Assembly: GCA_944372345.1 (NCBI GenBank)
Contig: CALVYT010000038.1
Location: 124,001 to 188,000 of the forward strand
Reading direction: 5' to 3'
Source of the DNA: an uncultured Clostridia bacterium
GTDB lineage: Bacteria > Bacillota > Clostridia > Christensenellales > Pumilibacteraceae
DNA: 64,000 bases
Part shown: positions 1 to 64,000 of the stretch, piece by piece
Layout: every line of letters begins with the position of its first letter
Numbering within the stretch: the stretch's first letter is position 1
Program-made: the position numbers and the translations under genes
Notes under the pieces: model-generated
The model's input: the letters and a program-made list of their open reading frames with translations, nothing else
What the model was told of the DNA's origin: nothing
Database searches by the model: none

Positions 1-507
1 TGGAAGCGTCCCGCCGACGAGGTGAAGGGACTGCTCTCGCTGTTCGAGAGATATCTGAAAAAGAATATCCCCAAGCTTGAAAGCAAAGGGATCGTTCTGA
101 AAATACTCGGCTCTGAGGCGCATTTAAGCGGGCGGCTGAGTTCGCTGATCGCGGAAGCCGAAGCCCGCACGGGCGGCGGAACGCGCGGGACGCTGACGAT
201 AGGTTTCGATTACGGCGGGCGCGCGGATATCGTGGCTGCAGTGAACAGGTGCGTGGACGAGGGCAGAAAGGTGAGCGAAGCCGATTTTCCCGATTTTTTG
301 CAGACGGCGGGAATGCCCGATCCCGATATAGTTATACGCACGGGCGGCGAAAAACGCATCAGCAATTTTCTTTTGTATCAGATGGCGTATTCCGAAATAT
401 ATTTTTCGGATACGCTGTGGCCGGATTTCTCTTCGGAGGAACTTGACGGCATACTTGCCGATTACGCCTCTACCGACAGGCGTTTCGGAGGATTGAACGG
501 CAAATAA
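1..507 (+). CDS. uppS: Undecaprenyl diphosphate synthase, 3' part (cut by window edge)
   Basis: This is the C-terminal two thirds of the cis-prenyltransferase that condenses isopentenyl diphosphate onto farnesyl diphosphate to make the C55 lipid carrier for peptidoglycan. The frame is open from base 1 and its first visible residues, WKRPADEVKGLLSLF, match the region after the FSTENW motif of the family. Further family motifs are FDYGGRADIV, the substrate-binding PDPDIVIRTGGEKRISNF and the terminal WPDF and DRRFGG blocks. The start codon lies outside the window, so a GTG at base 22 is not the real start. It is followed 5 bases later by cdsA, as in many Firmicutes. Confidence 0.95.
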   Translation, partial: WKRPADEVKGLLSLFERYLKKNIPKLESKGIVLKILGSEAHLSGRLSSLIAEAEARTGGGTRGTLTIGFDYGGRADIVAAVNRCVDEGRKVSEADFPDFLQTAGMPDPDIVIRTGGEKRISNFLLYQMAYSEIYFSDTLWPDFSSEELDGILADYASTDRRFGGLNGK

Positions 508-512
508 GTAAG

Positions 513-1478
513 ATGAAGACAAGCGTTAAAAACAGATTTTTTTTCGGAATGATCATGTTTCTGATATGCGTAGGCGTGCTGTTCCTGACGTTTTATTTTT
601 ACGGACTGATTTACGACATATTCATTCTCATTCTGATGATATGCGCTGCGTACGAAATGTCGAACGCGCTTGCGTATAAGTTTGAAAAACCCGGTTTTGT
701 AATGCAGGTGCTGACCATACTTGTCAGCTATGCGGCGTTCAAAACGGTCAGTTTGCTGTCCGATCCCGAAGAGGATCCTTACGGTTTTCACGCCATCGTG
801 GCGTATTTCATCGTATTCCTGCTTATGTGCGTGTTCATCTTCGTCGCCAATATGGCGTCGTCGCGCCGCACGGGCGAAAGCGTGATTGCGTCGTTGTTCT
901 GCATGATGTATCCCGTGGCGATAATGTTTTTTATGCTCGCGGTGAATCACTTGCCGGGCGCGGAGAAAGGTTTGGCATTCACCGGCTGGGACTACTATGC
1001 CGGCGAAGGAGACGCGTTTGCTCCCAATTACAGAGCAGTCGCGATTGTTATGACGTTCACGGCGGCGTCAATGAGCGATATAATGGCGTTTGCCGTAGGA
1101 TCCGCTTTCCGCGGTCCGAAATTTGCGCCGATGATAAGCCCCAAAAAGACTATATCGGGCGCGATAGGCGGCTTTATAGGCGGCGTTATGGGCGGCGCGA
1201 TAGTGTTCGCTCTGTCGCTGTGGGGCGTGGGCGGGATTACCGCTCTGCACGAAAATACGGTCATCAGCATAGTGCTCTATCTGTCGATGGGGCTGTGCAT
1301 AGGCGTTGCCACGGAAATGGGCGATCTTATGGCGTCGTACGTCAAACGCTATTGCGGCGTCAAGGACTACGGCTCGCTGATCCCGGGGCACGGCGGGATA
1401 ATGGACAGGATAGACGGCATGATGGTCGCGGCTTTTGCGACGTATATCTATATGGCGATACTCGTTTACGTCTCGTGA
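513..1478 (+). CDS. cdsA: Phosphatidate cytidylyltransferase (CDP-diglyceride synthase)
   Basis: Integral membrane enzyme that makes CDP-diacylglycerol from phosphatidic acid and CTP, the branch point of phospholipid synthesis. The 321-residue product has about seven or eight hydrophobic segments. Near residues 275-302 it carries the family signature, SYVKR followed by KDYGSLIPGHGGIMDRID. Two short polar loops, around the EEDPYG and GWDYYAGEGDAF stretches, make it longer than the usual 260-280 residues. It lies between uppS and dxr, the standard Firmicutes order. The Shine-Dalgarno is weak, and translation may be coupled to uppS. Confidence 0.95.
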   Translation: MKTSVKNRFFFGMIMFLICVGVLFLTFYFYGLIYDIFILILMICAAYEMSNALAYKFEKPGFVMQVLTILVSYAAFKTVSLLSDPEEDPYGFHAIVAYFIVFLLMCVFIFVANMASSRRTGESVIASLFCMMYPVAIMFFMLAVNHLPGAEKGLAFTGWDYYAGEGDAFAPNYRAVAIVMTFTAASMSDIMAFAVGSAFRGPKFAPMISPKKTISGAIGGFIGGVMGGAIVFALSLWGVGGITALHENTVISIVLYLSMGLCIGVATEMGDLMASYVKRYCGVKDYGSLIPGHGGIMDRIDGMMVAAFATYIYMAILVYVS

Positions 1479-1494
1479 CACGGAGGTGGTCGGA

Positions 1495-2592
1495 ATGAAA
1501 ACGGTAGCGGTCTACGGCAGTACCGGCAGCATCGGCGTACAGACATTGAATGTCGTGCGCCGTTTTCCGCATGAATTTCGCGTAGTCGCGCTCGCCGCGG
1601 GGAAAAATACCGCGCTTCTTGCAAAACAGGCATCGGAATTCCGTCCCGACCTCGTTTCTTCCGAACTTCCGTTCGACGCGCCCTGCAAGGCGTTTTGCGG
1701 AAAGGACGCCGCGCTCCGCCTTGCCCGTGAAACGGACGCGGATATTACCGTTATGGCGATCTCCGGCGTAGCCGCGCTCGGACCTCTGTGCGAGTGTATA
1801 AAGAGAGGGAAGCGCATAGCGCTTGCCAATAAGGAAGCCATAGTTTGCGCGGGCGAGCTCGTGCTCGGCGAAGCGAAACGTTGCGGCGCGGAGATCATAC
1901 CCGTGGACAGCGAGCATTCCGCCGTGTTCCAATGCCTGTCGTGCGGCGACGCGCGGGACGTAAGGCGCATCATCCTCACGGCGAGCGGCGGACCGTTCTA
2001 TTTCTCCCGCCGCGATCTTTCGTCGGTGACTCCCGAGGAAGCCGTCAGGCACCCCACATGGAATATGGGCGCGAAGATCTCGATAGACAGCGCGACTATG
2101 GTCAACAAGGGGTTGGAGATCATCGAAGCGGGCAGACTGTTCGGAACGAATAACGTGGACTATGTGATACACCCGGAAAGCGTGATACATTCGATGGTGG
2201 AGTTCGCCGACGGTTCGACGGCGGCGCTGATGTCGTACCCTGATATGGAACTGGCGATACAGTATGCGCTGACGTATCCGCGGCGAGCGGTGAACGCGGG
2301 AGTGCGGGCTTTCGATTTCGCCCGTCCGCTGACGTTCGCCGCGCCCGACGAGGACAGGTTTCCCGCGCCCGCAGTCGCGCGCAGATGCCTTGCCGAGGGA
2401 GGGACGGCTCCGGCGGTGTACAGTCTTGCGGACGAAGCCGCAGTGCGCCTGTTTATGAAAAAACTCATTCGTTTTACGGACATAACGGGTATAATCGAAG
2501 AGGCATTGTGCATAAATGAAACAGTAAAGGTCGAATCCGTGCCGCAGATACTCGAACTCGCGACGTCGATCGAAAGACATTTCGGAGCGTGA
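1495..2592 (+). CDS. dxr: 1-deoxy-D-xylulose 5-phosphate reductoisomerase
   Basis: Second enzyme of the MEP isoprenoid pathway; it rearranges and reduces DXP to MEP with NADPH. I chose the ATG at 1495 because CGGAGGTGG precedes it at 1481-1489 and the NADPH motif GSTGSIG then falls at residues 8-14. An in-frame start 60 bases upstream would add an unrelated leader. Other family blocks are NKEAIVCAGELV, the metal-binding DSEHSAVFQCL, LTASGGPF, HPTWNMGAKISIDSATMVNK and HPESVIHSMVEF. The 365-residue length is slightly short of the usual 380-400. Cytosolic; co-transcribed with cdsA and rseP. Confidence 0.97.
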   Translation: MKTVAVYGSTGSIGVQTLNVVRRFPHEFRVVALAAGKNTALLAKQASEFRPDLVSSELPFDAPCKAFCGKDAALRLARETDADITVMAISGVAALGPLCECIKRGKRIALANKEAIVCAGELVLGEAKRCGAEIIPVDSEHSAVFQCLSCGDARDVRRIILTASGGPFYFSRRDLSSVTPEEAVRHPTWNMGAKISIDSATMVNKGLEIIEAGRLFGTNNVDYVIHPESVIHSMVEFADGSTAALMSYPDMELAIQYALTYPRRAVNAGVRAFDFARPLTFAAPDEDRFPAPAVARRCLAEGGTAPAVYSLADEAAVRLFMKKLIRFTDITGIIEEALCINETVKVESVPQILELATSIERHFGA

Positions 2593-2601
2593 CAATACCC
2601 G

Positions 2602-3729
2602 ATGATTTTTCTTTATGTTATCCTCGCCATTCTGATGCTGCTTCTGATGATAACCATACACGAAGCGGGGCACTACGTCGCGGGGAAAGCTCTCGGCTTC
2701 GGCATAAACGAATTTTCGATAGGGTTCGGCCCTAAGCTGCTGTCGCGTCGGTTGCGTTCGGGAGAGGTCTTTTCCGTCCGCGCTCTGCCGATAGGCGGGT
2801 TCTGTTCTTTTGTCGGCGAGGACGACGCGGGAAGCGCGAAGCCGACCGCCGATCCGTTCGGCGAAGAGAGCGAGTCCGGGCGTAAAGCCGAAGTGGACGC
2901 TGCCGGGCGTAAAGAAGCGGGCGTGGAAGCGGCGAAAAGCGTCGCATTCGGCGCACAGAAGCCGTGGAAGCGGATCATAGTGCTTGCCGCGGGACCCGTG
3001 TTCAATCTGCTGTCAGCGTTCCTGTTTTCCTTTATCTACATTCTCGCCGTGGGATATGCCGTGCCCGTAGTCACGGAGACAGCCGTCGATCCCGCGACGG
3101 GCGAGCCGTATGCGTCGGCGTTTGAAACGGGCGACGTCATAGTCGCGGTGAACGGCGAGGACATAACTTTTCTCTCCTCCGCGTCCGAACTCATTGCAGA
3201 AACCTCGGACGTCGGAACGACGGTGTTCACCGTCGAGCGCGACGGGAAGAGGACGGACATTACGGCGGAAAAGCATTTGTCGGAGGACGGATACGTTTTC
3301 GGGCTGACGATGACGTATGAAACGCGCAGTGTCGGCGTTCTGCGTGCGGCGGGGTACTGTGTCCCGTATACGTTCGAGCTTTCGTGGGCGGTGATACGGT
3401 CGTTCGGGATGCTGCTGACGGGCGGAGTGCCGTTTACGGACGTGACGGGTCCCGTCGGCACGGTGGCGGCGATCGCGGAATATGCGGCGGTCGACAGTCG
3501 GTATCTGCTGTTGTTCCTGCCGCTGATAGCGAGCAATCTGGCGATATTCAATATACTTCCGATACCCGCGCTTGACGGCGCGCGCATCGTATTCGCGATA
3601 ATAGAGTGGATAAGGCGCAAGCCGATAAACGCAAAGGTCGAGGGCGCGATACACGCCGTGGGACTGCTCGTGCTGCTGGCTTTCGTACTTGTCGTCGATA
3701 TTGTCGGAATGATCTCGAGGTTACTATGA
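2602..3729 (+). CDS. rseP: Site-2 intramembrane zinc protease (RseP/RasP family)
   Basis: Membrane metalloprotease of family M50 that cuts transmembrane substrates such as anti-sigma factors and signal peptides. The first helix carries the zinc motif HEAGH (residues 20-24), and the C-terminal helix carries NILPIPALDGARI, whose Asp near residue 325 is the third ligand. A PDZ domain lies between, containing the FETGDVIVAVNG ligand-groove region. Residues of about 72-112 form a charged, Ala/Gly-rich insert with two GRK-containing segments, just where other homologues have a short loop before the WKRI sequence. Its stop overlaps the ispG start. The usual downstream proS is absent. Confidence 0.95.
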   Translation: MIFLYVILAILMLLLMITIHEAGHYVAGKALGFGINEFSIGFGPKLLSRRLRSGEVFSVRALPIGGFCSFVGEDDAGSAKPTADPFGEESESGRKAEVDAAGRKEAGVEAAKSVAFGAQKPWKRIIVLAAGPVFNLLSAFLFSFIYILAVGYAVPVVTETAVDPATGEPYASAFETGDVIVAVNGEDITFLSSASELIAETSDVGTTVFTVERDGKRTDITAEKHLSEDGYVFGLTMTYETRSVGVLRAAGYCVPYTFELSWAVIRSFGMLLTGGVPFTDVTGPVGTVAAIAEYAAVDSRYLLLFLPLIASNLAIFNILPIPALDGARIVFAIIEWIRRKPINAKVEGAIHAVGLLVLLAFVLVVDIVGMISRLL

Positions 3730-4772
3730 TCAAAAGAGCGGTAAAAGCGGGACGGGTCACGATAGGCGGCGGAGGCGCCGTCACCGTCCAGTCTATGACT
3801 AACACGGATACCGCGGACATCGAAGCGACGTCCGCGCAGCTTTCCGCGCTTGAAAAAGCGGGGTGCGACATAGCTCGGCTCGCCGTCCGCGACAAGCGCG
3901 ACGTCGAAGCATGCGGAACTTATATCGAGCGTTTTGGTATGCCGCTCGTGGCGGACATTCAGTTCGATTACAGGCTCGCCGTCGCGTGCGCGGACATAGG
4001 CTTTGCGAAAGTGCGCTTTAACCCCGGCAATACGTCGTCCGCCGGCGTGCGCGAGCTCGTCGCGGCGTGCAAAGCCAACGGCTGCCCCATAAGGATAGGG
4101 ATAAACGGTGGCTCGCTCGAAAAGGACATCAAAGCGAAGTACGGCGGAGTGACGGCGGACGGGCTTGCCGAAAGCGCGATAAGGACGGTAAGGCTGCTCG
4201 AACGCGAGAGCTTTTCGGATATAGTCATCTCCGTAAAGGCGAGCGACGTCCGTATGACGGTGGACGCCTATACGAAGCTGGACAGGCTGTGCGGATATCC
4301 GCTGCATATAGGCATAACGGAGAGCGGTGCGGGCGAGGACGCCGTCGTCAAATCCGCCGTAGGCATAGGCAGTCTGCTGCTTGCGGGCATAGGCGATACG
4401 CTGCGGGTATCTCTGACGGGCGATCCCGTCAGGGAAGTGGAAACCGGGCGGCGCATTCTGCGTGCGGCGGGGCTGGAAAAGGATTACGTCGAGATCGTGT
4501 CCTGCCCGACCTGCGCGCGCTGTTTTTACGATCTCGAATCGCTCGTTGCAAAGTGCGCGAAACTGACGGCGGGAGTGAACAAGCGGCTCAAAATAGCCGT
4601 GATGGGCTGCGTGGTGAACGGACCGGGCGAAGCCTCGGACGCCGACCTCGGCATAGCGGGCGGAAAGGACAAAGCGGTGCTGTTCCGCAAGGGCGGCGTG
4701 ATCGGCACTTATCCGACGGCGGAAGCGGAAGAGAAATTTCTGGCTATGACAGAGGAGCTCGTGCGTGGATAA
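3726..4772 (+). CDS. ispG: (E)-4-hydroxy-3-methylbut-2-enyl-diphosphate synthase
   Basis: Iron-sulfur enzyme of the MEP pathway converting MEcPP to HMBPP. The ATG at 3726 overlaps the rseP stop as ATGA; a start 120 bases upstream would lie inside rseP and adds nothing family-like. The 348-residue protein begins with the TIM-barrel blocks IGGGGAVTVQSMTNTDT and NPGNTSS. It ends with the [4Fe-4S] ligands CPTC (Cys260, Cys263), Cys295 in MGCVVNGPGE, and Glu302. Its length matches the short bacterial form. It is coupled to rseP upstream and overlaps the PolC-like gene downstream by 8 bases. Confidence 0.97.
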   Translation: MIKRAVKAGRVTIGGGGAVTVQSMTNTDTADIEATSAQLSALEKAGCDIARLAVRDKRDVEACGTYIERFGMPLVADIQFDYRLAVACADIGFAKVRFNPGNTSSAGVRELVAACKANGCPIRIGINGGSLEKDIKAKYGGVTADGLAESAIRTVRLLERESFSDIVISVKASDVRMTVDAYTKLDRLCGYPLHIGITESGAGEDAVVKSAVGIGSLLLAGIGDTLRVSLTGDPVREVETGRRILRAAGLEKDYVEIVSCPTCARCFYDLESLVAKCAKLTAGVNKRLKIAVMGCVVNGPGEASDADLGIAGGKDKAVLFRKGGVIGTYPTAEAEEKFLAMTEELVRG

Positions 4773-6261
4773 GTTCAACGAAAAATTCCTGTCGGCAAAC
4801 CCGGATCTCTGTTTCGTGCGGTTCGTCGCCGCGAAGATAGACGCGGATAACGACAGGGTGACGCTGACCGCCGTATACGACAGGGCGCGCGAAGCGGAGT
4901 TCACGGCGCAGCGGGATAAAGTGCGTTACGCCGCGGCGGCTATGTTCCCGCCGTTCGCGTCCGTGCTGGTGGAAGCGTCGCCGTCGCGCTCGGGCAGCAG
5001 GGAACTGCTGAACCTGTCCCGCGATTTTTTGCAGTCGGAAAGCGCCTATATCGCATCCGCCGCGGACGACGGCAATATCTCCGTGCTTATGAGCGATCCG
5101 CCGTCCGTGACTCTCATTCTTACGCCCGCGGTCGCAGAGTACGCGCGTGAGGAAGATGTCTGCGGGCGGCTTAAAGAATACATAGACGCGCGCACGTTCG
5201 CGGACGTCACCGTGAAGATCAGGCTCCGCGAGGAGAACAAAGAGGAGATAGCCCGCACCCTGACGGAACGGGTATACTCTCCGCGCTTCGCTTACGAGCG
5301 CAGCGGAGAAGGCAGAACGATAGACCCGGCGGGCAGAACGCCTATGTGCGGAGAGCAGATCGCGGGTCCTGCAAAATACATATGCGACTGCGTTACGCCG
5401 GAGTATACCGTGGTCTACGGCGCGCTGCTCGATCTCCGCGAGCGGGAATACACGCCCAAAAAGCCGAAGCCGGGGGAGACCACGCGCAAATTCGCGACGT
5501 TCGTTCTCGACGACGGTACGGGCAGGATCCGCTGCGTCTGGTTCCCGACCGCGAATACGAAGGACGCGATAAAATACCTCGAAAACGGCTCGCACTATCT
5601 GATGGCTGGAAAGACGGACTACGACGAGCGTATGAACGACGGCAGTCTGCAGCTGTCGGTAAGGCGTTTTACGGGGTGCGAACGCACTGAATTCGAGATC
5701 AACAAGGTCGTAAGACTGCCCGACCCCGATTATCGCTTCGTGCGCCCGCAGCCGTATACGTCGCTGTCGCAGTCGTCGTTGTATGAGGAGAGCGAAGCGC
5801 CGCTGACGGACGAACCTCTCGTGATCGTATCTCTGATGACGGTGTCGGACAGCAAGGTGAAACCGGGAGAACTGATAGAGATCGCGGCGGTAAAGATAGC
5901 CGACGGCAAGATATGCGAAACGATGAGTTCGCTGATATGCCCGCACGGCAGGATGACGGACGAAGAGCGTTCGCGGGCGGGGCTGGTCGCGTCCGATCTG
6001 AAAGGCAAACCGTACTCGGAGCAGATACTGCCCGACTTTTACAGATACTGGAACGGGCATACCGTCACGGCGTTTCCGTTCGACGCGACGGCGGCTCTTT
6101 TGCGGTCGTATCTCGATAAACTGCATATCCCCATGCCGGAAACGGCGGATATGACGCTGTTCGCTCCCGCGCCCGATCTGCGCCGCGCCTGTCCGAAAAA
6201 CACGCGCCGCGCGCTGCCGATCGCGCTCGCATATGCAAAATTTTTAACAAAACAGCATTAA
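4765..6261 (+). CDS. PolC-like protein: N-terminal and OB domains plus a degenerate exonuclease domain, no polymerase
   Basis: The gene occupies the position where Clostridia carry polC (between ispG and rimP), but it encodes only 498 residues instead of about 1,400. The start is GTG at 4765, inside the end of ispG. Residues 1-200 resemble the PolC N-terminal region. Residues of about 205-315 look like the OB fold (RKFATFVLDDGTGRIRCVWF). Residues 350-495 align by eye with the PolC proofreading exonuclease. IEIAAVKIADGKI is kept, but the first acidic motif reads VSLMTV where DxET is expected, and the last reads RRALPIALAYAKF without the His and Asp. No PHP or polymerase motifs follow. It is probably a non-catalytic DNA-binding or clamp-related remnant; this function is inference. 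Confidence 0.75.
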   Translation: MDKFNEKFLSANPDLCFVRFVAAKIDADNDRVTLTAVYDRAREAEFTAQRDKVRYAAAAMFPPFASVLVEASPSRSGSRELLNLSRDFLQSESAYIASAADDGNISVLMSDPPSVTLILTPAVAEYAREEDVCGRLKEYIDARTFADVTVKIRLREENKEEIARTLTERVYSPRFAYERSGEGRTIDPAGRTPMCGEQIAGPAKYICDCVTPEYTVVYGALLDLREREYTPKKPKPGETTRKFATFVLDDGTGRIRCVWFPTANTKDAIKYLENGSHYLMAGKTDYDERMNDGSLQLSVRRFTGCERTEFEINKVVRLPDPDYRFVRPQPYTSLSQSSLYEESEAPLTDEPLVIVSLMTVSDSKVKPGELIEIAAVKIADGKICETMSSLICPHGRMTDEERSRAGLVASDLKGKPYSEQILPDFYRYWNGHTVTAFPFDATAALLRSYLDKLHIPMPETADMTLFAPAPDLRRACPKNTRRALPIALAYAKFLTKQH

Positions 6262-6265
6262 ACGC

Positions 6266-6294
6266 TTGCAATAGTCCCGCAATTATGGTAAAAT
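6266..6294 (+). promoter_or_regulatory. Sigma-A promoter of the rimP-nusA-infB operon
   Basis: A -35 box TTGCAA (6266-6271) and a -10 box TAAAAT (6289-6294) are separated by exactly 17 bases, just after the PolC-like stop codon. Transcription would start near 6301, leaving a leader of about 60 bases that contains the hairpin at 6319-6344. Confidence 0.75.
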
Positions 6295-6318
6295 TTATTT
6301 ACTTGAATAGTTAAGCTA

Positions 6319-6344
6319 TAAGAGTGGACTGCAGTCCGCTCTTA
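6319..6344 (+). promoter_or_regulatory. Leader hairpin upstream of rimP
   Basis: A near-perfect 26-base inverted repeat, with arms TAAGAGTGGACTG and CAGTCCGCTCTTA and one G-T wobble, sits between the promoter and the rimP start. It is followed by only four T residues and then the weak GGGAG ribosome site, so it is not a convincing terminator. From memory, hairpins with GAGTGG/CCACTC-like arms are seen before rimP in other Firmicutes, so this may be a conserved regulatory leader of the operon. Confidence 0.6.
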
Positions 6345-6361
6345 ACTTTTATGGGAGTGCG

Positions 6362-6826
6362 ATGAGCGAACTTACGGACAAGATAGCGGAAGCGGTGGAC
6401 GGACGCGTGCGCGCGCTCGGCTGCGAAGTCGTCGACGTGGAACAGCGCAGCGAATACGGCGAAAAGCATATCACGATATACGTCGACAAAGTGCCGGACG
6501 GCGTGAGCCTTGACGACTGCGAGCGCATACATTACGAGATCGAGCCTGTGCTCGACGAACTCGATCCGACGGGCGGCAAGCCATACGTCCTCGAAGTTTC
6601 GTCGCCTGGACTGGACCGTCCGTTCGTAAAGCAGCGAGATTTCGAGCGCAACTACGGCAAAGAGGTGGAAGTCAGGCTCTATGCGCCCGTAAAAGGCGTC
6701 AAGGTATACGAAGGCGTGCTCGTCGAGCGCACGGACGGATATGTGCTGATAACGTGCGGCGGCGAGGACGTCAAAATAGAAAACAACCGAATAGCGGCGG
6801 TGCGTCCGCTCGTCAAATTCGACTGA
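6362..6826 (+). CDS. rimP: Ribosome maturation factor RimP
   Basis: Cytosolic factor for 30S subunit assembly. The 154-residue length is typical. The N-terminal alpha/beta domain ends in the hallmark LEVSSPGLDRPFVKQRDF, and the C-terminal part (from about residue 95) is the SH3-like barrel with a VKGVKVYEGVLVE strand pair. ATG at 6362 follows a short GGGAG. It is the first gene of the rimP-nusA-ylxR-ylxQ-infB-rbfA operon, served by the promoter at 6266. Confidence 0.95.
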   Translation: MSELTDKIAEAVDGRVRALGCEVVDVEQRSEYGEKHITIYVDKVPDGVSLDDCERIHYEIEPVLDELDPTGGKPYVLEVSSPGLDRPFVKQRDFERNYGKEVEVRLYAPVKGVKVYEGVLVERTDGYVLITCGGEDVKIENNRIAAVRPLVKFD

Positions 6827-6843
6827 TCACGGAGGAGTGAACA

Positions 6844-8037
6844 ATGGTCAACAAGGAATTCTTTGCGGCTCTCGACGATCTCGAGAGAGAGAAGAAGATA
6901 CCCAAACAGGTATTTATCGATGCGCTTCAGGATGCGCTCGCGCTTGCATACAAAAAGCAATACGGTACGCCCAAGGCGATAGAGGTGCTGCTTCTTCCCG
7001 AACGCAGCGCGATAAAGATCAACGCATATCTGACCGTAGTCGAGGAAGTGGAGGATAAAGATACCCAGATCAGCCTCGAAGACGCAAAACTCATCGACAA
7101 GAAATACAAGGTCGGCGACAGGATAACCGAGGAGATCGACAGCAAGGAATTCGGCAGGATAGTGGCGCAGAACGCCCAGCAGGTCATAATGCAGAAGCTG
7201 CGCGACGTAGAAAACAGCGTCGCCTACGAGGAGCTTGCCGAAAAGGAAGGCGATCTGCTCACCTGCGTGGTCAGGCGCATAGACGGAAAATACGTTTACG
7301 TCGAGATCAAGAAACTCGAAGCGACGCTCGCTCCGAACGATCAGCTCCCCAACGACAAGTTCTTTGTCGGCGAGCGTATAAAGGTGTACGTCAGGCGGAT
7401 ACGCCAGGGCAGCCGCGGACCTATGATACAGGTTTCGAGAACGGCTCCCGGGTTCGTCCGCAAGCTGTTCGAGGCGGAAGTCCCCGAGATCAAGTCGGGG
7501 CAGGTGTCCATTATGGGCGTCGTCAGAGAGCCCGGATTCCGTACCAAAATGGCGGTTTACAGCGAAGATCCGAATATCGACGCAGTCGGCGCGTGCGTGG
7601 GCAACCGCGGTCTGCGCGTCAGCAGCATAGTGGCGGAGCTCGGCGGAGAGAAAATAGAAATAATTCCTTGGTGCGAAGATATGCTCGAATTCATCGCGCG
7701 CGCTCTTTCGCCCGCAAAGGTCATAATGGTCGAAGCCAACGAATTTGAACGCAGCGCGAAAGTGGTCGTCAAAGACGATATGCTCAGCCTTGCGATAGGT
7801 CGCGACGGTCAGAACGCCCGCCTTGCCGCACGGCTCACGGGCTGGAAGATAGACGTTCGTCCTTATTCGGCGTATATGAAGCAGAAAGCGGAAGAGGAAG
7901 CCGCAGCCGAGGAAGAAGCGGCGGCAGAAGAAGCTCCCGCCGTTGAAGATACGGCGGACGCCGTAGAGACAGCCGCGGCAGCTGAACCGACGGACGGCGC
8001 GGAAGCCGTAACGGACGCGGATACGACGGAGGAATAA
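6844..8037 (+). CDS. nusA: Transcription termination/antitermination factor NusA
   Basis: RNA polymerase-binding factor that modulates pausing, termination and rRNA antitermination. ATG at 6844 follows CGGAGGAGTG. Domain order is the N-terminal polymerase-binding domain (1-125), an S1 domain (about 130-200), then two KH domains marked by REPGFRTKMAVYS, VGACVGNRGLRV and AIGRDGQNARLAARLTGWKI. The last 50 or so residues are a low-complexity Ala/Glu acidic tail rather than the acidic repeats of proteobacteria. The 397-residue length is normal for Clostridia. Confidence 0.97.
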   Translation: MVNKEFFAALDDLEREKKIPKQVFIDALQDALALAYKKQYGTPKAIEVLLLPERSAIKINAYLTVVEEVEDKDTQISLEDAKLIDKKYKVGDRITEEIDSKEFGRIVAQNAQQVIMQKLRDVENSVAYEELAEKEGDLLTCVVRRIDGKYVYVEIKKLEATLAPNDQLPNDKFFVGERIKVYVRRIRQGSRGPMIQVSRTAPGFVRKLFEAEVPEIKSGQVSIMGVVREPGFRTKMAVYSEDPNIDAVGACVGNRGLRVSSIVAELGGEKIEIIPWCEDMLEFIARALSPAKVIMVEANEFERSAKVVVKDDMLSLAIGRDGQNARLAARLTGWKIDVRPYSAYMKQKAEEEAAAEEEAAAEEAPAVEDTADAVETAAAAEPTDGAEAVTDADTTEE

Positions 8038-8043
8038 CGGACA

Positions 8044-8301
8044 GTGATCCCGATGAGAATGTGCGTCGCCTGCCGCCAGATGAAAGACAAGCGCGAGCTG
8101 GTCAGATGTCGGGTGACTCCCGAAGGCATGGTGGAAATCGATCCGACGGGAAAGAAAAACGGGCGCGGGGCATATATATGTTCGTCGCAGGAGTGCAGGA
8201 AAAAGGCGCGCAAATGCGATCTGCTTTCCAAAGCGCTCGGGGCGAAAGCCACGGCGGAGACGTACGACGCGCTCGACGCGTTATGGGAGAATAATGGCTG
8301 A
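8044..8301 (+). CDS. ylxR: YlxR family RNA-binding protein
   Basis: Small conserved protein of the nusA-infB operon, linked in the literature to regulatory RNA-protein roles. The 85-residue product has the family blocks MCVACRQMKDKRELVR and IDPTGKKNGRGAYIC, and two further cysteines that could hold a metal. GTG at 8044 is preferred over ATG at 8053 because GGAGGAATAA lies 9 bases upstream and the family begins with an IP-R motif. Its end overlaps the next gene by 8 bases. Confidence 0.9.
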   Translation: MIPMRMCVACRQMKDKRELVRCRVTPEGMVEIDPTGKKNGRGAYICSSQECRKKARKCDLLSKALGAKATAETYDALDALWENNG

Positions 8302-8581
8302 CGTTTCCGCATATCTCGGATTTGCCGTAAGATCCGGAAAGATAATTTACGGTATAGACAACATAGAAAGAACGGGGAAGCGCGTATATGCGCTCGTGCT
8401 CTGTCACACGGCGTCGGAAAATCTTTCCGACAAGGCGAAACTTTTCGCCGAGAGGCATTCCGTGCCTCTCGTGGTGACGGAGATACCGTTGGAAGATCTG
8501 ATATTCAAGCGCAACTGCAAGGCCGTCGCGCTGCTTGACCCGAATATGGCGAAAGCAGTCGTAAAGGCGGACGGGAGGTAA
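8294..8581 (+). CDS. ylxQ: L7Ae/L30e-like ribosomal protein YlxQ
   Basis: Kink-turn RNA-binding protein of the L7Ae/L30e/S12e family. The 95 residues fit one compact alpha-beta-alpha domain with YLGFAVRSGKIIYGIDNIE at the start and the VPLVVTEIPLEDL region near residue 60. It is always found beside ylxR and infB in Firmicutes. The ATG at 8294 lies inside ylxR, so translation is likely coupled. The precise RNA target is unknown from sequence. Confidence 0.9.
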   Translation: MADVSAYLGFAVRSGKIIYGIDNIERTGKRVYALVLCHTASENLSDKAKLFAERHSVPLVVTEIPLEDLIFKRNCKAVALLDPNMAKAVVKADGR

Positions 8582-8582
8582 T

Positions 8583-11033
8583 ATGGAACAGGAACAGAAA
8601 CAAGTTACGACCGGCGACGTACTGAGAAAACTCTATGCTCAGACGGGTGAAAAAGGCGATTTTCTTGTCTACCGTTCTGAAATCGAAAAACTGCAAAGCA
8701 GAATGGGAGCGCTTCTCGCGTCGTGCAGAGAAGCGGCGAAAGCCGTAGCCGCGGCAAAAGCCGCCGAGAAGCCCGCCGCTCCCGCCGAACCTCCCGCACG
8801 GAAGCCCGCTCCCCGGGTCGAACAGCCCAAGACGCGGATACTCCGCACCGATACCGTGCAGCAGCCCGCAGCAAAACCCGCGGCTCCTGCCGCGGCGGGA
8901 GCCGCGCAGAAGCCGGCAAGACCCGCCGTGCCGACATATGTCAAAGGTACGGTCGATCTCAGTCTGCACAGGGACGTTCCGAGAAGGAAGCCTGCGCCTC
9001 AGGCGGGCAGACCTCCGTTCAGAGCGGACGGCAAAGCTCCCGAAAGACCCGCGCCCGTGCGTATGCCGGCGTCGCAGCCTTCTTCGGGTGCGGTGAAACC
9101 GAGAAAAACGGGGGAGAAAAAGAAAGACGGTCCCAAGCCTTTTGAAGAGAAAAAGGCGATGACGAAGCGCACCCTTATCCGTAAAGGATTTATCCAGGAC
9201 GAACTCGACGACGACAGGATCAGAGTGCGTAAGCTCAAAAACAAGAAGAAGAACGACCGTCCCACGGCTGCGCCCAAAGTCATCGACAATGTGACGATCA
9301 CCACCAACCAGGTGACCGTCAAGATGCTCAGCGAAATGATAGGCGTGCCCGCGCAGGAGATAATGAAAAAAATGCTGATGATGGGCGGCGCGCCCGTCAT
9401 GTCCATAAACGACGTGGTCGATTTCGACACGCTGTTCGTCGTGGCGGATTCCTTCGGCGTGACGCTCAATCAGAAAGTGGCGCAGTCGCAGGAAGAACTT
9501 GCCGAAGCATTGCACGAAGAGGCGGACGACGAGAAGGATCTCGTGCCTCGTCCTCCCGTCATCACCGTTATGGGTCACGTCGACCACGGTAAGACGAGCC
9601 TGCTCGACGCTATCAGGAAGACGGACGTCGCGGGCGGAGAAGCGGGCGGCATAACCCAGCACATAGGCGCGTACTCGGTGACGTGGGAATACGAGAAGAG
9701 AAAACGCCTCATCACGTTCCTTGACACGCCGGGTCACGAAGCGTTCACGGAAATGCGCGCGCGCGGCACCAAGGTTACGGATATAGTCATCCTCGTCGTT
9801 GCCGCCGACGACGGCGTTCAGCCGCAGACGGTGGAGGCTATAAACCATGTAAAAGCCGCGGGCGTGCCTATGATAGTCGCTATAAACAAGATCGACAAGC
9901 CGGGCGCAAATCCCGACAAGATCAAGGAAGAACTTTCGCAGTACGGCGTGGTCACGGACGAGTGGGGCGGCGATACGAAGATGGTGCCCATCTCCGCGAA
10001 GAAGAATATCGGTATCGACACCCTGCTCGAAGAGATACTATTCCTTGCCGATCTCAACAATTACAGAGCGAACCCCGACCGCAAGGCTAAGGGCGCCATA
10101 ATTGAAGCTCGGCTCGACAAAGGCAAAGGTCCGGTTGCGACGATACTCGTCCAGAACGGTACGCTGCACAGCGGCGACGCGGTCGTCTGCGGGCTGACGT
10201 ACGGCAAGATAAGAAATATGACGGACGCGAGCGGCAAAACGGTCAAGACCGCGCTGCCGTCCACCGCGGTATCCGTTACCGGTCTTTCAGGCGTGCCGGG
10301 AGCGGGCGACGATATGTGGGTCGTTGACGACGAGAAAACGGCGAAAGAGATCGTGGACGGCAGGATAGAACGCGACAAGATAGCGCACGCGTCCGACAGA
10401 GCGATAAAGTCTTTCGAGATGAATGCGCTCAAAGATCTCAATATCATCATAAAGGCGGACGTGCAGGGCTCTGCGGAAGCGCTCAAATCGTCGATAGCCA
10501 AACTTGCGAACGAGGAAGCGAAAGTCAATATCGTTCACAGCGGCGTGGGTGCGATAAACAAGTCGGATATGATGCTCGCGGAAGTTACGAACGCGTTCGT
10601 CATCGGTTTCAACGTCAAGCCGGACGCGGAAGCGCGCATAATAGCGGAGCATTCCGGCATACGCACGGAAACGTACAGCGTCATATACGACGCGATAGAC
10701 GCGGTGGAAGCGTTGCTCAGCGGTATGACCGAACCCAAGTACGAAGATCGCTATACCGGAAAAGCGGAAGTGCGAAGCATATTCAAAATTTCCAGCGTGG
10801 GCACGGTCGCGGGATCGTACGTCCTCGACGGCAAGATACAGCGCGGAAGCAAAGTCGTCGTCAAGCGCGGCGGCAAGGTCATCTACGAGGGCAAACTCGG
10901 CGGGCTCAAACGCTTCAAGGACGACGTCAAGGAAGTCGCCGCGGGATTCGAGTGCGGTATTTCCGTGGACGGTTATTCCGACTTCGCCGAGGGCGACGAG
11001 ATCGAGGCTTACGTTTCCGAGAGGGTCAAATGA
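8583..11033 (+). CDS. infB: Translation initiation factor IF-2
   Basis: GTPase that brings fMet-tRNA to the 30S subunit and promotes subunit joining. ATG at 8583 follows GGGAGGTAAT. The 816 residues start with an Ala/Pro/Lys-rich variable region (about 50-210). The IF2 N domain follows ([20 protein letters not shown]). The G domain comes next, with GHVDHGKTS near residue 330, DTPGHEAF, and NKID. Domains II-IV end with [18 protein letters not shown]. All nucleotide-binding motifs are intact. The Ala/Pro codon repeats are ordinary low-complexity coding sequence. The stop overlaps the rbfA start. Confidence 0.98.
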
Positions 11034-11380
11034 GTTACAAAACGGACAGAGTGGCGGGAGAAATAGTAAAGACGATCTCCGTCATACTGCGCGACAAGGT
11101 GCATAATCCCAATATCCCGCTTATGACGACGGTCACGTCCGCCGAGGTCTCCAAGGATCTCAAATACGCGCGCGTATACGTCAGCGTGATAGGCGACGCG
11201 GAGACCGCGGTAGCCGCGCTCAACGCGTCTGCGGGTTATATCAGACACGAGCTTGCAGCCGCTATGCGCGGTATGCGGACAGTGCCCGCTCTCGAATTCA
11301 AAATAGACTCTTCCGTCGAGTACGGCAGAAAGATAGATTCGATATTAAAGGAAATATCCGAGAATGAAAGCCATACTTGA
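11030..11380 (+). CDS. rbfA: Ribosome-binding factor A
   Basis: Cold-adaptive 30S maturation factor of 116 residues. The ATG at 11030 overlaps the infB stop (ATGA); a longer reading from 10952 would be an Arg-rich out-of-frame copy of infB. Family blocks seen are YKTDRVAGEIVKTISVIL, the KH-like TSAEVSKDLKYARVYVSV, and the C-terminal RTVPALEFKIDSSVEYG. The ylxP gene often found between infB and rbfA is absent. Its end overlaps nrnA by 17 bases. Confidence 0.95.
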   Translation: MSYKTDRVAGEIVKTISVILRDKVHNPNIPLMTTVTSAEVSKDLKYARVYVSVIGDAETAVAALNASAGYIRHELAAAMRGMRTVPALEFKIDSSVEYGRKIDSILKEISENESHT

Positions 11381-12305
11381 AGCGATTGACAATGCGGAAA
11401 CGGTACTCATATGCGGACACGTCAGACCCGACGGCGACTGCCTTGGGTCTGCTTTCGCATTGCGCGAATATTGCGTCGGGATGGGGAAGACCGCGGACGT
11501 ATGCAGTCCGTCGCCCATACCCGAATCGTATAAATTTTTGCGCGACAGCGACAAGTTCTGTAAGCTCACTCGCAGGCATTACGACCTGTTCATAGCCGTG
11601 GACTGCGCCACTCGCGACCGCATCGGCAGACTGGACGGTTATTTCCGAAGCGCGGACAGAACGATATGCATAGATCACCACGAAGGGCATTCGGGCTTCG
11701 CGGATATAAACCTTGTCAGGAGCAATGCGTCGAGCACCTGCGAGATAGTGTTCGACATTCTCGAACCGACGGGCAGGATCACGAAAGAGATCGCCGACTA
11801 TCTCTACGTCGGGCTGTCGACGGATACGGGACATTTTATGCACAGCAACACGGACAGCAAGGTGCTGTTCGTCGCTTATCGTCTGGCTTGCCTCGGTGCG
11901 GACTGCCACGGGATAGCTACCGAGCTGTACCGCCGCCGCAGCCGCGCCAAGACCATGCTCATAGCCCGCTCGATAGAAGCGATGAGATTTTACGACGGCG
12001 GAAAGGTGTGCATAGTGCCTATGACCGAGCGTATGCTCGAAGAATGCGGCATAAGTTCCAACGACACCGAGGGCATAATAGACTACGCCATTTCCGTCGA
12101 CGGCGTCGAAGTGGGCGTCAGTATGTGCGCGGAAAAGGCGGACGAATATAAGGTCAGTTTCCGTTCGAGGGGCAGACACGTCAACGAGATCGCCGCCGTA
12201 TTCGGGGGAGGCGGGCATATCTATGCGGCAGGCTGTCGGATCTGCGGGGAAACGGAAGACGTCATAGATAAGATATTGAAAGCCATAAGGGATACGGAAG
12301 AATAA
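11364..12305 (+). CDS. nrnA: DHH-DHHA1 phosphoesterase, NrnA-like (oligoribonuclease/pAp phosphatase)
   Basis: Predicted Mn-dependent bifunctional enzyme that degrades 2-5-mer RNAs and 3'-phosphoadenosine phosphate. The 313-residue protein shows the DHH-family metal motifs GHVRPDGDCLGSA (N-terminal), AVDCATRDRIG, and IDHHEGH near residue 100, then STDTGHF. The DHHA1 domain is marked by FGGGGHIYAAGC. Location between rbfA and truB is the normal Firmicutes position. The start at 11364 overlaps rbfA. RecJ is less likely because the protein is much shorter than RecJ. Confidence 0.88.
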   Translation: MKAILEAIDNAETVLICGHVRPDGDCLGSAFALREYCVGMGKTADVCSPSPIPESYKFLRDSDKFCKLTRRHYDLFIAVDCATRDRIGRLDGYFRSADRTICIDHHEGHSGFADINLVRSNASSTCEIVFDILEPTGRITKEIADYLYVGLSTDTGHFMHSNTDSKVLFVAYRLACLGADCHGIATELYRRRSRAKTMLIARSIEAMRFYDGGKVCIVPMTERMLEECGISSNDTEGIIDYAISVDGVEVGVSMCAEKADEYKVSFRSRGRHVNEIAAVFGGGGHIYAAGCRICGETEDVIDKILKAIRDTEE

Positions 12306-13163
12306 TTGCTTAACGGAGTCATCAATATCGATAAGCCGCGCGGCATTTCAAGTTCGCTCGCGGTATCCAGAGTCCGCCGAGCACTCGGCGTGCGCAAAGC
12401 GGGGCATATGGGAACGCTCGATCCGATGGGAGAGGGCGTGCTCGTTATGGGCGTCGGGAAATGTACGCGGCTGTTTGACTATTTCCTCGGAAAAAGCAAG
12501 ACTTACGAAGCGTCGTTTAAGTTCGGTATGACGACGGATACGCTTGATATAACGGGCGCGGTAACAGGCGAAACGGCGCATATACCTACTATGTCAGACA
12601 TAATATCCGCGCTTCCTCGACTTATTGGTAAAATTTCGCAGCTTCCTCCGCAATACAGCGCAAAATCCGTGGGCGGCAGGCGCGCATACGAGCTTGCCCG
12701 CAAAGGCATTGCCGCCGAGCTGCGACCGTCCGAAGTGACGGTATATTCGTTTTTGCCGATCGGAGAGATCGGGGAAAACGAATATATGTTTTCGGTGGAG
12801 TGCTCGTCGGGAACGTACATACGTTCGTTGTGTCGCGATCTTGCGGAGTCGCTCGGTTCGCTGGCGGTAATGACCTCGCTCAGGCGCACGCGCTGCGGCG
12901 CGTTTACGATAGATGACGCGGTGTCGCCCGACGAGGCGCGCGCGGAAAACGTGATACCGCCCGAAAAGGCGCTTGCGGGGCTGCCTTTCGTCGAAGCGCC
13001 GTCGGAGCAATTCAAACGGCTGTCGTGCGGAGTGCCGATAGATCTGCCGGGCGTTCCCGACGGACCGTTCGCGCTCGGCTGCGCGGGAGTGTTTTTCGGG
13101 ATCGCGTCGCGCGGTGAGCGCGGAGTGCGCGTGACCGTCAATTTGAGGGAGGACGAAGTATGA
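12306..13163 (+). CDS. truB: tRNA pseudouridine-55 synthase
   Basis: Makes pseudouridine 55 in the T-loop of tRNAs. The start is a TTG at 12306, directly after the nrnA stop, chosen because translation then begins MLNGVINIDKPRGISSS, which is the family N-terminus. The catalytic Asp sits in GHMGTLDPMGEGVL near residue 40. KTYEASFKFGMTTDTLDITG and SGTYIRSLCRDLAESLG follow. At 285 residues it lacks a long C-terminal PUA extension. Coupled by ATGA overlap to ribF. Confidence 0.95.
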   Translation: MLNGVINIDKPRGISSSLAVSRVRRALGVRKAGHMGTLDPMGEGVLVMGVGKCTRLFDYFLGKSKTYEASFKFGMTTDTLDITGAVTGETAHIPTMSDIISALPRLIGKISQLPPQYSAKSVGGRRAYELARKGIAAELRPSEVTVYSFLPIGEIGENEYMFSVECSSGTYIRSLCRDLAESLGSLAVMTSLRRTRCGAFTIDDAVSPDEARAENVIPPEKALAGLPFVEAPSEQFKRLSCGVPIDLPGVPDGPFALGCAGVFFGIASRGERGVRVTVNLREDEV

Positions 13164-14038
13164 ACGTAGCGGAGTTCGGCAGTCCCATAGCTCGCCGAAT
13201 ATATCTCGCTCTCGGCTATTTCGACGGCATGCATCTCGGGCACAGGGCGATAGCCGAGACCGTCCGTTCTTCCGCGGAGAAACTCGGCTGCGCTCCGGCA
13301 ATATCCACGTTTGCGGACAGCCCCGCGGGAAAGACGCCGGTATATTCCTATCACGACAGAAAGGAACTTTACGCCGAGTGCGGAATGGAGATATGCCTTA
13401 CGATGTATTTTTCCGCGGTGGGCAGAATGACGGGAGGGGAGTTCTTTCGCCGTCTGACGGAAACTTACGACATTGCTGGAATAGCCTGCGGAGAGGATCA
13501 TACGTTCGGGTGCGACCTGCTCGGCGTGGATGAACTCGGAAAGCTCTGCGCGGAAAAGAATATCCCGCTGACGGTCGTGCCGACGGTATATCTCGAAGGC
13601 GTCAAGGTGTCGAGCACGCTTGTAAAAAACTATCTGCTCGCGGGCGACGTGGACGCGGCGAAGCGGGTGCTCGTCCGCCCTTATCATATGCGCGGACCGG
13701 TGATAAGCGGAGACGGCAGAGGGCGCGGCATAGGCGTGCCTACGATAAATATCCGCATTCCTACGGGTATTTTTGCAATGAAGCAGGGAGTATACGGAAC
13801 GTATACCGAAGTGGGCGGAAAGCGGTATCGCTCGGTGACGAACGTGGGACCGCGCCCGACCTTTATGCAGAATAAATTCGCGGTGGAAACCAATCTGATC
13901 GGTTATGAGGGCGGCAGTCTGCTCGGCGAGTCCGCGTCGGTGGAATTTTACAGGTATCTCCGCCCGATCAAAAAATACGCGAGCGCGGAGGAACTCGTCG
14001 CGCGGATAAAAAAAGACAAGGAGTGGACCGATCTGTGA
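13160..14038 (+). CDS. ribF: Bifunctional riboflavin kinase/FAD synthetase
   Basis: Converts riboflavin to FMN and then FAD. The 292 residues contain the N-terminal nucleotidyltransferase domain, with GYFDGMHLGH near residue 18 and STLVKNYLLAGDV, and the C-terminal riboflavin kinase domain, with RGRGIGVPTINI, GVYGTYTEVGGKRYRSVTNVG and FYRYLRPIKKYAS. ATG at 13160 overlaps the truB stop. No FMN riboswitch is present because the gene is internal to the operon. Confidence 0.96.
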   Translation: MNVAEFGSPIARRIYLALGYFDGMHLGHRAIAETVRSSAEKLGCAPAISTFADSPAGKTPVYSYHDRKELYAECGMEICLTMYFSAVGRMTGGEFFRRLTETYDIAGIACGEDHTFGCDLLGVDELGKLCAEKNIPLTVVPTVYLEGVKVSSTLVKNYLLAGDVDAAKRVLVRPYHMRGPVISGDGRGRGIGVPTINIRIPTGIFAMKQGVYGTYTEVGGKRYRSVTNVGPRPTFMQNKFAVETNLIGYEGGSLLGESASVEFYRYLRPIKKYASAEELVARIKKDKEWTDL

Positions 14039-14877
14039 TCAGGATAGGACCGAGCGGAAATTCCCTGTCGTTTTACGAACAGGGGCATAAGCATACGAAA
14101 GAAGCGGCGGCGTGGCTTGCGGAGATGGGGCTGACGGCTTACGAATATTCATTCGGCAGGGGCGTCAGGATCGGCGCGGAAGCTGCGTCGGAAATAGCCG
14201 CCGAATTTGCGAAGTACGGTATAGAGATAAGCTCTCACGCGCCGTATTACACCAATTTCGCCAATCCCGACGACGAAATGATAGAAAAGTCGATGGACTA
14301 CATACGGCAGACGATCGTCGCCGAGCATATGTTCGGCGGCAGGCGCACGGTGTTTCACCCCGCTTCGTGCGGAAAGTCGGAGCGCGGCGAAGCGGTCGCG
14401 AGGGCGAAAGCGAATATCGCGCGTATGATGGAGCGGCTGTCCGACATATCGTTCGATTTCATACTTTGCCCCGAAACTATGGGCAAGCTGAACCAGATAG
14501 GTACGGTCGAGGAGATCGTCGATTTCTGCACGCTGGACGACAGGCTGTATCCGTGCTTCGATTTCGGGCATATAAACAGTTATACGCGCGGCGGGATAAA
14601 GGGGTACGACGACTATAAGCGTATCATCGATTACACCGCGGATAAACTCGGCGATAAAAAGGCGGGCGCGTTCCACGTCCATTTTTCCAAGATAATGTAC
14701 GGGGAAAAGGGCGAGCTCAAACACCTGACGTTTGCCGACGACAAGTACGGACCGCTTTACGAGGGTCTTGCGAAAGTCATCGACGAATACCGCATAGAGC
14801 CGTTTATCATATGCGAGTCGGACGGTACGCAGGCGGAGGACGCGCTTGCGATGAAGAAAATGCACGTTTCGGCATAG
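14035..14877 (+). CDS. Endonuclease IV-like TIM-barrel protein (AP endonuclease family 2)
   Basis: Likely metal-dependent nuclease acting on abasic DNA, or a related sugar isomerase-fold enzyme. GTG at 14035 follows AAGGAG and overlaps the ribF stop. The 280-residue protein starts IRIGPSGNSLSFYEQGHKHT, a clostridial EndoIV-like signature. It keeps a series of candidate zinc ligands: SSHAPYY, VFHPAS, CPETMGKL, CFDFGH, FHVHFSK and ICESDG. That pattern matches the three-zinc site of Nfo, but the overall sequence is divergent, so the substrate is uncertain. It is the last gene of the rimP operon. Confidence 0.8.
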   Translation: MIRIGPSGNSLSFYEQGHKHTKEAAAWLAEMGLTAYEYSFGRGVRIGAEAASEIAAEFAKYGIEISSHAPYYTNFANPDDEMIEKSMDYIRQTIVAEHMFGGRRTVFHPASCGKSERGEAVARAKANIARMMERLSDISFDFILCPETMGKLNQIGTVEEIVDFCTLDDRLYPCFDFGHINSYTRGGIKGYDDYKRIIDYTADKLGDKKAGAFHVHFSKIMYGEKGELKHLTFADDKYGPLYEGLAKVIDEYRIEPFIICESDGTQAEDALAMKKMHVSA

Positions 14878-14899
14878 GAGGGCAAGGACGCCGCATTGC

Positions 14900-14928
14900 T
14901 TTACATATTCGCGGCGTCGTGTTATAAT
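14900..14928 (+). promoter_or_regulatory. Sigma-A promoter of pepQ, giving a leaderless mRNA
   Basis: TTTACA (14900-14905) and a perfect TATAAT (14923-14928) are spaced by 17 bases. Only six bases (ACGTTT) separate the -10 box from the ATG at 14935, so the usual start point falls on or next to the start codon. Confidence 0.8.
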
Positions 14929-14934
14929 ACGTTT

Positions 14935-15975
14935 ATGTACGGGACTTTATTTGAAAAAAACGACGCCGTCATCGTATTCGGGAACTCGAACAGATATTAT
15001 CTGACGGGGACGGACACGTCGTTCGGCTGCGTGCTCCTGCTGCCGGACGCGAAGGTCTTTTATACCGATTTCCGCTATGAAATCGCGGCGAAACGCTCGG
15101 CGGACGGCTGTGAGGTTGTTATAACTTCTCCCGGAAAACTGTACGGTCTGCTTGCCGACAGGCTGGCGTCCGCGGGCGCGAAAAACGTCGGTTATGAGGA
15201 CGACGTTATGACAGTCGCTGCTTTCAAGGAACTCAAAAAACAACTCGGAAAATACAATTTCCGTTCCGTTTCGGCGGAACTGGCGAAGCTGCGCAGTATC
15301 AAGACGGAAGAAGAGATAGAGAAGATGAAAAAGGCGCAGTCGGTCACCGAGCGCGCTTTGTCCGCGGTGCTCCCGCTGCTTAAAACGGGCGTTACCGAGC
15401 GTGAGATAAGCGCGGAACTGACGTACAGATTTCTCAAACTCGGAGCGGACGGCGCGGCGTTCGACAATATCGTGGCTTTCGGCGAGAATTCTTCCGACTG
15501 TCACCACATTGCGGGCGACAGGAAGCTGGAGCGCGGCGACGTCGTACTGTTCGACATCGGAGCGAAAGCGGACGGATACTGTTCGGATATGACGCGTTCG
15601 TTCGTATACGGCGAAGCGTCGGAGGACGTTGCGGAAATATACGATCTCGTACTGACGGCGCAGCGCAATGTGCTCGGGTTCCTGCGCGCGGGAATGACGG
15701 GCAGAGAAGCCGACGCCATAGCCCGCGAGTATTTCAGAGCAAACGGTTTTGAGCGTGAATTCGGGCATTCGTTGGGTCACGGAGTGGGCATAGACATTCA
15801 CGAAGGTCCGAGGCTTTCCGCCGCAAATTACGACGAACTGCCCGAAAATTGCGTAGTGACCGTCGAGCCGGGGCTTTATCTTGAAAAATTCGGAATAAGG
15901 ATCGAAGATATGGTCGTTGTGAAAAAAGACGGCATAGAGAACTTGACAAATTTCGCGAAAAGTATTATCATATAA
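14935..15975 (+). CDS. pepQ: Xaa-Pro aminopeptidase/dipeptidase, M24 family
   Basis: Cytosolic Mn-dependent peptidase that cleaves X-Pro bonds. I start it at ATG 14935: a TTG 39 bases earlier would lie inside the promoter. The 346 residues have an N-terminal creatinase-like domain (1-120). The pita-bread domain follows with metal ligands in LFDIGAKADGYCSDMTRSF (two Asp), GHSLGHGVGIDIHEG (His) and VEPGLYLEKFGIRIED (two Glu). It is upstream of efp, the common clostridial pairing, which fits a role in handling proline-rich peptides. No Shine-Dalgarno is seen. Confidence 0.92.
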   Translation: MYGTLFEKNDAVIVFGNSNRYYLTGTDTSFGCVLLLPDAKVFYTDFRYEIAAKRSADGCEVVITSPGKLYGLLADRLASAGAKNVGYEDDVMTVAAFKELKKQLGKYNFRSVSAELAKLRSIKTEEEIEKMKKAQSVTERALSAVLPLLKTGVTEREISAELTYRFLKLGADGAAFDNIVAFGENSSDCHHIAGDRKLERGDVVLFDIGAKADGYCSDMTRSFVYGEASEDVAEIYDLVLTAQRNVLGFLRAGMTGREADAIAREYFRANGFEREFGHSLGHGVGIDIHEGPRLSAANYDELPENCVVTVEPGLYLEKFGIRIEDMVVVKKDGIENLTNFAKSIII

Positions 15976-16048
15976 ACGGCGGTGCGGTCGCGCCGCGCTT
16001 GTGCGTGCGGACCGATCGAGCGAATAGACAGACAATAAGGAGAATTTT

Positions 16049-16606
16049 ATGGTAGCAGGCGATTTCAGAAAAGGCACTACGTTTGAGAAAGACGGAAAAG
16101 TGTTCCGCGTGGTGGATTTCCAACACGTCAAGCCCGGCAAAGGTTCAGCGTTCGTCCGGACGAAATACAAGAACGTCGTCACGGGACAGGTTCTCGAAGA
16201 ATCCTTCAGCCCGACGGAAAAGTTCCTCGACGCGAGGATAGACACGAAGGCATATCAGTTTCTGTATGCCGACGACGATTTCTGCTATTTCATGGATCCC
16301 GAGACGTTCGATCAGATAAACGTCAATATCGATGACTGCCGCGACGCGCTCAAATACATCATTCCGGAAATGATGGTTTCCATCCAGTCGTACAAGGAAG
16401 TGCCGTTCAGCGTCGAGCCGCCTAACTTCGTAGAACTTACCGTCGCCGAAACGGAACCCGGTATCCAGGGCGATACGTCCAAAGCGGGTAATAAGCCCGC
16501 GACGCTGGAAACGGGTGCGGCGATCCAGGTCCCGCTGTTCATCAATATCGGCGACAAGATCCGCGTCGATACGAGAACGGGCGAGTATATGTCGAGAGTG
16601 AAGTAA
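16049..16606 (+). CDS. efp: Translation elongation factor P
   Basis: Rescues ribosomes stalled at polyproline stretches. ATG at 16049 has a strong AAGGAG 6-7 bases upstream. The 185-residue length and three-domain layout are standard: a KOW-like domain I with [14 protein letters not shown] (the conserved lysine of the modifiable loop is present), then the two OB domains, ending with [19 protein letters not shown]. In the 73 bases after pepQ there is a GC-rich imperfect hairpin without a T-run, so pepQ and efp are probably co-transcribed. Confidence 0.97.
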
Positions 16607-16704
16607 TATCCGATATTTCCGGAGCGATATTCGCCGAAGTGAAATAAAGACAAGGCGTAAAAATGAAAATATGATATACTGATGTATGGGAACAGGGTGA
16701 ATGA

Positions 16705-16750
16705 GATCCCCGCGGGCGGTTTGGCAGCCCGCGGGGATCGTTTGCTTTAT
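16705..16750 (+). terminator. Intrinsic terminator after efp
   Basis: A perfect 13-base-pair stem (GATCCCCGCGGGC at 16705-16717 with its complement at 16727-16739) and a 9-base loop are followed by GTTTGCTTTAT. The T-tract is interrupted, so termination may be incomplete. Confidence 0.75.
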
Positions 16751-16770
16751 CTCCGGAAATGTTGTATAAT
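16742..16770 (+). promoter_or_regulatory. Sigma-A promoter, probably for the kinase/hydrolase pair
   Basis: TTGCTT (16742-16747) and TATAAT (16765-16770) with a 17-base spacer overlap the tail of the preceding terminator. It points to the kinase gene, leaving a leader of about 120 bases. A second TATAAT at 16871-16876 has only a poor -35 (TAGCTT). Confidence 0.65.
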
Positions 16771-16897
16771 ATCTGCGGACGATACGGGAGAAAAAACAAT
16801 TCGATCGCGGGGTACGGGGCTATGGATAAATAGGTCAAATACGGAAATAGCTTTGCGGCTGCGGCAATGGTATAATTGAGTAAAGAGGTAAATCGCT

Positions 16898-17851
16898 ATG
16901 AGAATAGAAAGGATAAAAGCCTTGCCGCTCACGAAAAAACAGGCGTTGGAATATGCCCGTATCGTCGTCAGACAAAAATCGGGTAAAAGCGCCGTAAAGG
17001 TCAGGTATATGGGCGGCGGTTCGTTCGGACGCGCCGTTGCCGTTCAATGCCGTGACGGGCAAAAACTGGTCGTTAAGTTTTTGCGGGCGAAGGATATGAT
17101 GGAAAAAGAGGTCAATGACCTTAAACTGCTCGCAGACCATAGCTCGATCAGAGTGCCTGCCGTACTCTTTGCGCGGCTTGGCGACGATGAGATCCCCGTG
17201 GACTGTTACGGAATGGAACAGATCGAGGGAAAGAGCGCGCTTTTTGCGCTCGGTATGCTTTTCCTCGGCAAAAAACGCAGAAAGGAATTTGCCGAGAAAG
17301 TCGCCTCGGCATTGCACGTCATCCATTCCTGCAAAAATGATAAGTTCGGCGATACGATGAACGCCGACTGCGACAGCTGGCTCGACTACTACCGTCCTTT
17401 TGCCGCAGAGGTGATGCAAAAGGCGGAGGAATATTTTGCGGCGGGGAAGCTGAAGAAAAAGATCGTTCTTGCCATGCGCGCGGCGTGGGAAAAGTTCGAC
17501 GTCATATTCTCCGAAGAAGTCGGCGAAGCCTGTCTGATCCACGGCGACCTCAACGTCGGCAATATTATGGTCGGCAAAGGCTATAAGATCACAGGGTTCA
17601 TCGATCCGCTCAATTCGGCATATGCGGACAGGGAGTACGACTTGTTCCAGTTCGACAACCTGACGGGCAAGCGGTTTTTTCTGCGCGAAACGTATATCGA
17701 AAAATACGGAGCGAGCCGTTACTGCAAGCAGAAACTTGCTTTTTACGGGCTTTGGAATGAAGTCTATTGCTATATCAGATCGGGCGTTCTGATAAGTCTT
17801 ATAATGGATCCGCTCGTAAAGAATATGAACAAAAGGCTGAAAGAGTTATGA
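16898..17851 (+). CDS. Aminoglycoside phosphotransferase/choline kinase-like small-molecule kinase
   Basis: Protein-kinase-like fold enzyme of 317 residues that probably phosphorylates a small hydroxylated or amino compound; the substrate cannot be read from sequence. ATG at 16898 follows AAAGAGG. A glycine-rich loop (YMGGGSFGRAVAV), a lysine in LVVKFL, the catalytic-loop LIHGDLNVGNIM and the metal-binding GFIDPLNSAYADREYDL are all present. It overlaps the following hydrolase start by 4 bases, suggesting a two-gene unit. The pair is not part of a conserved operon here and may be accessory. Confidence 0.75.
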   Translation: MRIERIKALPLTKKQALEYARIVVRQKSGKSAVKVRYMGGGSFGRAVAVQCRDGQKLVVKFLRAKDMMEKEVNDLKLLADHSSIRVPAVLFARLGDDEIPVDCYGMEQIEGKSALFALGMLFLGKKRRKEFAEKVASALHVIHSCKNDKFGDTMNADCDSWLDYYRPFAAEVMQKAEEYFAAGKLKKKIVLAMRAAWEKFDVIFSEEVGEACLIHGDLNVGNIMVGKGYKITGFIDPLNSAYADREYDLFQFDNLTGKRFFLRETYIEKYGASRYCKQKLAFYGLWNEVYCYIRSGVLISLIMDPLVKNMNKRLKEL

Positions 17852-18784
17852 TCTCTTTGGGCGCGGCAATCGTGCGGGCGGCGATCAGAGCATATACCTA
17901 TCCGTACAGAAAAAGATTCGCTTCGTTGTCCCGATCCGTTACGCTGAAAAACAGACCTTATGCGCCGCCGAAAGGCTTTGCGTTTTCCGTGGAAAAGTAC
18001 GGCGGCGTTCGGGTGGAAAAATTGACGCCGCTCGGAGCCGTGAACGGGATCGTTCTGCAATTTCACGGCGGCGGTCATACCGCGCCGATGAGCGGTATGT
18101 ACCGTAAGGCGGCGGAGCGGCTTGCCGCAAACTGCGGCTGTACCGTGTATAGCGTCGATTACCGTACTGCCGCCGATCTCGTATATCCTTCCGTGCACGA
18201 TGAATGTTATACGGCATATACGGAGCTTTGCAATGACGTATTGTCGGGCGGATATTTCGCCGCGATCGGGGACAGCTTCGGCGCAAATCTGCTTCTTTCC
18301 GCTTGCCTGCGGGCAAGGGACGACCGTCTGCCGCTGCCGTCCGCGATCGTTTGCATTTGCCCTTTCGCGGATATGGCGGCTTCGGGAAGTTCATACAGGG
18401 AGAACTGTTACAAAGATCCTCTGTACGCAATGCCGAAGCGTTATGATTTTGAAAGGTACGAAAAAAAATATCCGCCGCATATCTCCGTATTGCGGCAATA
18501 CGCCTTTGACTTATCCTTATCTTTCACCGGCATATGCCGATTTTCACGGATTTCCGAAAACTCTCATTCAATGCGGCGGGCTGGAAACTTCGTTGAGCGA
18601 CAGTCGGATGCTTTACGACGGGCTGTCGGCAAAAGGCTGTTTTGCCGAACTTCACGTTTTTAACGGAATGTGGCACGACTTTATGTATATGTTCCCCCGG
18701 CTGAAAGAGAGCAGACTCGCTTGGCGTGAGGCGTCCGCATTTATCGTGGAAAATATATGCGGTCTGCCGGGTGTGTCCGTGTAA
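17848..18784 (+). pseudogene. Alpha/beta hydrolase (hormone-sensitive-lipase type), frameshifted near 18500
   Basis: The first 220 residues read as an esterase/lipase of the alpha/beta hydrolase-3 family: the oxyanion motif HGGG (in QFHGGGHTAPM) and the nucleophile motif GDSFGANL are intact. After RQY (about 18502) the frame loses homology, while the +2 frame continues as NTPLTYPYLSPAYADFHGFP and carries the C-terminal catalytic region, including the GMWHDF His, to a stop at 18782-18784. The original frame ends at 18663. A single deletion of one copy of an 8-base tandem repeat, GGCAATAC, would explain the shift exactly. Either a recent inactivation or an assembly error. Confidence 0.75.
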
Positions 18785-18861
18785 GTCGGGTCTTGCGGAC
18801 AGTAAGGCGTTTTCCGAAGGAGTTCCGTAATTGTTTCCGTGTGTATAAACGGTATGCATTA

Positions 18862-18895
18862 AATACCGCGCGTCAAACGCGCGGTATTGCTTTTT
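18862..18895 (+). terminator. Intrinsic terminator between convergent genes
   Basis: A perfect 12-base-pair stem (AATACCGCGCGT and its complement, loop CAA) runs over 18862-18888 and is followed by GCTTTTTG. It ends the kinase/hydrolase transcript; on the other strand the T-tract is weak. Confidence 0.8.
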
Positions 18896-18919
18896 GCCGT
18901 CTTGTTTTTGCTGCGCAGT

Positions 18920-19978
18920 TCAGACGTTGCGGGGAGAGGACAGCGACGAGAGGGCGGCAAACGTCAGCGGACCCGCGATCCCGTCGGGTTTCAATCCCGA
19001 TTCGGTCTGGAATAATGCGAGCGCGTTTTCCGTTTCCTCTCCGAAAATGCCGTCGGCTTCCAGCGGATAAAGTTTGCTGAGCAGTTTGTATTGCAGATAG
19101 GATACCGCGCTGCCCGTGCTGCCCGTGCGGAGGATATATGCAGAAGGGGACGAGAGCGCGAGTTTCGTCCATGTCAGACGACCTATTATCCCGTCGGCGT
19201 CCAGTCCGTTCACTCGTTGGAACGCTGCCGTGCTCTCTTTCGTTGCGCTGCCGAAAATGCCGTCGGTCGCGGTCGGGTAGCCGCGCAGGCAGAGATAGTA
19301 TTGCGCGATTTCTACATAAGGACTGCGGTTGCCCTGCCTGACGGCGGGATATGACGACGGATTGCCTTCGCCGATATATTCGACGCCGGCATATTCGCAC
19401 ACGCCTTCGGCAGCGGCATACGCTATCGACTTCTGCCAGTCGGGGTCGAGCATAAGCCGCGCTTCGCGCAGATTCGTCATAAATCCCGCTTCGATAAGCG
19501 ACGACGGACAGTATACCGATCTGAGAACGCCGACGTCCGTCAGCGTCCCGACGCCTCTGCCCGTCGTTTGCAGCGAGTCCTCCGTGATACGCATATAGAG
19601 ATCCTCGGACAGTTCTTTCGACGCGGAAACGTATCGCGACTGCTCCGAATAATAAGTCAGTACGCCGCGGACATTGTTGAAACTGCGCCCGCTCCCGAAC
19701 GCGTTGTAGGCGAACGTGACGAGCAGGTTTACTCCCGCGTAATTTGCCCGTCGTACGCGCGTAGCGACGGAAACGTCGGATATTTCGGGGTGCAGGTCGA
19801 AAACGCGGCAGCCGCTTCGGAGCAGTGCGATAGCCGTGAGCTGTTTTGCGGGTCGGTTGAATTCGTTTTCGTAAATGCTCCTGTCGAGGTACGGCATCAC
19901 GGGCGTCCGCTTGCCCTCGGTGGGGGGCTTGAGCCCGTGTTCGTCGTTCACTCCTACAAGATAGTCGGATGCGCTCAT
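18920..19978 (-). CDS. N-acetylmuramoyl-L-alanine amidase with two C-terminal peptidoglycan-binding domains
   Basis: Predicted zinc amidase of the Amidase_3 type that removes the stem peptide from muramic acid. The 352 residues begin with the catalytic domain: VNDEHGLKPPTEGKRTP, a Glu in SIYENEFNR, DLHPEISDVS and the second Glu in SLIEAGFMTN supply the metal and catalytic residues. Two PG_binding_1 repeats follow, each centred on a DGIFG-TxxALxxFQ pattern (about residues 225-280 and 290-345). No signal peptide or membrane segment is visible, so export route or release in the mother cell is unclear. It is divergent from spoIIIAA and is the only protein gene on this strand. Confidence 0.88.
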   Translation of the reverse strand: MSASDYLVGVNDEHGLKPPTEGKRTPVMPYLDRSIYENEFNRPAKQLTAIALLRSGCRVFDLHPEISDVSVATRVRRANYAGVNLLVTFAYNAFGSGRSFNNVRGVLTYYSEQSRYVSASKELSEDLYMRITEDSLQTTGRGVGTLTDVGVLRSVYCPSSLIEAGFMTNLREARLMLDPDWQKSIAYAAAEGVCEYAGVEYIGEGNPSSYPAVRQGNRSPYVEIAQYYLCLRGYPTATDGIFGSATKESTAAFQRVNGLDADGIIGRLTWTKLALSSPSAYILRTGSTGSAVSYLQYKLLSKLYPLEADGIFGEETENALALFQTESGLKPDGIAGPLTFAALSSLSSPRNV

Positions 19979-20021
19979 AGTTACTTTTTATGTCGATACG
20001 GGTCGAGATGTTACGCTTCGT

Positions 20022-20050
20022 TCATACGGCGCGTCCGTCTTAAATATAAT
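20022..20050 (+). promoter_or_regulatory. Possible sigma-E type promoter of the spoIIIA operon
   Basis: TCATACG (20022-20028) and AATATAAT (20043-20050) with a 14-base spacer resemble the sigma-E -35 and -10 elements, partly matching each. The ATG of spoIIIAA lies five bases after the -10 box. A sigma-A reading (TTCATA, 18 bases, TATAAT) is also possible. Confidence 0.45.
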
Positions 20051-20055
20051 TCGGT

Positions 20056-20961
20056 ATGCTTGACTTGCAGACGCTGAAACCGATATTGCCGCAGGAGGTA
20101 TTCGCCTCGATAGAGGAGAACCTCGACACGGACAAACTGCGTGAGGTGCGCCTGCGCGCGGGCAGACCTGTCGCGGTATGGTATAACGGGGAAGAGTGCT
20201 TCCTGACCCGTTCGGGCGTGTCGCGTTCGTCCGAACGCGCGATCGCGTGCGGAGCGGATGACGTGCGCTCTTCCGTTATGGGCGCGTCCGAACATTCCGT
20301 TTACGCGTATAACGACGACATAGGCAGAGGATTCATAACCGTCGGTGGCGGAGTGCGGCTCGGCATCTGCGGAGAGGTGGTGACGGACTCCGGCAGAATA
20401 TTGACCGTTAAAAACTATTCATCGGTTAATATACGCATCCCCCACGAAATATTAGGTATTTCACGATGTATTATGCCTGACATAATATCAAAAGCAATGA
20501 ATATTCTCGTAATTTCTCCGCCGGGCGGCGGAAAAACCACCGTATTGCGCGATCTGGCCCGGAGGTTTTCGGACGAGGGCGGTTTCAATGTGCTCATAGT
20601 CGACGAGCGGGCGGAGATCGCATGTTGTCGCAGAGGAGTGCCCGGAACGGATATAGGGAAGCGAACCGACGTCATTACGGGCGGCAGTAAACGCCACGCG
20701 TTCGAGTGCGCCGTCCGTGCGGTTCGTCCGGACGTCATAGTGACGGACGAGCTGTTCGGGGACGACGCCGACATAGTAGCCGAGGCTGCGGGGTGCGGCA
20801 TTGCGACGGTCGCTTCCGCGCACGCGTCGTCGCCGGAGAACTTCGCGGGCAGAAAGATATGCGGCAGGCTCGAAGGGATATTCGATATATATTGTTTCTT
20901 GCGCGGCTTCGGCGAAAAGACGACGGCGGAACTTCTGACGGAGCTGTCGGCGCGCAGATGA
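20056..20961 (+). CDS. spoIIIAA: Stage III sporulation protein AA (secretion-type ATPase)
   Basis: ATPase that powers the SpoIIIA-SpoIIQ channel between mother cell and forespore, related to type II/IV secretion ATPases. The 301-residue protein has the SpoIIIAA N-domain (GRPVAVWYNGEECFL), the Walker A sequence SPPGGGKTTVLRDLAR near residue 160, IVDERAEIA, and the Walker B-like PDVIVTDELFGDDA. The start is ATG 20056; no Shine-Dalgarno precedes it and the -10 box is adjacent. First of eight genes packed with overlaps to 24522. Confidence 0.96.
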   Translation: MLDLQTLKPILPQEVFASIEENLDTDKLREVRLRAGRPVAVWYNGEECFLTRSGVSRSSERAIACGADDVRSSVMGASEHSVYAYNDDIGRGFITVGGGVRLGICGEVVTDSGRILTVKNYSSVNIRIPHEILGISRCIMPDIISKAMNILVISPPGGGKTTVLRDLARRFSDEGGFNVLIVDERAEIACCRRGVPGTDIGKRTDVITGGSKRHAFECAVRAVRPDVIVTDELFGDDADIVAEAAGCGIATVASAHASSPENFAGRKICGRLEGIFDIYCFLRGFGEKTTAELLTELSARR

Positions 20962-21440
20962 CGGATAAGCTGCTCATGGCGGTGTGCCTCGGTTGTCTCG
21001 GGGCGGCGACGGGTTACGCGCTGTGCATTCGCCTGAAAAGGCGGGCAGAATATTTCGCCGATCTCGACGACTTTCTGCGTGTGTTTTCCGAGTCGCTCGT
21101 CTGTTCGCTCGATACGGTGCCGCGGGTCATCGGAGATTATGCGGCGAGGTCGCCGCTCCTTGCAAAGCAGCTCGGCGAGTGTCGTGAGGCTATCGTTTCG
21201 GGCAGACCGCCCGAATTGTCGCGGGGCAGTCTGACGGAAAGGGAAGCCGCGCTCGTCCGGGAAGTTTTGTGCGGACTCGGGTCGCGGTCGGCGGAGAGCG
21301 AACGCGCCGCCGCGGAGAATTATCGGCGGAAGATCGGGGAGTACGGAAAACTCGCGGCGGACAAATACGCGAAACTGGGCAGGAGCGCGGTGAAACTGGG
21401 CTTTCTCGCGGGGCTTCTCGCCGCCGTGCTGTGTTGGTGA
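20958..21440 (+). CDS. spoIIIAB: Stage III sporulation protein AB
   Basis: Membrane protein of the SpoIIIA complex, related to GspF-type inner-membrane platform proteins. ATG at 20958 overlaps the spoIIIAA stop. The 160 residues have an N-terminal hydrophobic segment (LLMAVCLGCLGAATGYALC), a helical cytoplasmic middle and a C-terminal hydrophobic end (LGFLAGLLAAVLCW). Length and topology match SpoIIIAB; sequence conservation of this protein is low, and the position in the operon is decisive. Confidence 0.92.
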   Translation: MTDKLLMAVCLGCLGAATGYALCIRLKRRAEYFADLDDFLRVFSESLVCSLDTVPRVIGDYAARSPLLAKQLGECREAIVSGRPPELSRGSLTEREAALVREVLCGLGSRSAESERAAAENYRRKIGEYGKLAADKYAKLGRSAVKLGFLAGLLAAVLCW

Positions 21441-21443
21441 CGT

Positions 21444-21641
21444 ATGGGAATAGATGTCATTTTCAGAATAGCGGCAGTAGGGCTGATAACCGCGATGGTG
21501 AGTCAGATCCTTAAAAAATCGGATAAGGACGAGATCGCCACGCTGGTGACTCTCGTCGGGCTGATCATAGTGCTTCTGCTCGTGGTGGATGTGCTTTCCG
21601 AGCTGTTCGTCACGCTGCAATCGGTGTTCGGTGCGTTCTGA
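21444..21641 (+). CDS. spoIIIAC: Stage III sporulation protein AC
   Basis: Small two-helix membrane protein of the SpoIIIA complex, 65 residues, the usual size. Two hydrophobic segments (IFRIAAVGLITAMVSQIL and TLVTLVGLIIVLLLVVDVL) flank the conserved short cytoplasmic KKSDKDEIA turn. Starts 4 bases after spoIIIAB ends and overlaps spoIIIAD by one base. Confidence 0.95.
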   Translation: MGIDVIFRIAAVGLITAMVSQILKKSDKDEIATLVTLVGLIIVLLLVVDVLSELFVTLQSVFGAF

Positions 21642-22030
21642 TGGCGCTCAAGATCGCCGCGATAGGGATAATAGCCGTGGTGTCTGCGCTCGTGGTGAGA
21701 AACGAGCGGCAGGACGTCGCCGTCGCGATAGGGATAGCGGGCGGAGCCGCAGTTATTCTTTCCGTCATAGACGGGGTCGCGGGAGTGACTTCTCTGCTTT
21801 CCGAGCTGGCGGAAAAGACGGGGGTCGGAGGGGAACTCGTAGTATATCTTATGAAGATAGTCGGGGCGGGATATATCGTGGAATTTGCGTGTTCGGCGGC
21901 GGAAGAAGCCAAAATGCCGTCGCTTTCGGGCGGCATATCCCTTGCGGGAAAAGTGCTGATCGTGTGTATGACCGTTCCGCTGCTTGCCGAACTCGTGGAC
22001 GTCGTTATCGGTCTGCTTGCGGAAGCGTGA
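21641..22030 (+). CDS. spoIIIAD: Stage III sporulation protein AD
   Basis: Multi-pass membrane subunit of the SpoIIIA complex, 129 residues, normal length. The conserved block AGYIVEFACSAAEEAK near residue 80 and the terminal PLLAELVDVVIGLL are family features. ATG at 21641 shares a base with the spoIIIAC stop codon, so translation is coupled. Confidence 0.95.
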   Translation: MALKIAAIGIIAVVSALVVRNERQDVAVAIGIAGGAAVILSVIDGVAGVTSLLSELAEKTGVGGELVVYLMKIVGAGYIVEFACSAAEEAKMPSLSGGISLAGKVLIVCMTVPLLAELVDVVIGLLAEA

Positions 22031-22045
22031 CGGAGAGAGCGGGAT

Positions 22046-23140
22046 ATGACGGTGCGTGCCGAAAGCGATTTTGCAGATGACATCCTCGGCTCTCTGGACG
22101 GCGGCGAACTGAACGGGCTGATAGCGGGGCTGACGGACGAGCAATACGATCTGTTCGGCGGCAGGGATTTCGTTTCCGTGGTGAGCGGGATATTGTCGGG
22201 CGAACTGCGGCTGGATTTTTCCGACGTGCTGTCTTTCGTTTTAAGTGCGGTCGGCAGCAGCCTGTCGTCGCTTGCCGCGCTGCTCGCTTCCGTCGTCGGG
22301 ATCGCCGTCGTATGTTCCGCGACGGGCGCTTTCGGCGGCGGACGGACGGAAGGGATAAGAAAAGCGGTACATTTTGCGGCGGCGGCGTGCATTACCGTCG
22401 TGGCGGGCATAGCGGCGATGTCTATGTTCGTTATGTGCGCGGATACACTGTCGGCTTTGTCTGCGCAGATAAACGTGCTTGCGCCGCTGCTGCTTACGCT
22501 GATGGCGGGTACGGGCGGGACGAATACCGCGTCCGTGTTCAGCCCCACGGTCTCCGTGCTTACGAGCGGGCTGTTCAACCTGATCTCTTCCGTGCTTATG
22601 CCCATGCTGATCGCTGCTTTCGTGTTCGGCGCGATCGCGGGGATAACGGGAGAGGTTGGGCTGGGAAAGATGTCGTCGTTTATGCGCAGCTCCGTCAAGT
22701 GGCTGTTCGGCACGGGATTCTTTCTGCTTTCGGCGGTGATGAGCGTGCAGGGCATAACGGCTTCGGTGTTCGACGGACTGAGCGTGCGCGGAGCCAAATT
22801 CGCTATCGGGAAGTACGTTCCCGTGATAGGCGGATATATGTCGGACGGGTTTAACCTGATAGTGTCCGGCGGAATTGCGGTCAGGAATGCGCTCGGTTAT
22901 GCGGCTCTGCTGCTGCTCCTGCTGACGATACTGCCGGCCGTGATGCAGATAGCGGTCTTTGCGCTCTGTCTTAAACTTGCCGCGGCGCTGACCGAACCGC
23001 TGGGCGGCGGCGTTATCGGCGGCGTGCTGCAAAATATGGGAAAAACGGCGTCGCTCGCCGGCGGGGTCATGTTCGGAGCGGGGTTTCTGCATTTCGTGTT
23101 CGTATTGATACTTATGGCTGCGGGGAACGTGTTTATATGA
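22046..23140 (+). CDS. spoIIIAE: Stage III sporulation protein AE
   Basis: Large polytopic subunit of the SpoIIIA complex. ATG at 22046 follows GGAGAG. The 364 residues have an extracytoplasmic-type N-terminal stretch and then about seven membrane segments, with GGTNTASVFSPTVSVLTSG, MSVQGITASVFDGLSVRGAKFAIGKYVPVIGGYMS and the PLGGGVIGGVLQNMGK motif typical of SpoIIIAE. Unusually there is no N-terminal signal peptide, and an in-frame stop at 22028 rules out a longer start. Confidence 0.93.
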   Translation: MTVRAESDFADDILGSLDGGELNGLIAGLTDEQYDLFGGRDFVSVVSGILSGELRLDFSDVLSFVLSAVGSSLSSLAALLASVVGIAVVCSATGAFGGGRTEGIRKAVHFAAAACITVVAGIAAMSMFVMCADTLSALSAQINVLAPLLLTLMAGTGGTNTASVFSPTVSVLTSGLFNLISSVLMPMLIAAFVFGAIAGITGEVGLGKMSSFMRSSVKWLFGTGFFLLSAVMSVQGITASVFDGLSVRGAKFAIGKYVPVIGGYMSDGFNLIVSGGIAVRNALGYAALLLLLLTILPAVMQIAVFALCLKLAAALTEPLGGGVIGGVLQNMGKTASLAGGVMFGAGFLHFVFVLILMAAGNVFI

Positions 23141-23616
23141 TAACGGCATGGATACTCGGCGTGCTCGGGACGGGCGTTGCGGGCGCCGTCGTGAACAGGC
23201 TGGCGGCGGGAACGCGTATGCATTCGGTGATAAAGACGGCTTGCGTATACGCGTTTGTGCTCGCCGTTATATTCCCGGTGCCGCTCATTCTGTCGGGGGA
23301 TTGGGAACTGTCGTCGTGCGGATACGAGGGTACGGAGTATGACGAAAATATTTCCGCCGTTACGGACGAGGCGTATTTCGCCCTTGCGGCGGAGGCTCTC
23401 GGCGAAGAACTCGCCGCGGATGGATACGACGTCGACGTGCACATAGAAGGGACGGTGTTCTCCGATTCGGCAAAGGTCGAAAAGGTGATCGTGACTCTTT
23501 ACGGCGAGTTTGCGGACAGCTCGTCCGAGGTCGTGCGAATAAAACAGCTGTCCGCCGAATACCTTGAAACGGATATATCTTCGGTCTATGTCTATGTGGG
23601 AAAAAGCGAAGAATAA
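23137..23616 (+). CDS. spoIIIAF: Stage III sporulation protein AF
   Basis: Subunit of the SpoIIIA complex with two N-terminal membrane segments (TAWILGVLGTGVAGAVV and TACVYAFVLAVIFPVPLIL) and a soluble ring-forming C-terminal domain related to YscJ/FliF ring-building modules. 159 residues. ATG at 23137 overlaps the spoIIIAE stop. The C-terminal IKQLSAEYLETDISSVYVYV matches the family end. It overlaps spoIIIAG by 29 bases. Confidence 0.9.
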   Translation: MITAWILGVLGTGVAGAVVNRLAAGTRMHSVIKTACVYAFVLAVIFPVPLILSGDWELSSCGYEGTEYDENISAVTDEAYFALAAEALGEELAADGYDVDVHIEGTVFSDSAKVEKVIVTLYGEFADSSSEVVRIKQLSAEYLETDISSVYVYVGKSEE

Positions 23617-24019
23617 AGTCGCCGCGCTTTTGAGCAGGCTGAAAGGGATTAAGCACGCCGGGCTGATAGCGGCGGCGCTTGCCGTCGGAGCGATGCTGCT
23701 CATATATTTCGGAAAATCCTGTTTTTCGTCGGAAAACGCAGGAATAAACGGCGGCGGCGGCGAGTATGATTATTGTGCGGGCGTGGTCGAAGAGCTGGAA
23801 AGCAAGCTGTCGCAGACGGAAGGAGTGGGCGAGGTCTCCGTACTGATCTACTGGTCGGAGACCGCCGGCGGGGACGAGAGCGTATACTCTCCCGAGGGAG
23901 TCATAATCATCTGCGACGGCGGCAACGATATCGCCGTAAAGATGAAACTCATTTCGTCCGTTGCGGCATATCTGGGAATAAGCGAAAACAAGATCAACGT
24001 ACTCGCCAGAGGCGAATAA
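23588..24019 (+). CDS. spoIIIAG: Stage III sporulation protein AG
   Basis: Ring-forming subunit of the forespore channel. One membrane segment (GLIAAALAVGAMLLIYFG) is followed by an extracytoplasmic YscJ/FliF-like ring-building fold with QTEGVGEVSVLIYW and the end segment ISSVAAYLGISENKINVLA. Starts at ATG 23588 or 23594; both lie inside spoIIIAF and neither has a clear ribosome site, so coupling is likely. At 143 residues it is shorter than many homologues. Confidence 0.9.
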   Translation: MSMWEKAKNKVAALLSRLKGIKHAGLIAAALAVGAMLLIYFGKSCFSSENAGINGGGGEYDYCAGVVEELESKLSQTEGVGEVSVLIYWSETAGGDESVYSPEGVIIICDGGNDIAVKMKLISSVAAYLGISENKINVLARGE

Positions 24020-24039
24020 AATTTCGGGGGTATTCTGTT

Positions 24040-24522
24040 ATGACCGGTAAAAAGAAAAAGATCATCATTCTCACGGGAATGGTAGCGCTGCTCGTGCTCA
24101 CGGGAGTGCTTAACATCGTTCTCAATCTGACTGCGGACGACGGAGCGCTGAACGTCAGCGGCACGGACGTGTATACCGATTTCTTCACGTCTTACCGCGA
24201 CTACCGCACCGAATCCCGCGAGCAGACTCTGACGTATTACGAAGAGGTGCTTGCGTCCGAGACTTCGTCCGCGGAGGCGAAAGCGGAAGCGGAAGCCGCG
24301 CGCCAGCAGCTTATGGAGAGCATGGAGACCGAACTCACGCTCGAAGGGCTGATAATGTCGCTGGGCTTCGAGGACGCGATAGTGACGAGCACGACGGAAA
24401 ACATAAACGTGATCGTCAAGTGCGCCGAACTGACCGGAACGCAGGCGGCGCAGATAAAGGAACTCATAGTGACCGAAACGGGAATGAGCGCGCTTAATTT
24501 ACGAATTATTCCCACCGAATGA
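24040..24522 (+). CDS. spoIIIAH: Stage III sporulation protein AH
   Basis: Mother-cell membrane protein whose extracytoplasmic domain binds forespore SpoIIQ to form the intercellular channel. ATG at 24040 follows a weak GGGGG; the open frame upstream is not conserved. The 160 residues have an N-terminal anchor (IIILTGMVALLVLTGVLNIVL), a helical YRDYRTESREQTLTYYEEVL region and the ring domain with LGFEDAIVTSTTENINVIVK and the closing TGMSALNLRIIPTE. It ends the operon. Confidence 0.94.
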   Translation: MTGKKKKIIILTGMVALLVLTGVLNIVLNLTADDGALNVSGTDVYTDFFTSYRDYRTESREQTLTYYEEVLASETSSAEAKAEAEAARQQLMESMETELTLEGLIMSLGFEDAIVTSTTENINVIVKCAELTGTQAAQIKELIVTETGMSALNLRIIPTE

Positions 24523-24533
24523 CGTGAAAAAGA

Positions 24534-24562
24534 TTGAAAATCGCGTGCCGCTGTGCTATACT
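24534..24562 (+). promoter_or_regulatory. Sigma-A promoter of the nusB-folD operon
   Basis: TTGAAA (24534-24539) and TATACT (24557-24562) are spaced by 17 bases, 12 bases after spoIIIAH. Transcription would begin near 24569 and pass through the hairpin at 24600-24628 before reaching nusB. Confidence 0.7.
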
Positions 24563-24599
24563 CTTTATGCGGAGTTGTGCAGGCGGGCGTCCGGAAAAG

Positions 24600-24628
24600 G
24601 ATCTGCGCATAGCTGCGCGGATCTTTTT
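24600..24628 (+). terminator. Intrinsic terminator inside the nusB leader
   Basis: A 9-base-pair stem (GATCTGCGC at 24600-24608 with GCGCGGATC at 24615-24623, one G-T pair, loop ATAGCT) is followed by five T residues. It lies downstream of the nusB promoter and 17 bases before the nusB start, so it ends spoIIIA transcripts and would also attenuate nusB. Confidence 0.75.
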
Positions 24629-24644
24629 CTATCGGAGAACTTTT

Positions 24645-25046
24645 ATGGGCAGAGCTGCGGCGCGCGAATCGCTGTTCAAATTGATATACGAATACACCGT
24701 GAGGGAGGAACGCGACGATTTTACGCTTTCCCTTTTCGGGAGCGGTATGAACGCGGACGACTACGGTTATATGTCGTCTTGCTACGACGGCATACTCGGC
24801 AGGGCAGAGGAGCTGCGCGGGATCGTTGCCGCCCACAGCCGCGGGTTTGCGCCGGACAGAATATATAAAACCGATATGGCGATACTTATGGTCGCGATAT
24901 ACGAAATACTTTATCGGGACGACGTTCCCGACGCCGTCAGCGCGGATGAAGCGACGGCGCTCGCGAAGAAATATTCCTCGGACAAGAGCTACTCGTTCGT
25001 GAACGGTATACTCGCGTCCGTGATAAAGGAGAAGAACAATGGCTGA
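24645..25046 (+). CDS. nusB: Transcription antitermination protein NusB
   Basis: RNA-binding partner of NusE/S10 in rRNA antitermination. ATG at 24645 follows CGGAGAAC; the upstream in-frame ATG at 24534 lies in the promoter. The 133-residue all-helical protein shows [15 protein letters not shown] at the start, [19 protein letters not shown] and NEAV-like [28 protein letters not shown] at the end, the most conserved part. It is first in nusB-folD-xseA-xseB-ispA-dxs. The asp23 gene often found upstream is missing. Confidence 0.94.
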
Positions 25047-25890
25047 AATAATAGACGGAAAGGCGCTTTCCGCGTCGATCAGGGAGAACATAGCCGCCGA
25101 AGCGAAGCGGTTTGAAAGCGAGTACGGCAGGAAAGTAGGGCTTGCCGTTGTCAAGATAGGCAATAATCCTGCGAGCGAAGTCTATGTGCGAAACAAGATC
25201 ATCGCCTGCGAAAAGACGGGCGTGCGTTCGTTTTCTCACGATTTGCCGGAGAGCGTCGGTGAGGACGAAGTGCTGGCGCTCATAGACGAGCTTAACGGTA
25301 ACGGTGAGGTGGACGGCATACTCGTCCAGCTTCCGCTGCCGAAGCATCTCAACGAAAAGAAGATACTCGCGCGCATACTGCCGCAAAAGGACGCTGATGG
25401 TTTTCATGTCGTAAACGCGGGCGGGCTGATGCTCGGACTGCCCTGCACCAAGCCTTGCACTCCCGCCGGGATAATCGAACTGATAAAGTCCACGGGAACG
25501 GAGATAGAGGGAAAGAACGCCGTGGTGATAGGTCGCAGTAATATAGTCGGCAAGCCGTGCGCTATGCTGCTCCTTGCCGAGAACGCTACGGTGACGATCT
25601 GTCATTCCCGCACGCGCGATCTCGGATCGATCACCCGCAACGCGGATATCCTCGTTGCCGCGGTGGGAATAAAAGAATTCGTCAAAGGTGATATGGTCAA
25701 GCCCGGAGCCGTCGTGATCGACGTCGGCATGAACAGAGCGGACGGAAAACTGTACGGCGACGTGGATTTCGCCGCAGCGAGCAAAAAAGCGGCGTATATC
25801 ACGCCCGTCCCCGGCGGAGTGGGACCGATGACCGTTACCATGCTGCTTAAAAATACCGTAGAGGCGGCGTTCAGATGCAAAGAAGACTGA
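25039..25890 (+). CDS. folD: Methylenetetrahydrofolate dehydrogenase/methenyltetrahydrofolate cyclohydrolase
   Basis: Bifunctional enzyme interconverting 5,10-methylene-, methenyl- and 10-formyl-THF with NADP. 283 residues, standard. Motifs: [16 protein letters not shown] with the catalytic Lys near residue 55, [20 protein letters not shown], the nucleotide-binding [12 protein letters not shown] and the closing [18 protein letters not shown]. The start overlaps nusB by 8 bases after GGAGAAG, and the stop overlaps xseA. Confidence 0.97.
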
Positions 25891-27074
25891 CCGTTTCTCA
25901 GCTCAATTCGTATATCTCCGGCGTGTTTGAGGACGAATTCGTGCTTCACGACGTCGTGGTGCGCGGAGAGATATTCGAGCTGAAGGTCATGGGCGCGCGC
26001 ACGTTCTTTACGCTTAAAGAGGGCGGGTGTACGCTGAACTGCGTTTCTTTCGCGCGGATAGGCGGAGAAGCGGGTATGAACGCGGACGTGACTGGTACCG
26101 TCACGTTCTATGCTAAAAGCGGCAGGGTATCATTTGTCGCGGAAAGTCTGCGCGTTGCGGGAGAGGGGGAACTGCTCCTCGAGCTCAAGAAACTGAAAGA
26201 GAAGCTCGAAGCAGAAGGACTGTTCGCGAACCGTCCCGCGCTGCCCGCCGTGATACGCAAAGCCGCGGTAGTCACGAGCGAATACGGAGCGGTAATCCAC
26301 GACATCCTTTCCGTTTGCGGCGAAAGCGACCCGGCGATAAACATATGTGTCTGCGACGTCAGAGTGCAGGGTACGGACAGCGCGGAAGCGATAGCGCGCG
26401 GTATAGCCGACGTGAACGAATACGTCTTGGACGCCGACGTGATCGTCGTTGCGAGGGGCGGCGGTTCCGCGTCCGATCTTCAGCCGTATAATACGGAGAT
26501 CGTGGCGCGCGCCGTGGCGTCCAGCCGTATCCCCGTGATAAGCGCGGTGGGGCATGAAACGGATTATACGCTCTGCGATCTGTGCGCATCCGCGCGGGCG
26601 GGCACTCCGTCCATCGCCGCGGCGATGATATGCGCGCCGTGGGCGGAGCGGACCGCACGCGTGCTCGACGCTGCGAAAGCGCTTGTGCGCGGCGTCGAAA
26701 ACATATATTCAGAACAAAAACACGGTATTTTATATAGTGCTATGCGTGTCATATCACTCGGAGAGCGCCTTACGGAGCGCAGAACGTCGTATGTCAAGGG
26801 TCTGCTTGCGAAAATAAGCGCGTTGGCGGACGCCGCATTATCAAGGCGCAGAGAGCGTCTTGCGGCGGTCGGAGCCGCGCTCGAAAAGCTGGATCCGCTG
26901 AAAATTTTGTCGCAGGGATATGCGAAAGTGCTGCGCGGCGGAGAGGAGCTTTGCGGTTCGGACGGGCTTTCGGCGGGCGACGAAGTGACGGTCGTTATGC
27001 GCGACGGCAGATTCACCGCGCGGGTGACGAAAACGGAGGTCGGAAATGACGGACGGAAAGATAGAAGAGCTTGA
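25875..27074 (+). CDS. xseA: Exodeoxyribonuclease VII large subunit
   Basis: Catalytic subunit of the single-strand-specific exonuclease VII. The 399 residues start with the OB domain ([29 protein letters not shown]) and continue with the nuclease domain: [15 protein letters not shown], the [15 protein letters not shown] motif and the [14 protein letters not shown] motif, then the helical C-terminal region that binds XseB. Conserved active-site blocks are all present. The ATG lies inside folD. Confidence 0.97.
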
Positions 27075-27258
27075 AAAGATAGTTGCGGAACTCGAGCGCG
27101 AAGGAACGACGCTCGAACGCGGAATGGAGCTGTTTGAAAAGGGCATCGCGCTGACGCGCGAATGTCTGGACGAGCTCGGCAGGAGCAAGGGCAGGATAAC
27201 CGAGCTGAAAAAACAGATGGACGGTATGCTGGAAACCGCATACGGCGAAGAAGAATGA
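27046..27258 (+). CDS. xseB: Exodeoxyribonuclease VII small subunit
   Basis: Accessory helical-hairpin subunit of exonuclease VII, 70 residues. The family core [20 protein letters not shown] and MELFEKGIALTRECLDEL is clear. It overlaps the xseA end by 29 bases and shares four bases with ispA, so its translation is coupled on both sides. Confidence 0.95.
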   Translation: MTDGKIEELEKIVAELEREGTTLERGMELFEKGIALTRECLDELGRSKGRITELKKQMDGMLETAYGEEE

Positions 27259-28097
27259 ATAACAACGGGTTTGCAAAACAATACGAAAAACTGCGCGAGG
27301 AATGCGAACGCACTCTGGAAGCGGCAATACCCGACGGCGTGCCGGAAAAGCTGCAGAAGAGCATGAGATACAGTCTGCTCGGGGGCGGCAAGCGGTTGCG
27401 CCCGGCGCTCTATCTTGCCGTGATACGTTCTTACGGCGAAGAGCCGTCGGACGAGGATCGCAAGACCGCCGCCGCGATAGAGTGCATCCACTCCTATTCG
27501 CTCGTCCATGACGATCTTCCCGCTATGGATAACGACGATCTTCGACGCGGCAGACCTTCCAACCACAAGGCGTTCGGTGAGGCGACCGCGCTGCTGGCAG
27601 GCGATGCGCTGCTCAATCTCGCGTTTGAACTGCTTTCGGGCTGCGCGTGCGCGGACGCGAGGTACGCCCGTATAATGAAGCTGATCGCGGAGCGGTCGGG
27701 CGCGCTCGGTATGATAGCCGGACAGGCTATCGAGTTCGATGCCGATCTTGCCGCCGCGGGCGAGAGCGAGTTTTCGGGGATAGCGCGGTTAAAAACCGGA
27801 AAACTGATCGAAGCTGCGGTGCTCGGCGGCTGTATCGCCGCGCGCAAAGAGCGCGAAATAGGCGCGTGGACGGAATATTCGGAAAATTTCGGCAGGGCGT
27901 TTCAGCTCCGTGACGATATGCTGGACGTCGGAGGCGGGGAAAGATCTCTTGCCTCCGTGCTCGGCGACGGAGCGGAAGCCGAACTCGAAGCGCTTTGCCG
28001 TGCGGCTCTTTCCGCATTGGAAAAGACGGGCGGAGATACGGAGTTTTTGCGCGGACTGACGAAGTCGGTCTTGCTGCGCTCTTCGGACGGATTGTAA
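27255..28097 (+). CDS. ispA: Polyprenyl synthetase (farnesyl diphosphate synthase type)
   Basis: Chain-elongating prenyltransferase producing farnesyl diphosphate for UppS and other pathways. ATG at 27255 overlaps the xseB stop. The 280 residues have GGGKRLRPALYL, the first Asp-rich motif HDDLPAMDNDDLRRGRPSNH, GDALLNLAFELL, and the second motif FQLRDDMLDVGG near residue 215. The DDxxxxD spacing of the first motif fits a bacterial type II farnesyl synthase. The next gene starts within its stop (TAATG). Confidence 0.95.
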   Translation: MNNNGFAKQYEKLREECERTLEAAIPDGVPEKLQKSMRYSLLGGGKRLRPALYLAVIRSYGEEPSDEDRKTAAAIECIHSYSLVHDDLPAMDNDDLRRGRPSNHKAFGEATALLAGDALLNLAFELLSGCACADARYARIMKLIAERSGALGMIAGQAIEFDADLAAAGESEFSGIARLKTGKLIEAAVLGGCIAARKEREIGAWTEYSENFGRAFQLRDDMLDVGGGERSLASVLGDGAEAELEALCRAALSALEKTGGDTEFLRGLTKSVLLRSSDGL

Positions 28098-29923
28098 TGG
28101 CATATCTTGAAAGAGTAAATTCTCCCGCGGATCTCAAAAAACTCGACATTTCCGAACTGAAAAAATATGCGGAAGAGGTGCGGGAGTATATAGTAAAGGT
28201 CGTCGGCAAAAACGGCGGGCATCTTGCGTCCAATCTCGGGGCGGTGGACCTCACCGTCGCCATGCATTACGTTTTCGACTGCCCGCGCGACAAATTCATT
28301 TTCGACGTCGGTCACCAGTCGTATACGCATAAGATAATAACCGGCAGGCGGGACGCTTTTGCCGGGCTGCGGACGGACGGCGGCATAAGCGGATTCGAGA
28401 ATATGTCCGAGAGCGGGTACGACGCGTTCACGACGGGGCACAGCAGCACCTCGCTTTCCGCGGGGCTGGGCATAGCGAGGGCGCGAGATCTCGCGGGGGA
28501 AAAGTTCGACGTGGTCGCCGTTATCGGCGACGGAGCATTCACGGGCGGAATGACGTATGAGGCGCTTAACGACATAGGCGCGTCGCAGACCCGTATGCTG
28601 ATCATTCTGAACGACAATGCGATGTCCATCTCCCGTAACGTGGGGGCTATTTCGTCGTATTTCAAAAAACTGCGGCTCAGCCGCAGATACAAGGTGCTGA
28701 AAACCAAGTTCAAACGCGGCATAGACGGAATCCCGCTGCTCGGTCCCGCGCTCGTGCGCTTTACGGAAAGGGCCAAGAACGCCGTTAAAAAGCAGGTGAT
28801 CCCCGCGCGTATGTTCGAGCAGCTCGGGATCAGGTATTACGGCGCGTTCGACGGGCACGACATCGGGGAACTCGTTTATATCCTCGAACAGATAAAGAAC
28901 GTGAGCGCGCCCGTGCTCCTTCACGTCGTGACGCGAAAGGGGAACGGATTTTATGAAGCGGAGCACGATCCCGTCAAATACCACGGAGTGACGGGAGAAA
29001 AGGAAAACATACTGAAATTTTCCGACGTCGCGGGAGAAACGCTCGTGCGTCTCGGAGAAAATGACGAGCGCATCGTCTGCGCGAGCGCGGCTATGATCCC
29101 GAGCACGGGGTTGTCCGCTTTCAGAGAGCGCTTCCCGAAAAGATGCTATGACGTCGGTATCGCCGAACAGCACGCCGTAACGATGTGCGCCGGGCTTGCC
29201 GCGTCGGGATATAAGCCGTATCTTGCCGTATATTCGACGTTTTTACAGCGCGGATTCGATCAGATATTGCACGACGTGGGTATAAACGGGCTTCCCGTGC
29301 GTTTTCTGATAGACAGAGCGGGCGCGGTCGGCGCGGACGGCGTTACGCATCAGGGACTTTTCGATCTCGGATATCTTTCCGCGGTGCCCGGAATGTGCGT
29401 TATGGCTCCGCGGTGCGGGAACGAACTGCGCAAGATGATAGAATGGTCGGCGGGATATTCGCAGGGACCCGTCGCGATCAGATATCCGAAAGGTTATGCG
29501 GAATCGGCGGAAACGGAAACGGCGGACATAGAATACGGCAAGTGGGAGGAACTCTCCCGTTCGGACAACGGCGTATGCATCATAGCAGTCGGTCCGAATA
29601 TGATAGAGCTTGCCCGAGGGATAGACTGCCGCCTGATCAACGCGCGTTTCGTCAAGCCGCTCGATACGGATATGCTGCGCAGCGTGGCGGGTAATGGCAA
29701 CCTCGTCGTGACGCTGGAAGAGAACGTCGTGCGCGGCGGATTCGGGGAGAGCGTGCTCGATCGGCTGAACGTGATCGGAGCGGAGTGCGAGGTCGTCAAC
29801 CTCGGTTTCGAGGATAAATTCTGCGACGCGCGCACGGTTTCCGCGGCTTTTGCGGGCAGCGGACTGACGGCGGAGCGGCTTCGCGGTATCGTTTCCCGCT
29901 TTCTTTCGTCCAAACAAAAGTAA
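28097..29923 (+). CDS. dxs: 1-deoxy-D-xylulose-5-phosphate synthase
   Basis: Thiamine diphosphate enzyme that starts the MEP pathway from pyruvate and glyceraldehyde 3-phosphate. ATG at 28097 overlaps the ispA stop. The 608 residues show GKNGGHLASNLGAVDLTVA, the ThDP motif GDGAFTGGMTYEALND, the catalytic Glu region DVGIAEQHAVTMCAGLA near residue 365 and DRAGAVGADGVTHQG. The terminal domain (from about 480) includes VVTLEENVVRGGFG. The tlyA gene that usually follows is absent. Confidence 0.97.
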   Translation: MAYLERVNSPADLKKLDISELKKYAEEVREYIVKVVGKNGGHLASNLGAVDLTVAMHYVFDCPRDKFIFDVGHQSYTHKIITGRRDAFAGLRTDGGISGFENMSESGYDAFTTGHSSTSLSAGLGIARARDLAGEKFDVVAVIGDGAFTGGMTYEALNDIGASQTRMLIILNDNAMSISRNVGAISSYFKKLRLSRRYKVLKTKFKRGIDGIPLLGPALVRFTERAKNAVKKQVIPARMFEQLGIRYYGAFDGHDIGELVYILEQIKNVSAPVLLHVVTRKGNGFYEAEHDPVKYHGVTGEKENILKFSDVAGETLVRLGENDERIVCASAAMIPSTGLSAFRERFPKRCYDVGIAEQHAVTMCAGLAASGYKPYLAVYSTFLQRGFDQILHDVGINGLPVRFLIDRAGAVGADGVTHQGLFDLGYLSAVPGMCVMAPRCGNELRKMIEWSAGYSQGPVAIRYPKGYAESAETETADIEYGKWEELSRSDNGVCIIAVGPNMIELARGIDCRLINARFVKPLDTDMLRSVAGNGNLVVTLEENVVRGGFGESVLDRLNVIGAECEVVNLGFEDKFCDARTVSAAFAGSGLTAERLRGIVSRFLSSKQK

Positions 29924-29951
29924 AAATCACGCAAAAAGTCGGGATAAAATC

Positions 29952-29980
29952 TTGCATAAATATGAATTTTAGTGTATAAT
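29952..29980 (+). promoter_or_regulatory. Sigma-A promoter of nadK, giving a leaderless mRNA
   Basis: TTGCAT (29952-29957) and a perfect TATAAT (29975-29980) with a 17-base spacer sit in an AT-rich gap. Six bases (CTTACT) then lead straight to ATG at 29987, the same geometry as the pepQ promoter. Confidence 0.8.
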
Positions 29981-29986
29981 CTTACT

Positions 29987-30820
29987 ATGCTCGTTGGAAT
30001 ATACGCAAATCCCGACAGGGACATAGGGCTCGGCTTTACCCGTAAACTGATACGGCGCCTTTCGGAAAGGAACGTCGGTTTTGTCGTTCACGATTCCGTT
30101 TCCGACAAACTCGACGGCGTGCGTTTTTTCGGCAGCGACTGCGATCCGCGTCCCGACGTCATACTTTCGCTCGGCGGCGACGGCACCATACTTTCGGCGA
30201 TAAATTTTGCCGCGCCCGCGGGTATTCCCGTTATGGGGGTGAATCTCGGCGGAATGGGATTTCTGACCGCCGTGACGGCGGACGAAAATGCGATAGACGA
30301 CGTTGTAAAAATGCTTGTTGACGGAGCGTACTCGGTCGGAGAGCGTTCCATGCTGTCCGTGACGGTCGGCGGCAAAACGTATATCGCGCTCAATGAGATG
30401 GTTTTTTATAAAGGCAGTCTCGGCAAAACGGTCAATATGGAAGTACGGGTGGGCGGCTCTCACGTCGCGCAATACAAAGCCGACGGTTTCATCGTCAGTA
30501 CGCCGACGGGTTCGACGGCGTGGGCGCTGTCGGCAGGAGGCCCTATCATATGTCCGGACGTGCCCTGTCTGCTGCTTATTCCGATGAACTGTCATCAGCT
30601 GTCCGCACGTCCCGTTATCGCTGGTGACGTAGATCCGGTGACCGTACTCGGCGGAGGTCCGGGCAGTATAATAGCGGACGGCAACGTGATAGCCGAAAAC
30701 GCGGAGGGAATGACGGTTCGGCTCTCCGAGTGCAAGGCAAAACTCGTAACGCACGACGGGTTTGATTTTTACGGAAGGCTTACACGTAAACTCGGACTCG
30801 CAAAATGGGAGGGGAGATAA
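29987..30820 (+). CDS. nadK: NAD kinase
   Basis: ATP (or polyphosphate)-dependent kinase forming NADP. I start at ATG 29987; a GTG 15 bases earlier overlaps the -10 box. The 277 residues have the diagnostic ILSLGGDGTILSAI, GVNLGGMGFLT and ADGFIVSTPTGSTAWALSAGGP. No ribosome-binding site precedes the start. The gene begins the nadK-argR-recN unit and overlaps argR as TAATG. Confidence 0.95.
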   Translation: MLVGIYANPDRDIGLGFTRKLIRRLSERNVGFVVHDSVSDKLDGVRFFGSDCDPRPDVILSLGGDGTILSAINFAAPAGIPVMGVNLGGMGFLTAVTADENAIDDVVKMLVDGAYSVGERSMLSVTVGGKTYIALNEMVFYKGSLGKTVNMEVRVGGSHVAQYKADGFIVSTPTGSTAWALSAGGPIICPDVPCLLLIPMNCHQLSARPVIAGDVDPVTVLGGGPGSIIADGNVIAENAEGMTVRLSECKAKLVTHDGFDFYGRLTRKLGLAKWEGR

Positions 30821-31266
30821 TGGCGAGAAATGCAAGGCATTTCAAAATACTCGAAATAATAGAAGAAAAGCCGATCGAAACGCAGGAAGAGCTCGCGTCG
30901 GCGCTTGTTGCGGCGGGCTACAACGTCACGCAGGCAACGGTTTCGCGCGACATAAAGGAACTCGGACTGATCAAGATCAACGACGGCGGCAGGCAGAGGT
31001 ATGTGCGCGAGGGCGGGAAAGAGAAGAACTTTCTTTCCAATATCGCCAATATCTACCGCAACGCCGTGCTGTCCATAACGTCGGCGCAGAATATCGTTAT
31101 AATCAAGACAGTTCCGGGCGGAGCGTCCACCGTCGGAATGAATATCGACAGAATGGACGAGCCGGAGATACTCGGCTGCGTGGCGGGCGACGATACCGTG
31201 CTCGCCGTGACGCGAACGACGTCTGCCGCCGAAAGAATGGCGCACAGACTGCGGGAGATGCTCTGA
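30820..31266 (+). CDS. argR: Arginine repressor ArgR
   Basis: Arginine-responsive DNA-binding protein, 148 residues. ATG at 30820 follows GGGAGGGGA and overlaps the nadK stop. The winged-helix domain has ETQEELASALVAAGYNVTQA then TVSRDIKELGLIKI; the C-terminal hexamerisation and arginine-binding domain has VGMNIDRM and ILGCVAGDDTVLAVTR. The place between nadK and recN is standard for Firmicutes, so the adjacency does not say which genes it controls. Confidence 0.96.
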   Translation: MARNARHFKILEIIEEKPIETQEELASALVAAGYNVTQATVSRDIKELGLIKINDGGRQRYVREGGKEKNFLSNIANIYRNAVLSITSAQNIVIIKTVPGGASTVGMNIDRMDEPEILGCVAGDDTVLAVTRTTSAAERMAHRLREML

Positions 31267-31267
31267 T

Positions 31268-32983
31268 ATGCTCGAACGCATAACGATAAGCAATCTTGCT
31301 CTCGTGCGCGACGCGGAGCTGGAATTTTCGGATAAACTCAACGTGCTCAGCGGTGAAACGGGCGCGGGAAAGTCCATAGTCGTGGACGCGCTCATGCTGC
31401 TGCTCGGCGGCAAATACGACAAGACAATGCTCAGTTACGGCGCCGACGGCGGGTATGTCGAAGGCGTTTTCGGTTTTTCGTCACCCGAAAAAGCCGCTTT
31501 TCTCGGCGAGTACGGCATAGACGCGGAGGACGGAATGGTCGTGCTCCGCAAGTTCAATGCGGACGGCAAAAACGACGTGCGTATCAACGGGCGCAGTTAT
31601 ACCGTCAGAATGCTCCGCGAGATAATGGGGCGGTTCGTCGATATATGCGGACAGAACGAGTATCAGATACTCGGCAACAAAAGCGAGCACGCCGCAATGC
31701 TCGATTCCTACATAGGCGCGCCCGCGGACGAGCTGATCTCGGCGCTGTCGGACAGATATTCGGAATATATGCAGACGCGTAAACGCGCGGAACGGCTCGG
31801 GAATGCGGAACAGCGTTTGCAGCGCATCGATATGCTGACTTATCAGATAAACGAGATCGAGAGCGCGGCTGTTCGCGAGGGCGAAGAGGACGAGCTGCTC
31901 GATTTCCGCACGCGCGCGATGCATTCGGAGAAGATAAAATACGCTCTGGACGGAGCGGAAAGCGCACTGTCGGGAGAGAACGGCGCGCTCGACAAATTAT
32001 ACGAAGCGCAGCGGTCCTTGTCGTCGGTGACCGGACTTTCGGACGCTTACGGAGAGATAGGCGAGCGGCTCGGCAGTCTTGCCGTCGAAGCGGAGGATAT
32101 TGCGCAGACGGTCCGCGGACTGCTCTCCGACGTGGATTTTGACGAAGCGGATCTTGAAAAAGCGGAAAGCCGCATCGCGCAGCTGCGCTCGCTGCGCAGA
32201 AAATACGGCGATCTCGAAACGCTTTCGGACAGGCTCGCCCGTATGAACGAAGAGCTTGCCGAGCTTTCGGCGGGCGACGAAGAATATGAAAGACTGCGAG
32301 CGGAGGAGAAAAGACTGCTCGGCGAATGCCGCGCGCTTTGCGAAAAACTTTCTTCGCTCAGGCGGGATAAGGCGATGGATCTCGAGCGGGACGTAAAAGC
32401 GGAACTCGGCGGACTGGGAATGGAGAACGCGGAATTCAAAATGGCGTTCGCGCCGCTGCCGCCCGAGGACGGGTTCGAGGGCGCGTTCGGTCCGCGCGGA
32501 GCCGACGACGTGGAATTTTTACTGTCGCCGAATCCCGGACAGCCGCTGCTGCCGCTTGCGAAGATAATTTCGGGCGGCGAAATGTCGAGATTTATGCTCG
32601 CTCTAAAAGTGGTATCCGGTCGCTACGGCGGCGTGGAGACCATGATATTCGACGAAATAGACACAGGTATCAGCGGGCGAACGGGACTGGAAGTCGCGGA
32701 AAAACTTGCCGATATTTCACGGACGAATCAGGTTTTTTGCGTAACTCATCTGCCGCAGATCGCGTCTATGGCGGACGTGCAGTATTTTATAGAAAAGACT
32801 ACCGACGGCTTTACGACGAGCACCTGCGTGCGCAAACTCGATCGAGAGGGGATGATAGACGAAATAACGCGTTTGTCGGGCGCGGGAGGCGTAAGCGCGA
32901 ATGCGCGTAAAGCGGCGGAAGAACTCAAAAAATGGAGCGACGACTATAAAGCGGGAGCCGCTGCCGTGGATAAACGCCGATAA
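31268..32983 (+). CDS. recN: DNA repair protein RecN
   Basis: SMC-like ATPase acting early in double-strand break repair. The 571 residues have the Walker A block NVLSGETGAGKSIVVDAL near residue 30, two central coiled-coil regions (about 150-370) rich in Glu/Arg/Leu, the signature ISGGEMSRFMLALK, the Walker B METMIFDEIDTGISG and the FCVTHLPQIASMAD switch near the end. Full length. ATG at 31268 starts two bases after argR. Confidence 0.97.
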   Translation: MLERITISNLALVRDAELEFSDKLNVLSGETGAGKSIVVDALMLLLGGKYDKTMLSYGADGGYVEGVFGFSSPEKAAFLGEYGIDAEDGMVVLRKFNADGKNDVRINGRSYTVRMLREIMGRFVDICGQNEYQILGNKSEHAAMLDSYIGAPADELISALSDRYSEYMQTRKRAERLGNAEQRLQRIDMLTYQINEIESAAVREGEEDELLDFRTRAMHSEKIKYALDGAESALSGENGALDKLYEAQRSLSSVTGLSDAYGEIGERLGSLAVEAEDIAQTVRGLLSDVDFDEADLEKAESRIAQLRSLRRKYGDLETLSDRLARMNEELAELSAGDEEYERLRAEEKRLLGECRALCEKLSSLRRDKAMDLERDVKAELGGLGMENAEFKMAFAPLPPEDGFEGAFGPRGADDVEFLLSPNPGQPLLPLAKIISGGEMSRFMLALKVVSGRYGGVETMIFDEIDTGISGRTGLEVAEKLADISRTNQVFCVTHLPQIASMADVQYFIEKTTDGFTTSTCVRKLDREGMIDEITRLSGAGGVSANARKAAEELKKWSDDYKAGAAAVDKRR

Positions 32984-32990
32984 ATTTACC

Positions 32991-33150
32991 GATAATAGCG
33001 TAAACGGCAGGGTTTTTGTATATTATAACGTCGCGATGATTTTTCGATAACTGCGGAAGGCCGGTAGTCTTTGCATATAACGGCAAACGGCGGCAAATTT
33101 CCGGATAACTGCATAAACGATGGGTATTCTTGCATATAACGGCAGGTTTT
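32991..33150 (+). repeat. Three degenerate direct repeats of about 56 bases
   Basis: Units begin with GATAA at 32991, 33046 and 33104 and follow the pattern GATAACTGC, AAACG, GGGTATTC, TTGCATATAACGGCA. The last 15-mer is exact in units 2 and 3 (33071-33085 and 33130-33144), and unit 1 has a diverged TTGTATATTATAACG. AACGGCAGG-TTTTTG also recurs at the start and the end. No similar copies were noticed elsewhere in the window. Confidence 0.65.
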
Positions 33151-33205
33151 TGCCCGTGAAAGGTGCGGATCGGAGCTGTTGTTTCGATTTTGCGGCCGAT
33201 ATGTG

Positions 33206-33240
33206 CCGCCCGCCGAATACGATATTCGGCGGGCGGTTTT
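33206..33240 (+). terminator. Intrinsic terminator of the nadK-argR-recN unit
   Basis: A perfect 14-base-pair stem, CCGCCCGCCGAATA (33206-33219) with its complement (33223-33236) around loop CGA, is followed by TTTTAT. Confidence 0.9.
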
Positions 33241-33353
33241 ATACGATATATTCGGCGAAGTGATTTCTGCGCTGTCACGGACGGATCTGCGGAGCGGTTG
33301 AAAAAATTTCCTTTTAAGACGCGGAATACGGACGGCGGCGCGGCGGCATTACT

Positions 33354-34283
33354 ATGAATATGGGGTCTGTCGTGCTGAAAAGCGTTGCCGCCGTTGCGGC
33401 GGCGATCGTCATATTCACCGTTATGCCGTCTTCGCGGGTGGACGCGGAGGCGGCGGATCTGCGCGTATATCTCGGAGGTTACGTTGTCAATATCGAACTG
33501 TATTCGGACGGACCTGCGGTGAGTGCGGCGGAAAAACTTTCTCGCAGCCGCAATCGGGAGAATACAGCGCTCACGGCGGGGGCGCGCGGAAGCATTGACG
33601 GGAACGGAACGCTTGCCGGAAGGTGCGGCAAATGCGGACAGGCGAACGGTGAAAACGCCGCTTATTCTTCCGCCGTGCGAAAGGATCCCCAAATATCTTT
33701 CAAAGACGGGCTTTCCGGGCTCGGGACAGTCACGTTCGAGTTGTCTGACGGCACATACCGCGCTCTCGGGCACGCGATAGCGGGCGATGACGGGAAAGAT
33801 TACGCCGCCGCATACGGATATATCTACGAGGCGGCCGTAATAGGCGCGAAACTGCCGTCCGAAGCGGGGGCGGGGCGGCTTATCGGAAAACGTGCAGAAA
33901 ACGAGCCCGTGGGGAATGTATTGGAAAACGACATATTCGGGCTGAGAGGAGAGCTGTTCCGCGCGGCAAAGGGCGAGGAGTGCGAAGTACTGCGCCACGA
34001 CGAGGTGAAACTCGGCAAAGCCGTGATATATTCCACGGTAGGACGGGAAAAATGCGCGTATGACATAGAGATAGTCAAGGCGAGCCGGAAAAACGCGCCG
34101 TCTGAAAAGGGAATGGTCATAAAAGTGACGGACGAAGAACTGCTGCGCACGACGGGCGGCATCTTGCAGGGGATGAGCGGCAGCCCCATTGTGCAGGACG
34201 GTAAGCTCGCGGGTGCGATAACTCACGTTTTTACGGGAGATCCGACCCGCGGATACGGCGTTTTTGCCGAGTGGATGCTGTAA
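33354..34283 (+). CDS. spoIVB: SpoIVB-like sporulation serine peptidase (family S55) lacking the PDZ domain
   Basis: Secreted forespore protease that signals sigma-K activation in Bacillus. The 309 residues open with one hydrophobic anchor (8-24). The S55 domain runs from about residue 105: SGLGTVTFE, the catalytic His140 in YRALGHAI, Asp260 in VIKVTDEELL and Ser275 in LQGMSGSPIVQ, with His-Asp-Ser spacings close to those of Bacillus SpoIVB (His236, Asp363, Ser378). The PDZ domain that normally precedes this region is missing; only about 70 polar residues with a CGKC pair remain. The neighbour recN is conserved, but spo0A does not follow. ATG at 33354; a second ATG at 33360 is possible. Confidence 0.88.
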   Translation: MNMGSVVLKSVAAVAAAIVIFTVMPSSRVDAEAADLRVYLGGYVVNIELYSDGPAVSAAEKLSRSRNRENTALTAGARGSIDGNGTLAGRCGKCGQANGENAAYSSAVRKDPQISFKDGLSGLGTVTFELSDGTYRALGHAIAGDDGKDYAAAYGYIYEAAVIGAKLPSEAGAGRLIGKRAENEPVGNVLENDIFGLRGELFRAAKGEECEVLRHDEVKLGKAVIYSTVGREKCAYDIEIVKASRKNAPSEKGMVIKVTDEELLRTTGGILQGMSGSPIVQDGKLAGAITHVFTGDPTRGYGVFAEWML

Positions 34284-34352
34284 TATATACTATTACAGAC
34301 ATAATACATCAATAAAATGCATAAAAATCGCCAATAACGCATATTTTGCAAT

Positions 34353-34961
34353 ATGGCGTCGTTAAATGCGAAATATTATTTTACGGCAAAGTCAGACGAA
34401 CTTCGGCAGTTTATCCGTGCCAGAGCGGGCAGACTCGTATATTTCGCCTGTTTTCTCGTGCTCGGGCTCGTTATGGGCGTGCTGTCGTCGCTGAAACCGA
34501 CGGACGCGCAGGAGGCTCTGGACAGCGTGAACGGAGGTATGTACGGTATGATAACGCAGGCGTCGTATGCCGGATACATATTTCCGTTGCTCCTGTTTAC
34601 GGCTTTGTCGATGTGCGTTATGTGTTTCGTCGGCAGATACGCGTATTCTCTCGTCGTCACGACGGGATTCACGGTGGTAATGGGATTTTTCCAGGGGGCT
34701 ACGACGGTGCTCGTGGTGAGGTCGTTCGGCGTGCTTGCGCTCCCGCTTGCCGTAGTATACGCGCTGCTGTCCGTCGCCACGGACATTATTTATTTCGCGC
34801 TGTTCGCCGTGCTTGCCGATATAGCGTCGGAAAAGCGTAAATACGGCTGTTCGACGCCGTTTCTCGCCGTTATGAAAACGGCAGTCTACGCGCTTGTGCC
34901 CGCAGTCATTGCGGTCATAGTCAAATCTTTGCTTACCATGCTGCTGTCATTCTTTCTCTGA
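34353..34961 (+). CDS. Polytopic membrane protein, possibly SpoIIM-like
   Basis: Not firmly recognised. The 202-residue product has a basic N-terminus and about five or six hydrophobic segments: FACFLVLGLVMGVLSSL, YIFPLLLFTALSMCVMCF, SLVVTTGFTVVMGFFQGA, LPLAVVYALLSVATDIIYFA and a C-terminal pair. Size, topology and the location among sporulation genes resemble stage II sporulation protein M, which works in engulfment, but no diagnostic motif is certain. ATG at 34353 has no Shine-Dalgarno. It lies between spoIVB and a carboxypeptidase gene. Confidence 0.5.
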   Translation: MASLNAKYYFTAKSDELRQFIRARAGRLVYFACFLVLGLVMGVLSSLKPTDAQEALDSVNGGMYGMITQASYAGYIFPLLLFTALSMCVMCFVGRYAYSLVVTTGFTVVMGFFQGATTVLVVRSFGVLALPLAVVYALLSVATDIIYFALFAVLADIASEKRKYGCSTPFLAVMKTAVYALVPAVIAVIVKSLLTMLLSFFL

Positions 34962-34985
34962 CGCGTCTGATTTACATAAATTTAC

Positions 34986-35020
34986 GCCTCCCGCGCATAA
35001 TGTGCGTGGAGGCACTTTTT
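34986..35020 (+). promoter_or_regulatory. Terminator-like hairpin whose 3' arm holds the ribosome site of the next gene
   Basis: A 12-base-pair stem with one bulged T runs from GCCTCCCGCGCA (34986-34997) to TGTGCGTGGAGGC (35001-35013), followed by ACTTTTTT. The GGAGG at 35008-35012, eleven bases before ATG 35024, is paired with GCCTCC of the left arm. A possible promoter, TTTACA (34971-34976) and CATAAT (34996-35001) with a 19-base spacer, would start RNA inside the hairpin and leave the ribosome site free. Confidence 0.65.
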
Positions 35021-35023
35021 TAT

Positions 35024-36184
35024 ATGAAAAAAAGATTAGGTATATCCGTCGCGCTCATGCTCGTTGCCGCGGCGCTGATAGTTTGTTCCGTTCCCGCGGT
35101 CACGGCGAGCGCCGCCGCTCCCGCGCCCGAACTTGCTTCTCCGTCGTTCATACTCACCGAGGCGGAGACGGGAACGGTGCTTTGCGAGCACAACGCCCGC
35201 GAGCACAGACCGATAGCGAGCATGGTGAAAATAATGACGCTGTTGCTCACGTTTGAAAATATCGGGTCGGGCGCGCTTTCCGAGACCGAAATGATAACCG
35301 CGAGCGAAAACGCGGCGTCTATGGGCGGCAGTCAGGCGTATCTCGACGCGCACGCCGAGTACGAGGTCGGGGAGCTGATAAAAAGCGTTGCGGTAGCGTC
35401 CGCAAACGATTCCTGCGTGGCTCTTGCGGAGAGAATAAGCGGGAGCGTGGACGGATTCGTCGCGGAGATGAATGAAAAAGCAAAGCGGCTCGGTATGGAG
35501 GATACCCATTTCGTGAACTGCACGGGACTGCCCGCGCCCAATCAGTATTCGTGCGCGCGCGACGCGGCGGTAATGTTCGGAGAACTGATCAGGTATGACG
35601 GATTTTTCGGGTATTCGGGGGTGTGGATGTTCGATTTTGCGCATCCGTCCGGCAGAAAGACCGCGCTGACTAATACGAATAAGATGATAAGGTCTTACGA
35701 GGGCTGCGACGGCGGCAAGACGGGATTCACGAACGAAGCCCGGTATTGCCTGAGTGCGACGGCAAAACGCGGAGATACGCGGCTCGTCGGAGTGATCGCG
35801 GGCGCGGAGTCCTCAGCGAAGCGCAATGCCGAAATGGCGGAGCTTTTCGATTACGGGTTTGCCAATTACGAAGTGAAGCAGGTCATTTTCGGCGGGGCGG
35901 AAACGGACGTACGCTACGAAGCCGAAGGCTCCCGTGAAGGTTCGGTCGGGCTTGCTCCCGCGAGCGACGGATTTTATCTTTCCGAGCGCGGCGAGGGCGG
36001 AGAGATCGGATACCGCGTCGAACTGAACGAGCTTAAGTTGCCGATAGCGAAGGGCGCCTCGGCGGGCAGGATATACGCGACGGTCGGCGGCAGGACGGTT
36101 GCTGAAAGCGAACTCGTCACGACGGGCGAACTGAACGAAAAGACTTATCTCGACGTATTGAAAGATATTCTCGACAGGATGTGA
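35024..36184 (+). CDS. D-alanyl-D-alanine carboxypeptidase (PBP5/DacF family)
   Basis: Extracytoplasmic serine-type peptidase that trims the terminal D-Ala of peptidoglycan stem peptides. The start is ATG 35024, with GGAGG upstream; it yields a signal peptide (KKRLGISVALMLVAAALIV). An in-frame ATG at 35000 lies in the hairpin. Active-site motifs are S66-MVK, SAN in VASANDSC, and KTG in GGKTGFTNEA. After about residue 290 comes the PBP5-type C-terminal beta domain, ending in an amphipathic helix (TYLDVLKDILDRM). 386 residues, normal. Position after sporulation genes hints at DacF, but substrate timing is not shown. Confidence 0.92.
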   Translation: MKKRLGISVALMLVAAALIVCSVPAVTASAAAPAPELASPSFILTEAETGTVLCEHNAREHRPIASMVKIMTLLLTFENIGSGALSETEMITASENAASMGGSQAYLDAHAEYEVGELIKSVAVASANDSCVALAERISGSVDGFVAEMNEKAKRLGMEDTHFVNCTGLPAPNQYSCARDAAVMFGELIRYDGFFGYSGVWMFDFAHPSGRKTALTNTNKMIRSYEGCDGGKTGFTNEARYCLSATAKRGDTRLVGVIAGAESSAKRNAEMAELFDYGFANYEVKQVIFGGAETDVRYEAEGSREGSVGLAPASDGFYLSERGEGGEIGYRVELNELKLPIAKGASAGRIYATVGGRTVAESELVTTGELNEKTYLDVLKDILDRM

Positions 36185-36289
36185 ATATGGCGGAGCGGGA
36201 TAACGGCGAAGAACGCGCGATGTCTCCTCACGATCCGCGCACGGCGGGTCGGATTACGGAACGCATCGTAAGGGGCGGATATTGAAACG

Positions 36290-36327
36290 GCGGGCGCGTC
36301 GCAGGATGACCTGCACGGCGCGCCCGC
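36290..36327 (+). other. Long GC-rich stem-loop
   Basis: GCGGGCGCG on the left pairs with CGCGCCCGC on the right, and a smaller inner hairpin GCAGG-ATGA-CCTGC extends the structure. No T-run follows, so it may act with the adjacent terminator or protect a 3' end. Confidence 0.5.
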
Positions 36328-36340
36328 TCTATGCCTTACG

Positions 36341-36368
36341 CCGCGGCGCAAGTGCGCCGCGGTTTTTT
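36341..36368 (+). terminator. Intrinsic terminator after the carboxypeptidase gene
   Basis: CCGCGGCGC and GCGCCGCGG form a perfect 9-base-pair stem around loop AAGT, followed by six T residues. Confidence 0.88.
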
Positions 36369-36406
36369 GCTTTCGCCATAATTCGCGGCGGCGGACGTCA
36401 AAGCGG

Positions 36407-36435
36407 TTGACTATCGGGAAATAAAATGTTATACT
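36407..36435 (+). promoter_or_regulatory. Sigma-A promoter of the M50 protease/scpA/scpB unit
   Basis: TTGACT (36407-36412) and TATACT (36430-36435) with a 17-base spacer; RNA would start near 36442, 37 bases before the TTG start. Confidence 0.78.
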
Positions 36436-36478
36436 TACTTTCACGGATGCGAAAGACCTATACGGCAGGAGAAGATAA

Positions 36479-37255
36479 TTGTATTTCGTAATCAATATCT
36501 GGAATGATATGGGACCCGCTTTTGCCGCGATAGCGCTTATTGCGTTTTTACTTGCGGTGTATTTCGCGATAGTCCCTCACGAGATCGCCCACGGGCTTGC
36601 CGCAAAGTGGAACGGCGATCTTACCGCGCAGGTCAACGGCAGGCTGACGCTCAATCCCGTCGCGCATTTCGACCCGATAGGTTTCGTTATGCTGCTCGTG
36701 ATGGGATTCGGCTATGCCAAACCCGTTCCGGTAAATCCGTATAACTTCAAAGTGCCGCGCCGCGGGCTGTTTATGACGGCGATCGCCGGAGTGACTTATA
36801 ATTTCGCCGCAATGGTAGTCGGCTGTCTGTTCTATGCGCTCTTTTTGAAGATCGGATCTTTCGGCGACAGTGCGGTCGGAGAGTATTTTTACGCATTCTT
36901 TTTATGGTTTTTTCAATTGACGGCGTCGATTAACGTCATGCTCCTGCTTTTCAACATAATTCCGCTCGGACCGCTCGACGGCTTTAAGATCATAGAAGCA
37001 TACGCGCGGCGCGACAATAAATTCATAGATTTTCTGCGCCGCTACGGCAATTATATCCTTGTCGCGCTGTTCGTGCTGCATATCGCGGTCTATTATATTT
37101 CCGCATATGTCGCCGCGGCCGAATGGCTGCGCTATATCGACATTCTCGGGCTGTATCTTGATTACGGCACTATCGGAGTGGCGGGAAGCGTGCAGCAGCT
37201 GTTCAATCTGATGTTCGGGCTCAATGTGTCGGGCTGGACGATGTGGGGGATATGA
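36479..37255 (+). CDS. Site-2 protease-like zinc metalloprotease (M50), compact form
   Basis: Intramembrane protease of 258 residues without a PDZ or CBS domain, similar to YdiL/SpoIVFB-like minimal forms common beside scpA in Clostridia. The start is TTG 36479, supported by CAGGAGA just upstream. Zinc ligands are in VPHEIAHG near residue 34-38 and in the helix FNIIPLGPLDGFKI. About six hydrophobic segments. The conserved AKPVPVNPYNFKVPRRG loop follows the first active-site helix. Substrate unknown. Confidence 0.88.
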   Translation: MYFVINIWNDMGPAFAAIALIAFLLAVYFAIVPHEIAHGLAAKWNGDLTAQVNGRLTLNPVAHFDPIGFVMLLVMGFGYAKPVPVNPYNFKVPRRGLFMTAIAGVTYNFAAMVVGCLFYALFLKIGSFGDSAVGEYFYAFFLWFFQLTASINVMLLLFNIIPLGPLDGFKIIEAYARRDNKFIDFLRRYGNYILVALFVLHIAVYYISAYVAAAEWLRYIDILGLYLDYGTIGVAGSVQQLFNLMFGLNVSGWTMWGI

Positions 37256-37307
37256 CGTCGGCATCGTGATTTAGAAGATACGGAGCGCGCGTTTCGCGCG
37301 ACAGGTA

Positions 37308-38117
37308 ATGGACGAAGAAGAAGTAAAAGACTACGAACTCGACGAGGATGCGCTGGAAGAAGAAAGCGGATACCGCGTCAAACTCGATTCATTCGAGGGG
37401 CCGCTCGACCTGCTCCTCCATCTGATCAAGCGGTCGAAGATCCGGATATGCGATATTTTCGTTTCGGATATCACCGGGCAGTTTCTCGAATTCATCGAGC
37501 GTGATATTGACAGCGTGGATATTGATAAAGCCTCCGAGTTTTTCGGAATGGCGGCATATCTGCTCGAGATCAAGGCGAAAGCGCTGCTCCCGAAACCGGA
37601 AACTCCGCAGGGAGAGACGGAAGAGGACGACGGCAGCGAACTCATACGCAGGCTGGAAGAATACGAGCTGTATAAAGCAGAAACGGAAAAACTCAAAGCC
37701 CGCGAGACCGTGGATACGTTCTCACGCGCTCCGGATATGAGCGTCGGAGACGAGCGCACTGTGCTTCGCGATATGACGATGGACGGACTTTACGAGGCGC
37801 TGCGCAAGATATTCGAAAGGGCGGAGCGGCGTTCGCTCGACAAGACGCCCAAGGAGATCGTCCGCGACCCGTTCACCGTCGAGGAGAAGCAGGTGTTCAT
37901 CCGCCGCACTCTCGACGAGCGCGACAGCGTGCATTTCGACGAGCTGTTCGGAGAGGACGCGACGAAGAGCGAAGTGATAACGACCTTTCAGGCGCTGCTC
38001 GAACTGATGAAACTGCAATTTCTGACTGCTCGGCAGGAGGAAGTTTTCGGCGATATTTATCTCGTGAAGATACATACGGAGGACAATCGGTCCGCCGCCG
38101 AAACGGCGGGGAGCTGA
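37308..38117 (+). CDS. scpA: Segregation and condensation protein A (kleisin)
   Basis: Kleisin subunit of the SMC-ScpAB condensin that compacts the chromosome and helps segregation. ATG at 37308. The 269 residues start with an acidic 20-residue extension and then the family block YRVKLDSFEGPLDLLLHLI, followed by DITGQFLEF, SEFFGMAAYLLEIKAKALLP and a winged-helix C-terminus ending EVFGDIYL. A GCGCGCG-TTT-CGCGCG hairpin lies just upstream in the gap. Confidence 0.96.
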   Translation: MDEEEVKDYELDEDALEEESGYRVKLDSFEGPLDLLLHLIKRSKIRICDIFVSDITGQFLEFIERDIDSVDIDKASEFFGMAAYLLEIKAKALLPKPETPQGETEEDDGSELIRRLEEYELYKAETEKLKARETVDTFSRAPDMSVGDERTVLRDMTMDGLYEALRKIFERAERRSLDKTPKEIVRDPFTVEEKQVFIRRTLDERDSVHFDELFGEDATKSEVITTFQALLELMKLQFLTARQEEVFGDIYLVKIHTEDNRSAAETAGS

Positions 38118-38125
38118 TATTTGTT

Positions 38126-38842
38126 ATGGATATAGAAAAGATCGACAATGTGCTCGAATCGCTGCTCTTCCTTTCGGGAGAGCCGCTCAAAGCGGAAACG
38201 ATAGCGGAAACGCTCGATTTGCAGAAGAGCGAGATCAAGGCCGCGGTCTCGCGGCTCAAAAAGAAGTACGGCGGCAAATGCGGCATCCATCTTCTCGAAT
38301 ACAACGGAAAGCTGCAATTCGGGACTAATCCCGCTTATAAGGACGAAGTCGCGGCGGTGCTCAACCCCATACGCGAAAAGGAGCTTTCCAAAGCCACCCT
38401 CGAAACGATAGCCATCGTCGCATACAAACAGCCGGTGACCAAGCTGGAAGTGGAATCCATACGCGGCGTCAACTGCGACTATACTATGCAGACGCTGCTT
38501 TCGCTCGGTCTGATAGAAGTCGTGGGGCGCAAAGAGGCGATAGGCAATCCGAAGCTGTACGGCACTACGGACGAGTTCCTCAAACGGTTCAGACTGGAAA
38601 GCATAGACAAACTGCCCGATTATGACGACCTGATCCGCAGCATAGAAGAACTGAAAAGCAGACAGGTGGAAAGCGACAGCCTTTACAACGAGTTCGAGAT
38701 ACCCGACGAACAGCCTCCCGAGTTTCTGCAGGGCGAAGAGGTGGAGAAAGTGGAACTCCCGCTCGAAGCCGCGGCGACGCTCACTCCCGCGGCGGAAGAA
38801 GAGAGCAAGGAGCCGCCGCAGCAAAAAGAGCAGCCTCAATAA
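38126..38842 (+). CDS. scpB: Segregation and condensation protein B
   Basis: Paired winged-helix partner of ScpA. 238 residues with VLESLLFLSGEPLKAETIAE at the N-terminus, LNPIREKELSKATLETIAIV, AYKQPVTKLEVESIRGVNCD and the LYGTTDEFLKRF block. The last 50 residues form an acidic Glu/Pro tail. Starts 9 bases after scpA. Confidence 0.96.
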   Translation: MDIEKIDNVLESLLFLSGEPLKAETIAETLDLQKSEIKAAVSRLKKKYGGKCGIHLLEYNGKLQFGTNPAYKDEVAAVLNPIREKELSKATLETIAIVAYKQPVTKLEVESIRGVNCDYTMQTLLSLGLIEVVGRKEAIGNPKLYGTTDEFLKRFRLESIDKLPDYDDLIRSIEELKSRQVESDSLYNEFEIPDEQPPEFLQGEEVEKVELPLEAAATLTPAAEEESKEPPQQKEQPQ

Positions 38843-38871
38843 GATATTAAATTAAATATGATAAATTCCGT

Positions 38872-38906
38872 AAAAACCGGCACACTAAACGTATGTCGGT
38901 TTTTTT
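38872..38906 (+). terminator. Intrinsic terminator overlapping the start of the DUF2953 gene
   Basis: AAAAACCGGCA (38872-38882) pairs with TGTCGGTTTTT (38894-38904) around an 11-base loop, followed by more T residues. The 3' arm and T-run are the first codons of the next frame. Confidence 0.7.
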
Positions 38907-39480
38907 GACTGTCGCGGTGATAGTTATTTCCGCGCTTTGCGGAGAATGGCGTATGAGCGTGCGTTTTTACGCCGACTTGCTCGCCAACGAAGCGAGAGCG
39001 GAAATATATGTGTTCGGGCTCAGCGTAAAGCGCGTGCGGCTGGCGTTCGGCGGATTTTCTTTCGTCGCGGGCTGTTTGTGGATAGAAGTCAACGGAGAGC
39101 GCAAGGGGATCGCCGTTGGAAAAGGCGGCGACGGGATAACGAAATATATGAAGAACCCGTTCGCGCGGTCGGTGGACGTGAAATACCTGCGCGCAGACGC
39201 GCTCATAGGCGCGGACGGATTCGATTTTGTAACGGCGGTCGCCGTATATGCGGCGCGGCTCGCCGCGGACGTCGCGGTCGGTCTGCTGCGGGGTATGCAG
39301 CAGGCGGCGTTCGAGCGGCATATAATGCCCGTATTCGGAAAAAACAGCGCGAAGATAAGCCTGTTCGGCATAATCTGCGCCGTTCCGGCAAATATTATAT
39401 CCGGGTTCGCTGCCGCCGCGATAAAGAAAGCGCGCGTCGGGCAGACGGCACGGAGGGCAAAAAGTGATATTAGGCGATGA
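38893..39480 (+). CDS. DUF2953-like protein
   Basis: Conserved clostridial protein of unknown function, always near scpB and ytfJ, possibly sporulation-linked. The 195 residues open with a short membrane segment (VFLTVAVIVISALCG) and a beta-rich RVRLAFGGFSFVAGCLWIEV region. A hydrophobic tail segment near residues 160-180 follows. The ATG at 38893 lies in a terminator hairpin and has no ribosome site; ATG at 38953 (MSVRFYADLL) is an alternative that would remove the membrane segment. Family assignment rests mainly on gene order and topology. Confidence 0.65.
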   Translation: MSVFLTVAVIVISALCGEWRMSVRFYADLLANEARAEIYVFGLSVKRVRLAFGGFSFVAGCLWIEVNGERKGIAVGKGGDGITKYMKNPFARSVDVKYLRADALIGADGFDFVTAVAVYAARLAADVAVGLLRGMQQAAFERHIMPVFGKNSAKISLFGIICAVPANIISGFAAAAIKKARVGQTARRAKSDIRR

Positions 39481-39844
39481 ACGTAAACCCGTGGAAAGGG
39501 TGGTGGAGACCGCGTTTGCCGGAGTGAAAAGGCTGATAGACGCGGATACCGTGATGGGCAAGCCGATGGAGCTTGACGACGGAACGTGCGTGATCCCCGT
39601 GAGCAGGGTCACTATGGGCATGCTGACGGGAGGGGGAGAATACGACGGACAGCCGCGTTCTGAATACCCGTTCGCGGGCGGCAGCGGAATGGGCGCGAGC
39701 GTCGTTCCGATAGGCTTTCTCGTGAGAAAAAACGGCAGTTTCAAAGTGGTGCGTATGTCGGAAAGCACATTGCTTGAAAAGGCGCTTTCCGTCCTGCCCG
39801 ATATTACGGAGGCGATAGCGGATGCGGCTGCCTGCAAGAAATAG
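39464..39844 (+). CDS. ytfJ: GerW/YtfJ family sporulation protein
   Basis: Spore protein needed in Bacillus for access of the germination lytic enzyme SleB to its substrate. GTG at 39464 follows CGGAGGG. The 126 residues carry the family pattern TVMGKPMELDDGTCVIPVSR, a glycine-rich FAGGSGMGASVVPIGFLV and the SVLPDITEAI C-terminus. It overlaps DUF2953 by 17 bases and the next gene by 23. Confidence 0.92.
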   Translation: MILGDERKPVERVVETAFAGVKRLIDADTVMGKPMELDDGTCVIPVSRVTMGMLTGGGEYDGQPRSEYPFAGGSGMGASVVPIGFLVRKNGSFKVVRMSESTLLEKALSVLPDITEAIADAAACKK

Positions 39845-40658
39845 AACGCCGCTGTACGCGTCGCTGTTGTGCGCGCTCATACTTGTCGCTTTCGTAGCGC
39901 CGCGTTTTTCCGCACTGCGGGCGGAGGCGTACTCCACGAGCGCGCGCTGCGCGATAGTCGTCGACGCAACCGACGGGCGGGCGCTTTACGTCAAAAACGC
40001 GGACGAAAAACGTCCTATAGCGAGCACGACGAAAATACTGACGGCGATAACCGTTATCGAAAATACCGAGGATCTCGAACGCGTCGTGACTGTCCCCGAT
40101 GAAGCGGTGGGCGTCGAGGGCAGTTCGATATATCTCCGCAAGGGAGAACGGATGAGGATCATAGATCTTCTGTACGGGCTTATGCTGCGTTCGGGAAACG
40201 ACAGCGCGGAAGCGCTCGCTATCCTGACGTCGGGCAGTGTCGGCAGGTTCGTATTATTGATGAACAAGACGGCAAGGCGTGCGGGGGCGGCGGATTCGCA
40301 TTTCGCCAATCCGCACGGACTGCCGTGTGAAGATCATTATTCGACCGCGCGCGACCTTGCTCTCATATCAGCATATGCCATGCGTGACGTGACGTTCCGC
40401 AAGATCGTTTCTTCTAAGTCGTATACGTTTACCGAGGAAGGAGATACGGAACGGCGCACGTTCGTGAACAAGAACAAAATACTTTCCATGCTCGAAGGCG
40501 GCAGCGGACTGAAAACGGGCTATACGAAAGAAGCTGGCAGATGTCTCGTTGCGTCCGCCGAAAGAGATGGGAGGGAAATAATATGCGTGGTCCTCGACTG
40601 CGGTCCTATGTTCGAGGAATGCTGCTCGATGATAAACGAGGCGTTCGCGGCGTCGTAA
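39822..40658 (+). CDS. D-alanyl-D-alanine carboxypeptidase (PBP5-like, short)
   Basis: Second serine-type carboxypeptidase of the window. The 278 residues have a signal peptide (LYASLLCALILVAFVAP), S68-TTK71, the SGN motif in LRSGNDSAEAL, and KTG in SGLKTGYTKEAGRC. It lacks the C-terminal beta domain and anchor of the first copy at 35024, so it may be freely secreted. Location after ytfJ is common in Clostridia, where the homologue is called DacB and works on spore cortex peptidoglycan; that role is inference. Confidence 0.92.
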   Translation: MRLPARNRTPLYASLLCALILVAFVAPRFSALRAEAYSTSARCAIVVDATDGRALYVKNADEKRPIASTTKILTAITVIENTEDLERVVTVPDEAVGVEGSSIYLRKGERMRIIDLLYGLMLRSGNDSAEALAILTSGSVGRFVLLMNKTARRAGAADSHFANPHGLPCEDHYSTARDLALISAYAMRDVTFRKIVSSKSYTFTEEGDTERRTFVNKNKILSMLEGGSGLKTGYTKEAGRCLVASAERDGREIICVVLDCGPMFEECCSMINEAFAAS

Positions 40659-40687
40659 AAACGCGGCTATGCGGAATAACCGCGTTT
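40659..40687 (+). terminator. Weak intrinsic terminator before rluB
   Basis: AAACGCGG and CCGCGTTT form an 8-base-pair stem with a 13-base loop and only TTTATC downstream. It separates the carboxypeptidase unit from the rluB promoter. Confidence 0.5.
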
Positions 40688-40693
40688 ATCGGC

Positions 40694-40722
40694 TTGATTT
40701 TTCTCCGTTTATCCGTTATAAT
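40694..40722 (+). promoter_or_regulatory. Sigma-A promoter of rluB with almost no leader
   Basis: TTGATT (40694-40699) and TATAAT (40717-40722) with 17 bases between. The rluB ATG at 40732 lies nine bases after the -10 box, leaving a leader of about 2-4 bases. Confidence 0.75.
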
Positions 40723-40731
40723 GAAGTTATT

Positions 40732-41448
40732 ATGCGGATAAATAAATATCTGGCGGAGTGCGGGCTCGCAAGCCGCCGCAAATGCGAAGAATTCATCACG
40801 GACGGAAAAGTGTCCGTAAACGGGACGGTGGTGACCGATCTCGCCACGCAGATAAGCGCTTCCGACGTCGTGACCGTCGGCGGGAAGCGCGTTTCTCCCG
40901 TGACGAAGCACGTCTATCTTATGATGAACAAGCCCAAGGGCTGCGTGACCACCGTTTCGGACGACCGCGGCAGAAAGACGGTGATAGACATAGTCCGCGC
41001 CGATTTTCCCGATACGCGGCTCTTTCCCGTCGGCAGGCTCGATTACGATACGGAAGGTCTGCTTATTTTGACTACGGACGGCGATCTGTGCAACCGCATA
41101 ACCCATCCGAGCAGCGAGATAGAAAAAATTTACGTCGCCAAAATAGAGGGACAGATATCCGAAAGCGAGCTTGCCGCCGTCCGCAAGGGCGTGACGATAG
41201 GCGGGCGCACTACGGGCAGATGCCGCGCGAAGAGGACGGCGTACGATCCCAAGACGGACATAACGACGATAGAGATAGCCGTGCACGAGGGAATGAACAG
41301 AGAGGTGCGGCGGATTTTCGAGGCTGTGGGAAAGACGGTCACGTTCTTAAAGCGCATCGCGATAGGCGATCTGCGTATGCGCGGGGTGGACCGAGGCTCT
41401 TACCGCAGGCTGACGAAAGAGGAAACGGAATATCTTAAAAATATGTAA
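40732..41448 (+). CDS. rluB: 23S rRNA pseudouridine synthase (RluB/RsuA family)
   Basis: Modifies a uridine in the large or small rRNA. ATG at 40732 gives MRINKYLAECGLASRRKCEEF, the S4-like RNA-binding domain at the N-terminus. The catalytic Asp is in GRLDYDTEGLLILTTDGDL near residue 105, and MNREVRRIFEAVGKTVTFLKR ends the catalytic domain in the usual way. 238 residues, family length. No Shine-Dalgarno is visible. RluB is preferred over RsuA on gene order (scpAB cluster). Confidence 0.92.
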   Translation: MRINKYLAECGLASRRKCEEFITDGKVSVNGTVVTDLATQISASDVVTVGGKRVSPVTKHVYLMMNKPKGCVTTVSDDRGRKTVIDIVRADFPDTRLFPVGRLDYDTEGLLILTTDGDLCNRITHPSSEIEKIYVAKIEGQISESELAAVRKGVTIGGRTTGRCRAKRTAYDPKTDITTIEIAVHEGMNREVRRIFEAVGKTVTFLKRIAIGDLRMRGVDRGSYRRLTKEETEYLKNM

Positions 41449-41482
41449 AAACAAAATTAAATGTCAAACGGGGGATAATTGC

Positions 41483-41511
41483 TTGTTTTTCATTTTTTTT
41501 TGTTGTATACT
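41483..41511 (+). promoter_or_regulatory. Sigma-A promoter of the decarboxylase operon
   Basis: TTGTTT (41483-41488) and TATACT (41506-41511) with a 17-base, T-rich spacer precede a 36-base leader with GGAGG. The promoter stands alone in a 98-base gap, consistent with an independently inserted operon. Confidence 0.65.
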
Positions 41512-41546
41512 TTTACGGTAAGGAATATATTTCGGAGGTTTGATAA

Positions 41547-42905
41547 ATGAGTACCGGATTGAAAAGCGCGCTCGGTTCAGGCGCGCGCGTAACGAAAAAA
41601 GTACGCGCGGTCGTGGATTCCGTTATCGACGAGCAGTCGTTCGTCGAACTCGGCGCATTTATGGGCGGAGCAAACGAACTCGGCGAATACAGGGGTGAAG
41701 GCATCTATTGCGGACTTGCAACGATAGACGGCAGGGACGTCGCAGTGCTTGCCGTCAATCCCGAAGTGTTCTCCGGCGGTATTTCGCGCAAGGGCGCGGA
41801 AAAGGCGGCGGGTCTGGTCAGGCGCGCCTGCGACGCCGGTCTGCCTCTCGTTTCGTTTATAGATTCCGCGGGCGCGCGCGTCCTCGAGGGCGTGGATGCT
41901 CTCGACGGATACGACGCGATACTTTCCGCATATTGCAAAGCGTACGGAAGAGTTCCCGTGATCACGGCGGTGACCGGCAAGTGCTACGGTATGCTGACGT
42001 ACCTTTCGGGCTTTTCCGATCTTTTCATAGCCGTCGAAAAGGCGGGCATATCCACCGCCGCACCTCTCGTCATATCGGGAGAAAAGGGCAAGGACTGCTC
42101 CAAAGCCAAAGTGCACTACTCGACGAGCGGTGCGGTCACCAATCTCGTAAAGGACGTTTCCGAACTGCGCGGGCTTATCACCGACGCGCTCGCGAGACTG
42201 TGCGACGGCGTCGGCGGGACGGACGACGATCCCAACCGCGTATGCGACGATCTTAAAACCTCGTCCGGAGTACGCGCCGTGATATCTTCCGCATTCGACG
42301 CCGGCAGCGCGCTCGAACTCCGCGGCGGGATCGCGCGTGAAGCCGTGACGGCGTTCGCGTCGCTGGACGGCATCACTGTCGCCTGCGTCGGCGTGGAGGG
42401 CAAGCTGACGGCGAAAGGCGCAGCCAAAATAGCCGACTTTCTCAACACGGCGGATAATGCGGGCATACCCGTAGTCAATCTCGTCGCCTGCACGGGCACG
42501 GTGGCAGACGCGGCGGAGGAAACGGGCGAGCTGATAAGGAACGTCGGAGATCTCGTCTATACTTACGATAATCTCGACGTCGCGAAGATAACTCTCGTTT
42601 GCGGCAAGACCTCGGGTGCGGGATACACTATATTCGCTTCGCGCAGCGCGTGCGACTATGTGATCGCGTGGGAAAAGGCGGCGATCTCTCCGATGGAGAG
42701 CAAAGCCGCGGCATATATGCTCTACGGCAAACAGATCGCCAAGGCGAAAAACGCCGCCGCGGCGGAAAGAAAGTTCGCAAAGGTATACGCGGACGATAAC
42801 AGCGCAATGGAAGCCGCGGAAAAGGGCTACGTCGATATGGTGATCGTTCCGCAGCATACCCGTCAGTATCTGATAGCGTCGCTCCGTGCGATGATAAAGG
42901 GGTAA
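41547..42905 (+). CDS. Carboxyl transferase domain protein (MmdA/acyl-CoA carboxylase beta type)
   Basis: Biotin-dependent carboxyltransferase of the crotonase fold. ATG at 41547 follows CGGAGG. The 452 residues are shorter than MmdA (about 510) and divergent, but keep the core pattern FIDSAGARVLEGVDALDGYD of the first half and AGIPVVNLVACTGTVADAAEE and GKTSGAGYTIFAS in the second. The usual GG-Y-S oxyanion stretch of MmdA reads differently (AGISTAAPLVIS). It probably takes a carboxyl group from an acyl-CoA to the biotin protein encoded next door; the acyl-CoA cannot be told from sequence. First gene of a five-gene operon. Confidence 0.78.
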   Translation: MSTGLKSALGSGARVTKKVRAVVDSVIDEQSFVELGAFMGGANELGEYRGEGIYCGLATIDGRDVAVLAVNPEVFSGGISRKGAEKAAGLVRRACDAGLPLVSFIDSAGARVLEGVDALDGYDAILSAYCKAYGRVPVITAVTGKCYGMLTYLSGFSDLFIAVEKAGISTAAPLVISGEKGKDCSKAKVHYSTSGAVTNLVKDVSELRGLITDALARLCDGVGGTDDDPNRVCDDLKTSSGVRAVISSAFDAGSALELRGGIAREAVTAFASLDGITVACVGVEGKLTAKGAAKIADFLNTADNAGIPVVNLVACTGTVADAAEETGELIRNVGDLVYTYDNLDVAKITLVCGKTSGAGYTIFASRSACDYVIAWEKAAISPMESKAAAYMLYGKQIAKAKNAAAAERKFAKVYADDNSAMEAAEKGYVDMVIVPQHTRQYLIASLRAMIKG

Positions 42906-42908
42906 ACT

Positions 42909-43307
42909 ATGTTCGGACTTATTCGGCTTTTTAGCGAAGCGGGAGAAACCGCCGGCGGCGCGGCGGAGACCGCCGACGAGGTGTATGGCGTAGGCACGAT
43001 GGCGCTTTACAGTGTGATAGGATTCGTGCTTGTCATAGCGGTATTGATACTGCTCATCGTGCTTCTCGTGGTGTTCTCCAAAATACTGAACGCGATCCCG
43101 AGCGGAAAAACCAGGCAGGAAAAGCGGCAGCCTGCGGCTGTGCAGCCATCCGCTCCCGCGGCGTCGGACGACGTCGAAGCGGAGACCGTAGCCGCGATAA
43201 CGGCGGCAATTGCGGCATATTACGACGGCGCGCCTGCGGCTGCGCAGTCTGCGGACGAGGACGATATACCCGTTCCGTTCGTGATCAGATCCATCAGAAA
43301 ACTTTAA
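42909..43307 (+). CDS. oadG: Sodium pump decarboxylase gamma subunit (OadG family)
   Basis: Small assembly subunit of Na+-translocating decarboxylases. 132 residues: one membrane helix (YSVIGFVLVIAVLILLIVLLVVF), a Pro/Ala-rich linker and the family end AAITAAIAAYYDG with VPFVIRSIRKL. Starts 4 bases after the carboxyltransferase. The gamma subunit links the beta membrane pump to the carboxyltransferase and may bind zinc near its C-terminus in known members. Confidence 0.85.
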   Translation: MFGLIRLFSEAGETAGGAAETADEVYGVGTMALYSVIGFVLVIAVLILLIVLLVVFSKILNAIPSGKTRQEKRQPAAVQPSAPAASDDVEAETVAAITAAIAAYYDGAPAAAQSADEDDIPVPFVIRSIRKL

Positions 43308-43323
43308 CGGAGGAAATATTAAA

Positions 43324-43689
43324 ATGCGTAAATTCAACGTGACCGTAAACGGCAAAACATACAGCGTGGAAGTGGACGAAGTGGGCGGCGCTCCCGCCGC
43401 TCCCGCAGCCGCGGCGCCCGTACAGGCGGCGGCTCCCGCCGCTCCCGCGGCGCCCGCAGCTCCCGTCGCTCCGGCGGGCGGCACTCCCGTGAAGTCTCCC
43501 ATGCCCGGCGTGGTGCGCAAATTCGCGTTCGCGAACGGCGCGGCGGTAAAAGCGGGACAGCCCGTCGTCGTGCTCGAAGCGATGAAGATGGAAAACGACA
43601 TCGTGGCGACCGCGGACGGCGTTATCACATACGCCGTGGAGATCGGCGCCAACGTGGAGACCGACGCCGTTCTCGCATATATAAAATAA
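43324..43689 (+). CDS. Biotin carboxyl carrier protein of the decarboxylase
   Basis: Free-standing biotinyl protein of 121 residues (gcdC/mmdC type). ATG at 43324 follows CGGAGGAAA. After a short N-terminal strand pair comes an Ala/Pro linker (about 22-55), then the biotinyl domain with SPMPGVVRKFAF and the biotinylated lysine in LEAMKMEN near residue 88. It carries carboxyl groups between the carboxyltransferases and the OadB pump. Confidence 0.94.
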   Translation: MRKFNVTVNGKTYSVEVDEVGGAPAAPAAAAPVQAAAPAAPAAPAAPVAPAGGTPVKSPMPGVVRKFAFANGAAVKAGQPVVVLEAMKMENDIVATADGVITYAVEIGANVETDAVLAYIK

Positions 43690-43708
43690 TCGGCGGGAGG
43701 AAACTGTT

Positions 43709-44953
43709 ATGGTCATTCCTTCTGTCGCAGCAGGCGCAGGGCTGGAAAACCTCGGGACGAGCATGAAAGTCCTGTGGGAAAGCACGGGCTTTGCGCATTC
43801 GGGCGCCGACGGGCTGCCTTTTTGGGGCGCAAACTATGTGATGCTCGTCATCTCGTTCGTGCTGTTCTATCTCGCGATAGGCCGCGGCTTCGAACCGCTT
43901 CTTCTCATTCCCATCGCGTTCGGTATGATGCTTGCGAACGTGCCCGGCGCGTATGATGCACTTAGTGAGAAGCCTGTATACGAGGTCGCGGGCGACGTTA
44001 CTTCTAACCTCGTGGCGTCCGGCGGGATATTCTACTATCTTTCCAAGGGCGTAGAGTGGGTGATATTCCCGCCGCTGATATTCCTCGCGATAGGCGCGAT
44101 GACGGATTTCGGTCCGCTGATCGCCAATCCGAAGAGTCTTATAATGGGCGCGGGCGCGCAGCTCGGTATATTCGTGACGCTGTTCGCGGGATATTTCATC
44201 TTCGGCAACAACGCGCAGTTGGCTTCCGCCGTCGCTATCATCGGCGGTGCGGACGGACCGACCGCGATCTACGTCGCGACGCAGATGGGCGAAGCGGGCG
44301 AAGGCGGCCACCTTGCCGCGATCTCGATAGCGGCATATTCGTATATGGCTCTGATCCCCGCGATACAGCCGCCTATAATGAAGCTGCTCACGACGAAAAA
44401 GGAACGCTGCATCAGAATGAAGCAGATGAGAGCTGTCTCCAAGCGCGAGAAGATCATTTTCCCGATCGTGGTCGTAGTGCTCTGCGGGCTGTTCCTGCCG
44501 TCCGCTCTGCCGCTTATCGGCATGCTGATGCTCGGCAATCTGCTCAAAGAGAGCGGGGTCACGGGCAGGCTTGCGGATACGGCGAGCAACGGGCTGTGCA
44601 ACGTCGTCACTATACTGCTCGGCGCCTGTGTGGGCTTCAAAGCGACGGCGAGCATATTCCTGCAACTCGAAACGCTGGAAATAATCGGACTCGGTCTGGC
44701 GGCGTTCGCGTTCGGAACGGCGGGCGGCGTGCTCATAGCCAAATTTATGAACCTGTTCCTCAAAGACAAGATAAATCCTCTGATCGGAAGCGCGGGCGTT
44801 TCCGCCGTGCCTATGGCGGCGCGCGTTTCGCAGAAGGTGGGGCAGAAGTATGTTCCCGACAACTATCTGCTCATGCACGCGATGGGACCCAACGTGGCGG
44901 GAGTTATCGGCTCCGCGGTCGCGGCAGGTATACTGATCGCATTCTTCAAGTAA
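43709..44953 (+). CDS. oadB: Na+-translocating decarboxylase beta subunit
   Basis: Membrane protein that decarboxylates carboxybiotin and pumps Na+ out. 414 residues with about nine to eleven hydrophobic segments. The conserved active-site block AIIGGADGPTAIYVA, with the Na+-binding Asp, lies near residue 190. SNGLCNVVTILLGACVG and the closing HAMGPNVAGVIGSAVAAGIL are also typical. ATG at 43709 follows GGGAGGAAA. Coupled to carrier and gamma genes. Confidence 0.96.
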   Translation: MVIPSVAAGAGLENLGTSMKVLWESTGFAHSGADGLPFWGANYVMLVISFVLFYLAIGRGFEPLLLIPIAFGMMLANVPGAYDALSEKPVYEVAGDVTSNLVASGGIFYYLSKGVEWVIFPPLIFLAIGAMTDFGPLIANPKSLIMGAGAQLGIFVTLFAGYFIFGNNAQLASAVAIIGGADGPTAIYVATQMGEAGEGGHLAAISIAAYSYMALIPAIQPPIMKLLTTKKERCIRMKQMRAVSKREKIIFPIVVVVLCGLFLPSALPLIGMLMLGNLLKESGVTGRLADTASNGLCNVVTILLGACVGFKATASIFLQLETLEIIGLGLAAFAFGTAGGVLIAKFMNLFLKDKINPLIGSAGVSAVPMAARVSQKVGQKYVPDNYLLMHAMGPNVAGVIGSAVAAGILIAFFK

Positions 44954-44970
44954 CATAAGGAGACGAGATC

Positions 44971-46371
44971 ATGGCAAAAAGACCCGTGAAAATCATGGAG
45001 ACCATTCTCCGCGACGCGCATCAGTCGCAGGCGGCGACGCGTATGCGCCTCGATGAAATGCTCCCCGTTGCGGACAAACTGGACAAAATAGGATATTACG
45101 CTCTCGAAGCGTGGGGCGGCGCGACGTTCGACTCGTGCATCCGATTCCTCGGCGAAGACCCGTGGGAAAGACTGCGCGCGCTGCGTAAAGCCATACCCAA
45201 CACCAAACTGCAAATGCTCCTCCGCGGTCAGAATCTGCTCGGTTACCGTCATTACAGCGACGACGTCGTGCGCAAGTTCTGCGAACTCACCGTCAAAAAC
45301 GGCATAGACGTGCTGCGTATATTCGATGCGCTCAACGACGTGCATAACCTCGAAACGGCGATCACCGCCACGAAGGAGTACGGCGGAACGGTGGAAGCCG
45401 CCATATCGTATACGACGGGTCCCGTTTATTCGATGGACTATTACGTCAAACTCGCAAGAGAAATGAAAGCGATGGGCGCGGACATCATATGCATCAAGGA
45501 TATGGTGAACCTGCTTCTGCCTTACGACGCGTACGACCTCGTCAAAAAGCTCAAAGACGAGCTGGATATGCCTATTCATCTGCATACGCACAACACGGCG
45601 GGCATCGGCGATATGACCAACCTCAAAGCGATCGAAGCGGGCTGCGACATCGTGGATACCGCGCTTTCGCCCCTCGGCAACGGTACGAGCCAGCCGGCGA
45701 CCGAACCGCTCGTTGCGACGCTCAAAGGCACCGAGTACGATACAGGCATAGATCTGAAAAAGCTTAACGAACTGACGGAATATTTCCGCGGAGTCGCAGA
45801 CAGGCTCAAAGCGGACGGATTCCTCAGCGACAAGGTGCTGAAAGTGGACGTCAACGCGCTGATATACCAGGTGCCGGGCGGCATGCTTTCCAACCTCATC
45901 AATCAGCTCAAAGAGCAGGGCAAGAGCGAGAAACTCGAAGAAGTTTTGCAGGAAGTGCCCCGAGTCAGAGCGGATCTCGGTTATCCTCCTCTCGTCACTC
46001 CGTCTAGCCAGATCGTCGGCACTCAGGCGGTGCTCAACGTCATAATGGGCGAGAGATACAAAATGGTCACCAAGGAGACCAAGGGAATGGTCCGCGGCGA
46101 ATACGGCAAACTCGCGGTGCCGCCGTCGGAGGAAGTCATAAAAAAGATACTCGGCGACGAGCGTCCGATAAAGTACAGCCCGCACGACCTTCCGCCCGAA
46201 CTCGACAAGCTGCGCGACGAACTCGGTATGTATTACGAGCAGGAAGAGGACGTGCTGACTTACGCGCTGTTCCCGCAGGTATCCATGCCGTTCTTCAAGG
46301 CGCGTTACGCGCGTAAGCACGGAGTGGATATGTCCGTGTTCGACGACAAGGATCAAGTCCATCCCGTATGA
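44971..46371 (+). CDS. oadA: Oxaloacetate decarboxylase alpha/pyruvate carboxylase B-type carboxyltransferase
   Basis: Carboxyltransferase of the TIM-barrel type that exchanges CO2 between oxaloacetate and biotin. 466 residues. ETILRDAHQSQAATRM (metal-binding Asp), the carbamylatable Lys in CIKDMVNLL and HLHTHNTAGIGDM supply the metal ligands and active site; PGGMLSNLINQLKEQ is the start of the helical half. It has no attached biotin domain, so it relies on the separate carrier gene. Start after TAAGGAG at ATG 44971. Confidence 0.95.
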   Translation: MAKRPVKIMETILRDAHQSQAATRMRLDEMLPVADKLDKIGYYALEAWGGATFDSCIRFLGEDPWERLRALRKAIPNTKLQMLLRGQNLLGYRHYSDDVVRKFCELTVKNGIDVLRIFDALNDVHNLETAITATKEYGGTVEAAISYTTGPVYSMDYYVKLAREMKAMGADIICIKDMVNLLLPYDAYDLVKKLKDELDMPIHLHTHNTAGIGDMTNLKAIEAGCDIVDTALSPLGNGTSQPATEPLVATLKGTEYDTGIDLKKLNELTEYFRGVADRLKADGFLSDKVLKVDVNALIYQVPGGMLSNLINQLKEQGKSEKLEEVLQEVPRVRADLGYPPLVTPSSQIVGTQAVLNVIMGERYKMVTKETKGMVRGEYGKLAVPPSEEVIKKILGDERPIKYSPHDLPPELDKLRDELGMYYEQEEDVLTYALFPQVSMPFFKARYARKHGVDMSVFDDKDQVHPV

Positions 46372-47108
46372 GGATACTTCTCACCAACGACGACGGTATA
46401 GAGTCCGTCGGACTACGCGCCCTTTCAGAAAGATTGGGTGCCGGACACGAAATATATGTCATCGCTCCCGCAACGCAAAGATCCGCTGCGGGACATGGCA
46501 TATCCGTGCATTCTCCGTTGTCCTACGGAGTCCTCGATCCGGGCGGCTGCCGTATGCGTATAGCCGTAGACGGGACTCCCGCGGACTGCGTCAAACTGGC
46601 AGTCCTGTACTTTATGAAAGACAGGCTGCCCGATTTGGTTATAGCGGGGATCAACGAGGGGTCCAATGTCGGCAGCGATGTCATATACAGCGGTACGGTG
46701 AGCGCCGCGCTCGAAGGCGCATATATGGGAGTGCGTTCGATCGCCGTCAGCAACAGCGACAGGGCGTTTCTCGACGGATACGCTTTTGCAGCCGATTTCA
46801 TAGCGGATAATCTCAATGTGTTTTCTTCACTGCATATGCCGGACTATACTGCGCTGAATATAAACTATCCCGGTGAAAAGCACCGCGGTTCGGCAATCGT
46901 TCCGGTAGGAAGGAACAGATATTCGGACAGTTTCCGCGAAGTGGGGGCGAACGTTCTGCAAATAGGCGGACAGCCGCTCGACGAGGAAACGGACGGAGAG
47001 ACTGACGTTTCGCAGGTGCGCCGCGGGTTCGTGACGATCTCCCCGGTCACACTCGATATGAACGATTATGCGCTGCTCTCGCGGCTGAAAGGAGAATTTT
47101 CGACGTGA
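46368..47108 (+). CDS. surE: 5'/3'-nucleotidase SurE
   Basis: Metal-dependent nucleoside 5'-monophosphate phosphatase and exopolyphosphatase. The 246 residues show the invariant RILLTNDDGIESVGLRAL at the N-terminus, with the metal-binding Asp pair and following residues, VSGIN-like VIAGINEGSNVGSDVIYSGT VSAA and TDVSQVRRGFVTISPV at the end. The start overlaps the oadA stop (ATGA), so it may be co-transcribed with the decarboxylase operon. Confidence 0.95.
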   Translation: MRILLTNDDGIESVGLRALSERLGAGHEIYVIAPATQRSAAGHGISVHSPLSYGVLDPGGCRMRIAVDGTPADCVKLAVLYFMKDRLPDLVIAGINEGSNVGSDVIYSGTVSAALEGAYMGVRSIAVSNSDRAFLDGYAFAADFIADNLNVFSSLHMPDYTALNINYPGEKHRGSAIVPVGRNRYSDSFREVGANVLQIGGQPLDEETDGETDVSQVRRGFVTISPVTLDMNDYALLSRLKGEFST

Positions 47109-48313
47109 AAGTCGGGATAATCGGCGGCGGCGCCGCGGGTCTTGCCGCCGCGGCGTTCTGCGGCGGAGATACCGCGATCGTGGAGCGCAACGAAAAAGTC
47201 GGTAAAAAACTTTACATAACGGGCAAGGGAAGATGCAATCTGACCAACAATTGTGCTCTCTATGAATTTTTTCCGAATATAGTGCGCGGTGAAAAGTTTA
47301 TGATAAGCAGTCTGACCGCATTCCCTCCGCAGGCTCTGATGGAGTTTATGGGGGAGAACGGTCTGAGGCTCAAAACGGAGCGCGGGGGAAGGGTATTCCC
47401 GGCAAGCGACAAATCGAGCGACGTGATAAAGACGCTTTTACGCGCGGCGGAGGATCGCGGCGCGAAGATACTGCTCGATACGCGCGTGCTCGGCGTGACG
47501 AAAGACGGCGGCGGCTTCGCCGTTCATACGGATAAGGGCGATCTGCGTTTCGACAGACTGATCGTAGCCACGGGCGGGCTCGGCTATCCGTCCACGGGTT
47601 CGACGGGCGACGGGTATGAAATAGCGCGCTCGTTCGGGCACAATATCGTTCCTGCCGTGCCGGGGCTCGCGCCGCTGCTGCTCAAAGACGACGTATCGCC
47701 TCTGCGCGGACTTTCTCTGCGCAACGTGCGGGCGACGGTGACCGCGGGCGGGAAGAGCGTTTCGGAATTCGGGGAAATGCTGTTCACCGACGACGGGGTC
47801 AGCGGACCGATAATCCTCACTCTCGTCAGCAGGACGAACAGACTTCCGCTTGCGGGCGCGAAACTTTCGGTCGATCTCAAACCCGCACTTTCTCCCGATA
47901 CGCTCGACGACAGACTGACGAGCGATCTCGGGGAAATGCGCAACAAGGATATTGCCAATATCTTGACGATGCTGATGCCGAAAGCGCTGATACCGTATGT
48001 GCTCGAACGCAGCGGGGTCCCGCCGCACGTCAAGGGCAATTCGGTCACGCGGGCGCAGCGTTACGCCGTCGGTTTCTGTGTGAAAAATCTGACGTTCACG
48101 ATCGAAAGAGCGGACGACGTCAAAAAGGCGATAATCACGTCGGGCGGCGTGGACTTGAAAGAAGTGGATCCGCGCACGATGGAGAGCAAACTCGTGCCCG
48201 GGCTGTATTTTGCGGGAGAAGTCCTCGACGTCGACGCGCTCACGGGCGGATATAATCTGCAATGCGCGTTTGCGACGGGCAGGAGTGCCGGGATCGCGGC
48301 GGGGAGTAAATAA
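47105..48313 (+). CDS. HI0933/YhiN-like flavoprotein
   Basis: FAD-dependent oxidoreductase of the HI0933/BaiN-like family, electron partner unknown. GTG at 47105 overlaps the surE stop. The 402 residues start with the FAD motif IGGGAAGLAAAAF, then KKLYITGKGRCNLTNN, FPASDKSSDVIKTL, the VATGGLGYPSTGSTGDGY region and the C-terminal FAD motif DVDALTGGYNLQCAFATGRSAG. All family blocks are present. Common near cmk in Clostridia. Confidence 0.93.
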   Translation: MKVGIIGGGAAGLAAAAFCGGDTAIVERNEKVGKKLYITGKGRCNLTNNCALYEFFPNIVRGEKFMISSLTAFPPQALMEFMGENGLRLKTERGGRVFPASDKSSDVIKTLLRAAEDRGAKILLDTRVLGVTKDGGGFAVHTDKGDLRFDRLIVATGGLGYPSTGSTGDGYEIARSFGHNIVPAVPGLAPLLLKDDVSPLRGLSLRNVRATVTAGGKSVSEFGEMLFTDDGVSGPIILTLVSRTNRLPLAGAKLSVDLKPALSPDTLDDRLTSDLGEMRNKDIANILTMLMPKALIPYVLERSGVPPHVKGNSVTRAQRYAVGFCVKNLTFTIERADDVKKAIITSGGVDLKEVDPRTMESKLVPGLYFAGEVLDVDALTGGYNLQCAFATGRSAGIAAGSK

Positions 48314-48678
48314 TGAAAGTATATGCGATAAGAGGAGCAATAACGGTCGACGAAAATACGGAAGAGGCGATCTCTTCCGCGTCCGTTTCGCTGATAAAAC
48401 GGATAAAAGAAAAAAACGTGTTCGACAGTGCGGTATGCATACTTATTTCGACTACGGCAGACATAACTGCGGCATATCCTGCAAAAGCGGTCAGAGAATC
48501 CGGTATTTTGCCGGCGCCGTTGTTTTCGTGTATGGAGCCGGATATAGACGGAGCGCTGCCTATGTGCGTGCGTATGATGGTGACGGTGTGTTCGTCGGAC
48601 GACTCGGCGGAAGCGCACCATGTTTATATGCGGGGAGCAGCTTCACTGCGCAGGGAGTTTGCCGATGAAGACGTTTGA
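48313..48678 (+). CDS. aroH: Chorismate mutase, AroH type
   Basis: Monofunctional chorismate mutase of the Bacillus AroH fold that makes prephenate for Phe/Tyr synthesis. The 121 residues have YAIRGAITVDENTEEAI with the active-site Arg, STTADITAAYPAKAVRE and CMEPDIDGALPMCVRMMVTV. Starts at ATG 48313 sharing one base with the flavoprotein stop; overlaps cmk by 14 bases. Confidence 0.93.
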   Translation: MKVYAIRGAITVDENTEEAISSASVSLIKRIKEKNVFDSAVCILISTTADITAAYPAKAVRESGILPAPLFSCMEPDIDGALPMCVRMMVTVCSSDDSAEAHHVYMRGAASLRREFADEDV

Positions 48679-49324
48679 CATTGCGATAGACGGACCTTCG
48701 GGCGCGGGAAAAAGTACGGTCGCGCGGCTGCTTGCCGAAAAACTCGGGATATTATATCTCGATACGGGCGCGCTTTACCGCGCGGTAGGACTGAAAGCCA
48801 TGCGCTGCGGGTGGAGCGAGAACGACGAAGAGGTTGCAAAACAGCTCAAAAGCACCGACATTTCCGTTAAGACCGTCGGCGGCGAGCAGCGTGTTTATCT
48901 CGACGGAGAGGACGTCAGCCGCGCGATAAGGGAAAACCGCGTCTCCGATTACGGCAGCAGGTTCAGCGCGCTGCCGAGCGTCAGGGCGGTTTTGCTCGGA
49001 GTGCAGCGCAGGATCGCGGCGGAACGGTCGACGGTACTCGACGGCAGGGACATAGGGACCTGCGTGCTTCCCGACGCGGAATACAAATTTTATCTTACGG
49101 CTTCCGTTGAGACCCGCGCGAAGCGCAGATACGACGAACTGACGGCGCGGGGCGAGGACGTGTCTTTCGAGCGCGTGAAAGCGGATATAGAGGAGCGCGA
49201 CGAACGGGATATGACGAGAGCGATCGCTCCTCTGAAAAAAGCGGAGGACGCGATAGAGATAAATTCGGACGATATGACCGCGGAACAGGTCGCGGAAAGG
49301 ATGCTTGGATATATCGTAAAATGA
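48665..49324 (+). CDS. cmk: Cytidylate kinase
   Basis: Phosphorylates CMP and dCMP. ATG at 48665 follows GGGAGTTTGCCG; a longer frame from 48620 reads out-of-frame aroH. The 219 residues contain the P-loop DGPSGAGKSTVARLLA, LYLDTGALYRAVGLKA, SRFSALPSVRAVLLGVQR, DGRDIGTCVLPDAEYKFYLTA and the ERDERDMTRAIAPLKKAEDA motif that binds CMP. Typical length. The stop overlaps plsC. Confidence 0.95.
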   Translation: MKTFDIAIDGPSGAGKSTVARLLAEKLGILYLDTGALYRAVGLKAMRCGWSENDEEVAKQLKSTDISVKTVGGEQRVYLDGEDVSRAIRENRVSDYGSRFSALPSVRAVLLGVQRRIAAERSTVLDGRDIGTCVLPDAEYKFYLTASVETRAKRRYDELTARGEDVSFERVKADIEERDERDMTRAIAPLKKAEDAIEINSDDMTAEQVAERMLGYIVK

Positions 49325-50175
49325 GCGGCGTATTGAAAAAAGAGAAATACAGAAAGGCGATCGACCGTAAATGCAATTTCAGGGCGTGGTTCCGCTTTCT
49401 CAAAGGGCTGCTTTATCCGCTGCTCAAACTTTTGCTGCCCGGGCGTGCTCTCGGACTGGAAAATCTTCCCGAAAGCGGCGGTTATATTCTCTCGTTCAAT
49501 CACAGGAGTATGCTCGACGCGCCTATGGCGTATTCGGCGATACCGATATACTGGCACTTTATTGCCAAGGAAGAATTCTATAATAACGCGTTTTTCAGGT
49601 GGCTCTTTCCACGGCTCGGAGTTATCGGGGTCAACCGCGAAAATATAGATCTGTCCACTATACGGCGGGTCGTCGGTCTGCTCAAAGGCGGGGAAGTCCT
49701 CGGGATATTCCCCGAAGGCACCCGCAACCGCGACGCGAGCGACGAGTCAATGCTGCGCGTCAAGCACGGCGCGGCGATGTTTGCGGTGCGCGGCGGCGCG
49801 AGCGTGCTGCCCGTTTATATCTACCGCCGTCCGCGTTTTTTCCGCAGGAGCTACGTCTATATCGGAAAACCGATGGACCTCGCTTCGCGCGTAAGCGGAC
49901 CGCTCACGGCGGAAAAGCTGAGCGAACTTGCCGGGGAGATAAGCGCGGGGATGGAGGAAGCCAAGGCGTATCTCTGTGAGATAATGCGCGAAAAGCGTTA
50001 CGGCAGGGAAGTCCGCGCGGAAAAGAAGCGGATGAAGCTGCGCAGGAAAGAACTGCGAGCTCAGGAAAAGCGGCGCAGGGCGGAAGAGAAGAAGCTGAAA
50101 GCGGCTCAGAAGAAGCGGCTCGTCGAAGAAAAGCGCGCCGCAAAGCACGGCGGCGGAACGGAGAACGGCGGTTGA
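49321..50175 (+). CDS. plsC: 1-acylglycerol-3-phosphate acyltransferase
   Basis: Membrane-associated acyltransferase that makes phosphatidic acid, the substrate of CdsA. 284 residues. NHRSMLD at about residue 60 is the H(x4)D catalytic box; FPEGTRNRDA is the third family block. A hydrophobic stretch (LKGLLYPLLKLLLPG) anchors it. The last 60 residues form a very basic, Arg/Lys/Glu-rich helix (from KRYGREVRAEKKRMKL onwards) that is not part of the catalytic domain. Starts inside the cmk stop. Confidence 0.92.
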   Translation: MSGVLKKEKYRKAIDRKCNFRAWFRFLKGLLYPLLKLLLPGRALGLENLPESGGYILSFNHRSMLDAPMAYSAIPIYWHFIAKEEFYNNAFFRWLFPRLGVIGVNRENIDLSTIRRVVGLLKGGEVLGIFPEGTRNRDASDESMLRVKHGAAMFAVRGGASVLPVYIYRRPRFFRRSYVYIGKPMDLASRVSGPLTAEKLSELAGEISAGMEEAKAYLCEIMREKRYGREVRAEKKRMKLRRKELRAQEKRRRAEEKKLKAAQKKRLVEEKRAAKHGGGTENGG

Positions 50176-52256
50176 AGATATACAGATCTGCACATCTCGG
50201 TTTTTGTTACGGAGTCAGGCGGTCGGTCGCGCTTGCGGAAAAAGACTACGGCGCGCCCGTCTATACTTACGGAGAACTGATACACAATTCGCGCATCGTG
50301 AGCGCGCTCGAATGCAAAGGAGTGTATGCGGTCGGGTCGCCCGACGAAGTCCCCGAAGGTTCGGTGCTCGTCATCCGTTCCCACGGCGCGCCCGTGGAAA
50401 AGATCGCGGAAGCCGAAAAGAGAGGGCTGCGCATCGTCGACGCCACCTGTCCGTTCGTCGGCAGGACGAGAAAGATAGTCGCGGAGAAATTCGCCGCGGG
50501 CTATACGATCGCCGTGTTCGGAAAACGCGATCATCCCGAAGTCGCGGGGATAAATTCCATCTGCGGATATAATGCCGTGATCGTGGACGGCGAAACGATC
50601 CCCGAGGCGCTTTTGACTGCCGAAAAGGTATGTCTTGTCGCGCAGACCACCGCTTCGGCGAAAAAATTTGCAAATATCGCGGAGAAATTTACAAAAGAAG
50701 GATTAAAAACAGTTGAAATATTTGACACAATTTGTTATACTACTCAAGAGCGTCAAAGAGAGGCGGACTTAATGTCGCGTTTTTGCGACAAAATGCTCGT
50801 TATCGGAGACGCCAAAAGTTCCAACACGCTGAAACTGAAAGAGATCTGCGAAAGAAATTGCGCGGCATATCTTATCTGTTCGGCGGAGGAGCTGAAAGAA
50901 ATAAAATTCAATGCCGACGATAAGATAGGAATAGTCGCCGGCGCATCGGCTCCCGAGGAGTCGATAACGGAGGTACTTCAATACATGGACAACAACTACA
51001 CCGAAGCAACGAATGAAGAATTCTTGCAGGCGGTCGACGCCGATGGAACAAGCGGCAAACTGAGCAGCGGAAAGAAGATGACCGTCAAGGTCATATCGGC
51101 GGACGATAAAGGCATCATCGTCAACTTCGGCGCAAAAGCGGACGGTTTTATTTCCGCGGAAGAAGCCACTCTCGACGGAACTTACAACCCTGCCGATTAC
51201 CCCAAAGATACGGAACTCGAAGTCAAATGTCTCGGTAACAAGACGGAGGACGGTGTTTACCGTTTCTCCAAGAAAGCAATAGACGAGATCAAAGAAGGCG
51301 ACAAAGTCGTCGATACGATAAGAAACGGCGAAGAATTCGAACTTAAAGTCGACCGCGCCGTCGAGCGCGACGCAGCCAAGAAAAAGGGCGGCGGACTGCT
51401 CGGCAAACTGGGAACGTATACGGTGTTCATTCCCGCGTCCCAGATCAAGGAGAGATACGTCAGCGATCTCAAACCCTATGTGGGCAAGACGCTGCGTCTT
51501 GTCAGCCTCGAGATCAACGACGAGTCCAAGAGGATCGTTGCGAGCCAGAAGGTCATTCTCGTGCGCGAGCGCAAGGAAAAGGAAGAGATATTCTGGGCTA
51601 ACGTCGTTCCCGGCGTTATCGTCAGCGGCAAGGTCAAGAGCATAAGCAAGTTCGGCGCGTTCGTCAGCGTCGACGGATACGACTGCCTCGTGCATATCGG
51701 CGACGTTTCCTGGGTGAAGTTCAAGTCCATAGAGGACATCCTCAAAGTCGGTAAGAAGTACGACTTCGTCGTGCTCAAAGCCGACAGAGAGAAAGGCAAA
51801 GTATCGCTCGGCTACAAGCAGCTTCAGAAGCATCCTTTCGACGTTGCCATCGAGAATCACCCCGTGGGATCGGTGTTCACCGGCAAAGTCACGTCCATAA
51901 TGCCTTTCGGCGCGTTCGTGGAGGTCGAGCCGGGCGTGGAAGGTCTTGTCCACGTTTCCGAAGCGAGCAACACTTACGTCAAGAACATAAGCGACATTTA
52001 CAAAGTGGGCGACGAAGTGGAAGTCAAAGTGCTTGCCGTCGATTCCGAGAACAAGCGCATAACCCTCAGCGCGAAGGCTTGTATGCCCGAGCTTGCGCCC
52101 GAGGAGAAGCCGGCGAGAGCTGGCAGGGACTCCAAGCCCCGCGCGCAGAAGAGAAGAGATGGCGAGCAGCGCGATTCCGCCGATGCGGAATGGAGCGAGG
52201 ACGCGGGCAACAACCCGTTCGCAGATCTCCTCAAAGACCTCGAAGTCAAGAAATGA
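50172..52256 (+). CDS. ispH: Fused HMBPP reductase (IspH) and S1 RNA-binding protein
   Basis: The start is TTG 50172, overlapping the plsC stop. Residues 1-285 are IspH, the last MEP enzyme, with the [4Fe-4S] cysteines C12, C93 and C188 and conserved His in ELIHN, RSHGAP and DHPEVAG. Residues of about 295-640 carry four S1 domains, for example GIIVNFGAKADGFISAEE and MPFGAFVEVEPGVEGLVHVSE. A Lys/Arg-rich and acidic tail ends with NNPFADLLKDL. This fusion is known in Clostridia; the S1 half is presumed to serve as ribosomal protein S1 or a related translation factor. Confidence 0.95.
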   Translation: MKIYRSAHLGFCYGVRRSVALAEKDYGAPVYTYGELIHNSRIVSALECKGVYAVGSPDEVPEGSVLVIRSHGAPVEKIAEAEKRGLRIVDATCPFVGRTRKIVAEKFAAGYTIAVFGKRDHPEVAGINSICGYNAVIVDGETIPEALLTAEKVCLVAQTTASAKKFANIAEKFTKEGLKTVEIFDTICYTTQERQREADLMSRFCDKMLVIGDAKSSNTLKLKEICERNCAAYLICSAEELKEIKFNADDKIGIVAGASAPEESITEVLQYMDNNYTEATNEEFLQAVDADGTSGKLSSGKKMTVKVISADDKGIIVNFGAKADGFISAEEATLDGTYNPADYPKDTELEVKCLGNKTEDGVYRFSKKAIDEIKEGDKVVDTIRNGEEFELKVDRAVERDAAKKKGGGLLGKLGTYTVFIPASQIKERYVSDLKPYVGKTLRLVSLEINDESKRIVASQKVILVRERKEKEEIFWANVVPGVIVSGKVKSISKFGAFVSVDGYDCLVHIGDVSWVKFKSIEDILKVGKKYDFVVLKADREKGKVSLGYKQLQKHPFDVAIENHPVGSVFTGKVTSIMPFGAFVEVEPGVEGLVHVSEASNTYVKNISDIYKVGDEVEVKVLAVDSENKRITLSAKACMPELAPEEKPARAGRDSKPRAQKRRDGEQRDSADAEWSEDAGNNPFADLLKDLEVKK

Positions 52257-52277
52257 CCGTATTGCCGGTAATACGAA

Positions 52278-52305
52278 GCGGATCCGCAAAAACGGGTCCG
52301 CTTTT
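52278..52305 (+). terminator. Intrinsic terminator after ispH-rpsA
   Basis: GCGGATCC and GGGTCCGC form an 8-base-pair stem around an 8-base A-rich loop, followed by TTTTG. Confidence 0.75.
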
Positions 52306-52371
52306 GCCGTTACCGAGCGACGCGCCGTTATCCGCATTTTAAGACGTTCTTCGCGTTTTTTTGTCAAACTC

Positions 52372-52400
52372 TTTACAAATGCGGCGCAATGTAGTATAAT
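52372..52400 (+). promoter_or_regulatory. Sigma-A promoter of the zinc-ribbon/dipeptidase/purB unit
   Basis: TTTACA (52372-52377) and perfect TATAAT (52395-52400) with 17 bases between; a short leader with CGGAGGGAG precedes ATG 52425. Confidence 0.85.
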
Positions 52401-52424
52401 AGGCGTGAAAATACGGAGGGAGAT

Positions 52425-53957
52425 ATGGCTTCGTTCCACGCGATCTGCTTATACTGCGGAAAAAGTGTATATTTCGAGCGTAACAAGGAGGACGAATACG
52501 TCTGTCCTTATTGCGGCAGGCATACGACTTATTCCGAACTGCTTGCGGGCGGGAATATCATAAACGTGGAACAGGCAAGAGCCGATTACGCGACCGCGCA
52601 CGAATATTTCTCCGCGGGCGATTTCGCCATGGCGGAAAAGTTTTTCGACAAGGTGCGTAAGATCGATAAGAACAACTTTTTTGCCGAATATTTTTACAGA
52701 CTTTCGGATATACGCAGAAAGCGGCAGGAGGGCAAACTCTGCGGCGCGGAATTCGTTATGGATATGCTCGCGGAGTCCGTCGCGAAGATGAAGCTGACGA
52801 GCCAGCCCGTGAACGTAAAGCGCGGGTTTCTGCTCCACGCGTTTGCGGAAACGGAATCCTTGCTCGGCGCTCTGTACGACACGATAGGCGCGCTGTACTG
52901 CAAGCCCGAGGACGCCGACACGGCGCGCAGGGAATATATCGTTATGGGCAGGGACTGCCGCAGGCTCACCATGCTCGACCGCGACGCGGCTATGCTCGGC
53001 GACGGAGAGGTGAGCGCACACGTCGTATCCGTATGCGAAGTCGTGATGCGCGCTTTACAACGGGCGGTATCCTTCATTTCGTCGGGGGACGCGCTGTCAA
53101 TGCCGTCTGCGGAAATATGCGACGAAGCGAAAGCGCTCTACGGCGTGTTTATACATTTCGTCCGCACGATAAGACCGGGATATACGGTCGGCGGGTGCGA
53201 AGCCGTATACAAGGACAACGCGGCGTACAACGCGGCGGCAAAAACGGCTGTTTTGGAATTTGCGAGATCGGAAAAAGCGGACGCACGCAGATTCCTGACG
53301 ACCCGCGGAGAGGCGTTCGGTAATATGATGTACCGCTGCCGCACCGCGTTCGACTATACTTACAATACGATATTCGTCTGCCCGGGCGGAAAAACGGGCA
53401 GCCGCGAAGAAGCCGCGCTGATAGGCGACGCGATCTTGTTCTCGGAACAGATAATGATGCCGAGAGCGAGCGTCGGTCCCGACGGACTGGTCGAACTCAC
53501 GGCTAACGACTATTCGGTCCTGACGGAGTTTTCGCGAAAACTCTCGGCGCTCGTGAGCGAACTCGAAACGCTGGATAAGCCGTTGCTCGATTCGTCGCTC
53601 GAAAGACTGTATTCGTCCGTATGCGAAGCGGTCCGCTACCGTTTCAACGAGGAAGAGCCGCGCCTTCGCCGAGAGATAGACGAAGCGCGCATGCAGAAGA
53701 ACAGAAAATATTTTCATTACCGCAATCTTATGTTCGGGATCGTGTGCGCGAGCGCGGCGGCTTTGACGCGTATCGTTCCGTATACGGGGCATCGTCTCGG
53801 CGACAGGATAAGACTGCTTAAGATCGGCAAGCAGGCGGCGGACGTGCTGCTATATATGTTCGGGTACAGGCTCGAGGACATAGAAAAAGTCCCCAAATTC
53901 TCGTCGCTGACGGAAATTTACGGCTGTATAAACACCGATCTCAAACTGCTGTCATAA
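52425..53957 (+). CDS. Zinc-ribbon protein with a helical repeat-like region, function unknown
   Basis: I do not recognise this family. The 510-residue product opens with a zinc ribbon (C8-x2-C11 and C27-x2-C30, both knuckles followed by G). A helical stretch of about 50-100 looks TPR-like (EYFSAGDFAMAEKFFDKVRK). The rest is helix-rich, with no membrane segment apart from the weakly hydrophobic LMFGIVCASAAALTRIV near residue 435. It has its own promoter and a strong ribosome site, and it lies upstream of a dipeptidase and purB, which gives no functional hint. Confidence 0.55.
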   Translation: MASFHAICLYCGKSVYFERNKEDEYVCPYCGRHTTYSELLAGGNIINVEQARADYATAHEYFSAGDFAMAEKFFDKVRKIDKNNFFAEYFYRLSDIRRKRQEGKLCGAEFVMDMLAESVAKMKLTSQPVNVKRGFLLHAFAETESLLGALYDTIGALYCKPEDADTARREYIVMGRDCRRLTMLDRDAAMLGDGEVSAHVVSVCEVVMRALQRAVSFISSGDALSMPSAEICDEAKALYGVFIHFVRTIRPGYTVGGCEAVYKDNAAYNAAAKTAVLEFARSEKADARRFLTTRGEAFGNMMYRCRTAFDYTYNTIFVCPGGKTGSREEAALIGDAILFSEQIMMPRASVGPDGLVELTANDYSVLTEFSRKLSALVSELETLDKPLLDSSLERLYSSVCEAVRYRFNEEEPRLRREIDEARMQKNRKYFHYRNLMFGIVCASAAALTRIVPYTGHRLGDRIRLLKIGKQAADVLLYMFGYRLEDIEKVPKFSSLTEIYGCINTDLKLLS

Positions 53958-53965
53958 TAAACATT

Positions 53966-54790
53966 GTGATATTCGATCTGCATAACGATCTTCCGACGGC
54001 GGCTCCGCCGAGGGATCGGAAAAGATTGCTTGCGGAATATGCCGCCGACGGTCTGACGAAAGCCGTTTTCGCGATCTGGACGACACGGCTGCCCGCAGGA
54101 TATTCGCTGCGCGACTATATCGTGCAGAACGCACCGTTCGGCGCTTTTCCCGCGATAGAGGATCTCGGCAGAGCCGATCTCGGCGAGGCGTTCGCCATTC
54201 GTCCCGTATACGCGTCGCTGACGTGGAACGGAGAGAATTCTCTTGCCGGCGGCTGCGGCTCGGAAACGCCGCTGAAAGCGGAAGGACGGGCGGCAATATC
54301 CGAAATGGCGGCGCGCGGTATCGCGCTCGATGTTTCCCACTTGTCGGATTCGTCGATGACGGAGGCTTTGGACAGAGCCGGGGAATGCGGCTGCCGCGTG
54401 CTTGCGTCGCATACCGCATCGCGCGCTCTGTGCTTTCATCCCCGCAATCTGACGGACGAGATCGCCGGGCGTATAGCGGCGGCGGGCGGGATCGTCGGTA
54501 TCGCCGCCGTGCCCGACTTTCTGCGCGAGGGATCGCGCCGCGGCGGGAAGTGCGGTATCCGCGATCACGCCGCGCACATACTTCATATGTGCGAAGCTGC
54601 GGGAACAAAACATGTGGCGGTCGGCACGGATTTTTTCGGTACGGCGGTATGTCCGGACGGACTGTCTCGGTACGCCGACTTTGCGCGACTTGCGGACATC
54701 CTCGCAAAAGAGGGACTTTCCGCAGCAGAAACCGAAGATATTTTTTATTACAATGCCGAAAGGTTTTTCGGCGCACGGGAGACCATATGA
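53966..54790 (+). CDS. Membrane dipeptidase-like zinc peptidase (M19)
   Basis: Dipeptidase of the renal dipeptidase family. GTG at 53966. The 274 residues keep the metal and catalytic pattern: FDLHNDLP (His and Asp), FPAIEDLG (Glu), DVSHLSD (His), SHTASRAL (His) and VGTDFFG (Asp). It is shorter than the usual 310-370 residues because loops between these blocks are reduced. No signal peptide, so cytosolic. ATGA-overlap with purB. Confidence 0.85.
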   Translation: MIFDLHNDLPTAAPPRDRKRLLAEYAADGLTKAVFAIWTTRLPAGYSLRDYIVQNAPFGAFPAIEDLGRADLGEAFAIRPVYASLTWNGENSLAGGCGSETPLKAEGRAAISEMAARGIALDVSHLSDSSMTEALDRAGECGCRVLASHTASRALCFHPRNLTDEIAGRIAAAGGIVGIAAVPDFLREGSRRGGKCGIRDHAAHILHMCEAAGTKHVAVGTDFFGTAVCPDGLSRYADFARLADILAKEGLSAAETEDIFYYNAERFFGARETI

Positions 54791-56214
54791 AAGACATCTA
54801 CGAAAATCCGCTCATAACCAGATACGCTTCTGCCGAAATGGCGCGCGTATTTTCCGACGACAACCGCTTCACGACCTGGCGCAGGCTGTGGATAGCGCTT
54901 GCCGAGGGCGAAAAGAAACTCGGACTGAATATTACGGACGAGCAGATAGCGCAGATGAAAGCGCACGTTTCGGATATAAATTACGCCGACGCGGCGGCGC
55001 GCGAAAAGGAAGTCAGGCACGACGTTATGGCGCATGTCTATGCGTTCGGTCTGCAGGCGCCTGCCGCCGAACCCATTATCCATCTCGGCGCCACGAGTTG
55101 CTACGTCACGGATAACGCGGAAGTCATCCTGATGAAAGAGGCGCTCGAACTGATAAAGGGCAAGCTGCTTCAGGCGATGAAAAAGTTGTCGGCGTTCGCG
55201 CTCGCGCATAAGGGACAGCCGACGCTCGGATTTACCCACCTTCAGCCCGCGCAGCTCACCACGGTGGGCAAGCGCGCCTGCCTGTGGTTGCAGGATCTGC
55301 TGATGGACTACGAGGATCTCTGCGCCGTCATCGACGGGCTGAAACTGCGCGGAGTAAAAGGAACGACGGGCACGCAGGCGAGCTTTATGACGCTGTTCGA
55401 CGGAGACGGGGAAAAAGTCAAAGCTCTCGAAAAATACGTCGTGGAAAAGATGGGATTCAAGTCCGCGTTCGCCGTTTCGGGGCAGACGTATACGCGCAAG
55501 CTGGATTACAACGTGCTGTCCGTGCTTTCGCGCATAGCGCAGAGCGCGTATAAATTCGCTAACGACCTGCGCATATTGCAGAATATGAAAGAGATCGAAG
55601 AGCCGTTCGAGAAGAATCAGATCGGTTCGTCCGCAATGGCTTACAAGCGCAATCCGATGCGCAGCGAGCGCATATGCGCGCTTGCGAGATACGTCATAAC
55701 GCTGCCCGAGAACGAGGCGATAACCGCATCGACCCAGTGGTTCGAGCGCACGCTCGACGACAGCGCAAACAAGCGTATCACGATACCGCAGGCGTTCCTT
55801 GCTACGGACGGAGTGCTCAATCTCTATGTAAACGTCGCAGGCGGGCTTGTGGTATACGATAAAGTCATTGCCAAGCACATCGCCGCCGAACTGCCGTTTA
55901 TGGCGACGGAGACCGTACTTATGGAATGCGTCAAGGCGGGCGGAGATCGTCAGGAACTGCACGAACTGATCCGCCGTCACTCGATGGATGCCGCTGCCGT
56001 GGTCAAGCGCGAGGGCGGAGATAACGATCTGATAAGTCGCATAAAGGGCGATCCCGCGTTCGCCGCCGTCAAAGACGGTATAGACGCGATAATGGACCCC
56101 CGCAATTTCATCGGCAGGGCGGAAGCGCAGACGGAAGAATTCATAGCCGATTATATCGCGCCCGTGCTTCAAAAGGAAAAAATTTCCGACGAAGAAACGT
56201 CGATAAACGTATGA
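54787..56214 (+). CDS. purB: Adenylosuccinate lyase
   Basis: Catalyses two fumarate-releasing steps of purine synthesis. ATG at 54787 overlaps the dipeptidase stop; a longer frame from 54223 is out-of-frame dipeptidase. The 475 residues have the N-terminal block ENPLITRYASAEM, RHDVMAHVYAFG with HLGATSCYVTDNAE, the TQASFMTLFDGDGEKVKALE region, and the fumarate-lyase signature GSSAMAYKRNPMRSE around residue 285. Tetrameric cytosolic enzyme of normal size. Confidence 0.96.
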   Translation: MKDIYENPLITRYASAEMARVFSDDNRFTTWRRLWIALAEGEKKLGLNITDEQIAQMKAHVSDINYADAAAREKEVRHDVMAHVYAFGLQAPAAEPIIHLGATSCYVTDNAEVILMKEALELIKGKLLQAMKKLSAFALAHKGQPTLGFTHLQPAQLTTVGKRACLWLQDLLMDYEDLCAVIDGLKLRGVKGTTGTQASFMTLFDGDGEKVKALEKYVVEKMGFKSAFAVSGQTYTRKLDYNVLSVLSRIAQSAYKFANDLRILQNMKEIEEPFEKNQIGSSAMAYKRNPMRSERICALARYVITLPENEAITASTQWFERTLDDSANKRITIPQAFLATDGVLNLYVNVAGGLVVYDKVIAKHIAAELPFMATETVLMECVKAGGDRQELHELIRRHSMDAAAVVKREGGDNDLISRIKGDPAFAAVKDGIDAIMDPRNFIGRAEAQTEEFIADYIAPVLQKEKISDEETSINV

Positions 56215-56220
56215 CGGACA

Positions 56221-56256
56221 ACGCGCGCCCGAAAGGCGCGCGTCCGTTATATTTTC
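56221..56256 (+). terminator. Intrinsic terminator after purB
   Basis: ACGCGCGCC (56221-56229) and GGCGCGCGT (56235-56243) form a perfect 9-base-pair stem, loop CGAAA, then CCGTTATATTTT; the T-tract is imperfect. Confidence 0.7.
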
Positions 56257-56304
56257 ACGATTTCGGGGGATAAATGAAAATAATGCATTCGGGAGGTGCA
56301 GACA

Positions 56305-57966
56305 TTGTACGAAGCCGATAATAAAATAGCGCCGCGCGGCGAAAGATCGGGCGCGGCGGACTATCTTACGATACTTTTCTTTGCGTTATACTTCGCGATC
56401 CTGTTCGCGGAGCGGCTTGCCGCCGTCATCGTCGGGTTCGTTTCCGTGCGGTTTTATGCGGATGACGATCCCGCGCAATGGTATTCGCATATCGCGACTC
56501 TTGCCGCTCTCGTTTCGTCGCTGCCGGTGGCTTTATCGTGCGGCGCGGCGGCGCGGTTTTTGTTTACTCGTCGTAGCGATGACTTTGCCCGTATCGACTT
56601 TCGCAGGCTCGCGACCGCGGCGGGGCTGATCCTCGTCGGCGGCATGGCGCATACGGAATTTACGCTGCTCGGCGTGCAGTTCGCCGCCTACGGCTGTCTG
56701 CTGCTTTCAATGCTGCTGCGCACGCTGTCGGCAGCTAAACTGCGCCGCCCGGACGTCGGCGCGGGCAGGCTTGCCGTGTCGTATCTCTATCTCGCTTGCT
56801 TTTCCATGGCTATCCCCGTGGTGTACGGGACAAGCATTCCCGAGGAGATCGCGTTCGTGACGATCGAAGCGTTGACCGCGCTCGTGCTCGTCGCTGCGTT
56901 CGCGTTTCTGCTGTCGCGTTTTATGCGCAGCGGCGGGCTCGTGAATTTCGGTATTCCTTTGCTCGTGTTCACGGCAGCGGCAGATATAACGATCGTGGTT
57001 ATGCGTTCGCCGGAAACCGTCAATTATTTCCTTATCGTTTTTCTCGTCCTTACGGTCGCGCTCTGGACAGCGGGGCGCGCGGCATTCGGAAACCGCGTAC
57101 TGCTGTATTTCGGCGGGAAATACGCGCGGAAAAAATATTTCGAGGGCTGGTACGTTAAATTCGTTACGGCGGAAGGGGAAGCCGTCGCGCTCATACCGTC
57201 TTTTCACGCCGACGCCGACGGTAATGCGTATTCTATGCTGCAAGTCGCGGGAGAGCAGTCTTTCGGCATACGCTTTCCCGCGGACGCTCTGACGGCTCGG
57301 GAGGATATGTTCTGCGTTAAACTCGGTGATTCGCAGTTCGGAGCGGGTGGAGCGGTAATCGACGCGGAGGCGGACGGGCATAAGATATGCGGAGAGGTCG
57401 CGTTCGGTAAACTCACGCCACCGCGACGCGACATAATGGGTCCGTTCGCGTCCTTTCCGTTTATGGAATGCAAGCACGGAGTGATCTCTATGATGCATTC
57501 GCTGTCGGGAAAGCTGTGCGTCGACGGTAAAGTGTACGACTTCGACGGCGGAACGGGATATATCGAAAAGGATATGGGCAGATCGTTCCCGTCGTCGTAT
57601 CTTTGGACGCAGGGGACGGACGGCAGATCCTCCGTTATGATCTCCGTCGCGGAGATACCGTATCTCGGACTGCGGTTCACCGGCTGCATAAGTTTCGCGT
57701 ATACCGGCGGAAAGGAATACCGTCTTGCGACGTACCGTCTGGCGCGCGCTTCGGTCGATAACGACGGAGTAACTGTTTCGCAGTGCGGGATGAAGCTGAC
57801 GGCGGAGCCGCTTGCGGAGGACCCGCGTGCGCTTCTCGCTCCGTCGCGCGGAGGAATGAGGATCGTCCGCGAAAGTCCGTCCGCAGAGGTGCGCTATTCT
57901 TTATGCCGCCGGGACGAAACGCTGCTCGATATGACCTGCCTCGGCGCGGGGTATGAAAAGGGGTAA
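56305..57966 (+). CDS. Polytopic membrane domain fused to a tocopherol cyclase-like domain
   Basis: The start is TTG 56305, eight bases after GGGAGG; a GTG at 56296 would overlap that ribosome site. Residues 1-260 form about eight membrane helices of no family I recognise. From residue 277 the sequence matches the tocopherol cyclase-like family: KKYFEGWYVKF, EAVALIPSFHAD, then GGTGYIEKDMGRSFPSSYLW with the family's GY-EKD-G-SFP pattern, and SVMISVAEIPYLGLRFTGC. Clostridial members are usually the free domain of about 320 residues, so the fusion is unusual. Substrate unknown; plant enzymes close a chromanol ring, but that chemistry is not expected here. Confidence 0.78.
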   Translation: MYEADNKIAPRGERSGAADYLTILFFALYFAILFAERLAAVIVGFVSVRFYADDDPAQWYSHIATLAALVSSLPVALSCGAAARFLFTRRSDDFARIDFRRLATAAGLILVGGMAHTEFTLLGVQFAAYGCLLLSMLLRTLSAAKLRRPDVGAGRLAVSYLYLACFSMAIPVVYGTSIPEEIAFVTIEALTALVLVAAFAFLLSRFMRSGGLVNFGIPLLVFTAAADITIVVMRSPETVNYFLIVFLVLTVALWTAGRAAFGNRVLLYFGGKYARKKYFEGWYVKFVTAEGEAVALIPSFHADADGNAYSMLQVAGEQSFGIRFPADALTAREDMFCVKLGDSQFGAGGAVIDAEADGHKICGEVAFGKLTPPRRDIMGPFASFPFMECKHGVISMMHSLSGKLCVDGKVYDFDGGTGYIEKDMGRSFPSSYLWTQGTDGRSSVMISVAEIPYLGLRFTGCISFAYTGGKEYRLATYRLARASVDNDGVTVSQCGMKLTAEPLAEDPRALLAPSRGGMRIVRESPSAEVRYSLCRRDETLLDMTCLGAGYEKG

Positions 57967-57969
57967 ACG

Positions 57970-58001
57970 AAAACGGTACGCTTCGGAGCGTACCGTTTTT
58001 T
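57970..58001. terminator. Bidirectional terminator between the fusion gene and the tRNA genes
   Basis: CGGTACGCT and AGCGTACCG form a 9-base-pair stem with loop TCGG, flanked by AAAA on the left and TTTTTT on the right. On the other strand the flanking A residues give a T-run, so it also ends the tRNA transcript. Confidence 0.88.
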
Positions 58002-58030
58002 GCGAGATCGCCGTTCGGGAAGTGCCGGAT

Positions 58031-58116
58031 TGGTGCCCGAAGTCGGGGTCGAACCGACACTGTGTTTCCACAAACGGATTTTAAGTCCGTCGCGTCTGCC
58101 ATTCCGCCATTCGGGC
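58031..58116 (-). tRNA. tRNA-Leu (anticodon TAA), CCA encoded
   Basis: Reading the minus strand, acceptor arm GCCCGAA pairs with TTCGGGC, discriminator A, followed by an encoded CCA (58033-58031). The anticodon loop CTTAAAA has anticodon TAA at 58083-58081 between CGGA and TCCG. A long variable arm (TTGTGGAAACACA-like) identifies a class II tRNA, as expected for leucine. Total 86 bases including CCA. Confidence 0.95.
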
Positions 58117-58121
58117 TTAAT

Positions 58122-58196
58122 TGGAGGTACCACCCGGATTTGAACCGGGGAGTCGGGGCTTTGCAGGCCCGTGCCTTACCACTTGGCTATGGTACC
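58122..58196 (-). tRNA. tRNA-Cys (anticodon GCA), CCA encoded
   Basis: On the minus strand the acceptor arm GGTACCA pairs with TGGTACC, discriminator T as usual for cysteine, and CCA is encoded (58124-58122). The anticodon loop CTGCAAA has GCA at 58164-58162. 75 bases including CCA. It is upstream of tRNA-Leu in the same transcript, separated by five bases. Confidence 0.96.
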
Positions 58197-58236
58197 GTGA
58201 CCGTTTGTCGTGAACTTATCTCGCAGTCGCTTATAT

Positions 58237-58265
58237 AATATAGCAAAACCAAAGAAAAAATGCAA
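58237..58265 (-). promoter_or_regulatory. Sigma-A promoter of the tRNA-Cys/tRNA-Leu unit
   Basis: On the minus strand TTGCAT (58265-58260) and TATATT (58242-58237) are spaced by 17 bases. Transcription would begin near 58230, about 34 bases before the tRNA-Cys 5' end. Confidence 0.7.
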
Positions 58266-58377
58266 GTGTTTGCGCGTGTTATTTTTATATATTTTATGCC
58301 GCGGTCGTTTATTTTGCCATTTTTCGCGCTTCGGCGGGTGTGTAAAAACCGAAAGGGCGCATAAAATATTAAGGAAT

Positions 58378-59109
58378 ATGTATGAAATGGTCATCAGCGT
58401 CGCCGAGAACAGGCTCGGCTGGCTGGAAAAGATCGACGGCGGCGTGCGTTCCGCAAAGAACATAGCGGCTGCGGGCGCGTGCGCCGTCGCGAAGGGTACT
58501 GCGTATTTGTGCATAGGCGCGGACGACCGTTCGTCCAAAGTACTGCGAAGGCTTGTGCGCCGCGAGATAGGCGAGATCTTTCTGTGCGACGTCAAAAGCG
58601 GATATATCGAAAAGCGGCTGTGCGGGATAAAGCTCGGCGACTGCGCGAAGCGGCTGCTCGTTCACGCGCTGACGGGTTTCGACCGCGAAGAGGAAGAGGA
58701 TATGCTGCGCGACCGTCTGACCGTGGGGCGGCGGTTCGACATAGACGGCTTTTGCCGTTTCCGCATGCGGGAGTTTTATCTGAGGTGGGATGAAATGTGT
58801 TCGCTCGCCCGCCGTCACGGGGATTTCCTCGCCGACGAGGATACGTTCCGCGATCTCATACGCTTTCTCGTGGATGCGGGCAAGCGCAAGGGGACGCGTG
58901 CGGAGGTTTACAGACTGGGCGGCAAGTTCAGACTCGTGGAGAAGAACGGCGGCACGGAAACGGAAACGACTTACGACGGGCTGGACGATCTCGTGTGCCG
59001 TCTTATCGATTTCGCTCCGTATGAAACGCTGCTGCTCGGGTTCAAGTACGACGCGGATTATAAAAAACTCAGCGACATATTCGACGCGAAATGCGATTTT
59101 TTGCGTTAG
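58378..59109 (+). CDS. ytxC: YtxC-like sporulation protein
   Basis: Conserved protein of spore formers, of unknown biochemical role. The 243 residues match the YtxC pattern in the centre and C-terminus: LRDRLTVGRRFDIDGFCRFR, MREFYLRWDEMCSLARRHGD, FLADEDTFRDLIRFLVDAG and LDDLVCRLIDFAPYETLLLG. ATG at 58378 closely follows AAGGA; ATG at 58387 would give better spacing. The frame is open further upstream, but that part overlaps the tRNA promoter region and is Lys/Arg-rich, not conserved. Confidence 0.75.
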   Translation: MYEMVISVAENRLGWLEKIDGGVRSAKNIAAAGACAVAKGTAYLCIGADDRSSKVLRRLVRREIGEIFLCDVKSGYIEKRLCGIKLGDCAKRLLVHALTGFDREEEEDMLRDRLTVGRRFDIDGFCRFRMREFYLRWDEMCSLARRHGDFLADEDTFRDLIRFLVDAGKRKGTRAEVYRLGGKFRLVEKNGGTETETTYDGLDDLVCRLIDFAPYETLLLGFKYDADYKKLSDIFDAKCDFLR

Positions 59110-59124
59110 TCGACGGAAAAACAC

Positions 59125-59154
59125 TTGCCAACGAATAAGGTTATGATATATAAT
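59125..59154 (+). promoter_or_regulatory. Sigma-A promoter of yajC
   Basis: TTGCCA (59125-59130) and TATAAT (59149-59154) with an 18-base spacer; a leader of about 25 bases with CGGAGAGA precedes ATG 59186. Confidence 0.75.
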
Positions 59155-59185
59155 TAACGTAATTTCAAACGGAGAGAACATAAAT

Positions 59186-59680
59186 ATGCTGAACGATCTT
59201 GCGGCAGTACTTGCGTCGTCGGAGAACGACGGCAGCGGAGTGACCGGATCCGATATAGCGCTCTATATCATCATAGGCATTATCGGGCTGGCGGTCATAG
59301 CAATGATAATATTCACGAATGTTTCGAGAAAGAAGCAGGCTAAGCGCAACGAAGCCATGCTCAACTCTCTCGTGCCCGGAGATGTTATCGAAACGGGCGG
59401 CGGTATCATAGGCTCGATAGTTTCGGTGCGCGAAGCGTCTTACGGCAGAGAGTTCGTCATCGAAACGGGCGAAGAGGGCAGAAAGACTACGCTTACCGTC
59501 GACGTGCAGGCGCTTTACCGCGTGATAAAGCAGAAAAATCCGCCTCCCGAGGAGAAGGGATTCTTCGGCAAGTCCGCCGACGAAACGGCGAAGAAAAAAG
59601 CCGACGCGGAAGTCATTTCGGCGGACGTCGGCAAGCCCGACGACGTTGAGTCAGACGGCAAAGGGAAAAAGAGTTCGTAA
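59186..59680 (+). CDS. yajC: Preprotein translocase subunit YajC
   Basis: Small single-span accessory protein of the SecDF-YajC complex. The 164 residues show a membrane helix (ALYIIIGIIGLAVIAMIIF), then the family block RKKQAKRNEAMLNSLVPGDV, ETGGGIIGSIVSV and VDVQALYRVIK. The last 60 residues are a charged, disordered-looking tail. The Sec partners secD and secF follow 2.2 kb downstream after three unrelated genes, instead of directly. Confidence 0.94.
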   Translation: MLNDLAAVLASSENDGSGVTGSDIALYIIIGIIGLAVIAMIIFTNVSRKKQAKRNEAMLNSLVPGDVIETGGGIIGSIVSVREASYGREFVIETGEEGRKTTLTVDVQALYRVIKQKNPPPEEKGFFGKSADETAKKKADAEVISADVGKPDDVESDGKGKKSS

Positions 59681-59733
59681 ACCGAAACATATCCGTCCGC
59701 AAACGACAATGTGCGAGCGGAAAAACGATAATA

Positions 59734-59784
59734 TTGCACGAAGCCTCCGCATAGGTTAAAGTAAACATCGATGCGGAGGTTTTT
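59734..59784 (+). promoter_or_regulatory. Hairpin and possible promoter overlapping the ribosome site of the TIGR04086-type gene
   Basis: GAAGCCTCCGCAT on the left (59741-59752) pairs with ATGCGGAGG on the right (59771-59779), loop of 18 bases, then TTTTTG. The GGAGG at 59775-59779 is 11 bases before ATG 59791 and is paired with the left arm. TTGCAC (59734-59739) and TAAAGT (59757-59762) with 17 bases between form a possible promoter whose RNA would start in the loop, leaving GGAGG free. Confidence 0.6.
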
Positions 59785-59790
59785 GTAATA

Positions 59791-60192
59791 ATGGAGGAAA
59801 TAGCGACCGCTGCGGCGGGAGGAAAGAGGGGATATGTTTTCGAGATCGTCAAAGCCGTGATCGTTGCTTTGGTGATCTCTCTCGTGCTCGTGCTCATCGC
59901 CGCTTTTATTATCAAGTTTTTCAATATCCCTTCGGGAGCCGTTCCCGTGATCAATCAGGTGATACGTTCTCTCGGTATCCTGCTCGGCTGTATGATCGCG
60001 CTCCGCCGTCCGGGACACGGCTGGCTGCGCGGGATAATTACGGGAGCGGCGTATTCCGCGCTCGCTTTCGTACTGTTCTCCCTGCTCGGAGACGGGTTCG
60101 TGTGGAACATCACCGTGCTCAACAACGTCGCGATCGGTACGGCGACGGGACTCATAAGCGGTATCATAGCCATGCTTATAAGAAGAAACTGA
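59791..60192 (+). CDS. TIGR04086-type membrane protein
   Basis: Small membrane protein of 133 residues with four hydrophobic segments (IVKAVIVALVISLVLVLIAAF, NQVIRSLGILLGCMIALRR, ITGAAYSALAFVLFSLLG, IGTATGLISGIIAMLI). It resembles the TIGR04086 family that sits beside yajC and the SCIFF genes in Clostridia; identification rests on size, topology and position. No catalytic motif. Function unknown. Confidence 0.7.
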   Translation: MEEIATAAAGGKRGYVFEIVKAVIVALVISLVLVLIAAFIIKFFNIPSGAVPVINQVIRSLGILLGCMIALRRPGHGWLRGIITGAAYSALAFVLFSLLGDGFVWNITVLNNVAIGTATGLISGIIAMLIRRN

Positions 60193-60211
60193 AAAACGAA
60201 ACGATTTTCAC

Positions 60212-60240
60212 TTGCGTTTTTCGCGGCTATCGTGTATAAT
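60212..60240 (+). promoter_or_regulatory. Sigma-A promoter of scfA-scfB
   Basis: TTGCGT (60212-60217) and TATAAT (60235-60240) with 17 bases between. The leader of about 36 bases contains a small hairpin GTCGC-TAC-GCGAC and CGGAGG before ATG 60283. Confidence 0.8.
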
Positions 60241-60282
60241 ACAGAAAAACAAGGTCGCTACGCGACATCGGAGGATAATTTT

Positions 60283-60453
60283 ATGAAGCACATCAAGATC
60301 ATTGCTGCCGACACTATCTGCAAGGATAAGGGCACGGGCTGCGGCGAGTGCCAGACGGGATGCCAGTCCGCTTGCAAGACGAGCTGCACCGTGGGTAATC
60401 AGTCCTGCGAACAGAAGAAGACCAACAGACCCGAAATCAAAGAAGAAAAATAA
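60283..60453 (+). CDS. scfA: SCIFF ribosomally synthesised peptide precursor
   Basis: Precursor of the six-cysteines-in-forty-five family of modified peptides, universal in Clostridia. The 56 residues carry CGECQTGCQSACKTSC followed by TVGNQSC, matching the family, plus one extra cysteine at position 13. A strong CGGAGG precedes the ATG. The maturase scfB is 5 bases downstream. In characterised members, thioether cross-links are installed at cysteines; the biological role is unknown. Confidence 0.95.
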   Translation: MKHIKIIAADTICKDKGTGCGECQTGCQSACKTSCTVGNQSCEQKKTNRPEIKEEK

Positions 60454-60458
60454 TCGAA

Positions 60459-61799
60459 ATGGTGCATTTATTCGAATGTCTCGATCGTCGTTTTGCGCTC
60501 GACGTCGAGAGCGGTTCGCTTTTTGAAATTGACGGGCGTACCGCCGAACTCATCAATAAACGCATATCTCCTGTTGCGGACGCAAGAGGAGATTTTTCTA
60601 ACGAGGACGCGGAGATAGAGCGGGAGATAGATTTGCTCGTTTCCCGCGGGGTGCTGTTTTCGCCCGAACCCGAACATCCGCAGCCCGTTTACAAAGGGAT
60701 AGTCAAAGCGCTTTGCCTGAATATCACGCACGGCTGTAACCTGCGCTGCACTTACTGCTTTGCCGGGGACGGGAAATACCACGGCAAGGACGAGATTATG
60801 AGCGCGGAAACGGCGAAGTGCGCCGTCGATTTTCTGATCGGAAAGAGCGGACCGCGCCGCAGGTTGGAGATAGACTTTTTCGGCGGCGAGCCTCTGCTCG
60901 ATATGGAAGCAGTCAGGGCGACGGTCGACTACGCCCGCTCCGTGGAAAAACAGGCGGGAAAGGAATTCCGCTTTACGATAACGACGAACGCGCTTGCGCT
61001 GACGGACGAACTGATCGATTATTTCAATCGTGAAATGTATAACGTCGTCATAAGCGTAGACGGCAGGAGAGAAGTCCACGACCGCGTGCGTAAAGACGCG
61101 GCGGGGCGCGGTTCTTACGACCGCGTGCTTGCCAACGCCCGTCGGTTCGCAGAAAGACGCGGGGACAAGAGTTATTACGTCCGCGGGACGTTCACGGCGG
61201 CGAACAAGGATTTCGCGGCGGACGTGCTCGCGCTCAACGACTGCGGTTTCGGACAGATCTCGCTCGAACCCGTTGTGCTCCCCGACGACGATCCTCTCGC
61301 GCTGCGTATGAGCGACGTTGAGGAACTGTGCAGACAGTACGAGCTGCTTGCGCGCGAATACATAAAGCGCAGAGCGGAGGGGCGTGAGTTCGGCTTTTTC
61401 CATTTCAATATCGATATTTACCACGGTCCGTGCGCATCCAAGCGTCTTGTCGGGTGCAATGCGGGCGACGAATATCTCGCGATCGCTCCGAACGGGAACA
61501 TATATCCCTGCCACCGTTTCGACGGGATGTCCGACTACGTCATAGGAAATGTCTGCGACGGTACGTTCGACGACAGGCTGCCGCGTATGTTCGCGACGAC
61601 CAATATGACAAAAAAAGAAGAGTGTGGCGAATGCTGGGCGAAGTATTATTGCAGCGGCGGATGCGCGGCGAATTCGATATTCTTTGCGGGCGGTATAAAA
61701 AAACCGTATAAGGTCGGATGCGAGCTGATGCGCAAGCGCGTCGAATGCGCGCTCGCGATAGCCGCCATAGAGAAAGAGCGCGGCGGCGGAGAAATTTAA
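60459..61799 (+). CDS. scfB: SCIFF maturase, radical SAM/SPASM enzyme
   Basis: Radical SAM enzyme forming thioether bonds in ScfA. The 446 residues have an N-terminal peptide-recognition-like region (1-80), the radical SAM cluster motif C93-x3-C97-x2-C100 (GCNLRCTYC), FFGGEPLLDME, a TIM-barrel body, and a C-terminal SPASM domain with cysteines in GPCASKRLVGCNAGDEY, PNGNIYPCHRF and CGECWAKYYCSGGCA. Length and neighbours match the family. ATG at 60459 with a weak ribosome site, so probably coupled to scfA. Confidence 0.96.
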   Translation: MVHLFECLDRRFALDVESGSLFEIDGRTAELINKRISPVADARGDFSNEDAEIEREIDLLVSRGVLFSPEPEHPQPVYKGIVKALCLNITHGCNLRCTYCFAGDGKYHGKDEIMSAETAKCAVDFLIGKSGPRRRLEIDFFGGEPLLDMEAVRATVDYARSVEKQAGKEFRFTITTNALALTDELIDYFNREMYNVVISVDGRREVHDRVRKDAAGRGSYDRVLANARRFAERRGDKSYYVRGTFTAANKDFAADVLALNDCGFGQISLEPVVLPDDDPLALRMSDVEELCRQYELLAREYIKRRAEGREFGFFHFNIDIYHGPCASKRLVGCNAGDEYLAIAPNGNIYPCHRFDGMSDYVIGNVCDGTFDDRLPRMFATTNMTKKEECGECWAKYYCSGGCAANSIFFAGGIKKPYKVGCELMRKRVECALAIAAIEKERGGGEI

Positions 61800-61831
61800 T
61801 GAAAAAATTGCCGATTAAGTCATATATTCGT

Positions 61832-61860
61832 TTGACTTGAAAGGGCGTTTTGTATATAAT
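61832..61860 (+). promoter_or_regulatory. Sigma-A promoter of secD-secF
   Basis: TTGACT (61832-61837) and TATAAT (61855-61860) with 17 bases between; leader of about 36 bases. No ribosome site stronger than AGG is seen before ATG 61904. Confidence 0.85.
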
Positions 61861-61903
61861 TTTATGGTACGTTAGTGCGTCATAAAAGGCGAATATACTT
61901 ATA

Positions 61904-63421
61904 ATGAAAAGAAAATCATCATTGGTCAAGTTCATATTGGTACTTGCGCTGGTTGCGATCGGTATCTTCGCGTCTTTCGCTTGTATAACCTATAAAAGTC
62001 CGGGCGGCAACGTCTGGAACTTTAACGGTTTCCTCCGCGGAATGTCGCTCGATATCGACCTCGGCGGCGGGATCACCGCCGTGTACGAGGCAAGAGGCGA
62101 GAAACCCGACGATTCGGATATGAACGGCGCGGTCTCGCGGCTCCGCAATATGCTTTCCGTGCAGGAGTATGACGACGCGACCGCAGTAAGAGAAGGTTCG
62201 CACCGCATCAGAGTGCGCGTTCCGGGAGTGTACGATCCCGACGAGATATTCACCGCGGTCGACGACCCCGCGAAACTCGAATTCTATCTGTCCGAGGACA
62301 GCGTGTATTCGGAGAACGACAGCCTGATATTTACGGACGACGTCATTACCGACGCGTCCGCAGGATATGCCGGTACAAACGGCTATGCCGTCAATCTGAC
62401 GTTCGACGAAGTGGGAGCCACGACGCTGGAAAACGTGACGAAGAATAATATCGATTCGTTTATGATCATCTGCGAAGTGGAGGACGGAGAGGTGTCGAGC
62501 ACGCTTTCCGTCGCGCAGATAGGTGAAACGCTGACGGGCGGGCAGATGTCCATAACCGGCTCGTTCACCGCCGAAACGGCGCAGGAAATGGCGGATCGCA
62601 TAATGAGCGGCACGTTCGATATATCGCTCGCGCTCGTGAGCTGCGAGGTGGTGTCCGCCGAAAGCGCGGCGGAGGCGCGTACCGCGGGGCTGATCGCTTG
62701 CCTGACGGTGCTTGTACTCGCCGTGATATTTATGTGCGCGTTTTACAGAATGATGGGAATGGTCGCCGGAATTTCGGCGCTCGTATATTCCGTCCTCACG
62801 CTGTTTCTGCTCGCGGTATTCCCGCCGGTGCAGCTTACGGTGTCCGGAATAGCCGGGATAATACTCGCGTTCGTGCTGACGATGCTCGGCAGCGCGATAA
62901 CTTTCGGAAAGATCGGAAGCGAATACCGCAACGGAAAATCCGTGCTCGCGGCGTACTTTACGGGAGTCAAGAAAGCTCTGCCGCCTATAGTCGACATCAA
63001 CGTCGCCGCTGCGCTGGTTGCAATACTGCTCCTTATATTCGGTACGGGTTCCGTTTCCGCGTTCGGGCTAGTGTTCCTGATCGGAGCGCTGGTGTCGATG
63101 TTCACGTCGCTGCTCGTTACGAGATTTATGCTCAAATGGACGATAGCGATCTGGGGCGCAAACGACCCGAGAAAGTATGCGCTCAAACGCCGTCCGGGAT
63201 TCAACGAAGCGGACGAAGAGGAGTATGTACCCGCGCCTAAACGCGAAAAGCGCAAAGACAGAGTAGTGACCGAAAGCGGCATTGCGGTCGAGATCGATCC
63301 CGAAGAAGCCGCGGCGTCCGAAGAAGCGCAGAGCCCTGCGGGCAACGCTCCCGAAGCGGGCAAGAGCGGCGAAAATTTCGACGACATATTCGGTTCGTTC
63401 GACGGAGGTGAAAAGAAATGA
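61904..63421 (+). CDS. secD: Protein translocase subunit SecD
   Basis: Membrane protein that uses the ion gradient to assist protein export with SecF. The 505 residues have one N-terminal helix (FILVLALVAIGIFASFA), an extracytoplasmic P1-like region with SLDIDLGGGITAVYEA and FDEVGATTLENVT, the ITGSFTAETAQEMADRI segment before the membrane part, and five C-terminal helices. The last 80 residues are an acidic/basic tail absent in many homologues. Its stop overlaps secF. Confidence 0.94.
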   Translation: MKRKSSLVKFILVLALVAIGIFASFACITYKSPGGNVWNFNGFLRGMSLDIDLGGGITAVYEARGEKPDDSDMNGAVSRLRNMLSVQEYDDATAVREGSHRIRVRVPGVYDPDEIFTAVDDPAKLEFYLSEDSVYSENDSLIFTDDVITDASAGYAGTNGYAVNLTFDEVGATTLENVTKNNIDSFMIICEVEDGEVSSTLSVAQIGETLTGGQMSITGSFTAETAQEMADRIMSGTFDISLALVSCEVVSAESAAEARTAGLIACLTVLVLAVIFMCAFYRMMGMVAGISALVYSVLTLFLLAVFPPVQLTVSGIAGIILAFVLTMLGSAITFGKIGSEYRNGKSVLAAYFTGVKKALPPIVDINVAAALVAILLLIFGTGSVSAFGLVFLIGALVSMFTSLLVTRFMLKWTIAIWGANDPRKYALKRRPGFNEADEEEYVPAPKREKRKDRVVTESGIAVEIDPEEAAASEEAQSPAGNAPEAGKSGENFDDIFGSFDGGEKK

Positions 63422-64000
63422 GTTCGTTTGATATTCATTCCGTCGATATGCGGATAGTGCAGAACAGAAAGAAATGGTTCGCCATTCCGGCGATAGTGCT
63501 CGCTCTCGCGATAATAGCGGGCGTCGTATACGGCGTCGTATTCAACGGAGCGGTGTTCAATGCCGGAGTGGACTTTACCGGAGGCTACGCGATCACGGTG
63601 AGCATAGGCGCTGGTCTCGACAACGAAGAGACGCGCGCCGATTACGAAGAGCGCATAACCGACGTTATAGAAAATCCGGGCGAATATTCCGCCGAACTTG
63701 CGGATATGAACGTAAAAGGACTGAACGTCCGTTCGTTCTCCGTGCAGAAAGAGGGAGCGGATAAAGAGCTCAAAGTTCTTTTCACCGCTCCGGGATACAG
63801 CGATTCGCAGATGGTCGGAACGGATGACAGCCGCGACGGCATCGTCCATCTCCTCTGCGACGCGATACTCGAAGCAGTGCGTTCGTCCGAAGATATATTC
63901 GGCATTAACGCCGTTCCCGAAGAACGCGTTACGGCGTCGATAGGCGCGGAACTCATTATCGCGGTTGTATGCGCCGCTGCGCTGTTCCTTGCGCTTATGT
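63418..64000 (+). CDS. secF: Protein translocase subunit SecF, 5' part (cut by window edge)
   Basis: The first 194 codons are open to the window end. ATG at 63418 overlaps the secD stop and follows GGAGGTG. A membrane segment (FAIPAIVLALAIIAGVVYG), the family block GVDFTGGYAITVSIG, an extracytoplasmic region and then VTASIGAELIIAVVCAAALF at the start of the membrane half identify SecF, the partner of SecD. Confidence 0.93.
   Translation, partial: MSSFDIHSVDMRIVQNRKKWFAIPAIVLALAIIAGVVYGVVFNGAVFNAGVDFTGGYAITVSIGAGLDNEETRADYEERITDVIENPGEYSAELADMNVKGLNVRSFSVQKEGADKELKVLFTAPGYSDSQMVGTDDSRDGIVHLLCDAILEAVRSSEDIFGINAVPEERVTASIGAELIIAVVCAAALFLALM

Follow-up and report, generated by a model that had tools for sequence, protein, structure and literature searches.

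The window analysed here is a 64,000-nucleotide stretch of contig CALVYT010000038.1 from an uncultured Clostridia bacterium, and we placed its source genome in the genus Candidatus Protoclostridium by locus matching. Among its genes, we focused on a PolC-derived stub at positions 4765-6261 of the plus strand, the strand on which all features of the window described below also lie. The gene begins with GTG, its start shares 8 bases with the 3' end of ispG (3726-4772), and it encodes 498 residues with no internal stops. Downstream are rimP (6362-6826) and nusA (6844-8037). The stub thus occupies the polC slot in the order rseP-ispG-stub-rimP-nusA. The order that we surveyed is one which we take to be, probably, the GTDB order Christensenellales; throughout it the arrangement RseP-IspG-X-RimP-NusA is found whether X is a stub or PolC, as far as the contigs reach and the neighbours were detected. 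The initial annotation had the gene expressed from the uppS-ispG operon. Cotranscription with the upstream operon is possible given the 8-base overlap with ispG, and it remains no more than plausible in the absence of expression data. In the gap between the stub and rimP (6266-6344), we also observed a promoter-like TTGCAA-17-TAAAAT with an extended TG and then, still before rimP, a hairpin of 11 pairs and its T-rich tail (6319-6344). A regulated leader of their own for rimP-nusA is conceivable, and promoter and hairpin matches of this kind occurred at a near chance number in our scan.

The protein is made up of three domains of PolC: an N-terminal domain (NTD; residues 1-178, 4765-5298), an OB fold (residues 184-312, 5314-5700), and an exonuclease-fold domain (residues 349-498, 5809-6258). 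When each domain of the window genus was compared by hhalign with its PolC counterpart, matches were obtained at E=8e-7 for the NTD, E=2e-7 for the OB fold and E=5e-18 for the exonuclease domain, whereas off-target control comparisons gave E>=0.19. The order-wide stub NTD matched the PolC NTD at E=2e-12, and in a profile-profile comparison the stub family aligned to the full-length PolCs of the order over 495 columns (E=3.6e-72). The OB fold was also recognized by Pfam PF01336 (E=6.5e-8). Single-sequence searches of Pfam, NCBIfam and the PDB returned only the OB fold and a weak exonuclease match, the best solved relative of which is the exonuclease of Thermotoga maritima PolC; the NTD is detectable by profile comparison alone. 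An AF2 model of the window protein had a mean pLDDT of 92.2, with values mostly of 90-96 in the NTD. The exonuclease domain of the model matched PolC and DnaQ structures in Foldseek, and the top PDB match by E-value was PolC 9qpc (E=1.1e-12, 378 alignment columns). By profile, model and Foldseek alike, the window protein has an exonuclease fold.

The remaining parts of PolC are missing. A linker (residues 313-348, 5701-5808) stands where PolC has PHP-N, shows no similarity to it (E=0.22), and the chain stops after the exonuclease domain. Profile comparison gave no match between the stub and the polymerase part of PolC, and the NCBIfam polC model scored the stub far below its cut-off. The C-terminal QLSLF clamp motif of PolC is not present in the stub, and a clamp-type motif sits in the linker. 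Elsewhere in the order, stubs L150-L154 of lineage f15 have frames of 560-714 residues rather than the usual 500-550, which may represent either extra N-terminal sequence or merely an upstream open frame.

Alignment of the exonuclease-fold domain revealed that all five DEDDh positions are substituted in the window protein. In ExoI (5830-5838) the catalytic Asp and Glu are S356 and M358, in ExoII (6088-6090) the Asp is T442, and in ExoIII (6205-6222) the His and Asp are R481 and I486. Across the order, all five catalytic residues are intact in 71 of the 94 stubs. The 23 dead stubs fall into three clades, comprising every stub of the window genus (13/13) and of the lineages f20 (7/7) and f17 (3/3), and each clade is supported at 99-100% on the marker tree described below. 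With these computational results, we conclude that independent losses of the exonuclease site occurred on three occasions. Within the window genus, Met or Leu always stands in place of the Glu, and the substitutes at the remaining positions vary between species.

Frames were intact in 12 of the 13 window-genus genomes with the gene, and the thirteenth was split at contig ends. For five close pairs, dN/dS of the dead exonuclease domain was 0.05-0.21, and in most comparisons third codon positions changed 2 to 5 times more often than first and second positions. Because dS is high and near saturation, the dN/dS figures are approximate. Within the genus, conservation is lowest in the NTD (mean identity 0.40); a 73% identical protein is encoded by Ca. 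P. stercorigallinarum. We conclude that the dead exonuclease domain is still under purifying selection.

We found no other PolC in the genome, which is 95.3% complete; a PolC model hit only DnaE1, a standalone exonuclease and the stub. DnaE1 (1205 residues) is the sole Pol III alpha of this genome; its PHP motif (HHDHEHCDH) is complete, and it also has a clamp motif (QLSMF). We compared 20 DnaE1s, drawn from genomes with a dead stub, a live stub or PolC: the PHP motif was intact in all of them, and the C-terminal clamp motif was nearly always present. Because DnaE1 retains these features, we take loss of the stub exonuclease to be tolerable.

In our survey of the order, full-length PolC was found in 49 genomes and the stub in 94 genomes that were fetched plus 10 by score only, with no genome carrying both. 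Because 13 species of the window genus, as well as genomes across the order, carry the short form, it cannot be a fragment produced by this assembly. Class-wide, in 393 genomes, full-length matches to the stub were confined to the one order, whereas other orders matched with full-length PolC. Dead stubs that have diverged strongly would escape the cut-off used class-wide (E<=1e-66), and the window's own stub just missed it. On a marker tree built from IspG, RimP, NusA and RseP, one branch with 100% support parted 22 PolC genomes from 85 stub genomes; therefore one truncation suffices, and we infer that it ran from PolC to stub from the presence of PolC in other orders. A PolC genome, G057, lay among the stubs in a first marker tree, where only 29% of its columns were filled; once its loci were complete, it grouped with the other PolC genomes. 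We conclude that the truncation is common to many families of the order, and that the dead active site is limited to three lineages.

These results bear on most of what the initial annotation had claimed. A truncated PolC-like frame in the polC slot was borne out by gene order, the open reading frame and the profile alignments. Retention of the NTD, OB fold and exonuclease-like fold with loss of PHP and polymerase was upheld domain by domain, with negative controls, as were the replacement of the exonuclease acidic residues and the intact frame of what is no simple pseudogene. Neither of the two outcomes that would have refuted it was met, since similarity to PolC extends beyond the OB fold to the NTD and exonuclease and the short form is conserved in related genomes. 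The suggestion of a specialised paralogue failed, because the genome has no other polC and gene order marks the stub as the reduced polC itself. The description of the gene as truncated and catalytically dead is refined here: these were separate events, with the truncation order-wide, the exonuclease site kept in most of the families that share it, and the site lost later, three times.

The linker contains a clamp-binding-type motif, QSSLY, at Q336-Y340 (5770-5784). The linker Gln is conserved in 86 of 94 stubs, including all 23 dead ones, and the next best Gln column reached 22. The consensus among stubs is Qx[SND][LFMI][FYL]. When we searched for the pattern Q..[LIMFV][FYLMI], it was found at the linker site in 75 of 94 stubs, compared with 0.3% per position elsewhere in the same proteins. 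For comparison, the published clamp-binding pattern is QL[S/D]LF, with positions 1, 4 and 5 mattering most (PMC3919608). All 12 of the order's PolCs examined carry a C-terminal motif of the type Q[LVIM][ST]LF (e.g. QLSLF, QVSLF or QISLF), and in the order's PolCs the OB fold runs straight into PHP with no clamp motif between them. Both structure models show comparatively little order in the linker, with lower pLDDT at about residues 331-340 in the window protein, which fits a clamp-type motif because such a motif is expected in a flexible region. The conserved QxxL[F/Y]-type motif of the stub thus lies in a flexible stretch. This backs an initial guess that the protein binds the clamp, and binding itself is inferred, without binding data. 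The window genus has the full motif in 13/13 stubs, with Tyr and not Phe as its last residue, and f17 and f20 have only partial motifs (QIGF, QMNFV); given these endings, clamp affinity in the three lineages may be weak or altered. A few stubs, among them L144 and L145 of lineage f6 (genomes G041 and G160), have a live exonuclease site and a linker without a clamp-type motif.

All 14 window-genus genomes encode a second DEDDh protein, a standalone exonuclease about 200 residues long whose active site is intact (LDVETPN...HNAEFD...HHNALFD). In the genome of the window it lies at 1538-2143 on the minus strand of locus L114, corresponding to 17064-17642 of that genome's contig 28. The nearest NCBIfam model is PRK06195 (Pol III epsilon), matched well below its cut-off, and no conserved clamp motif was found in the protein. 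A frame adjoining this gene resembles an AbrB/SpoVT-type regulator. Four f20 genomes with dead stubs have a similar exonuclease; f17 has a different small exonuclease, which can accompany live stubs too. No exonuclease of the window-genus type reached a comparable score in live-stub genomes of the tree, and weaker relatives occur in PolC genomes. The standalone exonuclease is present in 17 of 23 dead-stub genomes versus 0 of 62 live-stub genomes of the tree, in two lineages only, and the association is not significant on the tree. Replacement of the dead site by this enzyme is an attractive idea that we did not adopt, because it rests on two lineages without reaching significance on the tree.

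Taken together, we consider it likely that the gene encodes a PolC-derived, clamp-tethered accessory protein, here a pseudo-exonuclease, with clamp binding inferred and not shown. Homology, synteny, motif conservation, purifying selection, the threefold loss of the active site and, on the marker tree, a single truncation are shown computationally. From these we propose that an ancestor shared by many families of the order had its PolC stripped of PHP and polymerase, leaving NTD-OB-exonuclease, and that DnaE1, with its PHP site intact, would have been left as the only Pol III alpha. The new linker would then have gained a beta-clamp-binding motif, replacing the one at the extreme C-terminus of PolC. 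For most lineages we infer a stand-alone 3'-5' exonuclease that is tethered to the clamp and works beside DnaE1. Candidatus Protoclostridium and the two other lineages lost the catalytic residues and retained the fold, OB domain and linker Gln, the features that selection maintains in live and dead stubs alike, and the dead forms would most likely be non-catalytic, holding the clamp and single-stranded DNA or a fork partner. In this model, the simplest role common to all stubs would be clamp tethering, which forms with a live site would supplement by exonuclease activity. Binding to the clamp, DNA or DnaE1, a place in the replisome, the adaptor role and the lack of activity are all inferences for which there are no binding or activity data. 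A bolder reading is that a replicative polymerase became a non-catalytic sliding-clamp adaptor under strong selection, through one truncation and repeated site loss; we regard this as about equally likely to be right or wrong.

We considered several alternative explanations. The first is a role outside replication, in which the protein, with its KH-like and OB domains, acts on translation or RNA and uses the linker motif to bind a partner other than the clamp. The setting in a translation and transcription gene cluster, with likely co-transcription near rimP-nusA, is consistent with this idea, and OB folds bind RNA too. We consider it unlikely, however, since full-length polC has the same context and the linker motif matches the clamp consensus. 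A second possibility is that the protein is still a nuclease, acting through other residues or a residue from a partner. The domain fold and the selection on it are retained, but all five DEDDh positions are replaced, with the Glu always Met or Leu throughout the genus while other substitutes vary by species, making this very unlikely. The third is that the stub is a decaying remnant, a polC dying stepwise through loss of the polymerase and then the exonuclease until it is functionless in the genus. The catalytic parts were indeed lost stepwise, and conservation within the genus is lowest in the NTD; nevertheless, the intact frames, the low dN/dS even in the dead domain, the retained linker Gln and the confident fold make decay very improbable, and on grounds of selection and conservation we rejected a decaying pseudogene. 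A stub-first origin, with PolC formed later by addition of PHP and polymerase, is simpler in that the three-domain form lacks PHP, but it is all but excluded by the confinement of full-length stub matches to one order among the 393 genomes of the class, with PolC in the others, and by the position of the PolC exonuclease inside PHP.

Surveys of Clostridia describe genomes with PolC and DnaE1, with DnaE1 only, and with a PolC lacking the exonuclease (PMC3919608, PMC12926913), and one published survey discarded fragments without a polymerase site (PMC3919608). We found no description of such stubs in the full-text literature searched, which did not cover subscription papers and supplements. The stubs appear to represent a third fate of PolC besides retention or loss. 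By the account of PMC12926913, it is the PHP domain of Pol III alpha subunits that is inactivated and not the DnaQ proofreader; in contrast, the PolC-derived DnaQ domain was inactivated three times in the stubs. They provide a natural experiment on the function of the PolC NTD and OB fold without a polymerase, and also bear on the uncharacterised PolC plus DnaE1 systems of Clostridia. In addition, a PolC-like annotation in such genomes need not imply that ibezapolstat and other PolC inhibitors have a target there.

Compared with full-length PolC, the stub has the NTD, OB fold and exonuclease in the same sequence and shares the genomic slot; it differs in lacking PHP, the polymerase core and the C-terminal clamp motif, in having a clamp-type motif in the OB-exonuclease linker, and, here, in its dead active site. 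The live stubs resemble DnaQ/epsilon as separate DEDDh-fold proteins with a clamp-type motif beside DnaE1. Unlike DnaQ/epsilon, stubs have a PolC NTD and OB fold and carry the motif before the exonuclease and not after it, DnaE1 binding is only conjectural, and the window protein is without catalytic residues. The exonuclease-lacking PolCs (Timinskas et al. 2014, PMC3919608) are another case of domain loss in clostridial PolC, but the loss is the opposite one, because those proteins retain the polymerase and drop the exonuclease. The dead stubs also recall ImuB, an inactive polymerase-family member (PMC12926913), as a dead replication-related protein retained as a partner, although ImuB belongs to another family and a polymerase domain is entirely missing from the stub.
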